Positions 1-64,000 of a DNA stretch of 64,000 nt are shown here, piece by piece (position 1 is the stretch's first letter; each line of letters begins with the position of its first letter). The notes under the pieces are model-generated. The model saw only the letters and a program-made list of their open reading frames with translations, was not told the origin of the DNA and searched no databases. Position numbers and translations under genes: made by a program. The stretch lies in contig NC_019867.2 of the NCBI RefSeq assembly GCF_002234675.1, positions 30,942,614-31,006,613 of the forward strand, in the 5' to 3' direction. This DNA is from Oryzias latipes. Taxonomy: Eukaryota > Chordata > Actinopteri > Beloniformes > Adrianichthyidae.

Positions 1-75
1 GATCTCCTGAAGTGGTCAGTGGAAGAAACCTCTTTAGGTCTACTGACCAGGTCCAGTTGTAGACTCAATGTATTT

Positions 76-277
76 CCCTTGTGCTATCCTAGGCACTTTA
101 ACATTTGGAGTTGGGTCATCTAGACCCACTAGACAGTGCTCTGAACCTTTTTTCTTCAATGATTTGTGATCTTCACTGGTGTCCATGGATTACATGAAAT
201 CTTTCCACCTTTATCCACCTTTGTCATGGTAGGGAGAACACGTCAATGGAAGGGGGGGTCATAGGATAGCACAAGGG
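76..277 (+). mobile_element. short TIR element (MITE), copy 1 of 3
   Basis: A 15-bp perfect inverted repeat bounds this 202-bp element: cccttgtgctatcct at 76-90 and its complement at 263-277. The interior is nearly the same as two more copies at 54353-54550 (opposite strand) and 54651-54861 (same strand). There is no coding capacity, so it must be non-autonomous. The superfamily is not assigned. Confidence 0.8.
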
Positions 278-942
278 TTATGAAGAGGATGATCAACGTT
301 TTCCACAGAGGGTTCATCTTATGGGGCATCGTTCTTTGAAAAAGGCTCCAGAACAGAACCAGTCCTCTTCACCAGTTTCTTCAGTCTCTTTGGGTCTCTG
401 ATGCTGCGACTGCAGAGGTGACCACACCCTCTCCAACAGAAGATAGACCAATATAGAAGATAGAGAAAACCTTTCAAAAAACACTGAAGGACTTGAGCAT
501 CCTCAAGAAGTGCTTCTAAAAAACAGCCTAAAATTGTCCAGTCTGTTCAAGTTAACACCAGGACTTTTGAACTCCTCCACTTCTCCTCCATGATGTAAAT
601 GGGGTTAAGATGTTCCTGCACCTCTAAAGCCCATGATCCTCTCCTTTATTTCATGTTCAAGGTCATGTTGTAATTCTCCAAATGACCACTAAAGGCTGAT
701 TTTACCTCAGCCCAATGACCTGTAGTTTGGAGGAATATCTGAATCTTCGGTTTGTTTTTGGTTGATTTAGTGAAAAAAAAAATCAAATTTAGGTTTTCCT
801 GACTTTGTACCAAACTGTTCTATCCTCTAACTCTGAAAGCAGAGAAAACTTCTTGTTGATGCTCTGGATGCTGAAGTTAAAATAAATGTGATTAAAAGTA
901 TTCCTACTGAGCCTCTGTCACAACAGCGCCCCCCCCCCCAGC
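278..942. other. no gene recognised
   Basis: I see no supported coding exon here. An AATAAA-like motif lies near 882. It could end an upstream gene lying outside the window, but nothing else supports that. A run of C lies at 931-939. Confidence 0.4.
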
Positions 943-1790
943 TTTATTGAACAGAATATTAAAGTACAAAAAACAACATCAAGGAATCGAATAGGACATC
1001 AGCCACAATAACCAATGAATGAACCAAAACAGCAATACAAGAAGTAATAGACATAGCAGGAGCAGATCAAAAATAGAGCTTCCTGATAAGAAAATAAAAT
1101 AGCTTATAATATATAAAAAAGATTAAAATAATGATATTTACAAAACAGAGTTTTCTTAGAGGATAGGATTAATTACCAAACAAAAAATTACAAATTGACA
1201 GTAAAATTGGGAGTTGTTTTTTTTTATTCTGCACTTATGTATGTAAATTTAGATTGGAGAAGTTACAAATTAAATAAAAATCTGTGAGGATTTGTTTGAA
1301 ATTGATAAGAATGTTACAGTTAAATCTGATGTTTACCAAACGTTCATATTGGTTCCAAAATTCAAGGGAGAATTCACAGAAGTAGAAAAGGTGAATAACT
1401 GATTCGGGAAAATAAATACAAAAACTAAAATTATTTTCTATATCTGAGAATTTGGATATATTTGTGGGGTAAATGCTATGTAGAATTTTTTTAATGTATT
1501 TCTTTAATTTTGTTATTTATAAAAAATGAATCTTGCAGTAACCATGTTTTTTTCCAATGTATATCATTTAAAAGATTGTTCCAAAAGATTTCTCCTTCAG
1601 GCATTGCGTCAATTTTAGAGGCTTCCTGATAAGGTGAGAGGTCATCAGCTGATTGAATCCTGGGGGGAGAGCTTTCATTACATGTTCAATTCTTTGCTTG
1701 TTACTGGAAAACATGTTTCATTTAGAAGCCTGCCATAATCCAACAAGGATCACAAAGATCCGAAACATAAATAATTTTTTTTATCTATCC
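943..1790 (-). mobile_element. 5'-truncated LINE 3' end (L1/Tx1-like clade)
   Basis: Read on the minus strand, this carries the broken C-terminal end of a LINE ORF2. The motif ILHSIYPTN is followed by HLFYFCEFSLEFW, the pattern of the zinc-knuckle region after the reverse transcriptase. An AT-rich 3' UTR follows, with a minus-strand AATAAA at 943-948. Stops and frameshifts interrupt the frame. The fragment of the same type at 49.9-51.3 kb shares the IYPTN and HLF motifs. The clade call rests on these motifs only. Confidence 0.7.
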
Positions 1791-1830
1791 AGGCCGCACC
1801 TTCCTCCTCATAAACCAGATCACCTTTGCG

Positions 1831-1852
1831 TGACGTCAGAGGAAGGGGCGGG
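1831..1852 (+). promoter_or_regulatory. arrdc1 proximal promoter: CRE and GC box
   Basis: A perfect palindromic cAMP-response element, TGACGTCA (1831-1838), is followed by an Sp1-type GC box, GGGGCGGG (1845-1852). Both lie 75-95 bp upstream of the arrdc1 start codon, inside a CpG-rich stretch that continues to about 2110. The arrangement is that of a TATA-less CpG promoter. The function is inferred. Confidence 0.55.
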
Positions 1853-1924
1853 CTCACATGTAGGTGAGACCCCCCAGCGGCTGTTGTTCGCATTCAGGTG
1901 ATCTGCGCGCACGCGGCGGACGTC

Positions 1925-4900
1925 ATGGGGAAGCTGCAGGAGTTCGAGATCGAGTTCGACAAGAAAAAAGAGGTGTACAGCCCGGGAGAGTCCATCTCCG
2001 GAACCGTGCGGGTCAGACTGAGCCAGGCGGTCCAGTGCAAAGGTGAGAGTCCGCCGGCGCGGCGCGGCGCGCGCTCACGACTCACCTGCGGGGAAGCGAG
2101 GCCGCAACACAAGGAAGTGCGGTTTCTTCCCGCAGGGACTTTCCTGCGTTCCGCTTCTCTCCCTTCTTTTCTTTGTATTGAAGTCCCACTAAGCCGCAAA
2201 GACTTTTATTGTAGTTTTTTTTTTTTAATGAGGGAGGGGTCCACCTTACAATAAAAAGCCCGAAAAGCTTCTCTTTATTTAAAGTTTGACTTAAAATAAA
2301 AACATTTCTGTTCACTTGGAATTCTGTTCTGTGAACTAAAATATTTTCCTGATGTTATGTCCCTTAGCAAAAAGTAGTCTATTTGAGTGTACTATAAGAT
2401 TATTTACCAGTATATTATGTTACTTTTTTATATAAACTTAAAATGTTCCAACTTATTCTGAAGAAGCATTCAGTTACTATACTTCCTACACATCCACGGT
2501 CTGTAGTACTGGCTATATTTATACTCAAGTATTACCTAATAAAATAACTTGAGGTGTAGTAGTACTACTTTTTACTACGGTACCGTGTCAGACGTAAAGA
2601 GTTTCTTCCCAGAAGAGGGTTCAGTCTTTTTAATGTTTGTTTATAATTTTCCTCATAAATTTAGAGCCGTCAAAACCTCCATCACATTCTCCATGATGAA
2701 GCCAAAACGCCAAACATGAGGCTGTTTTTGGCTAAAAGTTTAGTCTTTTATGGTAAAATCAAAAACGTGTGTGTGATATTTCTATGAAGCCATATTTGTG
2801 TTGTGGTTTTAACAGTGTAGTTGTGTAGTTGTGTTGGCAAAGTGTGTATATTCTGTTCAAATGCACACGACCCGTTTTTGACTGTTTATCTACAGACCAG
2901 ATTCCGCTCCATTCAATGACTTTAAAGCCGGCCGGCCCACACCATTAACCTGCACCACCGTGCATGACACAGGAATGTTAAATCTAGATTTTTTCCCCAG
3001 AAAACCGAAAACATTTTTTGGGGTCTTTTTTTATCGTTGGGAGTTTGAGTCTGTAATTCAGCTTCTAAATTGTTGTCAAATCAGAGGATGACTGAGTTAA
3101 AGTGTGCTAACGCATCATGAAAGTCTCAGCCGTGACCTTGTCGTCCTGCCAGGATGTGTTTCCACTGAAGGCAGCTCTGTTTTTGGGAGTGTCTGTTTGA
3201 TTGCGGCGCGTCCGGTCGGTTCACATTCCTGCCCTGGTGGAGCGGCTCAGGCAGGAATCTTCTTTGTGCAACACTTTCAATCTCTGACGTTATGGAGCCA
3301 ATGTTGCAGAACAAAGAGACACATTAGTGGACAAATGTTTACTCTTTACCGAGCAGGTGCCCTTCAGTGACATGTGGCACAGTGAAAGCATTAAGGACGG
3401 ACTTTCCTGTTTTCTTATCAAAGTTAGCTTGAATGTAAATATCTTCTGATTTTTCTCTGGAGTTTATTTTAGTTGCTGTAATGAACTTTGCTACCAGATA
3501 AAGAAGCAAACAGCAAAAAGTGTCGTGCGTTCATTAAAACAATAATTAAATGAGGCTCAGACGTCAGGCGGGTTTGTCCAGAGGTCGTCTGGTTCCAACG
3601 TGGCGACGTCCGTATTGTGAGAAAATGGCGACTTAATTGACTTCATTTGGTTGGAGCTAAACCATTTTCTATGTGTGATGTCACACTCACTCAGTCCCGT
3701 TCTCGTATACAGTCAATGGTTCCTTCAGCTGGACTGCTGCCTGGGTTTGAAGTGGAAGTCTTGAGTCTTAAATGTGCGGATCTAAATCAGGTCTGAGCAG
3801 CGATATGACGGGAAAACACTCAAACATGGAAAGCATTGTGTTGGTAAAATTTGGCCTAAAGATTTACATGAGAGTAAGACCCCGCTCACAAATCCCCAAC
3901 ACAATGTATCGGCCCTGGAGTAGAGCGGTCGACCTCGGTTCGATACCCGTCCTATGTGTCAAAGTGTCCACTGAGCCCCACTATGGCGTTTCATGGCTGT
4001 TTCATTGAACGAGCGCAAAGACAACTGAGCGAGTGTTTTCAGGAACTGAGCGGGTGAACCTTACAACCGCGCAATGCTAACCGAGTATTATAAAACTGCT
4101 GCAATCCTAACTGAGCGGCGCTCCTGCGCGCTCGCTGGGTCTGTGAGTAGTGTTCAGGGGGGGTGTTTGTCACTTGGGGGCAGTAACCTTCCTGGTTGAT
4201 CTGATTGGCCGAAAGTTGCGTGTCAGATCCAGATTACTGAAAACACTTGCTCAGTTATCTTTGTGCTCTTTTAGTTAATGGCTGCCATGAAACGCCATAC
4301 CCACACGTCTCCTGGTAGGTTGGTGCCAGTGGTCAGCAGCGTAGCCGCCATCGGTGTGTGAATGTGTGCGTGGGTGACCGGGATCGTGACTGTAACGCAC
4401 TTTGGGCCTTAAAGGAAGGGAGTAAACTACTATACAAGTATCTGCCATTTACCGTTCTTACCATCTAAAACGTGAAGTTTTGAATATGAGTTAAAGGGAA
4501 TTTGCAGGCCAAAGTCCCAACTTTTGCTGTGGAAAACCACTAAGAGGATCTGAATGTGTTATAAACCACTGATCCGGACTCTAAACTGAGCTTCTGCATA
4601 CCAACGTGAGCTCCTGGGCACCACGTTGATCCTGAGTATACGTCTAGATCTTATGTCTTAAAGACCCACTTCAATGAAAATGGTGTTTAACATGTTCCTA
4701 TGGCTTTACCCGATGATGGAGGTCATAAAGGAAATCAAGCTTAAATGGTGTTTGAGTATTTCTTCATTCGAGCTGGTGTGAATCAGGAGCAGATGAAAAA
4801 TTGCTGTAGGAAAAAGCTCATGCTAGTGACGTAGTGCTGTAGTCGGTGGTCTCCCTGCTCCATTCTGATGCATCCGCTATTAGACCAATAGATCCATGAA

Positions 4901-7900
4901 CGTCTTTGTTTTCCTAAACTGGACGACTGGATTCGCTACGATATTGCTGCCATTTTTGTTGCACCGCTAATGTTGATTGGAGTTTATGATGCTGAGGTTC
5001 AATAAGTCCAGAGATGAGTCGTCCAGAGTTTCTGTCACTCTACTCTGACTGAGGTCATTTCTGAAGAGAGAACATCCCATAATGAGTTATGTTGTCTTCA
5101 ACCACTGTCGTATCTCCGTCTCTCCAGCCGTCAAAGTGAACTGCAATGGCTTCTGTGGCATCAGCAGCAAAGAGAATGACGTGGCGTGGGCGGTGGAGGA
5201 GCAGTACTTCAACAGCACCGTTTCTGTTGCAGACAAAGGTAAAGGCTAACACACGAGCGTCCGTCCTCCTACGCCTGCATGCTATGTCTAATTTAAGATG
5301 AGATTGGACGAGTCAAACCGTAATCTGTGCCGTGCAGCAGCCTGGAAAACCGGCCCAGGTAGGTGGAGTGGAGTGTGAAGATTTCAGGAAGAAAAGCCTC
5401 TGGTTTTCCGCCGCTGCCCGAGGCGGCTCGGCCTGCTGGGAAACGGCCAGCCGATTGTTTCTGTTTCCACTGACGGATGTTATCTGCCCCCCACACAGGA
5501 ACCCTGAAAGAGGGGGAGACCGTTTTTCCATTCAAGTTTCTCATATCAGGTAAGAGAGAAGGTTTCACGTGGAGCATTGTTTTCCAGGTTTTGGCTTCAG
5601 GTTTTCCACTTCCACATGTTTTTAGCAGCGGTGGGGGCGGGAGTCCCACCTGTTTGTCTGGGTGGAGCTCAGGCTGTCAAAGTGGTCATTTGAGCTTTGC
5701 TGCGTGCAGCCGAGAGACGTCTGTCTTGTTTTAGCTTTAAATTTTAATCTGAAGGTGTAAAAGTTTCTTTAAAGCCTGTCACTGTGATGAGCTCTAACCC
5801 TTTAGGTTGAATTCTTCCGGTTAACTCTTCAACCCTTTACGTAGTTCACGTAATTCCAGGGAATTCTGAAGCGGTGAAGCATGCAATGCGCTGATCTGCA
5901 ACACTGAACAGTAGTGAGGTGTTTACACAGGCAAAAAGTGCGTTTGAGATCACCCAGGCAGCCGCAGTGCTGTGCAGATTGACTGGTGTGCAGATGCGCA
6001 TGTTTGGTAGTTTTTGCTCTGACATCACGCCATCATAAAGATATCGCGAGAGAGGAGCGGGTGCAAGGCGACCACCTTGGCGGGTACAGCGGGGATTTTT
6101 CTCCTGGCCCGCCTGCACAAACTACAAAAGCTAAATGCATTGTGGGAAATTGTCATTGCTGCTTTTCGTTGAACTACATCTGGATGGCAACAACCACAAC
6201 TTCCTGTTCTCATTCAGTCTCAGCGTTCGCTTTTACCCGCCGCCTGGTGACGCCAACGATCCAGGCGAGCCGTAAATCATCTCAAATACGGCTATCGCAA
6301 ATCAGCTGATTGTGGCGTGGAGAAAGGCGGCTTTGCAACAGTTCACTAACGTGAGGCGTTGCCAAACGCAAGGCTGTTACGAAAAGATGCTTTTCTCTTG
6401 GTCTGAACCACCTGAATCACACGGCGGCCCTGAAATCACGCCAACAAATCACTGAAGGCAAAAACATTTTAAAGATTTGGCAAAGCAAAACAAATGATTA
6501 AAAATAACATTACATTAAAAAATCCTAACAATTCCAGAGATGAAAACACAATTCTAAAGAACACAAAAACCAAATAAAAAGGAAACATTTCAGGAAACAA
6601 AAGTCGTTTCCAGAAGTCAAAATATTAAAAAACAAAACACAATGAGAAACCAGAAAAGATGGATGCTATCGCCTGATTGTGTTCCTTTTTTTTCTTTGTT
6701 TTTACATCATTTATTTAGTTTTTTTATCGTCATTGTGATCTTCAATTTGTTTTGCTCTGAGAGATTTGTTGGTATGATTTGCACTTCAGGGCCACCGTAG
6801 ATTCATGATCGCATTAGCAGTGGGACAATTATGGTATGTCAAGTTTTTTAGGTGTGAACGGTGCCAAAAGGTTAATCTGATCCATGTCAGCGTTTGTGCA
6901 GAGCCACAAATAAAAAGGTGTTTTGTTTGTTTGTTTGTTTGTTTTGAGGCTAGCATGTTTTTCCAGCACAACAATGTATCTCTGCAGAAAGCTGGGGAAG
7001 AATTCACTAAACGGTCCGACTTCAGTGCAGGACGGTGTTTGTTGGCATTGAGTCTGTCCCTCACGTCAGTTTCCGTGACGACGCCCGTGGTGGCGTTCTG
7101 GTCAAAGTTTGACTTGAGAACAAGGAAACGCTTGACTGGGTTTGCCCCAGGGCGGGTCAATGGATCAGGAAAAGAGATGAACCTTCTCTGATGTTTTTCT
7201 TCTGGTGACAGTAAATTAGTGAAGAAAACTGGATGATTAAATCGCCCGGATCGTTCTGTGAGAGAGTCCGTCCTGACAGTCGTCATGGTGATGTCAGCCG
7301 CTGTCGTGTGATTCCAGTCTTCATTGAAGTCCAATCTGATGGACGATTCCCTCCTGACGTCAGAGAGGAGGTGATATGGCGCCGTGAGGAGGAAATGTCT
7401 CTGGGAGCTCAGCTCTTCCTGTCAACCATTAACCCAGCGAGCTTCACCGTCATCCGGCGCTTTTTTCCTAAAAGACGAGCTTTTGGTTTGAAGAATTCCT
7501 CCTCCGTCTTCGTTCTGAGCTTCTGTTTGCTGCCTCATTTGTTGTCATTACCCAGAGTGAAACCTCTCCATGGTGACATGAGACAAACGGCACCAGCAGA
7601 ACCGGTTCTGCTGCACATCCGGATGTCTCATCCGAAACTTTGTGGCTTTAGTTTTGTTTTCCTGAACTGTTGCTGTTTCGGTCCTGGGGAGTCAAAGCTC
7701 AATAAAGTCTGACTCACTGTTGGCTTTTTACTGTACGTCTGACGACTTGCTGAATGTTTTCCACGGCTCTCTCTGAACTTCAGCTCTTTGTGTTCCCTGT
7801 TGGATTTGATTGATGGTTTGATTTGTGAAAGACTCAAGCGTGCGTGCTTGGAGGCGTGCGTCTCCACGCCATAACGGATGGAGAAGCGAGCGCGCTCCCA

Positions 7901-10900
7901 CACGCCGCCCCGTTAGCAAACACATTTTATGTCCTTTTTTTATCGCTGTGATAAGGAACCCTGATGACCCTCCCGTTCCAAAAAAGTGCTTTTATCATAA
8001 CTTTTAGAGTTGAGCAGCTTAACAACATAGCTGCAGTGAGATAAAAACTGTTTGTTGTTATGAATCCGTCGCCGCTTCCTTTCTGCTGATTTCTTGTTAT
8101 ATTTGACAGGTTTAATGTTAAAAATGTTTGTCTTGATTTGTTTTTAATGAATGTTTCGTAGAAAAATCTGATTTTCTGCACTTTAGTGTTTGTGATAAAT
8201 AGAAGTTGAGTTCTTTAAGCTCCCCCTCTCCTTTCTCTACAGCCACCGCTCCGACTTCTTTTAAGGGCAGCTATGGGAGGATTGTCTACAGAGTGCGGGC
8301 TTTCATTGAAAAGCCGGGTTTTTCAAAGGACTACACTGCAGAGAAACCTTTCTACCTGCACAGCATCCTCAACCTCAACGAGCTGCCGGATGTTTGGGTG
8401 AGCAGCGGGGCTTTATTATGAAAAACAAATGCTGTTAAAGGGTCTTTATCCTGCTTTTCTTAAGCCTTTCAGAGTAAACCATCTCCGTGTATTTGATTTT
8501 ATATTACCTTTGACGAAAGACGATAGAACAATTTCTTAATTGAATTTATTTTTGCAGCTCTTTTCTACACCCACAAGTAAGGCGACTTGATCTCTGAGGC
8601 TCCGCCTTTCTTTCCTTGTGGGTGCCGCCCATTTCATGACATCATCCTCGATTCAGCGCCGCCTCTGTGTTTCTGTCACAAAAACAAACATCCAAACTTT
8701 TCCAAAGCTGGATGTTCATTCATATCAAATGAAAGCCGATCACCGCTAGCTTCACGGAGAAAGTGGGCGTGTATGTTTGCCTGGGGGTGGAGCTGGCAGT
8801 GCAGACTCTTCCTGGAAGGGGCGGTTCTTCACTTTGTGATGTCACAATGTGCTCGTTTTTTTGGATTGGGAGGGGCTGGTGGTTTTTAGAGGAATACTCA
8901 GAGATGTGTGAACGGATAAAAATAACACTGTTGAGTTGTTTATTGGGAAGAACCAACGTTATAAAACATTTTAAAAAAGAGCTTCTGTTTCTTTCTCTTC
9001 ACTAAGTAGAAAAACTAAATTACTTGCGTCTTATGGGGGAAACTGAAAACATTTAAAAGATTTTTGAGTTACAAAATTAAGAGGTCCAAGTTCTCAACTA
9101 CCAGAAATGTTTGTTTGAACAGATACTTTATAAAAAAAACACTAAAATCAAGGTGTGATGCTCAATGGCGTTCTGAATGAGGTCACTTAACTTATTTGTC
9201 TTTTGAATGTCAAATCTGGAACATGAACATTCAATGCTTTGGTTTGAGTTGAGTCCATCTTGGGTTGCTGCTGCTAAACTCGAGTAGTTTCAGGTGATTT
9301 TTGACCCGTTTGACCTTCTGCTCATTTGACAAGCAACTCTCAAGTTTTAAAAACAGCTGATGTTCCATCAACTTTGACTGAACGCCTTTGACACTGAGCC
9401 AGCTCCTTTCAAATGAAACCGAGTGAGAGCTGCTTCTTGGCCTGTCAGGTGTTTATTTCACCCATCCAGACTCATGTCGTTCCCCCTGCAGGGCATCAAC
9501 TCTTCAGAAGTCAGTCAGCAGTTCACCTACATGCTGATGAAGACGGGCACCATAGTCCTGAGGGCCCAAACGGACATGAAGGGCTACACTCCCAACCAGA
9601 TCATCCAGGTGATGGCCAACATCCACAACCAGTCTGGGAAGAGCACGGGCAACATCTCCGCCAGCCTGGTGCAGGTGAGGACTCATCACGCCTCTTTAGA
9701 GTGTACTGATGATGATCCACACTATAGAACACGTGTCAAACTCGAGGCCCACTATGTGGCCCACGAGAGCATAAAGGTTTTTAATGTCTGAAAATTAAAA
9801 TTGGTGTGTATTTATTCATATCTGGGGGGAATCAGACTTGAAATATCAGATTGGTCAACTATACATCAGGACCTAAACACTGTCCATATAACCTAACCTG
9901 GCAGATTTATGCTAAAGTAACAAGCAAACATATGTATTTACATATATATTTTCTATGCAACTGGAATTGTCACTTTAAAAAGTTATAGTAAATAAATACA
10001 TTTTTTAACATTAAGGAGTACCGGTAGTTACATTTATTTTTCATTACTTTTAGTTACATGTATAAGTTAAATGTGGCCTTCTGTGAAAATGAGTTTGACC
10101 CCCCTGCTATAGAAGAACATTATCCTTCAAAGATTCGTGTATTAAGAATGTATTTTTACAAAAACTTGAATTAAAAATACCCAGTTTATTTAAATGTCAT
10201 TCAGTCTTTCCCTGAGCTGCTTTGCTAAACATGATGCTCCTTTTATTCTCTTTTCTGTTGAAGCCTTCAGAATCATGTTTGTAATTCTGGTTTTCAAACA
10301 AGGAAAGAAAAAAAATGTGGTATTTATCACCATCACATGTAAACATCTGGGGTTTTTATCCCTAAAAGTTGAGTGTTAGAGTAATAAACGTTAAAATTTC
10401 TATACATTTTTTGTAAAGAGATGAACAAGTAATTATTGTTGGCATTGAAATGCAAGATCAACAAAAGCAATTAAAGAAGCTAAAGTAGGTCACAAAAACA
10501 CCAAAATGTCACACGAGCTGTTCCTATGTAATTATTATAGTATTTAACTGTTTTTTTCAGTCACTTTGGTTCATTCCTCTCAACAGAATTCAACTTTGCA
10601 CAACAGTTTAATCTCCACAACATTTGGTCGTTGGGGTGCAGCCTAGTGGTGGTTTTATGTTAATTTCATCCAATGCTGTTTGCTTTTGGACATGAAGCAT
10701 TAGAGCAAAAGAATCACTTCTCTTAACTTGTTTAATCGAGTCGGTCAGAATGAGCTGTACTTGTCATTTATCACAGAACTAACAATCTTCAATTCCTTGC
10801 TGGTGTTATTGCACACAAAATAGTAGAACATGTTGTCAAAGGTCGTATGCATCATTTACATTTACATTTAAAAAAGACTTCAAGTTGGCCAAAGGCAGAC

Positions 10901-13900
10901 CGGTGGAAGAAATCACACCTCTGATGTCCCAGGAGGGAATTTAACAATGTGAGCAGCGCTCTCAGAAAACGGCGTCCACGCCCATGTTTCCCGTCTTGGT
11001 CCGTACGACACACACCCGTTGACTTGTGGAGTGTCTTCCTCCCTATTCTCCATTCCTAAATCCCATTGAGGAGTTTTCTTTTCCTGGAGGTGGAAAGGAT
11101 TTGTCTGTTGTCCAAACGACCTGCTGCAACCATGGATGCAGCTTGATGACATCACAGCAGAGGGTGGAGTCTGCATTGAAGAAGAAGCTTTCCTCTGAGC
11201 ATTGACGGAGCTGATGGTCACTGTGATGTCGAGGAAAATGTCTCACCAGTCAGACGGGAGCGTCTGGTTCTCCATGACCCATGTGCAGTGAGGTTTACTG
11301 AGCCAAAGGGAGTTTATATCGATGTTCTTCTTCCAGTCGCACATGTGAACAGTTTGAAGTATAAAGTGAAGTGCATATTCCTGCGTGGTACTTGACGCTG
11401 TCTTCACTTTGCGTGACATTGGGAAGCACTTTTAGAGAATTTTGTCTCAATGAAAACAAAAAGTTTTGACTTGATTGTTCAAAGATGCTGGAGTCAGAAG
11501 TTGTCATTTTGACGACACCGACACTCATTTGAGATAAAAACTTGCTTTTGAAGTTTGCCTTTAAGGCCTGAATCCATATGAACGTCCCATTCCGAGCTGC
11601 TGGTTTGCTTTTGTGCAAATGACTTTCCATTTTGAGACGGTAATGCTGTTGAGAAAAATGCACCGAAGCGACCGAGACAAACCAACGAGTCATAATGGAG
11701 GATGACGATGACGCTGAAGATCATATGGACCATTTTTACTCAATGGAAAAATTGACATTTCAACTAAAACTAAAGGGAAAAATAGTGCCAAAATGTGGAA
11801 AACCACTAAAATTCTGAGTTTGAGGGGAAAAACGGCCCAGTTATTGTGTATTATGTTTATTTTTTTATTTGTAGTAGTTGCTGACACATGTCTGTAAACA
11901 CAACTGGAAAAAAACACACACACACACACACACACAAAAACAACAGTTCATAAAGTAGTGCGCCTAATTTACCAGAGAATTAGTCATCTGGTAATTATTA
12001 GCTAAAATGAAGTTCAATAATGTTGTGTTTGTATTGCCAAGACTGACAAAATATGGGTCTGAATTTTTATTTAATAAATTAGGGTTTTAACCTGCAAATT
12101 AAATTATGCTAAGAAAACTAAAATATGTGCTAAATGTAACAAAACTGACTAACTGTGGAACTGCAGTGGGAGAGCTACATGTTTTGGGAAAAACGAAGGA
12201 TAAAAGCCCAACGAGTGAACAAAACTGTGAGAACAGCTAAAGGTTGAAAATATGTGGGCCACACACATTTGCCTTTCTGAGCATTTCTTTATTCAAATGA
12301 TTGTAAAAATGCCGTTTTAAACATGAAAGCTGCATTATGCTCTCACAGCCTCACATTTCCTGCTATGTCTTCCCCAGAGAGTGACCTACGAGATGAAGAA
12401 GCCGATCCACGACATCAAAACCATAGCAGAGGTGGAGGGAGGGTCAGTGAAGGGGGGCAAAGAGATGGAATGGGAAGAGAAGATCATCATCCCTCCTCTT
12501 CCTCAGTCCTCTCTGGCTGGCTGTGAGCTCATAAGGATTGACTATTATGTGAAAGTAAGACGTCACACGTGATGCTTTGCACTCAATGTCTGGATGCAAT
12601 TACCTGCTGGAATAATTGAAGAAAACCTGTTTACATCTGGCAGCTTTCTTTTTATTTTGTTTTTTAAGCAATCGGAACAAGAAAGAGACTTTTTTTCTCC
12701 AAAAGTCTAATTTACTAAGGATAGATTTTAGTGTTTCTTTTTAGAATTCTCGCCCGTTTACCTATAATCTTCTAACCCAACTTTCTGAAGGCACATCACC
12801 TCCGTAGATAATTACCTCTCAGACGTCATTTTCTCTGTGGAACAGATGTGACGGTTACTCTGGTGAACTAACCGCCATCTCTCCTTCAGGTCAGCCTGAA
12901 GTCTCCTGAAGTCGTTCTGACGTTACCCGTCCACATCGGCAACGTGGCGCTCAGCAAGAAGAGTCGCTCTACAAAAAAACCAGAGGCTCCTTCCTCCTCT
13001 ATTGACGCACCGGACAGCAAAGCCTCTTCCTCCTCCCCGTCGCCCTCTTTGCCTGCTCCCAAACCGGCTCCCCGTCCCACCCCGCGCTCCAGGATGTCCT
13101 CCCACAATCCCCCCAGTGCTCCTCCCGTGGACTACTACCCCGCAGCAGAGGGCGGGAACGTGACAAACGAAGACTTGAACAAGCGCCAGTCCCAGTTGGT
13201 GTCGCCGAATGCTTTCAGCTACGCCCCGGGCCTCTTCTTCCCCCCAAACCTGCCGCCCAACGGCCCGGCAGCTGAGCCGCCAGGGGCTGCTGGGGCTTCA
13301 GCGCTTTACCCCCCCCTGAACACTGCCAGCTCAGTGGCTGCACCACACATCCTGCCTCCAGGCTACGCCACCTCTGCTTACCCTCATGGTGAGTCTGCAT
13401 ACATTCACCTTTTTACAGACTGGTCTGTTTGGTGGTACTGGAACATGTCCAGGGCCCGTTCTGCTTTTATACTGATGCACAGAGGCAGGAGTCGATGGTG
13501 TGTCCTTAAACGTGATGCTCCAACCGTGTGAGGAAGGAGCTACCGTCAAATGTTTTCATCCTCATGGCTGCATTGAAGCATTGACTTGTATGCAAAGACA
13601 TAGATGATGTTGAGAGATGCTCTTTTGCTGAAGAGCTCTGCAAAAGCATCTCAGTGATCTCATTTCCAAGTCTGGGTTCATGACGTCATCCAGAGACTCT
13701 CCCGGTACGGTGAGCTTCAACGTCTGCTGCAGGAGCGGCGTCTGAATGGCGGCGCAGCGTCTGTCTCTGTGTGACCCGGCGTGATGGCTTTCTGCCCCGC
13801 TTTAAAGAGTGAAAAGAAAACAATCCAAACAAAACTAGTCCACGTCTTCATTATAGCAGGGTTCGTACGCTCAAGACAAACCTGGAAACGTTTTGGAAAT

Positions 13901-15742
13901 AGAAAATGCTTTTTCTATGATCTTTGAAAAGTTTGTGAAAAAAACAAAATCCTCTGGAAAGTTTTGGAAAAGTCGTGAAATTTTTATATTTTGGATGAGA
14001 AAAAAAAACATTTTAAAAAAGTTTAACATGAGATTCGAATAGAAATTGTGGCAAACGTTCAACCTCGCGCTATTGGTGATAGTGAACAGATTCTGTTTGT
14101 CTGAAGGTCTTTTATGGAGAATCAGTGAGTTTATAAAAAATAGAAAGAAAATCGTGAAAAAAAGAGAACGTAATTAAATCAGAAGGACGGTGCTCCGTCG
14201 GCTGTTTTCGGGGTCTCAGCTCAGCTGTGCTGCAGCGGCTGACCAGAGCAGCACTTCTTCACCTCAGTCTGTGACCACACCAGTTCTGTCTCTGAGGTCA
14301 GAGTTCAGTGACGCGAAGCAGGGCTGCTATCCTGAATTTGACAACTCTTGTCCTAAAATCCGCTGATAGTTTCCTCTAAAACCAGGACTGCAGAGTTGTT
14401 GGTGCGGAGCCCAGTGTAGCTCAAGATGCCCTGAAGGAGCAGAAATCAGGGCCGTGCCTGAAAAAAATTCCATGCAGAATTCCACAGATGCACAAAAGTA
14501 CAGAAGTTATCTTTTTCCAATACATTTTTACAGACAAAACAAACTACTAGTCGTCTGGATTAGACGCGTTTTAAAAACGCCTTTGGGGTTTGGAAGTTTG
14601 TAAAATAGTTTTACAGACTTCAATACTTTTTTTAAAATAAATTTTCCTTAAAAAATGTCCTTTCCCTCTTTCGTTCAATCTGTGAAAATATCTTATCAGT
14701 CCACCATTTAATAACATTTATGACTACAGGTTTCCCCAGAGTGTGTGATGAGGACTTTGTGCGGCAACAATAAAGTGGAATCCAAGTTCTACACACAAAC
14801 ATTGAAGAAATCAACTGCAACAAATGTGAGCTGATGGACTCGCCTAAATAGTTGCTTCCCTTTTTAGCCACGTGTTTTAGTGTGTTCTTTTTGGCGTTTC
14901 GTGTGAAATAATGATGGTGTTGGCATATTTTCATGGAGAAACTGAATCTGCTCGATTCCCCACTGAAGTGGTGCGATTGCTTAACCTGAATTACCGTGGC
15001 ATCACGGAGAAACCAGAAGTATCCCTAAGCTGCGCCGATTTCTGCAGAGTTTAAACTGAAATCCTCCAAAGCAACACGTTGCCTGTGAAGTGTTGCCCCA
15101 AACGTTGTCCGACGCTCCTCTCCTTCTAGAGTCCGGTGGTCTGACAGAAACAAAGCTGCCAACTGTAGGAAAAACAAAGCCGTTCATTCACGCAGTGCAT
15201 GACAATGTTCTGTCAAGATTCTGCTTTTATTTTTTTCCTGTCGTTGGTTACCATGGTAACCAAGATGTAGGTCAAGCTTTTCTTAAACCGGCTCCACTTT
15301 GGACACATTTTGAGGGACGACTAAGAACGCTCTGGACCCACTTTGTATCACCACAACAGTTGTGTTTCCGTCGGCTTATATTAAATGTTCAATTTTACTA
15401 TAATTTAAATCTACTTCTACTGTTGATAAAAAGTCTGTTTGATCATGTTAGATTAGCCTCAGTCCCACTCCGATCATCTTCTGATCTATTTTCAAAGAGT
15501 TTCCGTTTTTTTTGCTCTTTAAATGCTGACTATGTCGTTTTTAGGCAAAAATAAAAACATGTGTTGTTTTTCTATAGACATAGTTTCTGAAAACCAGCAG
15601 GAGTTCATCAAAAAATCACCTTGGAGTTGTGGGTGGGACCCCCCCCTGGGACCCGGATGGATGGATGGTGGTCTAACTTGGTCTTTGTGTGTTTTTGTTT
15701 TCAGAGGCTCCGCCTTCCTATGATGAGAGCTGCAACACATGA
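1925..15742 (+). CDS. arrdc1: arrestin domain-containing protein 1
   Basis: An alpha-arrestin adaptor that recruits NEDD4-family ubiquitin ligases and the ESCRT-I subunit TSG101. In mammals it drives budding of ARMM vesicles at the plasma membrane. Coding exons: 1925-2042, 5128-5238, 5499-5549, 8243-8397, 9492-9674, 12378-12554, 12890-13388, 15705-15742. All junctions are GT-AG and in frame, giving 443 aa (human about 433). The arrestin N domain starts MGKLQEFEIEFDKKKEVYSPG, and the arrestin C domain runs through FTYMLMKTGTIVL to about residue 285. The C-terminal tail is Pro/Ser-rich. It has a PSAP late-domain motif (residues 340-343) and two PPxY motifs, PPGY at the end of exon 7 and PPSY in exon 8, as in the human tail. 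The final EAPPSYDESC matches human EAPPSYEQSC. The start is chosen at the conserved MG-x-x-Q context. It could be either teleost arrdc1 duplicate (a or b). Confidence 0.96.
3588..3722 (+). repeat. dispersed repeat, 'ccaacatggcgacatcc' family
   Basis: This intronic block contains a ggttccaacgtggcgacgtcc motif, then ttgacttcatttggttggagc, then tacagtcaatggttcc. Related copies occur at 20150-20240, 20275-20460 and 20630-20735. It is a multicopy interspersed repeat with no open frame; the class is unknown. Confidence 0.7.
3905..4455 (+). mobile_element. tRNA-derived SINE split by a nested MITE
   Basis: The head (about 3905-3950) looks like a tRNA, with an A-box-like tggagtagagcgg and the B box GGTTCGATACC. 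The tail (about 4300-4455) has the gtgtgaatgtgtgcgtgggtgacc and gtaacgcactttgggcctt sequence common at the 3' ends of fish SINEs. The middle is interrupted by an unrelated element at 3984-4297. Exact ends are uncertain. Confidence 0.7.
3984..4297. mobile_element. MITE with TA target duplication, inserted in SINE
   Basis: The terminal inverted repeat tggcgtttcatggc (3984-3997) is complemented at 4284-4297. An imperfect arm continues for about 60 bp on each side. TA dinucleotides flank both ends (3982-3983 and 4298-4299), as expected for Tc1/mariner-type insertion. There is no coding capacity. Confidence 0.85.
4660..4990 (-). repeat. dispersed repeat family A, degraded copy
   Basis: The segment around 4900-4970 matches the minus-strand copy at 57060-57160 (a gctggat-x-cgct-x-atattgct core). 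It is a fragment of the same family as 23630-24135. The reading frame present in the other copies is broken here. Confidence 0.5.
5550..8242 (+). other. arrdc1 intron 3, no recognised element
   Basis: Unique-looking intronic sequence. 6470-6770 is A-rich and simple, and 6920-6945 is a short (TTTG)n run. No open frame here looks like a conserved exon, and the flanking exons join in frame without one. Confidence 0.5.
8435..8975 (+). repeat. dispersed repeat family B, near-complete copy
   Basis: It begins with tatcctgcttttcttaagcc, contains gaggctccgcctttct and ggattgggaggggctgg, and ends near agaggaatactcagagatg. Other copies: 61680-62085 (+), 49630-49860 plus 51343-51500 (+, split), and 27110-27330 (-). 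It is non-coding, of unassigned class, and lies in arrdc1 intron 4. Confidence 0.75.
9730..10107 (+). mobile_element. short TIR element ('GTCAAACTC' type)
   Basis: The left end, gtgtcaaactcgaggccc, is mirrored by gaaaatgagtttgacccccc at the right. The interior is AT-rich and non-coding. It resembles the short hAT-like elements whose ends read caaactcattt; that class label is inferred. It lies in arrdc1 intron 5. Confidence 0.6.
10870..11240 (+). pseudogene. IS630/Tc1-superfamily DDE transposase relic
   Basis: Near 11033 the + strand encodes FLPPYSPFLNPIEEF, the hallmark around the last catalytic acid of IS630/Tc1/mariner transposases. Out-of-frame remnants of the W-R-W-K helix and the region after it follow. 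Frameshifts and stops make it non-functional. It is embedded in arrdc1 intron 5. Confidence 0.65.
11913..11935 (+). repeat. (CA)n microsatellite
   Basis: About eleven CA dinucleotides flanked by A-runs in arrdc1 intron 5. Confidence 0.9.
13857..14190 (+). repeat. probable dispersed repeat in arrdc1 intron 7
   Basis: It begins cagggttcgtacgctcaaga and continues with repeated 'gg-aaa-gtttt-gaaaa' phrases, the look of a common fish interspersed repeat. No second copy lies in the window, so this rests on the remembered appearance of such repeats and is weak. Confidence 0.35.
14191..15484 (+). other. remainder of arrdc1 intron 7, no exon seen
   Basis: No conserved coding segment is visible. Exon 7 (ending in phase 1) joins exon 8 in frame without any additional exon. 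Confidence 0.5.
15485..15640 (+). repeat. dispersed repeat family A, 5' part
   Basis: It shares tttctga-a-cag and cctt-gagttgtgggtgg phrases with 23640-23750 in the same order and strand. It is a truncated copy just upstream of the last arrdc1 exon. Confidence 0.55.
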
Positions 15743-16315
15743 GGCAGACCCGTGAGCCAAAACGATGGCCGCCACCAGCTCCCCCTTTTAAAGAACAGCT
15801 GACTTCAAGTGAAACTCTGCTGAAACGGGCGCCTTTGGTGTCAAATGTTAACAGACTTGAACTGAGCGGTAACAAAACACCGAGATCTGTCGATCGCCTG
15901 CTCTACTGATGTAAAGTCTTCCAGCCTTGGATTTACTATGTTTCAAGGATTTGATTGGAACCGAAGCCAAGCTGAAGTGGAACCCGCGACATCACACAGT
16001 GGTTTTTTCTCAATTCGTTTCCTTAAATCTAGTTCTACTTTCCCCATTTAGAGAATGAAGAAAGAGCAGTTTTGGTTGTATATTTAGTTAACAAGTAGCA
16101 TTTTTATTTTTTGGATGTGTAAAAATCCCCTCCTTGGCATCTGTGATGTCATGTTTTATGAGGAAGAGTGGGTGTTCAGCTCATAGATCTGTTTATTCAG
16201 ACGCCTTTTTATCTTCAATTGAATTCCCTAAAAAAGCTTTAATTATTGTTGAGCAGTTGGATGTTTGAAAGAAATAATTCCAGAAGTTTGAAAACTGGAA
16301 CACAATGATAATAAA
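15743..16315 (+). other. arrdc1 3' UTR with poly(A) signal
   Basis: Non-coding sequence after the TGA. A canonical AATAAA lies at 16310-16315 and a second at 16499-16504; either could direct cleavage. Which one is used cannot be told from sequence. Confidence 0.6.
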
Positions 16316-17009
16316 GTCTGCATTGTTTGTAATTGTTTGCTCTCGTGTGTTCTGTTCATGCAGGTTATTTTAGGTATTTTTGATATTTACTGAGCTTTTA
16401 TTTTCTTCTAATGTGCTTTGATTTCTATTGGCTTAGTAAAATCTGCCAGGTATATTTATTTGTCATTTAAAATGCTATCCAACTCCTCTTTGTATTTCAA
16501 TAAATCAGTGAAACCACCAGTTTCAATTAATTTGTGTTTTCACCATCAACTGCTTGTACTTATATCCATATAAGATTTTTATTCAAAGCAAATTTTTGGC
16601 AAGGCCCTTTTTTTCTGCCTGGTCTTCATCGGAGTGATGGTGTTTTGAGATCTGGTGACTGTGGAAATACCTAAATGCTTTGAGTTGCTGCCATGCGAGT
16701 GGCTGATTTAGAAATGTGCATTAATGAGAAGTTGGACAACTGTTCCAGTGGGTGTGTACATATAAACATATATCAACATCAACCCTAGTGGGTGCGTTTA
16801 GTCAAAGTCAGGGGTTTTGTTGGCTAACATGCAGGTCTATGATCAACTGAATCTACCAAACTGGTTCTGATAATCATCAGCATCTCATGTAGGTTGAAAC
16901 GCCATCATGAACCGAAACACAGTTGTGTAGAATTACCCATTTAAAAATGTGAATTATCAATTGAGAATTACATATAACTTTGAATCATGACTCAAAAAAA
17001 CGTCCACAT

Positions 17010-17640
17010 GGAAAGCCTTAAACTTAGCGAAGAGCGCTAAACTCTGTTACTAAAGTGAATTTGTGAAAGTCCGTTTGACGCCAACATTGAGCAACACAAG
17101 ACCTGGTAGTTTGACTGCATCAGCGAGGTCTCTCTTCAGGTTCCAAAGCAGACAGGAGTTTAGATGTTTGCTGTTCAAGGTCTTCTGAAGGAGCACAAAG
17201 AAACTGGTAACGGTAAAGATCACAGACACGGAGGTCGTATAGTTCAGCAGATCCAAGAAACATCAAACTCCAGCAGTGCTCTCAGCTCAAGAACTGGCAG
17301 AAACCAGTAGAAGCCAGATACGTCCATCTACTGCCCGCAGAAGTCTGCCCAGAAGTGTCTACAATTGAAGCCAAGACACCAAACCAAAAGACTCAACAAT
17401 GTCGCAAACATGGGATTAATGGTGCTCCCTATGCTAAGAAATGCAATAGAACAGTCATCCATCATGTAATCCATCAAGAAGGCGTCTGATTGGCCCTGAA
17501 TTTATCCTGCAGCAGGACAACGACCCCAAACACAACTAAAAACACCAAATATGTGGAAGAAGCTGCAGAAAGGGCGAGTCTGGAGCAGCTCAGTGAAAAG
17601 ACAGAATTTTCTTTGTGGAGATAGAACTACTTCCAAACTA
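17010..17640 (+). pseudogene. Tc1/mariner transposase relic
   Basis: Broken frames read as a Tc1-like transposase. The N-terminal part has HKETGN and DHRHGG (the Tc1 GRPR-like DNA-binding area). Later comes a remnant of the QQDNDPKHT-type motif (QRPQTQ/RTTTPNTT near 17515-17540). Several stops and frame changes are present. Confidence 0.6.
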
Positions 17641-17924
17641 TCGCCTCAGGCGATGAGAGTTTAAGGTTTTAATTACCTACAGGTCCTGCAAGAACATTTA
17701 CTGTTTACTTTAGAAAAGATGAAGTACAGATGTTAACCAGACTACCTGGTTTCATTTAGAGCACACAGTTAAACACAGTTTACATCGTTTCAATGTTTTC
17801 TCTCATTGTGAAAAAAATACTAGGAAGTTTAAGTTGTTTACTTTTCCAGTCGTCTCAGGTTGTTAGAGTTTACTTTATAAAAGAAATGTAAAGTCCCACA
17901 CCTAGGTGTGTGAAGTTTGTTCTC

Positions 17925-18147
17925 CACAGTTGACCCCTCCCCTGGGGGAGCAGTGAGCTGCAGACACAGCCACGGTTGGGAACCATTTGGTGGTTCCACT
18001 CCCCAATCCAACCCCTCAATGCTGAGTGTCAAGCAGGGAGGCATTGGGTCCCATTTTTAAAGTCTTTGGCATGACTCTGCCTGGTTTTGAACTCACGACC
18101 TTCCAGTTACAGGACGGACACTCTACCACAAGGCCACTGAGCTGGTG
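17925..18147 (-). mobile_element. tRNA-derived SINE
   Basis: The complement starts agctcagtggccttgtggta and then reads gtcgtgagttcaaaaccagg, that is, A-box-like and B-box-like sequences of a tRNA promoter. It runs into the aaaaatgggacccaatgcct body found in an abundant fish SINE. The 3' end has the run of C and G near 17935-17955. Confidence 0.75.
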
Positions 18148-18149
18148 TA

Positions 18150-18790
18150 AACGAACAAACTTTATAATCTTTCTCAGGTTCATACAAGATGCACAAAGAT
18201 GTGTTAAAAACAAAACATTTAACAGAGTAAAAGAACGTGGAGGTGGATTCAACAGGTAACAGGGAAGCTTCAACAGGTGGGTTTTGAGTTTTGTTTTAAA
18301 GGAAGAAAGGCCGTCTGTATTCCTAATGTCAGGTGGAAGGAAGTTCTGGAGTTTGGGGGGCCGAGCAGCTGAAAGCTCTGCATCCCATGGTGCTGAGGCG
18401 GGCAGAGGGAACCGTCGGGATGCAGAGAGGACGCTGATCTTAGGGAGCTGTCCAGGATACCATACCCTTCACAGTGGGAGTGCAGGGGACCGATGAGACA
18501 GGACAGGACAGGACAGATATGGTGCCGATGAGGAGAAGCTCAGTCTGATTGGAGGGAAGTGGAGAACCAGGACTTAAGTTCAGACGGGCAGGTTGTGAGG
18601 GAAGTGGGGGGAAGTGTGGAATGGGCTTGGTTGTTATTTATAGCTGGGTGTCATCAGCGTATCAGTGGAACTGAATATTGAATTTGAGAAAGATGTCTCC
18701 AAGAAGAAGGAGGTAGGTAATAAAGAGGAGGGGGCCAAGGACAAAGGCTTGGGGAACACCAGATATGACAAAGGGGGGTTGGGACAACCT
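18150..18790 (+). repeat. interspersed repeat of unassigned class
   Basis: Phrases such as gctgggtgtcatcagcgtatc and gggaacaccagatatgac are typical of an abundant teleost LINE-associated 3' region. That is remembered pattern, not alignment. Stops occur in all frames. A short (ggaca)n stretch lies near 18500-18515. Confidence 0.4.
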
Positions 18791-19059
18791 GTTTTACTCA
18801 TTCCCATTGGTACACAAAAACTGATCAGAAAAATCCAACATGCAGCAGTAATGCAAATAGTTACTTTTCCTTTAGTGAATACTATTTGCTCAAGTTACTT
18901 TTGATAAGGTAGTTCGATACTTTTTAATGTAGAGTTACCAACACAGCTGACATTCTTCACATTTCACAAATTTCCGTCTTTATTCCTTTACTTTATAAGT
19001 ATTCTAAGAAACAAATGTGAATACTTCTGACAACAACAGCTGCCCAGTATTTCAAACGT

Positions 19060-19510
19060 TTTCTCGGTTGAACGGTGGAAGTGTCACGTGGTCTGGTGGG
19101 CGGGGCGAGTGCAGGGCTCCTCTGTCCTCCTGGTGGATCAGCCGCTCCGTTCAGAGCAGGTTCGGTGAAAGTATCCTCCTTCAACGTTGATCTTATTTTA
19201 TTTTAACGGTTCGCAGACAGATTAACGTCGGTTCCGGAGTTTCCCTGACCGTTCGGAAAGTCCGATCGGCTTTAACTCTCTCTCTCCCTCCCTCCCGCGG
19301 GCCGGCGCGTGCGCTAAGTTTCCTTCCTCCTTTCATTCATGTTCATCTACAAACTCAGCAGATGCTAACGCACGCGGTGCTAAGCAGCTACTGCGTCATT
19401 AAAGTAGATGTGTGTAGCATCAGGCCGATGAGGGGCTTTAAGGCTTTAGTGCGTTCCGTCTGGAGAACGAGGCGAATCAAGGAGTTTTAATCTGCATCAA
19501 AACAAAGATG
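19060..19510 (+). promoter_or_regulatory. CpG-rich block, candidate ehmt1 promoter and exon 1
   Basis: An E-box CACGTG (19085-19090), a GC box (19098-19105) and a CpG-dense stretch (19240-19390) stand out from an AT-rich background. They lie 3.5 kb upstream of the first supportable ehmt1 coding exon. An ATG at 19508 opens only a 10-codon frame ending at 19540, so if transcribed this is a leader with a small uORF. No splice donor can be fixed. Confidence 0.4.
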
Positions 19511-19714
19511 GCAGCCCGCGTGTTTGGCGTCTGCGCCTAAAGAAAAGTTGGTCAAACTTTTTCTTTTTCACTGTAGATTTCTCTGGAGAATCCAAAACTC
19601 GGTTCTGCTGCGACTTTTTACTAACTTTAGCGAACAGAGGAACAGTGAAAGAAAGAACAAAGACTTTCTGCACTTAGTACATGAAATAACCTGGCTTCTC
19701 CAAAACCCGGCCTG

Positions 19715-20735
19715 GACCATTGACTGTACGTGAGAACTGGACTGAGTGACTCCGCCCCCCTGGAGTTCCAAACAGGAAGTACCTGCTGGCTCCAAGAAGC
19801 CAAAACCACATAGACTCTAGAGAAATAAACCGCTATTACTCATTCTATTGGTCAGAACAACCATCCTGGCTTTTATACATTTATTTAACATTTTCTTTAT
19901 TATCCTAATTTTTTTAATGATATTTTTTCTTTATTACAAGTTATTCAGGTTATAAACTGGCCAATCAGATGCCTCAGTAAAAGCATGTGGTGCCCCTGGC
20001 CTCCAATTTGAATGTTTGCCAGAATCCACCGAGCCGGCTTTCAGTGAAGGTGGACTTCAAACATGCTTACTGCTTATTGGTGGTGGTAGTTGCCATAGAA
20101 ACGTTGACTCAGACCGACTTAAACCAAACACTGTTTACTTACGTCACTTGGCTCCAACATGGCGGCGTCCGTATGGCAGAGAAATAGCGACTGAATTGGC
20201 TTCATTTCAACAGAGCCAGAAGTAAACCATTTTCTACAGTTTATTTCCAGTCCAGTTCTTTTTGACAGTCCGTTGGACGTCTGGTTCCAACATGGCAACA
20301 TCCATATCGCGGTAAAATGGCAACTGAATTGACTTCATTTGGTTGGAGCCATTTTCTATGGGTGACATCACACACAGTCCAATTCCCTTATACAGTCAGT
20401 GGTTCCAACATGGCGACATCCATCCATATTGCAACAAAAAATGGCAACAGATATGTTATTTTTTTCCTCTTTTATTGCATTATTATTTATTTTTTAAATA
20501 AACAAACTTGGCAAAAGGAACCACTACACGTGCTGTGCAAACTGGACATCATCTTGGTAAAAGTGTGGTTCCTTTAATAGATAACGGTTCTTGTTTTGCA
20601 CGTGTTTTATTGTTTTGTAATGTCATTTGAAGTCGGACCATTTTGTGATTGAATGAACTTGATTTGGCTGGAACCGGAAGTCATTCATGTTCTGTGGGTG
20701 ATGTCACACTAACTCGTTCTCATAAACGGTCAGTG
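19715..20735 (+). repeat. cluster of dispersed repeats
   Basis: 19715-19860 (ctggagttccaaacaggaag...) has an inverted relative at 62935-63060. 19950-20110 has the ccaatcagatgcctcagtaaaag phrase that recurs at 31800-31830. 20150-20460 and 20630-20735 contain several partial copies of the 'ccaacatggcgacatcc' repeat. There is no coding sequence. Confidence 0.6.
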
Positions 20736-20777
20736 GTCTGAACGAGTCCGTCCTTTGGCTCCATCAAACTCACTTTG

Positions 20778-20902
20778 CAGTTTTAACTTAGCTTAGCTCA
20801 GTTTTAACTTAGCTCAGTTTTAACTTAGCTCAGTTTTAACTTAGCTCAGTTTTAACTTAGCTCAGTTTTAACTTAGCTCAGTTTTAACTTAGCTTAGCTC
20901 AG
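20778..20902 (+). repeat. 16-bp tandem repeat, about 7.5 copies
   Basis: The unit is cagttttaacttagct. The copies are nearly identical, and the first and last carry an extra 'tagct', which suggests unequal exchange. Confidence 0.95.
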
Positions 20903-21789
20903 AGACAAAAGTGGTTTCTGTGGAAAGACATCATGTGATGCTGCTCCAGAGTGGATCAGTGGTTTTAAAAACACGTGGAGGAGTTAGAAAAGTCTCTCAT
21001 CGTTTCTGCTGTTTTCCAAATGATCGTAAACATTCATGTTCACATGTTGGGACTTTTATCTGGATGTTTGAGAAGTATAGTTCGTTTTCTCCATTCTTTT
21101 TCTTTGCATCAACACGGTTTATGGAAAATTGAACAAAGAAAACCGTAAACATGGAAAAAGTGTGTCACACCAGGCTTTGGACGTGTTTGTTAGACTTTGT
21201 GTCGTGGAAATGAAAACAAACATTTCCTTTTTTTGCAGTATGTCTCTAGTGGTTTTCTGAGGAACTGCAGCATTTGGTAATTCAGTGTTGGGTTCATGTA
21301 GAGGCAGAAAATGGGGCTTTGGATTCTCCGTCTGTCTGCTAGCAACAGCATATTGTGTGCTCCACAATAACAGAACGTAACGTTTTCTTTAAATGTCTCA
21401 TTTCTAAATGAAGCCGACCGATGGAAGGATCTCCGTGAGAAAAGTTGAACAGAAACGTTTGGTCGTCATTCTTTGGCTCCAGGCGGCGCTCTCCACATTA
21501 TGTTCTAATTTTTTAACAGGCTGCAAACATCAAGATATAAAACTGTAATTTTTTTGTGAAGAATCAACAACAAGTGGGACACAATCATGAAGTGGAACAG
21601 AATGTATTGGATCTTTCAAACGTTTTTAGGATTCAGCCTCTTTCCTTTCAGTGCAGCAAACTGCAGATGTTCAGTGAGGATCTCTGAATGATGCAATGTT
21701 CACCTAAATGACTAACGATGATGAACAGAATCCACCTGGATGTCATCAAGTCTCCGTATAAATGCTCCTGCTCTGTGATCGTCTCAGAG

Positions 21790-22780
21790 GTCCGTTTAAA
21801 ACGCAGAGAGCATCATGAAGAACGAGGAACACACCAGGCAGGTCAGAGAGACTGTGGTGGAGAAGATCCCAAGGTGCTCTCTGCTAGCCATAATATTGAA
21901 CTGGAGGGAGTATCAGACCACTGCAAATCTACAAAGACCCGGCTGTCTGTCTAAACTTTGAGCTCAAACAAGGAGAAGACTGATCAGAGATGCAGCCAAA
22001 AGGCCCATGATCCCTCTGGATGATCTGCAGAGATCTACAGCTGAGGTGGAGAGTCTGTCCAAAGGACAACAATCAGTCTTTTACTGCACAAATCTGGCCT
22101 TTATGGAAGAGTGGCCAGGAGAAAGCCATTTCTTAAATATATCCATAAAAAGTGTTGGTTAAAGTTACCCACAAGCCACCTGGGAGACAAAAAACGTGGA
22201 AGAAGAAGCTCTGGTCAGATGAAACAAAAATTGAACTTTTTGGCAACGATACAAAACGTTCTGTTTGACGTAAAAGCAACACAGGTCATCACCCTGAACA
22301 CACCATCCCAACTGTCAAACATGGCGGTGGCAGCATCATGGTTTGGGCCTCCTTTTCTTCAGCAGGGACAGGGAGGATGGTTAGAATGGAGCCAAAAACA
22401 GGAGCATTCTGGAAGAAAACCTGATGGAGTCTGCAGAAGACCTGAGACTGGGACGGAGATTTGTCTTCAAATAACGATCCAAAACATAAAGACAATTTAC
22501 AAAGAAACATATCCAGGTGTCAGAATGGCCCAGTCAGAGTCCAGACCTGAATCCAATGGAGAATCTGTGGAAGAACTGAAAACTGCTGTTCACAAAACGC
22601 TCCAGCTGGTTTTAGGAGGAACGGGCAAAAATTTTCAGTCTCTTGATGTGCAAAACTGACAGATTTAAGCCCCAAGAGACTTACAGCTGGAATACAGCAA
22701 AGGAGGAGCTACAAAGTATTAGCTTAAAGGGGCTGAATCATTTTCCACGCCCAATATTTCAGTTTTTCATTTGTTAAAGT
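21790..22780 (+). pseudogene. Tc1-like transposase, inactivated
   Basis: A long, recognisable Tc1 transposase is broken by stops and frameshifts. Legible parts, in order: the N-terminal HTH/GRPR region near 21810-21960; WSDETKIELFGND-like sequence near 22210-22250; [14 protein letters not shown] sequence near 22320-22350; SPDLNPMENLWK near 22540-22570; and a terminal NHFPRPIF segment near 22735. The plus-strand open frame 22111-22659 reads mostly out of frame through it. Confidence 0.8.
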
Positions 22781-23041
22781 TTGAAATATGCAATACATTT
22801 CATTCCACTTCATGATTGTGTAGCACTTCACAAAAAAATACAGTTTATATCTTTATATTTGCAGCCTGACATGTGGCAACAGGTCAAAAATACTTTCACA
22901 TGGTATTGTATTTTTTTGTGTTCTGCATTCAAATCACGTTGGGGAATTTTATGACCTTTGTTCTGGAGAATCTTAATTTTCTGGGGGTAATGATTGGTCT
23001 ATGCCCTCCGCTCCACAGGTGCTGCTCAGCAACCCCCCCCC

Positions 23042-35000: not shown

Positions 35001-38000
35001 TGCTCCTCCTGCTGCTCCTCCTCCTGCTCCTCCTGCTCCTCCTTCTCCTCCTCCTCCTGCTCCTCCTGCTCCTCCTCCTCCTGCTCCTCCTCCTCCTGCT
35101 CCTCTTCCTCCTCCTCCTGCTGCTCCTCCTGCTGCTGCTCCTCCTGCTGCTCCTCCTGCTCCTCCTCCTCCTCCTGCTGCTCCTCCTCCTCCTCCTCCTC
35201 CTCCTGCTGCTCCTCCTGCTCCTCCTGCTCCTCCTCCTCCTGCTCCTCCTCCTGCTCCTTACCTGGCGGGGTACACCCCAGACAGGTCGCCAGTTTGTCG
35301 CAGGGATGCACAATCGCACACCCTCACAGTCACACCTGAGGACAATTCAGAGCCATCAGTCAACCAGCAAGCATGTTTTTGGACTGTGGGAGGAAGCCAG
35401 AGAAAACAGGGAGGACATGTGGACTCCACAAAGAACAGTCCCAGCCGGGATTCAAACCATAGCACCACCGTGCAGCCCATTAAAAAAAAGAGAAGGTGTG
35501 TCATACTGCACTGAACAAAAGGAGAGAAGGGAGCCGTGATCCAGCTAGACAACACTAGTTATATGTATAGGTGGACTGAAGCCTAAGCTGTTTGTCCCGC
35601 AGGTTGTTTTTGTTACCCTCTGAGTTCCAAACGTTCTTCCTGACCCAAACCTGTGAGCACTTCCTGTTTTTACCTGGCCCTCTTTCACCTCAGGGACATT
35701 TCTCGGGGTTACGAGGCCGTTCCCATAACCTGCGTCAACGGAGTCGACAGCGAGCCGTGTCCCGACAACTTCAAGTACGTCCCAGACAGCTGCGTCACCT
35801 CCCCCCTAAACATCGACAACGACATCACTCGTTTGCAGGTGAGCCCTACCTCTGTACTGAATCACAGAGCAGCTTCCTGCTGCAGTTTCCTGCAGCAGCT
35901 TCCTGCAGCAGCTTCCTGCAGCAGCTTCCTGCAGCAGCTTCCTGCTGCAGCTTCCTGCAGCAGCTTCCTGCAGCAGCTTCCTGCAGCAGCTTCCTGCAGC
36001 AGCTTCCTGCAGCAGCTTCCTGCAGCAGCTTCCTGCAGCAGCTTCCTGCTGCAGCTTCCTGCAGCAGCTTCCTGCAGCAGCTTCCTGCAGCAGCTTCCTG
36101 CAGCAGCTTCCTGCAGCAGCTTCCTGCTGCAGCTTCCTGCAGCAGCTTCCTGCAGCAGCTTCCTGCTGCAGCTTCCTGCAGCAGCTTCCTGCAGCAGCTT
36201 CCTGCAGCAGCTTCCTGCAGCAGCTTCCAGACCCCACGTTTCACTCAATCCTGACTGTTTCTGTGTCCCAAAGCACTGCAGCTGCGCAGACGACTGCTCC
36301 TCCAGCTCCTGCATGTGCGCACAGCTCAGCCTGAGGTGTTGGTACGACAGCGTGAGTTCACACCGCCGCCACACACATGACCCCCCCCCCCCCCCCCCAA
36401 GGAAACAAAAATGATGACCTCACAGCAGCAGATGGTGAAACCGTCAAAAAACTGGCCAAAACCCCTTATGGGGCTCAAAAAAACTCTTTCAAAATCGTCT
36501 AATGAAACCACAACACACCCAAAGGAAAGGTTTAAGTTATTATGGGATGGCTACAGGACCTACTCCTTGGTGGGCATTTTGTGACAATCTGTGAATGTGG
36601 TGAATTTTAAATTGTTACACAAAATGGGAAACCAAAAACATTTGTTTGAGCGATATTTCACACACGCTACAGTCTTATTGACCTTTGACCTTGGGAAGAA
36701 GCAGCATCTTGATTTTTTTATCAACAAAACAAAACATGCAATGACATGTAAGGGTCTAAACCAGGGGTCCCTAAATCCAGGGGTCCCCAAATCCCGGCCT
36801 GGAGGGCCGATGTGCTGCTGGTTTTCCAAAAACCTGCCTCATCTGCTGCTGATTACCTGGATCAGGTGTGTTTAAGGATCTTCAATGGCAGGTTGGTTGG
36901 AAAACATGCGGCCCTCCAGGCCGGGATTTGGGGGCCCCTGGTCTACACCCTGAGCACAGGAGGGTCCTTATCAGGACCAATGAGTCCACTGATGACTCGG
37001 TTCTCTCTGCGAGAGTTTTGCTCTCTGGCGTTTGTGCAGATGCTGTGTTGTTTGTGTGTTTGCAGGACGGCCGTCTGCCTCTGGACTTCTGCCAGTTTGA
37101 GCCCCCGGTTCTGTTCGAGTGTAACCACGCCTGTTCCTGCTGGAGGTCCTGCAGGAACCGTGTGGTTCAGAATGGACTCAGGTGATGTTTGAAGCCGCTG
37201 TTTGTCCAGATGCGCATTTACCATGCGTTATCGCTTTCTGCAGGAGGCCTTATAGCCAATGAAAAGTCCACAGATTTAGCTTTTTTTCTTCAGGATTTGT
37301 TTTTTTGTGCAAAAGTTCAGAGCCTTCTGATGAAACGTCGTGCACCAGTGGACCCCCTTAAAAATGAAAAAGTAGAAATATTACTATATTTCAATGACTG
37401 GATAGAATTGAACTTCCATGAAGGTCCTTTCCATCTGTTTGTGGATCTGTGTTGTCCTCGTGGGCGACACACATGCTGCTCTTCAGATTCAGCGACCCGA
37501 AGAGCATTTTTAGGGAGAAGCCTGCAGATCTGACCTGCAGTCGATCAAACGGATGTGAGCGGATCAGAGGAGCGACAGCAGCAACGACGTCTGTCCTGTT
37601 CATTTTTTTATGGGTTAAATATAGAATGTTTTAGAAGAGGCTAGTTTATAGTAGCAGTTCTCATGTGTTTCTGTCACACGTATGCACAGAACTTTATTGA
37701 AATTCTAGAAATGTTGTAGAAACACAATTTCACAATCACAGCTTCCATTAAATCCTGAAACCGACTCAGGCGATTAGTCCTTCAGGATCACGGATGTGAA
37801 CGATACTTTGATTGACAGCAGATACATCCACATTTCTGCCACGGCGCTAGCGCTCATCATCATCCATCAAAGGAGACGCTGGCGTCTTCTTCAGGTCGGG
37901 GAGTGGCGAGCTCATTACATGTGGGAGGGGCTACGGATGAAGTAGTTTTTGGTGATTTTCCAGAGGAGCTGTGGATCCAACAATTTCCACACGACACGCT

Positions 38001-41000
38001 CAGCTTTGGATGAGCTGTGAGACCCTGTGGGACCTCTGGTGGCGCCCATTGCTGCGATCTAAGGCCACCAGTTCCTACCCAGAAGAGCATCTGGTTGTTG
38101 GTCACACGACTCGGTTCATGTGAAAAAAAGTGTTTCATTGCAGTTTTGGGAAATATGTCAAATTCATTAGGCCTCAAAAACATCCTCCAAGCACAAAAAC
38201 CGTTTTCGTTAAATGCAAGTCTTTTTTTTTTCCATTAGGCGGATTTCTGATCGCAAATCCAATTTGAACCAATTTATAGTCGATGCAGATCCAGCTACTC
38301 ATTCAGGGGTTGTTTTAGGGTTCAGTCATGGCGTCTGGACCGGTCCTTTCTCCTTGAAGTGTTTTTCTTCCTCCATGTGTCTTCATCGGTGAGAGAGAGG
38401 GTTCAAATCCCAAATGAACTCTCCAGGTCAGCCACGCTCCGGGGGGGGGGGGGGGGGGGGGAATAACGGAGAACCGGGAGAGGCCCCCTCCTCCCAGCAT
38501 CCCTCCTGTTAAGATTGGTGCTCGACTGAGACTGTTTGGAGACAGGAAGTGTTGGTGATTTTATTCATCACCACAAAAAAAAGGAATGAAGACGCTGAGG
38601 GAACATGCGAAACACGCAGGTGCTGTGGTCCTTTGCTGCCACATGGGGGCGGTAGAAAAGACGAGGAACAGTCCACAACACCCCATGTTTCTGTCCTAAC
38701 AGAAGCTCCACAGTTTATTGAATTGTTCTTAAGAGCAGCAGCGCCACCTGCTGGATGAGAATGCTGTTGTTGTTGCAGAGTTCGCCTGCAGCTCTTCAGG
38801 ACGGAGAAGATGGGCTGGGGGGTCCGCGCCCTGCAGGATGTTCCTCAGGGAGCGTTCGTCTGCGAGTAAGGACCACATTTCACACGTAGTTTCTGAGCTC
38901 GCGTGTCCCTGCGTGAAAGCCTCTCAGCGCCCCCTTCTGGACGCTCCTGCAGGTACGTGGGCGAGATCATCCGCGACACCGAGGCCGACAAAAGAGAGAG
39001 CGACTCTTTCCTCTTCACTCTCGACAACAAGGTGGGCTTTTCCGTCAGAAGGTGGATCCTCCAACCAGGTCGGTCAGAGATCCAGGTCCACCGCCTGCAG
39101 TCGGTGGAAACATGGTTGTTTGTTTTGTTTTAAACCCACACAATAACACCCCCCCCCCCCCCACACACACACACACACCATGATTAAAAAGAGTGATAAA
39201 GCTGGGAAACGATGTTTTGGTGACATGTCCACATCAGTGACACCCCCCTCCCCCTCCTCTCAAGTTCCCAGAATACACTACCACAGGACCCCCCCCCCCC
39301 AGATCAAAACAAAGAGCCAGACCTGGAAGATACCAATGCAGCGACCCCCATTGACTGAGAAGAGTCACTGATGTGGAGGAAAACACTGGAGTTACAACCA
39401 AAATAGAAAATTAAATATAGATAAATAAGTAAGTACATGAATAAACCTTAATAGATATAAAATGGTAAATTTCAATTAAGAAATTGAATAAATAAAAATA
39501 AATATTATACACATTAAATTAGTAAAAAGAGAACATAAATGGTTAAAACATCAAATAAGTTCCTACATTTCAACTAAAAGTTAGTTTAAAAAGGCAGGAC
39601 TTAAAACATGAGGCATGCTGGGAGGCGGTTCCATAATAACTGAACGAGGCCTCGCCGTATGTTTTAGATCCAACCTCTGGGAAAACCAAAAGGCCGGTAT
39701 CAGAGGACGTCAGGGTCCACGGGGGCTCACACTTTAAACTCATATCTCATAAATATGAAGGCCTGAGACCATAAAAACATTTATAAACCAATAAAAGAAC
39801 TTTAAAAATCAACCCTGAATTTCACAGGGAGCCAATGCAGCGAATTTAAAACGGGTGTAATGTGTCCCCGCCCCCTGGTCCTCATCAGCAGGCGTGCGGC
39901 TGAATTCTGCAGCAGTTGAAGGTTCGATATCCTTATGTTGGCATCACAATAATCTAGGCTGCTGGAAATAAAAGCGTTTTAGCGCCTCTGTGCCGGTAAC
40001 AGAGAGATTGTGTAAACGGTCTGAGTTTTACAGAACGCCAACGAGACGTCAGCCCCTCCCCACAATTTCTACGTGGCAACCAGACATCATTCAACTCGAT
40101 CACAGCAGGTCTCTGCTGTCTGGACCAGAAACGCACAGAGACTGCCATCTAGAGTCAAAAGCCTCATCCCCACTGAGCAGTCCGGTCCGGTTCGGTCTGG
40201 AGTGGTCCAGGCAGGTCAGGGAGGCGTTTCCACTCAAAGTGGGACCGTCACGGCGCAGGGGGGGTGGAGCTAACACCAACAACAAACATTTATTGTTGTT
40301 TGAGAGATTGCAGGCGGCGAGGAGGAATACTGGCTTTCCTGGAACTTTCTTTTGTCATAATGACCTTCAGCCAATCAGTGGGTTTCAACAGTAGCTCCGC
40401 CCTAACCTGTCCGATCCAATTTTCTGTGTTCCTACAGCCAACGGGGGCCCATAAAGGTCTGGCTTAATGGGTCCATTTTTATATAATTCAAAATACCAGA
40501 CCTGACAGAACCAAACCGGACCGTACCACTCATTGGAAACGGGGCAAGAATGGGACTTTGGATCAAACGTTGTCAAACTTGTCTGACAGCATTTCAACTC
40601 AAAAACAGCTGTTTACATTTCCTATTTTCACACAAACGTGATCAGAACATGATCCGGAGCACATGGCCCCCCTCCGTCGCGGGGACTGCCGGGGGGGCAT
40701 GAAATGTGGCCGGGTTGAGGCGGGCATCTAACCGTGGGCTGCTGTGGCAGTGCCCGGTTAGGACCCTCAGAACTGGTCTTTTCCAGGTGGGAGACACCCA
40801 CTGCATCGACGCCAAGTCCTTCGGCAACATCGGCCGCTTCCTGAACCACCTGTGCGAGCCCAACCTGCTGGCCGTGCGGGTGTTCACCACGCACCAGGAC
40901 CTGCGCTTCCCCAGGATTGCCTTCTTCTCCAGCCGGCCCATCAGAGCTGGGGAGCAGATCGGGTGAGCTCCCGCCTGAAACTCCAACCCCAGATCTGCCC

Positions 41001-41139
41001 TGGGGGACCTGTAGACCAACCTTCCTCCTCCTTTCTGTTCAGGATCGACTATGGAGAAAACTACTGGAGGGTGAAGAGCAAATACTTCAGCTGCCAGTGT
41101 GGCTCAGTGAAGTGTCGCTACTCAGCCGCTGGCAGATAA
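23042..41139 (+). CDS. ehmt1: histone H3-K9 methyltransferase EHMT1 (GLP)
   Basis: A nuclear SET-domain enzyme that mono- and dimethylates H3K9, normally as a heterodimer with EHMT2/G9a. Coding exons: 23042-23410, 24284-24398, 25037-25119, 26377-26575, 26666-26811, 28124-28267, 28529-28824, 31314-31388, 31465-31553, 31642-31748, 32598-32720, 33087-33188, 33268-33372, 33740-33894, 33974-34141, 35694-35838, 36274-36351, 37066-37181, 38779-38865, 38953-39031, 40787-40962, 41043-41139. They total 3054 nt, all in phase (1017 aa; human about 1298). Diagnostic EHMT1 segments: [13 protein letters not shown]; the Cys-rich [18 protein letters not shown]...CPHCGE; ankyrin repeats; a full pre-SET, SET and post-SET. 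The first exon could extend in frame to 23019; the true N-terminus may lie in an unseen exon. Oddities: the acidic segment is absent, the C-terminus is short, and GIDYG replaces GFDYG. Some residues ([15 protein letters not shown]) look G9a-like, but the arrdc1 neighbour and N-terminal motif favour EHMT1, possibly a divergent a/b duplicate. Confidence 0.95.
23630..24135 (+). repeat. dispersed repeat family A, long copy
   Basis: Lies in the first visible ehmt1 intron. It includes a 60-codon frame (23873-24055) whose SNIGAF...[13 protein letters not shown] segment parallels SNMGAI...DPESSSDVENRDV encoded by the minus strand at 57060-57160. Tail sequence (ctcctgattta-caa-tttgaa) recurs at 63115-63240. 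It is probably a transposon fragment. Confidence 0.65.
25168..25707. mobile_element. non-autonomous TIR element
   Basis: Thirteen-bp perfect terminal repeats: cgtgtcacacagc at 25168-25180 and its complement at 25695-25707. The interior is AT-rich and non-coding. It lies in the ehmt1 intron just where the acidic-domain exon of other EHMT1 genes would be expected. Confidence 0.75.
25965..26290 (+). repeat. low-complexity/repeat tract before ehmt1 exon 4
   Basis: Tandem tagaa-type pentamers (25965-25995), actttattaatcc, then an A-rich stretch to 26290. It resembles the 3' tail of an interspersed repeat; the class is not determined. Confidence 0.4.
27110..27330 (-). repeat. dispersed repeat family B, partial inverted copy
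   Basis: The complement matches the middle of 8435-8975 (cagcccctcccaatcc, ggaggaaccgcccttccagg, cacgcccattttctc). It lies in an ehmt1 intron. Confidence 0.75.
27331..28123 (+). other. ehmt1 intron, no recognised feature
   Basis: No exon-like frame fits the phase-0 junction between 26811 and 28124. The A/T-rich 27690-27970 stretch repeats tatcgcaatat-like phrases and may be a degraded repeat. Confidence 0.4.
28911..30691. mobile_element. 1.78-kb element with 'taccgt...ttccgg' terminal repeats
   Basis: The left end, taccgtaaattccgggctat (28911), pairs with the right end ataatccggaaatgacggta (30672-30691). Near both ends the phrases 'gccgcacc' and 'gccgcatcc' recur. The interior has only short frames (for example 152 codons on the minus strand at 29885-30343, unrecognised). 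It is probably a non-autonomous DNA transposon. The superfamily is not assigned. Confidence 0.65.
31642..34141 (+). other. ehmt1: ehmt1 ankyrin-repeat exons
   Basis: Exons 31642-31748, 32598-32720, 33087-33188, 33268-33372, 33740-33894 and 33974-34141 encode consecutive ankyrin repeats ([59 protein letters not shown]). In mammals this domain reads H3K9me1/2. The cage-forming pattern W-T-P-x-x-W-A-x-E followed by C-L-H-W is intact here, so methyl-lysine reading is expected to be kept. Most exon boundaries fall once per repeat. Confidence 0.9.
31749..32597 (+). other. ehmt1 intron with short repeat traces
   Basis: 31800-31830 carries the ccaatcagatgcctcagtaaaag phrase also seen at 19960-19985. 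The remainder, including 31935-32590, is AT-rich intron without recognised elements. Confidence 0.45.
34152..35259 (+). repeat. 1.1-kb CTC/CTG trinucleotide array in ehmt1 intron
   Basis: An almost pure mixture of CTC, CTG and a few CTT/CAC/ATC triplets, uninterrupted in triplet phase for about 1108 bp. It begins 10 nt after the splice donor at 34142. The complementary strand is GAG/CAG and purine-rich. Long frames run through it (poly-Leu and Ser/Cys on +; Glu/Gln and Ser/Arg on -). They are products of triplet phase, not genes. A marker cluster at 34371-34440 recurs identically at 34911-34980. Confidence 0.98.
35262..35485 (-). mobile_element. SINE-like element abutting the CTC/CTG array
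   Basis: The complement starts with ggtttgaatcccggctggga (B-box-like), followed by ctttgtggagtccacatgtc. It ends with a gcgacctgtctggggtgtac phrase, a common fish interspersed repeat. The array may have grown from its simple-sequence tail. The tRNA origin is inferred. Confidence 0.6.
35871..36228 (+). repeat. 13-bp minisatellite in ehmt1 intron
   Basis: About 27 copies of cttcctgcagcag, with a ctgctgcag variant in some units. It fills most of a 435-bp intron. Because 13 is not a multiple of 3, the same peptide pattern appears in every frame; these frames are not genes. Confidence 0.97.
36370..36400 (+). repeat. poly(C) tract
   Basis: About 19 consecutive C just downstream of the ehmt1 exon ending at 36351. 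Confidence 0.9.
36761..36941. mobile_element. palindromic MITE
   Basis: The 22-bp arm at 36787-36808 (ccaaatcccggcctggaggg...) is perfectly complemented at 36910-36931, with outer ends ccaggggtccc / ggggcccctgg. It is a hairpin-forming, non-coding element of a type widespread in vertebrates. Confidence 0.85.
37182..38778 (+). other. ehmt1 intron
   Basis: Contains a pure run of 21 G at 38441-38461. Otherwise there are no recognised elements. It joins exons in phase 2. Confidence 0.6.
39130..39310 (+). repeat. poly(C)/(CA)n simple-sequence cluster
   Basis: C-runs at about 39150-39163 and 39291-39300 flank a (CA)n stretch at 39162-39178 in the ehmt1 intron. Confidence 0.85.
39570..39965 (+). 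repeat. interspersed repeat, unassigned
   Basis: The phrases ttcacagggagccaatgcag and gcgtgcggctgaattctgcag are typical of a widespread teleost repeat. There is no second copy in the window and no coding frame. Confidence 0.4.
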
Positions 41140-41234
41140 AAGACACCAGTGAGCTTAAAAATCCCTGTTTTAAGTTTTATGATGATGCATCAGTGAGGAA
41201 GTGAAGGATTTTTTTATCGTATCTGATGAATAAA
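41140..41234 (+). other. ehmt1 3' UTR with poly(A) signal
   Basis: A short 3' UTR. The AATAAA at 41229-41234 lies 90 bp after the stop codon, followed by a T-rich stretch. Confidence 0.7.
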
Positions 41235-41664
41235 AAGCCTTTAGAAGTGTTTTAGAGTCTCCCTCATTTCTGTTTGAGAGAAGTTGGATGAAGCGTTTCA
41301 TTAGAGAAGCTGGAAATGATTGAGTTTGTGAAAATATGGAGGTTTGTTGTCATTCTGCTCCTTTCATTTCTCCTCTGTAGGAATTTTTACCCATCATCCA
41401 TGAAAAGGGATTCAAGAGTGATTCGGTCTGTTCGTGGCAGAGAAACCTTCCAATAAAAACCTATTTTAAAACTAATTCAGAGCAAGAAAAAGCAGAATAT
41501 CAAAAGATGTTTTACAAATCGTCCCGCCTAAAAGAATTATTTTAGGTTTTAGAACTCTGAAGGCTTTTCCTGTCAGGCTTCCGGTCCTTCTGGTTCTGAG
41601 CTTCATTGTCTTCACCTGTGGCAGAACGTTGTCAGTCGTCTGCAGTGAAACCCGCCTTTGTTCT

Positions 41665-41920
41665 TTGTTCTACACTATATCCCCAAAGGTTTTGGCTCAC
41701 CTGCCTCGACTCACCTATGAACGGAGGTGCCATCCCATTCCTAACCCATAAACTTCAGTATGATGTAGTTCTGCTGCAGTTTTGGACCGTTCTTCCAGAA
41801 GGTCATGGTGAGGTCACACTCTGATGTTGGTGGAGAAGGCCCGGCTCTCAGTCTCTGCTCTAATTCATCCCAGAGGGGTTCTAAGGGGTTCAGGTGTGCA
41901 GGCCAGTCACCTTCACCCTT
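41665..41920 (-). pseudogene. Tc1/mariner transposase 3' fragment with TIR
   Basis: The complement encodes DWPAHLNPLEPLWDELEQRL, the C-terminal Tc1 motif containing the last catalytic acid. A degraded tail follows, then the outward end cactatatccccaaaggttttg, which looks like the element's terminus. The 5' part of the transposase is missing. Confidence 0.75.
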
Positions 41921-42314
41921 TAATTCATAACTTGGCGTTAAAGAACAACAAAAGAAAAAAATCCACAAACGAAGAGGAATAAAATAAATAAAAGACCTGT
42001 AAGATGCCGTTAACGCGCTAAAAATAATTCCTTTCCTGAAAAAACTTCTCATTTTAGAGAAGGAAAACACATTTCTACAAGCTACACACGGCTGGTGTTT
42101 ATGTAAAGGTCAAATAAAGTTCCACCATCATGTTTTTCTAATTAAATAGCAATCAAAGTCTGATTTATGAAGTTTTATTAATGTGTGATTGCACTGATAT
42201 TTACTTTTGTTGTGTGATCAACACAATTGTTAGAAAATTGTTTTTTTTTTTAAATCTCAAACAATAAAAATAATTGTATGATAAATTTTGAATCAACCGC
42301 TTTATTCGTGTTTA

Positions 42315-42700
42315 TACCAGGGTCCAGCCGAATACTCGATTCTGATTGGCTGCAGACTGTCCTTAAGTGAAAACGGACACCTAAAAAGTAGTTCCAGTCA
42401 CATATCATTGCGCCGACCTAAACACCAACCGCTAACCGGAAAGTCAGAAAACCTGGAACATAGGTAGACATAAGATTCTCTGCAGGTTACCATAACAGAA
42501 AAGAGGAGTTATTTCATTGTTTCCTTTAACATGTTTGGTGAGTTTGATCATTTTGAAGACTGGGATGCAGCGGAGGAGAAAGAGAGAAAAGGATCTAGGA
42601 GGAGCAGAAGAGACACGAGGAGGAGACGCTGCCGGCGGAGGATTTGATGAACCATTTCGACTTTGAAACCATTTTGGCTACATCCTCTGGACAAAAGCTA
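42315..42700 (+). mobile_element. possible degraded DNA transposon
   Basis: The start, ggtccagccgaatactcgattctg, resembles the ends of some fish PIF/Harbinger elements (from memory). A frame from 42531 (MFGEFDHFEDWDAAEEKE) breaks after about 38 codons. Weakly supported. Confidence 0.25.
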
Positions 42701-42750
42701 CAGGTAAGAGATGAACTTCAGCATCGATCGTCGTACTATGCCGGCTTGTC

Positions 42751-42974
42751 GCCACCTGATCCGTCCACGCATGCGCGAATATCCCGTTATTTTCGCTAAA
42801 GCGTTACTGGGCGAGTATGTCTTCGGATGTTGACTTTTTTATGTTAACGTGTTTTTCAATGTTGAATTTAAAAAATAGGAAGCGTTAAGAAACAGGCTAG
42901 CACAATCCTGCAATGGACTACAAGTGGACTACAAATGTTGTACGATTCGCGCATGCGTGGACGGATCCAGTGGC
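42751..42974. repeat. inverted repeat, 23-bp perfect arms
   Basis: gatccgtccacgcatgcgcg... (42758-42780) is perfectly complemented at 42945-42967. The arms extend to 30 bp with two mismatches, around a 164-bp loop. It is probably a short MITE. Confidence 0.8.
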
Positions 42975-43145
42975 CGCAACAGATTCGCTCTGTTGTTACA
43001 ATGACAAAGCGTTTCACTGCGTGTCTGGTCTATTTTTTGGTAAAAATAAATAAATAAAAGATTTAAACTTAAAAAATAACACGATCAAAGCATTATAGAT
43101 TGATGGAAGTGAAGGGACTTCGTGGACGCGACGGTTTGCGCCTAG

Positions 43146-43228
43146 TGACGTCATTGAGCGTTTTTAGTGGTGTCATAACGCGTTCATTGGTGACCAATGA
43201 TGAGCCTGTATTACGCTCTTTGACGTCA
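43146..43228 (+). promoter_or_regulatory. twin palindromic CRE sites upstream of the intronless gene
   Basis: TGACGTCA occurs at 43146-43153 and again at 43221-43228. A CCAAT on the plus strand lies between them (near 43194), and an ATAAAT-like AT-rich box lies about 10 bp beyond the second site. The following ORF starts 168 bp downstream. A regulatory role is inferred. Confidence 0.5.
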
Positions 43229-43395
43229 TATGAGGACATAAATGCTGAGTTGAAAACCGTCAAGTATGAGTGACTAGGGGGACTCGAGGGGCAAGAGACA
43301 AGCAAGAGGCAAGAAGGCTGAGGAACACTGATCCACTTAAAGTCCATTTTATTAGTTAAAAAGAAAAACTTTAGGAAAAATCTTTCCTGAGAACG

Positions 43396-44811
43396 ATGAA
43401 CAGACAGTTTATATTAGATCTTTTCTCTTCAGACTCTGACTCTTCAGATTCCGAATCTGAACGTTTCAATAGACGATTTGGATCTTTAGGAACAATATCT
43501 GAACGTACAGAACCACAGCCTGAATCTACAGGAGCATCATGTCAATCTTCAGGCAGGCGGTTTGAATCTCCAGAAGCGGGATATGAACCTTCAGGGACAG
43601 AATCCGACTCTTCAGACACAGAACCTGAAGAGAGAAAAGGGAAGGTCCAAAGCAAATCCTGGATGTCAAACCTCAAATCGGCTTTTGCAAAAACACAGGC
43701 GGAAAAAGAGAAGCCAGCCACGGAACCGGGAAAGGGTCCAAACAAAGAGGAAGAAGGCGCTCCTGAAAAGCCCAGGGGCCTGTTTAGACGGCGTTTTAAG
43801 AGAAGGCCGGCTGACGGAACACCAGCGGGTTCAAGCGCGGAGGAAAAACCACAAGGGTTGAAAAAAGGAATGATCAGATCACCGTCTGCAGAACGAGAAC
43901 TGGAATTTATAAGAAACTTCCTCTTCCCTGCAGACGCAGAATCTTCAGACTCTGATTGGGACCCTACAGACTCGGACCCTGGTTCAGAATCTGATTTTGA
44001 AGATGATCCAGACCAAGAACTTCCTCCAATCACAAAAGCTCAAGAATTTGCAGAAAAAATTAGATCTTGGGCTGCAAAAGTAAGATCCTGCTTTACAAAG
44101 ATGGACCCAGCGTCAGACGGGGCAACAACTACAAGCGGTTCAGAGAGTACAGGAAGCTCCAGTTCATGCGGTCTGGGTATAAGACCTCGGTTCATAGACA
44201 CCGACTCAATCTATTTATCCTCATCTCCACCCTTGTATTTCCGGGAGATCGCCAACGAACAGGATGAACCGAACGATGCGCCAAGGTCACCTGAAATCGA
44301 ACCCCAGTCTAGGGCAGAAAGGTTCCGGTCGTGGTTTCATCAAATAAGACACAAAGTTAGAGAATCTGAAACCTCGTCTGACAGTGGGAACACGAACTAC
44401 CCCATAGAGGACTTGGAGGTGTCGCTACGTCAACTGGTTGCAACGATCTTTTCCAAGCCGAGCAAATGCACGGAGAACTTCGATTCGGAAAGCCTTTGTG
44501 AGGAGCTTTTGCGAAAAATCCTGTCGAGGGTTTCCGCTGGAAAGATTCGGGTCGACTGGGAAGACATCAGGACGGAACTCCACACGCGTGTTCACAGGGA
44601 GCTGCTCAAACACTGGGAGTCGCCGGAGTTTGTGCAGCTGTTCACCTTCTTGAGGTCCAGAGTGGCCATAGAGACCATCGCCGCCGTGTACGCTCAGCAG
44701 CTGACCCGGAGGACGTTTGGCGGAAGCGTCAAACGGCTTTTCAGGTGCTGCCGTGTGCGGAGAGCAACGGGGGCGGGGGATTGTCCTGAACCGGAGTGGC
44801 TAGATTTTTAG
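43396..44811 (+). CDS. uncharacterised intronless 471-aa acidic/Ser-rich protein
   Basis: I do not recognise this gene. A single uninterrupted 472-codon frame in a spacer where other frames stay below about 215 codons. Residues 1-80 and 180-210 are Ser/Asp/Glu-rich and probably disordered. A basic patch lies at 128-138 (GLFRRRFKRR). A 13-residue motif occurs three times: KSWMSNLKSAFAK (87-99), RSWAAKVRSCFTK (223-235) and RSWFHQIRHKVRE (311-323), each beside acidic Ser/Asp linkers. Residues 336-450 look like a folded helical domain (LRQLVATIF, LCEELLRKIL, WEDIRTELH, FVQLFTFLR). The C-terminus has a Cys/Arg cluster (RLFRCCRVRR) and ends EPEWLDF. The first ATG lies soon after a plausible CRE promoter. 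An ATTAAA at 44980-44985 could serve polyadenylation. It could be a lineage-specific gene, a retrocopy, or transposon cargo. Confidence 0.6.
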   Translation: MNRQFILDLFSSDSDSSDSESERFNRRFGSLGTISERTEPQPESTGASCQSSGRRFESPEAGYEPSGTESDSSDTEPEERKGKVQSKSWMSNLKSAFAKTQAEKEKPATEPGKGPNKEEEGAPEKPRGLFRRRFKRRPADGTPAGSSAEEKPQGLKKGMIRSPSAERELEFIRNFLFPADAESSDSDWDPTDSDPGSESDFEDDPDQELPPITKAQEFAEKIRSWAAKVRSCFTKMDPASDGATTTSGSESTGSSSSCGLGIRPRFIDTDSIYLSSSPPLYFREIANEQDEPNDAPRSPEIEPQSRAERFRSWFHQIRHKVRESETSSDSGNTNYPIEDLEVSLRQLVATIFSKPSKCTENFDSESLCEELLRKILSRVSAGKIRVDWEDIRTELHTRVHRELLKHWESPEFVQLFTFLRSRVAIETIAAVYAQQLTRRTFGGSVKRLFRCCRVRRATGAGDCPEPEWLDF

Positions 44812-44989
44812 CCCTTTAGTGTTATTTTAGTTCCTAAAAAAATAGGAGTAGGGTTTATTTGGTCACAAATGTGACTCTTACAATAAGGATGTAGGTTTAG
44901 CTGAAACAAAAATGAAATTTAGTAACTGTAGGAAACTAGATGAGGGAGGGGTCCGGGAGCTCTATTTGAGTCCAACTTTATTAAAACAA

Positions 44990-45990
44990 ACCCAAAAAAA
45001 GGGGGGTTTATCTAGAATAACTGGAGTTAAAAACAAGGATTAACGTAAACAAATGAAGTTAAGTAAATGTAGTCTCTAAAATAAGGGAAGATGGCAGATT
45101 AACCTCATATGATTGCATTGTGTTTGCATGAAAGACTCCCTGGGGGCTCAGATTAGGGAAAAGTGATGACAAACGGGGCAGAAATGTTGAATTTGGGTGA
45201 GTGTTGGAATATGACCAGATCAGCGTCAGAACATTGGTTCAAATGGAAGTGAATCCGGGACATCAGCTGGATTTTCCTCTGCAACATCACCTCCACAACC
45301 AAAAGCACCAAAAGGTTCCTGGTTCCAAACCTCACTGGCTCCTCTGTGCGTTTGCATGTTGGTATATACGTTTATGAACAACATAAACTCAGATACGCTT
45401 CCATAGGCGTCACAAACAGAGAAATAACAGACACAGGCATAAGTGGCTTCGGCCGCAGCAACGTTGTATGCAATAAGTTGACAATAATTGCAATTTCCGT
45501 TTCCTCCCCCCGGTGTCATGGTGATGAGAGTGGGTGAAAAAAGTTGTATGACCGTTGAATTTGGTAACGACACTGTCCATTGCCCATGCGTGACGATATG
45601 TGTTGAGTTCCGGTATCTTAAGGAGGCTGCATGTGGAGGAGAGGATCTGTCGGAGAACGTGGCGTGGAGCGGGTTGTGGCCCTCGTGGCTTTTCTTTAGT
45701 CTGAAGTTCTGCAGTGGAGCTAGAATCTGTGTTCTTCTCCACATAGGAAGAATGTTTCTGGACTGTGGAGGAAACTCCACACAGAACGGTCCCACCCGGG
45801 ATTGAACTGGGGCAAGAGCGCTGAACACTGCACCACAGCATGGCCTAACCGTTTGCACAAGCAACGGGCCGAGAGGCGTCCACTAGTAATAGTTGGTCCC
45901 ACCCCCTCACCGGGGGGGGGGGTCAAGTGTTGGGCAGCCTCACAGCATCCAGATAATCCAGAAAGGAAAAAACTATGAACTCTCTAAATA
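44990..45990 (-). other. region with an unassigned 212-codon minus frame
   Basis: The minus strand is open from 45864 to 45226 without recognised similarity. Its Cys/Tyr-rich middle (near 45370-45490) might be coding or an exapted fragment. Part of the frame (45726-45840) lies in a SINE-like repeat (complement: gttcaatcccgggtgggacc), which argues against a real gene. A run of ten G lies at 45913-45922. Confidence 0.3.
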
Positions 45991-46019
45991 ATGACCAATC
46001 CAGAAGAAACTGGAACTCT

Positions 46020-46960
46020 GTGTACAGAGAGAAAGACGTGGAAATCGCTTACCAATGTTTTTTAGGAACATTTAGCTCACTTTACAAGAAGAACTGTCCA
46101 ATTTATGAATGCAAGAATAAAATAAATGCTCTTGGTTACAAAATTGGTTAAAAAAATTCTTAAAACAGAGTAAAAGAGAAACTGAACAAAGATAGAAGTC
46201 ATATAAAAATGAACTAAAATAACACCATCAAAAAGTGTACTTTAATAATCTACTGAATGAAAATAAAAACAATGTTTAAAGTGAGTTTGGGAAATATGAA
46301 ATAAAATCCTTAAAACGGAACAAAAAAGCGAACTTATCCAGATAACTTTACAGATGAGACAGGTCAAAGCTAGAACCACAATGAAGCAGCAAAATTATTT
46401 AGTAAACGTGGATCCAGAGGTGGAAGCAGAAATTCCACAATGCAGAACCAGCAAAGACAATAATCCACCATGGAGAGAATCCCAAACTCAATCCTCTCTC
46501 TGATGGGAACAAAGATGAGCTGATTTCAGTTTAAATAAACTCAAGAGTAAAACTTCAAAAGATGGTGAGGATACAGATATGACAGTGGTGGAAAAGGTCA
46601 TTAATAAGCCTCTAACATCCATAACTTATCATTACACACTGGAAGATTCCCAAACTAAATGAAAATAACAAAAGGGATTCTTGTCTATTAGAGTGGAGAC
46701 AAACACCAAACTACAAACTACAGACCTGTTTCTCTGCTTCCACAATTCTCAGACATTCTAGAAATAATATTCAATGATAAATTAGTTACATTTATTGATA
46801 AACATAACATTATAAATGAAAACCAACCAGCTTAACCTCATTGGCTGTCATTGAAGCTGTGGAGGAAATAATCACAAATGACTAAAAGAGACATGCAGCT
46901 GGTTTGATGATGTAATTAGAGAGAGAGAAATGTTATTTATCATCACATATCTATTTCTTT
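46020..46960 (+). pseudogene. L2-like LINE reverse-transcriptase relic
   Basis: Broken frames read through the pre-RT region (linker with YYNLLNENK-like and YPDNFTDETG near 46230-46370). They reach YRPVSLLPQFSDILEIIF and FIDKHNIINENQPA at 46715-46830, motif 1/2 sequence of L2/CR1-type reverse transcriptases. The rest is lost. Confidence 0.75.
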
Positions 46961-49100
46961 CTAATAACTCACTGTGGCGAAAGTTTTAAGGCAAATGCCC
47001 TTCCTGACACATATGGAGTGATATTTATGCATCTAATATCTAATATTTGCTTTCCAAAAAAACATTTTATCAGTTTTTTTATTTTTGCTTTCAAAAACTT
47101 TTTTTTTTCCAAAATATTTTTCCTTGCAAATTTATATTTCTGTTTTCAAAAATATGTTTGCGTTTGCAAAGATGGTTTTGCATGTGTTGTGTGTCGTCTC
47201 GCTTTTTTAAAGAGACTACAAAGTAAATCTGATATTGAAGGTTAAACCACGGAATCTCAGAAAACCTGCAGAGCAATTCCATTTGCTTTAATACATTTAA
47301 TAAAAAATATAATATCATCTTCTAATGTTCAAATCAAACTACCAAATTTAGTAATAGGTGAAATGAAACCTAATGAAAAAATGTGATAATATATATCTAA
47401 ACAAATCCTTCAGAGGTAAATTATACCAAGACTTTACCAGAAAAGTGAAATATAAAATAACTGACACCTGTCAAATATGGAAATTCATAAAATGGCCAGT
47501 GGTCCCTAAAATTAGATAAATAATATTATAAACAGTTGTCACCCATCGGCAGAGACGTTAAGGAGTAGATTTAGCTTTGAGGTTGATCCGTGTGATTTCT
47601 GTCATTTTAAAAATGAAATCGGATAATATTTATTCTCATTGAAATGTTTTTAGAATTCAAATCCTTTTATTGATGACATTTGTAAATCTGCTACAGAATA
47701 GTGACTGATCCAGGGTCCAGATTGTTGATTGCCTTGAAATGTAATTTATGCTGAAATATTTCTATATTCTTATACATGTTTGCATTTGCTTTTTGTCTGT
47801 TTTTTCCTTTTTATTGGAGAGCTGTGTGTTGGCTTAAAACAACCTTCAACGTCATAACAATTCAAAAAGGAAAGACAGACAAACAGACTGAGATACCTTT
47901 ACGAGGAGAGCAGACACAGATCTACCCAGTAAACAATCTCTCTCCACTCCGGTGCATATTCTGCTGCTCTCCTCTTTTAATATGTTGTTCTGGGTTTTTT
48001 CTAAGTTACTTATGTGCTGAGCTCTAAGTAGGGGAAACCGATAAAAACCCAGCTGCAGCGCTATCAGAAACATTAATTACCACATGTCCATCCTTCCACA
48101 GTCTTCTCACATCATCTCCGGACCTGCAAAGCCGTTTCTCACAGATAAACTAACACAGAGCGTCCTTGGATTCATTCTAGACACAGCTAACACGGGTTCC
48201 CAGGAGAGTGCTGGAAAGAAACAAAAAGATAATCGTTTTCTATACATTGAGTTTACTGTGGTTAGCCATCATTCTTTTGCTTTTTACTGCTGTTCATCTT
48301 TTCCAAACACTTGTGCAGCATAAAAGAAGATCTGCTTTAAATCTTTAATTGTTTTGTTTTAACAAACATCTTGAAGAAATTCTAGCTTTTTACCAATAAT
48401 TAGCTCTGCAGGATTCACAACCATCACAAAGCCCTCTTTTCTGCCGCTAACACAAAGCTACAAGCCTGGTCGCACTGCTCCTAGCATGTCTGTGTCTCTT
48501 AGCAGAGATGGCACTGACGTCGTCACCCCCCCCCCTCTGGAAATGCTAAGTGGAATTGAAATATGCGACACTTTTCGCAGGGTGGATGTGAAAATGAAAA
48601 TGCTATCCCCTCTTTGCATTTTCATTTTAATTATGACACAAAATAAGCGGTTTTTAAGTCAAAAATGAAAAAGCACTTTTTAATTTTGAGTCATTTGATG
48701 CAGTTACATTTTGAAAATGAAAAAGCATTTCAGTGAATCAATTTTAAGTTTCAAATTAGACATTTCTAAATGAATTTTGCTACACATTTACCAGACAACT
48801 TTTTAAAAATGAGATGTCAAATACTATTTTCATTATCATTTTAATTAAGTGACAGAATAAGCGGTTTTGAAGAAGAAAGGAAAAAACATTTTGACTGATT
48901 GCTTTTTCATTTGAATTTTGAGTAAAAAAATGTTGCTTTATTTTGAAAAAGAAAAGGCATTTCTGGTTTTGACTTTTATTTTTAATTTTGCTACACAACT
49001 GCTTCCATATTTCAGGGCACACTCAGCAAACTGAGATGTCCAGCCTCGAGATCAGGAGAAGTCAATCATGACCCTCACTCCGGACCAGCAGGTGGCGGTA
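46961..49100 (+). other. AT-rich spacer without recognised genes
   Basis: No supported coding sequence. 48590-49000 has repeated 'aaaatgaaaaagca-ttt' phrases, and may be a degraded simple or interspersed repeat. Confidence 0.45.
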
Positions 49101-49119
49101 TTGCGCTGTGTGCCATCCG

Positions 49120-49175
49120 CCATTAACCTACACCGGAAGCAGACTTTCGTCTGTTTCCTGTTGGCGGTCAGCACA
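49120..49175 (+). promoter_or_regulatory. possible ETS-type transcription start, unassigned
   Basis: caccggaagcagactttcgt contains an ETS site, CCGGAAG, in a local GC-rich patch. It could be a distal first exon of shld3, 2.5 kb upstream of its ATG, but no donor can be fixed. Confidence 0.2.
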
Positions 49176-49634
49176 AAAACAGCTCGATAACCACATGCTC
49201 AAAAATCTTTCCTCTCCAAAGGTTTGGACGTTTAACTTTTCATCCTTGGTCATTTTTAGATGTAGTTGACTCGATATTTGTTGACCCTTTGGTGTGCAAC
49301 GTTATGCTAGCTCTGTTAGTCTTGTTCTAGCTTATCAAGCTAAAAACAAACAGGTTGTTTAGTTTACGCAGTGGATCACTGTTTAGTTTTAACAGATCCA
49401 CCTCCATCGTTCTGCTAAAGAACTACTTCAAAAACAGAATACAAAATTTGATCTTTGTTACAAATAACTAATGCAAGCAGGTTTCATTAAGTTAATTTAA
49501 AGTAAAAAAATGCTAATTAATATGAACTTTCTGCTCATAGCTTTGTACTATAAGTTATAGTATAAGTGCAGATGAATGGAACTATATCATCCATCATCAC
49601 ATGTTGACATTCTCCATTTTTATTAAAAGGTTCT

Positions 49635-51500
49635 ACATCTTTATCCTGCTTTTCTTCAGCCTTTCACAGTCAACTATATCCACATGTATGATAATATATC
49701 ACCTTTGGCACACTAAAGAACTTAAAAAAACAAACAAAATCAAATATGACTTAATTTATCTGACCATTTTGCTGCCCGGAAGAAGGACGACTCGATCCCT
49801 GAGGCTCCCCCTTCACAGATTTGGTTTTGGCTCTTATTTATTTTTGGCTCTTAGAACTATTATACCGTAATGCTAACTGCACAGTAAAACTAAAACATGG
49901 TTCTTCTCATTTTAATAATAAAAGCTATACGACAGGGTTGCCCAATTTGCGCATATCTATTTTTATTACCCACTCAATCCTTGGCAGATTACATAACCAT
50001 AAATAAATTAAAGGCATCTCTGTCTTTGGCAAATAGATTCTTATTGGCCAATTAGCTGATGATATGACTGTTTTTCTGAGAGATGGCAGTCAAATTCCTT
50101 CGAGCCCTTAATCTAATAAAAGCGTTTTGTAATGTCTCTGGACATCATCTTAACATTAAAAAGTGTGCCGGATCCATCTGTAATATTCCCATCAAAGGTG
50201 TAGCATATCTAGGGATTACAATCTCCAACAACGAATAGAAGGAAAACCAGGAAACGTTTTAACTTCAAAGAGACCGGAGCCTAAAAGGCAGAGGGAATCT
50301 CTCGACTCGCTCTGCTTCATCTTTGTACGTGGAAAATCTAACTAATCTAACTTTTCATCTAAAAAACCGTATACATAATTTAAAAAAAAATCTGTTTTAA
50401 TGAATTCATACCAGAATGGATGACTAAACTTTCTTTATTTTACAACCCTAACTAATACATTTAAAATAAACTGGATCAAATCTTACCTTAAAAATAACCC
50501 TACTAATTTGGAATATAGTTCCACATTTTGTATTTTCAGATTTGGGCGGCCTTCATTTTCTTCTCCTTCCTCATTCAGTGTTGGGGAAAAAAGCAGCTAA
50601 ACTATCGGCATTCCACAAACAAACGCTTCTTGATGGGTGCTTTTATACAAACACACATTCTCTCCCCAGAACTTTTTTTATTTGGCACAGCAAACACATA
50701 TTATACAAGTACAAGTCTTTGTTTTTTACACATTTGTTTGAGAGAAAATAATTCTACTGGTGGGTCATCGTTTTTGACAGGAATTTACAAAGCTATACTG
50801 ACTTCAATTCTAAATACAATCTCGTTGTCACTCCTAAAGAATATGCCATTGTGTTTGATGCTGTTTCCAAAGAAATGTGTCAAATAAATGTTTAAAACAA
50901 CTGCTAGGAATGAAGAAATGACTGACAGCACCACAGGAAAAATCTGTTTTCCCCCCACCTCCAAGAACAACAACAACAACAAAATATGTGTCTCGTATCA
51001 AAGAGATGTCGTTTCTGTAGCAAAGACGGTTTGTTCCCCTCAGTATCTGGAGAAAAGCCTGGAGTGGGACCCAAAGATTTAGGATAAATGATCAAATGAA
51101 AGAATTTTCTTTTAAAATAATGAACAACATTTACCCCACCAATCAGTTCATGCTAAGATGCATTCAATCATTTAACCCTAACTGTACCTTTTGCAAAGAA
51201 TACCCAGAAACGAATGAGCATCTTTTTTGTAAAAAGTGTTTAAAACTCATCAAAGACCAGATTCACCATATCCAGTTGTGTTCTGAACTGTATTTACTTC
51301 CTGTTAAAGTTGTTTAAAAAAATCATGGATTGAAAGGAGCTGATCCTCTTTAGAGGAATACTCAGAAATGTGTGAATGGATCAAAAATCCAGAAAAGTCC
51401 GTCTCCTCGGTCAAGTGAGGCGGTTTTGTTGAGGCTGCTGTATGATAAAGAAACGTCTTTCAGCTTTTATAAAATATTTTTACATGAAACATTGGTCACT
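49635..51500 (+). repeat. dispersed repeat family B copy split by a LINE
   Basis: 49635-49850 matches the left part of 8435-8975 (tatcctgcttttcttcagcc, gaggctcccccttc). 51343-51500 matches its right part (agaggaatactcagaaatg). The intervening 1.5 kb is LINE sequence. Confidence 0.7.
49870..51330 (+). pseudogene. LINE ORF2 3' fragment (L1/Tx1-like)
   Basis: Reverse-transcriptase motif RQGCPI...YLFLL near 49933-49970 and QLADDMTVFL near 50047-50077 (the catalytic -DD- is retained in a dead frame). Then degraded thumb sequence, and a C-terminal IYPTNQF...CTFCKEYPETNEHLFCKKC zinc-knuckle near 51130-51240. Many stops; inactive. Confidence 0.8.
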
Positions 51501-51702
51501 TATAAAGTTTTCTAAATGTATTATTTAATAATTCTGTCTTCTACTTCATTTTGGGTTGTGTGGGAAGTCCCCCCCCCCCTGCTGTTTGTAATGGAGGACA
51601 GAGCCTTTTTCCTGATGACCTCCATCTGTTTCTTCAGGTCCTCCGTCCCACACCCGGTTGGGCTTGTATTGTGAGGAAGAGGAGGATGCGGAGTGGGTCT
51701 GG

Positions 51703-53997
51703 ATGGAGGATGTGGTTCTGCACTTTCCGCCTCAATCAGCAGATGGGCTCGGCTCCCTGTTGGAGTGGACGGAGAAGCTCCTGGAGCCGTTCCCCTGTCG
51801 GCGCCCTCCGCTCTTCCAGCCGTGGTTCGCAGACGGCCGGCTGCCCATCAGACCTGCGAGGCCGGCTCCTGTCATCCCGGCATCAGAGAAGCTCTTCCCA
51901 TCGACGCAGCCTGGTGCTGAAACCACCTCGGAGAACGGCCATGCTGACGGGACAAGCGCCGAAGATCCACGGAGTCCACGATCGCAGTGGAGCAAGGACG
52001 TCTCTGAGACGCCAAATCCACCTGGAAACAAAGATGTGGCGCCCATCAGGCAGTCGTGGATCATTTTCCCGCTGAGAGAACCGTTCCCTCACTCATGTCT
52101 GCTCTCCAAACACTTTGATTCCACGATCAACGTCCACAGACTTCACCTCCGGCAGAGGGCCAAGTGGGTGATCACCAAGCACAACTGTGGCAGCGTGGAG
52201 AAGGTCAGTGAAGATCAGAGAAACGCTCGGCTCCCTGCTGGTTTCAGCTGAAGTGGAAATGCTCCTCAGCACGGCGTTGTTGCTGTGGGGCATCCGTAAA
52301 ACCGCGCTGCTTCCTTCAGAGGGCGCCACGCCCAACCACCCGCCTCCATTCACTCCGCTCTCGCTTTCAAGTTACTTTCACAAGTGGCTGCTTGAATGTG
52401 AACGCGCGTTCAAGTCTATAGAAGTCTGCGTATCCGGGCTTTCAGGCTTCTGCGTTCAATTCTCCTAGCTGCAGAAGTCACCATTTTCAGGATCCTAGTG
52501 CAAAATGTGCAGCACTGAACACGTTAACCTTAAACCAGGTCAGACTCTGACCAATCAGGGACTTGGATTTAGTTGTGATGTTTGGATGGCGTTCCCTTTA
52601 TTTCATGCAAGTGTCAAACTTTTCAAAGTTGACCATAAAGGAGAGATCAATAATTGCTGTTTGTGCTCGGCTGGAATTCTGGAGCAGATTTACGAGATTT
52701 ATTCCAACTGTATGTGTTGGACAAGCGCTAGTAAACAGTAGAAGAATAAGCCCCTCCCTGTTTGTCCAGCCGGCTGTGAAGTCACTGTCTTCATCTCTTT
52801 CTTTCCATCCGTAAACCTCCTCTACGGTCTGTCACTGCTCCTGCTGCGTGGCCCTCCGAGCATCGCATTAGGAGGAACCCAGGGCCAACCGCACCACCAC
52901 ACGCTCCCCCAGGGGTCCCAGGATGTCGTCTCGGTCCCCAATGGCAGTCAGGCACACGTGCTCAGTGGGAACCTGCCTTCATCTGTGAAGACCACAGGGC
53001 CCCAGTGGGGAATCTGCCAATCGTGGTGTTCTCTAGCAAATGCCAAACGTCTTGTACGGTGTTTTCTTTTTATTGTCTGGTTCTAGCAGATGGTGCAGAC
53101 ACGTGCACATTTGTGGCCTGCTGGGGGTCATTTTTCAGGACTCTGGCAGGGCTCCTCCTGCTTCTCCTTGCACAAAGGAGGAGGAGGTGGTCCTGATGGA
53201 AGGCTGTCGCCCTCCTACAGCCTCCTCCACATCTCCTGATGTACTGGCCTGTCTCCTGGCAGCGCCTCCACGCTCCGGACGCCACGCTGATGTGGAGTTG
53301 TTTAGCTGTTCCCTCGTTTTGAGCAGTGTGGTTTCCTTTGGATGTAGTTAGCATAAGTTAGGGAAAAGCTCGTTTGACTCGTTTATGTTTAATTGTACCG
53401 GCTGCTAAAGCTCTGAAGGTGCTGAAGTATTGGAATAGAAATTCTCATTTCTACTTTTAGGTTACTCTCAGGTGCTGCACCCTCTCACCTGGCTAGTTTG
53501 CCTTTTTAAAATATTCCTCCCTAAAGTCCTAATGGCCTCCAGACCCGTGTGGGCTGCTGGTTCTGAGAGGTTTCGGGTGGATCGTACATTTGCTGCTAAA
53601 CCTGCCGCTGTTCCTCCACTACTGTGCCTCAGCATCGGTCATAGCTGGACTTTTATTGGGTTTTTAATTCCTTATTATTTTTTTTTTTGGTCAGCACTAT
53701 TTTCCTCCTTGGGTGGAAGGTGCTCTAAAGCTCACGACTTCATTCAAGTCTTCTCCCTTTTTCATCTCTCTCTCTTTCTCACCTGTGTTCCAGGTGTGGC
53801 GGTTTCTGAACCGACCCGTCCGGCGCTCCAGGCTGCCCACCTGCAACGCCAACCTCCAGAGGGAGCGGGCGGAGGTCTGGGTGTTCTGTGATGTTCTGTT
53901 CGCGGAGCAGGTGGGGCGCCTCTTAAAGGAGGAGCTGCGGCTGTCGGGGAGCATCTTCCTCTCCGTCCACAGACTGGGACGCGTCTTCAGCATGTAG
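51703..53997 (+). CDS. shld3: shieldin complex subunit 3
   Basis: SHLD3 links the shieldin complex (SHLD1/2, REV7/MAD2L2) to 53BP1-RIF1 at DNA double-strand breaks. There it limits end resection and favours non-homologous end joining. Two coding exons, 51703-52203 and 53794-53997, join in phase 0 to give 234 aa (human 250). Similarity is clearest in two places. The N-terminus MEDVVLHF...[19 protein letters not shown] parallels human PWF-x-LPLRPKRSPPVI, the REV7-binding region with its P-x(n)-P sequence. The C-terminal 67 residues, [20 protein letters not shown]...GRVFSM, parallel LPSCNATIQRHLGQIWVFCD...GVIFSM. The middle is poorly conserved, as is usual for this gene. An upstream in-frame extension to 51658 lacks similarity, so the ATG at 51703 is preferred. 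Confidence 0.88.
52204..52839 (+). other. shld3 intron, left part
   Basis: GC-rich at 52310-52350 and otherwise unremarkable. No coding exon is needed, since the flanking exons join in phase 0. Confidence 0.5.
52840..53320 (-). pseudogene. Tc1-type transposase relic in the shld3 intron
   Basis: The complement encodes [40 protein letters not shown] and, after a gap, [10 protein letters not shown] (the first DDE acid region). It is the Tc1-like family found across vertebrates. Frameshifted and truncated. Confidence 0.75.
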
Positions 53998-54352
53998 AGG
54001 GCGCCTCGCCGCCCAGGCTCCATGGCGTCCTTCTCCTGCTGTTTTCTACTGAAGAAAGGACGGCTGAGAACTGCCGAGCCAAAGAGAAAAGCACACGGCG
54101 ACGACCCCCAACCGGGTTTCATGGCTGAATGACGGCTGTGGACCCCATGGATGAAAGGACGACTGACAAAGGAATGACACCACTGTTGGCAAAAGGTTTT
54201 TCCCAAAGCCAAGAACATCAGTTCACTAGTCTAATCAAAAGGTTCTGCCCTTTGACCTCTGAGAGGTTCTTGGTCCAAATGTGACTTTTACAAGGAAGTC
54301 TTACAGAGATGTTCTTCGGTTGTCCTTACCTAAAGTCTGTCCCTACACTTTT

Positions 54353-54550
54353 CCTTTGTGTGCTATCCTATGGGGTCCAGATGACCCGATCCTTACATTT
54401 ACGTGTTCTGACAAAGGTGGAGAGGATTTCATGTAATCCATGGACACCAGTGAAGATCAATAATCATTGAAGAAAAAAGGTTCAGAGCACTGTCTAGTGG
54501 GTCTAGATGACCCAACTCCCAATGTTAAAGTGCCTAGAATAGCACAAGGG
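54353..54550 (-). mobile_element. MITE copy 2, inverted
   Basis: The complement of this segment matches 76-277, bounded by cctttgtgtgctatcc and agcacaaggg. Confidence 0.8.
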
Positions 54551-54650
54551 TTACACCTCACGACTCAGTATTTTCCTCCCTTGAAGTCATGAGAAAAGAA
54601 GTTTCACTTCTAGAAAAGACCCCCCAACAGCTCACAGATGCTTTATGTAA

Positions 54651-54861
54651 CCCTTGTGCTATCCTAGGCACTTTACCATTGGGAGTTGGGTCATCTAGAC
54701 CCACTAGACAGTGCTCTGAACCTTTTTTCTTCAGTGATTTGTGATCTTCACTGGTGTCCATGGATTACATGAAATCTTTCCACCTTCATCCACATTTATC
54801 ATGGGGATAACACGTCAAAGTAAGGGTAGGGTCATCTTGACCCCATAGGATAGCACCAGGG
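54651..54861 (+). mobile_element. MITE copy 3
   Basis: Same orientation as copy 1, from cccttgtgctatcctaggca to tagcaccaggg. It lies 100 bp from the inverted copy 2. Confidence 0.8.
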
Positions 54862-55440
54862 TTAAGCAGCAGCCTGCTGTGCTTTAGTGTGATCTGTCAG
54901 CGTAAAACAAGCCAGTAATGATATGATTGCTGCACAGGTATCAGCCCCATTGATGCTCCAAATGGTGATTGGTTGAATTCGGTGAACCGCCAGCAGCTTT
55001 GTCCACTTTGGAAAAGAAATAATTTTAGCAAAAGTGTCGAGGTCAGCAAAAACCGACTGTCGAGTTCCTCAATGCCTGCAGGAAGTTGTCTTGAAAACGG
55101 AAGAACCAATCGGTGTTTTGTGTCCTAAACACTTCTCATTTTAAGGAATAAAAAAATCTTTACTGAGCTGGTCTGAGTGATGCTGTTTGGGTTAAAGCAC
55201 AGGATCTAAGTACAGGACGTGTTCCTCAGCTGAACAGCAAATGAACACACACTGACTGGATTTTATTAATATCTTTGTGATAACGCGTCTTATTCAGGTG
55301 TGAATAAAACTAAAGATGAGTTTAGGAGCAACCTTCAAAGGGATTTTTCTTGTTTCTACGTTGAGATTCTTGGATGCAGTGATGACTTTAAGATGAGATG
55401 GATTCATGTTTTTTATGCAGACTGTACCGTCTGTGACCTG

Positions 55441-55446
55441 AATAAA
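55441..55446 (+). terminator. AATAAA, possible shld3 poly(A) signal
   Basis: Canonical signal followed by a gt/t-rich stretch. An earlier AATAAA lies at 55147-55152. If used, the 3' UTR (53998 onward) contains both MITE copies. Confidence 0.45.
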
Positions 55447-56029
55447 AGTTGATGTTTGTGCTGAAAGTCCGTCCTGTGTGACCGTAATGAGGCCGCTGCA
55501 TGTGACGGGAAAGCAGCAGCAGTCATGTGGGAGGAGTCAGTCTGGGCCCCTCCCACCTCCTTCAAAGCCCCCGACGTCTGAACAAAGCCGGAATGAACGA
55601 GCACAGCATGAATACAGTAAACCCCCCACACTTCAGTCTGACAGCTCTGCACGCTCAATTAACAACTAGGTTACCGGATATGACGTCAGTGCCCTGCCTC
55701 CTTGCGCATGTATAATCGTTATAATCTCCCATTAATCCCTCTTTATCACCTTTAGTGACGCTGCAAAAGAAAGACCAACGCAGTTAACTCCTATACATTA
55801 CTCACTTATTACGCATAAACACCAAATGATAACTATATCAACAGTACGGAGGCAATGGGTTTTATTGTGAAAATCTACACAAACACTCAGCAGTTTTCAC
55901 GTTTCCCCCCCAAAAAAGCCAAAGTGAGTTTTAGCTTAAAAAGAACATATTTTTGTTAATGTAATTCTAAATACGAAACCATTTTATTTGGGTATTTTCA
56001 CTGATTCTAGCCAAAGATCTCTTTTAATG

Positions 56030-56253
56030 TGATAGTCCCAGCCGGAAGTGGTTGGTGTTGCTGTGCTTGTTGCAGAAAGCCCAGACGGACGGCCGAGCCT
56101 TGCTCGCTCCGCTTCGACCCCATAAGCGGTGAAATAACGGGTGGTTGGTCTCCCGGTGGCGCTCCGTACGTCGTGTCGTTCACGCTGTCGGACCATGCCC
56201 CGCGCCGGCGTGTCCGTTGGAGGTTTCCGTGGGTGAAAAAGTTGCCAGACCAA
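56030..56253 (+). promoter_or_regulatory. CpG-rich block, candidate pik3r1 first (non-coding) exon
   Basis: A strongly CpG-rich stretch with an ETS-like gccggaagtgg near 56041 and a consensus donor, aaag|gtgagg, at 56253/56254. It lies 4 kb upstream of the pik3r1 start codon, whose own exon has a good acceptor at 60035-60036 and a 5' leader. A perfect TGACGTCA lies at 55681-55688. The link to pik3r1 is inferred. Confidence 0.4.
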
Positions 56254-56959
56254 AGGTGAGGCGTCGAGCTAACGGGGCTAAGCTAGCGCGGGCGCCCATT
56301 GTCGTCGCCCGTTTCTTCCTGGAGACATCCGCGGCTCGCGACGGTCAATCACCGTCTGCTTGTAGGGAGTGAAGTATTTTACATCTTAGAGCTGCTAAAA
56401 AATCCCAGAGAATAATTGTAGGTGTGAAGTAGATCTATAATTGTTTTCCTTCTGCTCTCGCCTGCTTTTTATTGTACCCACTCTGTGGATTTGGACGTTT
56501 TTCCTCCAAATAGTGCGTATAAATAAACATTTACGTTAACAATTTCACTTGTTTAGAGGAAGATGCTCGTTTCTGATTAGTCACAGTGTTTTTATTTTAT
56601 TTTATTTTTTTAAAACTTGGCCATCATCTATTATCATGGTCCAGATTTTCTTTTTTAATTGAACAATTGCAACATACAGAACAAAGAAATTGCAACATTT
56701 ATGCACATTTAATGTACATTACAATTCTGAATACATAATAAACATGTTACATCCTTAATTATTAGTATATTATGGTCCAGATCTGAATTAATAGTCGCGT
56801 TGGTTTTAATTGAATGCTGGGAAATCCCATCAGGTGATTCAGGATCTGTGATACTGTAGTGATTAAAACTATCATAATTATGTTGTTTTTATGTGGCTCC
56901 TGAAGTAATCTGTCAGGAAAAATATCTGTTTTTTAGCTCCATATTGGATGTTTTGAGTC

Positions 56960-57400
56960 AAATCTAGAATTTTACGCATTTGCTACAATTGGCTGGCCAC
57001 AATCTCCCGGCTCCGCCCCTTTCTGAGCATCCACCTGCAGACACACAGATCCAGGAACGTCTCTGTTTTCCACGTCTGAGCTGGATTCTGGATCAGAACT
57101 GGCCGGCTGGATCGCTCCCATATTGCTCTCCGTTTTTTGTTGCATTGCTAATGGTAGGTTGGGGTTGTGGGGGGGCTGTAAGCTAGCGGGAGAGCGTGTA
57201 AACAAAGGGATGATGGGAAATGAGAGGAGGCTTACTTCCACACCAACAGTCCCGCCCACAACTCCAGAGGTAAATATCTATAGCTGTAAGCTTGCTGGGG
57301 GAGCGTGCAAACAGAGAGCTCCGAGTTATGGGCAACGAGAAATGGGGGGCGGAGATTTCTAATGAACTCATTCCGCCCTGCAGAAACTACGCTTTAAAAA
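56960..57400 (-). repeat. dispersed repeat family A, inverted copy
   Basis: The complement encodes SNMGAIQPASSDPESSSDVENRDV, matching in frame the copy at 23873-24055. It borders the 30-bp satellite. Confidence 0.65.
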
Positions 57401-57503
57401 ACGACCACCAGGAACGGTTTAAGATCAAGAGGATTGGAGTGGGACTTTAGGGTGCCGCAGTTGCACTGCAGACGTTTGTATAGTTTAGTTGGGAATCCGA
57501 ATG

Positions 57504-59645
57504 GGAGCGTGCACGAAGAGGTGTCAAACGACAGGAGCGTGCACGAAGAGGTGTCAAACGACAGGAGCGTGCACGAACAGGTGTCAAACGACAGGAGCGT
57601 GCACGAACAGGTGTCAAAGGACAGGAGCGTGCACGAACAGGTGTCAAAGGACAGGAGCGTGCACGAACAGGTGTCAAACGACAGGAGCGTGCACGAACAG
57701 GTGTCAAAGGACAGGAGCGTGCAGGAACAGGTGTCAAAGGACAGGAGCGTGCACGAACAGGTGTCAAAGGACAGGAGCGTGCACGAACAGGTGTCAAAGG
57801 ACAGGAGCGTGCAGGAACAGGTGTCAAAGGACAGGAGCGTGCACGAACAGGTGTCAAAGGACAGGAGCGTGCACGAACAGGTGTCAAAGGACAGGAGCGT
57901 GCAGGAACAGGTGTCAAAGGACAGGAGCGTGCACGAACAGGTGTCAAAGGACAGGAGCGTGCACGAACAGGTGTCAAACGACAGGAGCGTGCACGAACAG
58001 GTGTCAAAGGACAGGAGCGTGCAGGAACAGGTGTCAAACGACAGGAGCGTGCACGAACAGGTGTCAAAGGACAGGAGCGTGCACGAACAGGTGTCAAAGG
58101 ACAGGAGCGTGCAGGAACAGGTGTCAAAGGACAGGAGCGTGCACGAACAGGTGTCAAAGGACAGGAGCGTGCACGAACAGGTGTCAAAGGACAGGAGCGT
58201 GCAGGAACAGGTGTCAAAGGACAGGAGCGTGCACGAACAGGTGTCAAAGGACAGGAGCGTGCACGAACAGGTGTCAAACGACAGGAGCGTGCACGAACAG
58301 GTGTCAAAGGACAGGAGCGTGCAGGAACAGGTGTCAAACGACAGGAGCGTGCACGAACAGGTGTCAAAGGACAGGAGCGTGCACGAACAGGTGTCAAAGG
58401 ACAGGAGCGTGCACGAACAGGTGTCAAACGACAGGAGCGTGCACGAACAGGTGTCAAAGGACAGGAGCGTGCAGGAACAGGTGTCAAAGGACAGGAGCGT
58501 GCACGAACAGGTGTCAAACGACAGGAGCGTGCACGAACAGGTGTCAAAGGACAGGAGCGTGCAGGAACAGGTGTCAAAGGACAGGAGCGTGCACGAACAG
58601 GTGTCAAAGGACAGGAGCGTGCACGAACAGGTGTCAAAGGACAGGAGCGTGCAGGAACAGGTGTCAAAGGACAGGAGCGTGCACGAACAGGTGTCAAAGG
58701 ACAGGAGCGTGCACGAACAGGTGTCAAAGGACAGGAGCGTGCAGGAACAGGTGTCAAAGGACAGGAGCGTGCACGAACAGGTGTCAAAGGACAGGAGCGT
58801 GCACGAACAGGTGTCAAACGACAGGAGCGTGCACGAACAGGTGTCAAAGGACAGGAGCGTGCAGGAACAGGTGTCAAACGACAGGAGCGTGCACGAACAG
58901 GTGTCAAAGGACAGGAGCGTGCACGAACAGGTGTCAAAGGACAGGAGCGTGCAGGAACAGGTGTCAAAGGACAGGAGCGTGCACGAACAGGTGTCAAAGG
59001 ACAGGAGCGTGCACGAACAGGTGTCAAAGGACAGGAGCGTGCAGGAACAGGTGTCAAAGGACAGGAGCGTGCACGAACAGGTGTCAAAGGACAGGAGCGT
59101 GCACGAACAGGTGTCAAACGACAGGAGCGTGCACGAACAGGTGTCAAAGGACAGGAGCGTGCAGGAACAGGTGTCAAACGACAGGAGCGTGCACGAACAG
59201 GTGTCAAAGGACAGGAGCGTGCACGAACAGGTGTCAAACGACAGGAGCGTGCACGAACAGGTGTCAAAGGACAGGAGCGTGCAGGAACAGGTGTCAAAGG
59301 ACAGGAGCGTGCACGAACAGGTGTCAAAGGACAGGAGCGTGCACGAACAGGTGTCAAACGACAGGAGCGTGCACGAACAGGTGTCAAACGACAGGAGCGT
59401 GCACGAACAGGTGTCAAACGACAGGAGCGTGCACGAACAGGTGTCAAAGGACAGGAGCGTGCACGAACAGGTGTCAAAGGACAGGAGCGTGCACGAACAG
59501 GTGTCAAACGACAGGAGCGTGCACGAACAGGTGTCAAACGACAGGAGCGTGCACGAACAGGTGTCAAACGACAGGAGCGTGCACGAACAGGTGTCAAAGG
59601 ACAGGAGCGTGCACGAACAGGTGTCAAACGACAGGAGCGTGCACG
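57504..59645 (+). repeat. 30-bp minisatellite, 71 units, with higher-order structure
   Basis: The unit is gcacgaacaggtgtcaaagg followed by acaggagcgt. Seventy-one full units run from 57511 to 59640 with no length change. Variation is almost confined to two positions (gcacg/gcagg and caaagg/caaacg). The first two units carry agag for acag. Since 30 is divisible by 3, four frames stay open for over 725 codons; they are not accepted as genes. Confidence 0.98.
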
Positions 59646-60324
59646 GACACAACGCTCTGTAAGCAGAAATGATTTCCAGTCATGCTACATCAGTCCTTCC
59701 CTCTGCGTCTGTTTAAAGCCGAGTTTCGTCTGGTTGGTTCTCTGCAGAAGCTGACCTACTTCCTGGGGAAACGGTTGCATAACCGCCAAATATTCAGGCA
59801 GGAAATGAGTTCTTCCGTATTGGGAGGCCAAACCGTGGAATACTTGACAGTAATGTGACCCACAGCGCAGCAGCTCGGTTCTGCTGCGTTCTTCCTACCC
59901 TGATCAATAAATCATGACGCAGTCATCAGAGAAGCTGCAGACACATTTTCGGCCCTGCCTCCTTTCAGGCTGCAGACTCTTTTTTTATCTTTTCTCTCGC
60001 CATTGACCTTTGACTGCCTCCCCCCTTGTCTCCCAGGTTGACCTGCGCCTCCACAGATGTGGCCTCTACCCCCCCCCAGCCTCCTGTTCACTACCGGAGA
60101 GGATGCTGCGTTGCGTGAGCGGCTGTGGCTCGGCCTGGAGGGATGACAGAGCATTAGCAGACATGGAGACGGGGGAGACGCACAAACAGCTGGAAACGCC
60201 ACATCTGCACAGCCGGGATTCTCCCCGTTAAATCCTCTCAGGACCACAGAAAACCCTATTTTTATATTCACGGTTGAGCCGGTTTTGTTAGCGATCGAGA
60301 AGCCATACGTCAAGAGACTTCAGA

Positions 60325-63300
60325 ATGAGTTCAGAGGGCTTTCAGTACCGCGCACTGTACGACTACAAGAAGGAGCGGGAGGAGGACATTGACCTGCACG
60401 TTGGCGACATGCTGCTGGTCAGTAAGGGAGCGCTGCTGGCGCTGGGGTGCAGCAACGGCGCCGAGGAGAGGCCGTCGGAGATCGGCTGGCTCCCGGGCTT
60501 CAACGAGACCACACAGGTAACGCCCACGCCGCCGGCTTTGCTCTGACGTGACTCCCCCCACGCTGGCGCCGTTCAGCTCGTAAGAGTTCTGCTTAAACTC
60601 TGGGTTTATTCCACCTTTCTACTAAAACGTGACAATGCTCCTTGTTTTGACGCATGCAGAATGTGACGCCATGACCGACGCTGTCATGCTTTGGTGGGCG
60701 TGTCTCTTCACAGCAGCACGCCAGAGGTCACCGGTTCAGATCCTGTCAGGTGGGATGACTGGCCTGAACTCTGGTTGGGACCAAACCTTAAACCGCCGGG
60801 CCCCTTGAACGTCTTGTTTGACGCGTGGCAGAGAGAGAAGTAAAGAGACTGAATCACATAAGTGCAAAAATGCTTCACAGCACCAAAAAAAAGACGAAGC
60901 CAGACCCACAAAGAAGACGGAAGTGGCTTAAAGCTAGAATGAGTTGATGTTGAAGAAAGCGTGTTGTGATTTGTTGTTTCTGGCTCAGGTTGGTGAGCCA
61001 AACCACCACAGTGTTTCTCTCTTTAGTCTCAATTTCCAGACCCGCCGCCTTTATGCAACGTGGTCGAGTTTCACCCATCACTGCTAACCCCACATGAGCA
61101 GATATGGCATCAGGAGTTTGTACACAACGGGTTTCTGCATTAAAAAAAACCCTGACGTGTTTTCATCTTGGTGGCCGGTGAAAACAAGCAGAGCTCCTTC
61201 ACGACCTTTCACCTCATTTCCGTTTTCATTTGGCTGCTTCATCACAGAGCACTGCGTCCGATAGCAGGCCGGTTGAGCCGCAGGGCGGACCAAATGGCTA
61301 TATTTATGTCCAGAAAGAGGAATTATCCTGACTTTGCTGTCAGCCGCAGCGGCCTGCTGATCCGAGCGTTCACACGCCTGTTCCCAAAGGTTTCCTGCTG
61401 AAGGATTTAGCAAAACAAAGAGCTTTGTTGTTAGCAGGTCTAGAACGAGGGTGATGGTCGCTCCAGTGGACCACAGAAGGGTTTGACCTGGAAATAGTTT
61501 CCCCTGTGGTCTTCTTTAGCCTGACAGTCATTCCAGTTTTGTTTTCTGTTCTGGTTACATTGGTGCAGTTCTGAGTCGGGCCGCACGAAAGGAGGAAAAC
61601 TTGTGATTTTATTGATCAATACTGCGATGACCATATAAAGTGCATACACGTACAAATGGCAAAATAAAAATATTTTTTTAAAGGTCCATATCCAGCTTTT
61701 CTTAACCCGTTCAGAGTAAACTATATTCACATTTGATCATAGATTACCCTTTTTTTTTTAAAATGAAATATTTCTTTTCCTGAGCTTTTTTCCTACCCAG
61801 GAATAAGACGACTCGACTTCTGAGGCTCCGCCTTTCTCCTTGTGGGTGCCGCCCATTTCATGACGTCACCCTAGAGCCGGCCTCCGCAGCGTGTCTGCAT
61901 TTCTAGTGTGTTGTGTGTCTGTTAGCGGGGCAAGCAGGAATGTGAGGAACCCCTAACTTTCATGGATTGGGAGGGGGTGGAGCTCAGAGAAAAATGGTTT
62001 TAGAGGAATACTCAGAAATGAACGGATCAAAATACCACTTTGGGATTTTTTTGGGGGGAGAAATCAACATTATAATACACTTAAAAGCTTGGTTTTGAAT
62101 GATAAGTCTTTTAAATAAGTAACGTAAATTATAAACATCAACACGGGAGGCGTGGATCTGACATAAAAAGGCTCCGTTCGGTCGGTCAAATGCCTAAAGG
62201 ACTTTATTTGATTTGTTAAATACGTCAAGCTGCCTGGAAATTATCTGGAGATGTGTGGAAACATTTAGAAGAAACTGTTTCTGTAGTAGAACTTTGTATG
62301 CTGTTTTTTTTTTTAAATTATTCCTGTCGTTCAGTTTCAACAATACTAAATCTAAAGCTAGCCGTGGTCTCATTTATCCGTTAGGGTTCCAGTAGCTGCT
62401 TTACCTTCAGCTGGTGGTGATTTCTTCTCTAGCTGCTGCTCTCCTGCGGCTGTTTTGGGTTTGTTTGTGAAGCAGAAGGAGTTTCGGGTCAAAACACAAA
62501 GTGGAGATGGAAGCAGCCCAAACATTTCACGTAGAAACGTTCTGATTTTTGTTCGTTTTTCTGCTTTTAAACACTTCCCTCACTGATTTAATCCTAAAGG
62601 AAAGTTTGCTTTGATTATCTCCAGATTTCCATGGCCATAGTTGTGTAAAAATAGATGAGGTTAATTGAAACGGTATTGCAAAGCCACAAAATGGGCGGCT
62701 GAACTGTTTGACTTCCTCTTCAGAGGAGAAAATGACTTCCTTCTGCTGGAGATGTCTGCAGAAAGCAGAGAGGATGAATGTTTGAACGGCTCTGTAAATT
62801 ATTGACACTATCGGCTCTGTAGATGTGAATGCGGCTGCAGCTCAGAGGATTGTGCACAAACTGGATGGTTTGTGTTCATTTATGAACTTTTAGATTCATT
62901 CTGACATTTAGATTTTTCTGTGGAGTCCAGGTATAAACCGTATTATTTCTCTAGAGAAGTCTGTGGGATTTTGGCTTCTTGGAACCAGCAGGTACTTCCT
63001 GTTTAAAGCGCCAAAGGGGGAGGAGTCACTCACTCCAGTTCTCCTATACAGTCAATGGCCTTGCTTGTAGTTTTACGTCACACCTACAAGCTTTTTCAAA
63101 CGGCGTATTTTCATTTGCTCCTGATTTACTACAATTTGAATAAAGAAATAGTCAGAAATGTAATTTTAAGTTAAAATGTCTTTATACATGTCATCCATCA
63201 TGAGAAAAGTGCAACAGGAACATTTTAAATACGCCATTTTTATTGGAGCGGGTCTTCAAACATGTCCGTTTGCGACCATCAGCCGCTGCCGGCGCTTCAT

Positions 63301-64000
63301 TTCTGCTCCAAATGGTTTCCGGTCTGAAGGAGGGTTGCAGTTTTAACCCGCCTTACGCTGAGCAGTCATCAAAGTGGTTCCTGGAAATGGTGACCCGCTG
63401 GAAAGAACCAGAGACTAAAGGAGACCTGGATGTTCCTGCAACAGGCAGGTTAGAATAAAAAGAGAAACGGCGTGTCTTTGGAAAACCACAGCAGTTCAGT
63501 CATCCAGGCATACAGACGGTGTCGGGGCTCCAGACCTCCTGGAAAAGTCCTGCAGTTTTAGTTGCAGCCCGTTTGGGGGCCGTGTTGCCAAAACATGGAA
63601 TCTGAGCAGGAAGGACAGGGACGTTAGGCCCACTAGTCACACGGTTCAGAGTATTTTGACTCCACAGTTCTTCTGGGCTCCACAGAAAAATCCAAATGTC
63701 AAAATAAGTTCATAAAAGAACACTCAGTCTGTGCAAAATCCTCTGAGCTCAACTTAAAAAAGAGTTATTGTTATTCTAACCAAAGCAAAGAGCTGCTATT
63801 GTTGGAGAAGGAGTTCACTGTTTGTGATGGCGGCCTACTGCACAGCAGACACCAGCTCTGGTTGGATTTTTCAAAATAAAATGTCAGTTTTGTGTTTTAT
63901 GTCGAAGTGTCTCCTTCCCATGTGCCTGACAGGAAAAAGGCGACTTCCCAGGGACATACGTGGAGTTTGTTGGAAGGAAAAGAATTTCCCCGCCCACCCC
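60325..64000 (+). CDS. pik3r1: PI3-kinase regulatory subunit p85 (5' part)
   Basis: p85 binds and stabilises the p110 catalytic subunit and brings it to phosphotyrosine receptors at the plasma membrane. Only the first two coding exons are in the window: 60325-60516 and 63933-64000 (continuing). They encode the N-terminal SH3 domain. [20 protein letters not shown] begins it; it continues with [13 protein letters not shown], then [20 protein letters not shown] and the start of a Pro-rich linker. The ALYDY, W and P-x-x-Y SH3 landmarks are present. [13 protein letters not shown] matches p85-alpha better than p85-beta, and the shld3 neighbour fits human 5q. pik3r2 is not excluded. The 5' leader (from about 60037) contains an upstream ORF starting at 60010 or 60103 and ending at 60231. 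Confidence 0.93.
60517..61679 (+). other. pik3r1 first coding intron, left part
   Basis: No recognised exon or element. Confidence 0.5.
61680..62085 (+). repeat. dispersed repeat family B copy
   Basis: Matches 8435-8975 in order: cagcttttcttaacccgttc, gaggctccgcctttctcctt, ggattgggagggggtggagc, agaggaatactcagaaatg. Confidence 0.75.
62935..63240 (-). repeat. two adjoining dispersed-repeat fragments
   Basis: 62935-63060 is an inverted relative of 19715-19860 (ggcttcttggaaccagcagg). 63090-63240 matches the tail of the family A copy at 24025-24140 (tttgctcctgatttac, aacaggaacat). Confidence 0.55.

Follow-up and report, generated by a model that had tools for sequence, protein, structure and literature searches.

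An isoleucine in place of phenylalanine at the Phe/Tyr switch of one of two medaka ehmt1 genes

Of the features that set how many methyl groups a SET enzyme adds, the Phe/Tyr switch is the best known; the paper on this switch is reportedly that of Collins from 2005. In a window of 64,000 nucleotides of the medaka (Oryzias latipes) genome, by which we mean the whole stretch of DNA analysed, an earlier note made from the letters of the sequence had read isoleucine (Ile) at this position in a gene of EHMT1 type. Is this residue genuine, where did it arise, and what kind of enzyme would carry it? A natural Ile variant that shares one animal with a sister gene bearing phenylalanine (Phe) and with Ehmt2 offers a convenient test of whether an aliphatic switch can work in the H3K9 family, and the Ile copy may be a sign that the duplicated ehmt1 genes of the fish share out their work.

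The ehmt1 gene of the window was spliced by hand into 15 exons (31290-41139, + strand; 575 codons including the stop, with no internal stop), and all 14 introns of this model are of the GT-AG type (Table 1). Ankyrin, pre-SET, SET and post-SET domains are encoded in this interval. Pfam matches were obtained for Ank, Pre-SET, SET and EHMT1-2_CRR, and their arrangement is that of EHMT1, with a cysteine-rich region upstream, then the ankyrin repeats, and finally the pre-SET, SET and post-SET domains. The GC3 of the exons is 0.78, against a G+C of 0.50 in the introns, tandem arrays included, and the usual signs of a pseudogene (stops, frameshifts, broken splice sites, relaxed constraint) were not found over 31290-41139. 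Two of the introns are rich in repeats: a 1.1 kb CTCCTCCTG-type tandem array (34154-35259) lies in the intron 3' of the ankyrin exons, and 27.8 copies of the 13-base tandem repeat AGCAGCTTCCTGC (35868-36228) take up most of the intron that precedes the pre-SET exon. A missing pre-SET exon, suspected from the latter repeat, was ruled out, the exon being that at 36274-36351. The encoded protein ends with RYSAAGR (41116-41139), seven residues past the last post-SET cysteine. It thereby lacks the longer C-terminal tail of the second medaka ehmt1 and of ehmt2, and its short tail also differs from the longer one of human EHMT1.

Table 1. Positions, within the window, of the exons and other features of the ehmt1 gene and of the changed pocket codons (G9a numbering).
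Feature	Position	Strand	Remark
EHMT1/2 cysteine-rich region exon (PF21533)	28529-28824	+	boundaries inferred
Exons e_a to e_h, pre-ankyrin segment and ankyrin repeats	31290-34141	+	cage motifs kept
N-SET/pre-SET exon (RDISRGYE...)	35694-35838	+	
Pre-SET exon, zinc-cluster cysteines, first half	36274-36351	+	13-base tandem repeat in preceding intron
Pre-SET exon, zinc-cluster cysteines, second half	37066-37181	+	
SET exon with GWGVR	38779-38865	+	cofactor-binding motif kept
SET exon with EYVGE Tyr and SFLFTL	38953-39031	+	Tyr is Y1067, kept
Y1085F	39008-39010	+	
D1088T	39017-39019	+	
SET exon with GEQIG	40787-40962	+	
Last coding exon, IDYG and post-SET zinc lobe (CQCGSVKC)	41043-41139	+	
R1157N and F1158Y codons	41059-41064	+	adjoining the switch; F1158Y at 41062-41064
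Stop TAA	41137-41139	+	
AATAAA/ATTAAA-type poly(A) signal	41229	+	

The earlier attribution to EHMT1 is supported by the ankyrin part, whose best PDB match is EHMT1 (6by9, 172 of 265 residues identical; no human EHMT2 ankyrin structure was among the matches listed). The SET region alone does not separate EHMT1 from EHMT2: it shares 181 of 255 residues with GLP and 174 with G9a, it obtains 451.1 phmmer bits for EHMT2 and 448.8 for EHMT1, and in a tree of five rows the fork separating the other four rows from that of the window stays open. The gene appears to be of EHMT1 type, under a name that leans mainly on its ankyrin part. The aromatic cage motifs of the ankyrin reader, already said to be intact, are indeed kept. 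Upstream of the gene, an ORF at 8203-8418 resembles the end of Arrestin_N (E 8.7e-05; 23.0 bits, below the Pfam cut-off of 24.9), and such an arrestin-like neighbour presumably fits the human gene order ARRDC1-EHMT1.

The switch residue is encoded by ATC at 41044-41046 (+ strand), immediately after base 41043, which is the last base of a Gly codon split by the intron (GG|G); across the splice the codons read GGG GAG CAG ATC GG|G ATC GAC TAT GGA. This last intron (40963-41042) is 80 bases long and of the GT-AG type, with a canonical donor after 40962 (CGG|GTGAGC) and a canonical acceptor before 41043 (TTCAG|G). The equivalent residues in the human enzymes are G9a F1152 and GLP F1209. A gapless phmmer alignment sets the Ile opposite the FDYG Phe of human EHMT2, and it also matches the switch Phe in a position-by-position comparison with human EHMT1, so the reading of Ile at the switch stands. 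An alternative acceptor that restores Phe was sought, as had been proposed, and ruled out: the four AGs of the last intron give candidate exon starts at 40968, 40993, 41015 and 41043, all of them 5' of the ATC codon, and thus no acceptor in this intron puts Phe there. The consensus of SET methyltransferases around the switch is given as ELxF/YDY (PMC10404681), from which the window gene departs with EQIGIDY, Ile taking the F/Y place. Phe is the residue typical of the family, and homology to EHMT1 does not require it at this position.

The relatives of the gene were searched for in the same assembly (734,051,031 bases in 25 contigs, the window lying on contig C9). Queried with the DNA of the last two exons, the assembly yielded three matches, namely the window itself (100%), a place on contig C12 (78%) and one on C11 (78%). 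The C12 locus (about 25.92 Mb) is a second ehmt1 that reads GEELG-FNYGDHFW, and the C11 locus (about 5.417 Mb) is ehmt2, which reads GQELG-FDYGDRFW. Phe thus occupies the switch in the four EHMT sequences compared (human G9a, human GLP, C12 ehmt1 and C11 ehmt2), and because both other fish genes and both human genes carry it, the Ile is derived on the branch of the window gene. The C12 gene resembles the window gene in its ehmt1-type ankyrin and SET exons, in a shared 12-residue stretch and in the replacement of D1088 and R1157; it differs in the Phe of FNYG, in retaining Y1085 and F1158, in changes of its own and in the C-terminal tail that follows its post-SET domain. The C11 gene has the same SET exon junction and phase, but differs by FDYGDRFW and by keeping six of six lysine-channel aromatics. 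The window gene thus appears to be a teleost ehmt1 that codes for protein, and the genome holds one further copy. One ehmt2 together with two ehmt1 genes fits the set of a zebrafish survey (ehmt2, ehmt1a and ehmt1b), which traced zebrafish pairs to the teleost genome duplication (passages of PMC2200798).

Ile at the switch is unusual among EHMT genes and less so across SET domains overall. The assembly holds 47 SET matches, 45 of which are covered by 40 loci (L002-L041), the excluded ones being the window's own and C8:4016646. A motif scan over these loci returned 29 rows, from which L010 and one of the two rows of L011 were removed as chance matches; in the remaining 27, which include near-duplicate loci, the switch residue is Tyr in 16, Phe in eight, Val in two, Ala in one and Ile in none. 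A looser listing supplies further loci (Tyr for L006 and L025, Phe for L013), and Phe is also found in L037 and in the C12 gene of L014; eight loci (L010, L024, L026, L028-L031 and L039) yielded no residue. Strings of the form I-N-Y or I-D-Y (e.g. in L003, L011, L021, L022, L030 and L031) were rejected as chance, since they lie on the opposite strand or in stop-containing stretches. Viral contigs scanned by patterns for relatives gave no match, and among genome contigs seven stretches matched a pattern, one of which encodes a relative. The latter is a bacterial SET-domain ORF (L001:1501-1827) on a Chlamydiae MAG contig, with the identical octapeptide IDYGENYW and hence Ile at the switch; as IDYGENYW was itself among the scan patterns, this match is a selected one.

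The claim that all other catalytic landmarks are intact holds for the cysteines, for Y1067 and for the catalytic Y1154, but not for the lysine channel, where Y1085F and F1158Y are found, nor for two H3R8-contact residues. Of the 203 positions identical in G9a and GLP, 160 are unchanged in the window gene, as are 19 of the 19 cysteines and 19 of the 26 aromatics common to both. The gene differs at 23 of the 161 positions that are invariant in G9a, GLP, C12 and ehmt2; for C12, counted likewise, the figure is 16 of 154. Of the 23 changes, three fall among the six lysine-channel aromatics (Y1085F, F1152I and F1158Y), each in this one of the five sequences only, and Y1067, F1087 and Y1154 are kept. 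Y1085 and F1087 belong to the lysine channel, and Y1085 is a cofactor contact as well. The canonical features of a SET domain (catalytic Tyr, NH.C.PN motif, GWG cofactor motif and zinc cysteines) are present, and H1113 is kept. The 13 zinc-ligand cysteines and the eight comparable cofactor positions considered are likewise unchanged, a ninth cofactor position, 1169, being one at which the two human enzymes already disagree. With Y1085 a cofactor contact and F1158 part of a cofactor-dependent cluster, the cofactor side would be partly touched. This cluster is described in passages of PMC2797608, as are the G9a residues F1158, Y1154, Y1067 and F1152. A literature search on G9a Y1085 and F1087 gave nothing on point, and SETD2 F1668A was absent among the literature matches listed.

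Neither fish ehmt1 gene retains D1088 or R1157, so that these changes are not tied to the Ile copy; the contact made by R1157 may, we presume, be through its backbone. Both residues have been modelled as contacts of H3R8 (PMC10611923), and GLP D1145, the equivalent of G9a D1088, is described as contacting H3K4 (PMC2797608). A borderline excess of change was seen in the substrate pocket (5/11 vs 38/192; Fisher, p = 0.057) and among the channel aromatics (3/6 vs 20/155; Fisher, p = 0.038), both tests being suggestive only, since the residue lists were picked after seeing the differences. Compared with human EHMT1 (GLP), the window gene has the same domain order, ankyrin cage motifs and cysteines, as well as Y1124 (Y1067) and Y1211 (Y1154), and it differs by Ile for F1209, Phe for Y1142, Tyr for F1215 and Thr for D1145 (F1209, F1215 and D1145 as numbered in PMC3356298 and PMC2797608, Y1142 by an offset of +57).

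These counts also bear on whether the Ile could stem from a sequencing or assembly error, a rare allele or a decaying copy. TTC and ATC are indeed separated by a single T-to-A change. However, a full match (100%) to the last two exons exists at a single place of the assembly, the paralogs standing at 78%; the frame is open, the GC3 of the exons departs from the G+C of the introns as given above, and the gene has changed at 22 further positions on which the other four sequences agree, two of these positions belonging to the same pocket. These further changes make a true substitution far likelier, and an artefact or decay of this kind is highly improbable.

What would such a pocket do? The reading that we lean towards, by a little, is that window ehmt1 encodes a working me1/me2 lysine writer with a retuned pocket, marked by the derived Ile together with Y1085F and F1158Y. 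On its own branch, the switch Phe has become Ile and two neighbouring channel aromatics have been replaced. In G9a and GLP, a switch Phe-to-Tyr change gives a mono-methyltransferase, in simulations because an active-site water is held in place (PMC3356298, PMC2797608). Ile, which like Phe has no hydroxyl to hold this water, is expected to behave in a Phe-like rather than a Tyr-like manner and should not confine the enzyme to monomethylation. Furthermore, Y1067 of G9a (Y1124 of GLP) restrains the third methyl, as reported from a mutant (PMC2797608) and from simulation (PMC3356298), and as this Tyr is kept, it should still restrain trimethylation. The net outcome would be a retuned me1/me2 writer working alongside Ehmt2; we infer that the enzyme still methylates lysine, and it is perhaps slightly leakier to me3 or slower.

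Published variants lend this reading some support. Among the papers listed by a literature search, which covered few subscription journals, none described a G9a or GLP mutant carrying Ile at the switch. In yeast Set1, the switch mutants Y1052A and Y1052V were classed as 'silent', their H3K4me3 reaching 1.05-fold and 2.70-fold the wild-type level, respectively, and Y1052A lowered H3K4me1 to 0.35 and H3K4me2 to 0.59 of wild type (PMC3585878). The MLL3 switch variant Y4884C dimethylates, with no monomethylation (PMC9630446). That such variants function favours a working me1/me2 enzyme, within the limits of analogies drawn from other enzymes with Tyr as the starting residue, the Set1 variants being laboratory mutants of an H3K4 enzyme. 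The same data can be turned towards a moved product specificity, in which a smaller, hydroxyl-free switch would lead to the third methyl on H3K9 or to another lysine context: the 2.7-fold H3K4me3 of Set1 Y1052V and the products of MLL3 Y4884C point that way, as does the replacement of modelled H3R8 contacts by D1088T and R1157N. Set against this are the kept Y1067 and the replacement of D1088 and R1157 in the sister gene too, besides the backbone contact presumed above for R1157, and we regard such a shift as improbable. Slightly less probable still is the fuller version, that a rebuilt lysine pocket and weakened H3R8 contacts make the protein write H3K9me3 or methylate lysines other than those of its sister after the teleost duplication.

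The opposite outcome also has to be weighed, because the three channel changes combined could lower activity. By our own alignment, Set1 F1056 would correspond to F1158 and Set1 Y993 to Y1085, where the window gene has Phe, and a partial defect at Y993 would by this analogy count against a working enzyme. Such a defect is reported for Set1 Y993A, along with a null F1056A and a silent F1056Y, the last of which speaks for a working enzyme (PMC3585878). G9a needs GLP for its stability, and the two work mainly as a heterodimer joined through the SET domains (PMC8541646), which keeps alive a scaffold reading: the SET domain would be weak or dead, and the protein mainly a reader of H3K9me1/2 and a dimer partner stabilising Ehmt2. 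Three changed channel aromatics out of six and the kept ankyrin cage motifs would suit such a role, and Ehmt2 and the second ehmt1 could supply the activity. The retention of Y1154, Y1067, H1113 and of 13 of 13 zinc-ligand cysteines and eight of eight comparable cofactor positions argues against it, as does the function of the Set1 Ala and Val switch mutants. Loss of activity is not the reading that we favour, and a weak or dead SET domain seems to us rather unlikely, if well worth keeping in view.

Rates of change speak to the same point. With GLP as reference, unique changes in the SET region number 32 in the window gene and 26 in C12, a difference that is not significant (chi-square 0.62; 2 of 255 C12 positions were unresolved and unused). 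The C12 gene has also changed alone at positions shared by the other four sequences, M1048K, D1074E, S1084A and D1153N among them, and M1048 is a cofactor residue. Over 249 codons the window and C12 genes differ with a dN of 0.22 and a dS of 1.47, which is near saturation, giving a dN/dS of about 0.15; this points to purifying selection over the pair, not over the window branch alone. The window gene does not, on these counts, appear clearly more degraded than its sister. Drift of the paralog towards a scaffold, as the earlier note had suggested, is therefore not favoured over an active enzyme, the 19 of 19 cysteines kept and the pairwise dN/dS likewise telling against it.

A contiguous histone-mimic automethylation motif, [AR]RK[TS], was absent from the gene in a scan of positions 1-42000 (+ strand) that intron-split motifs escape, and the sole match in that range, at 41482, lies 3' of the stop codon. 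Further downstream (43375-44808), a stop-to-stop open frame of 478 residues, with no Pfam match at E <= 0.01, is rich in Ser and Glu.
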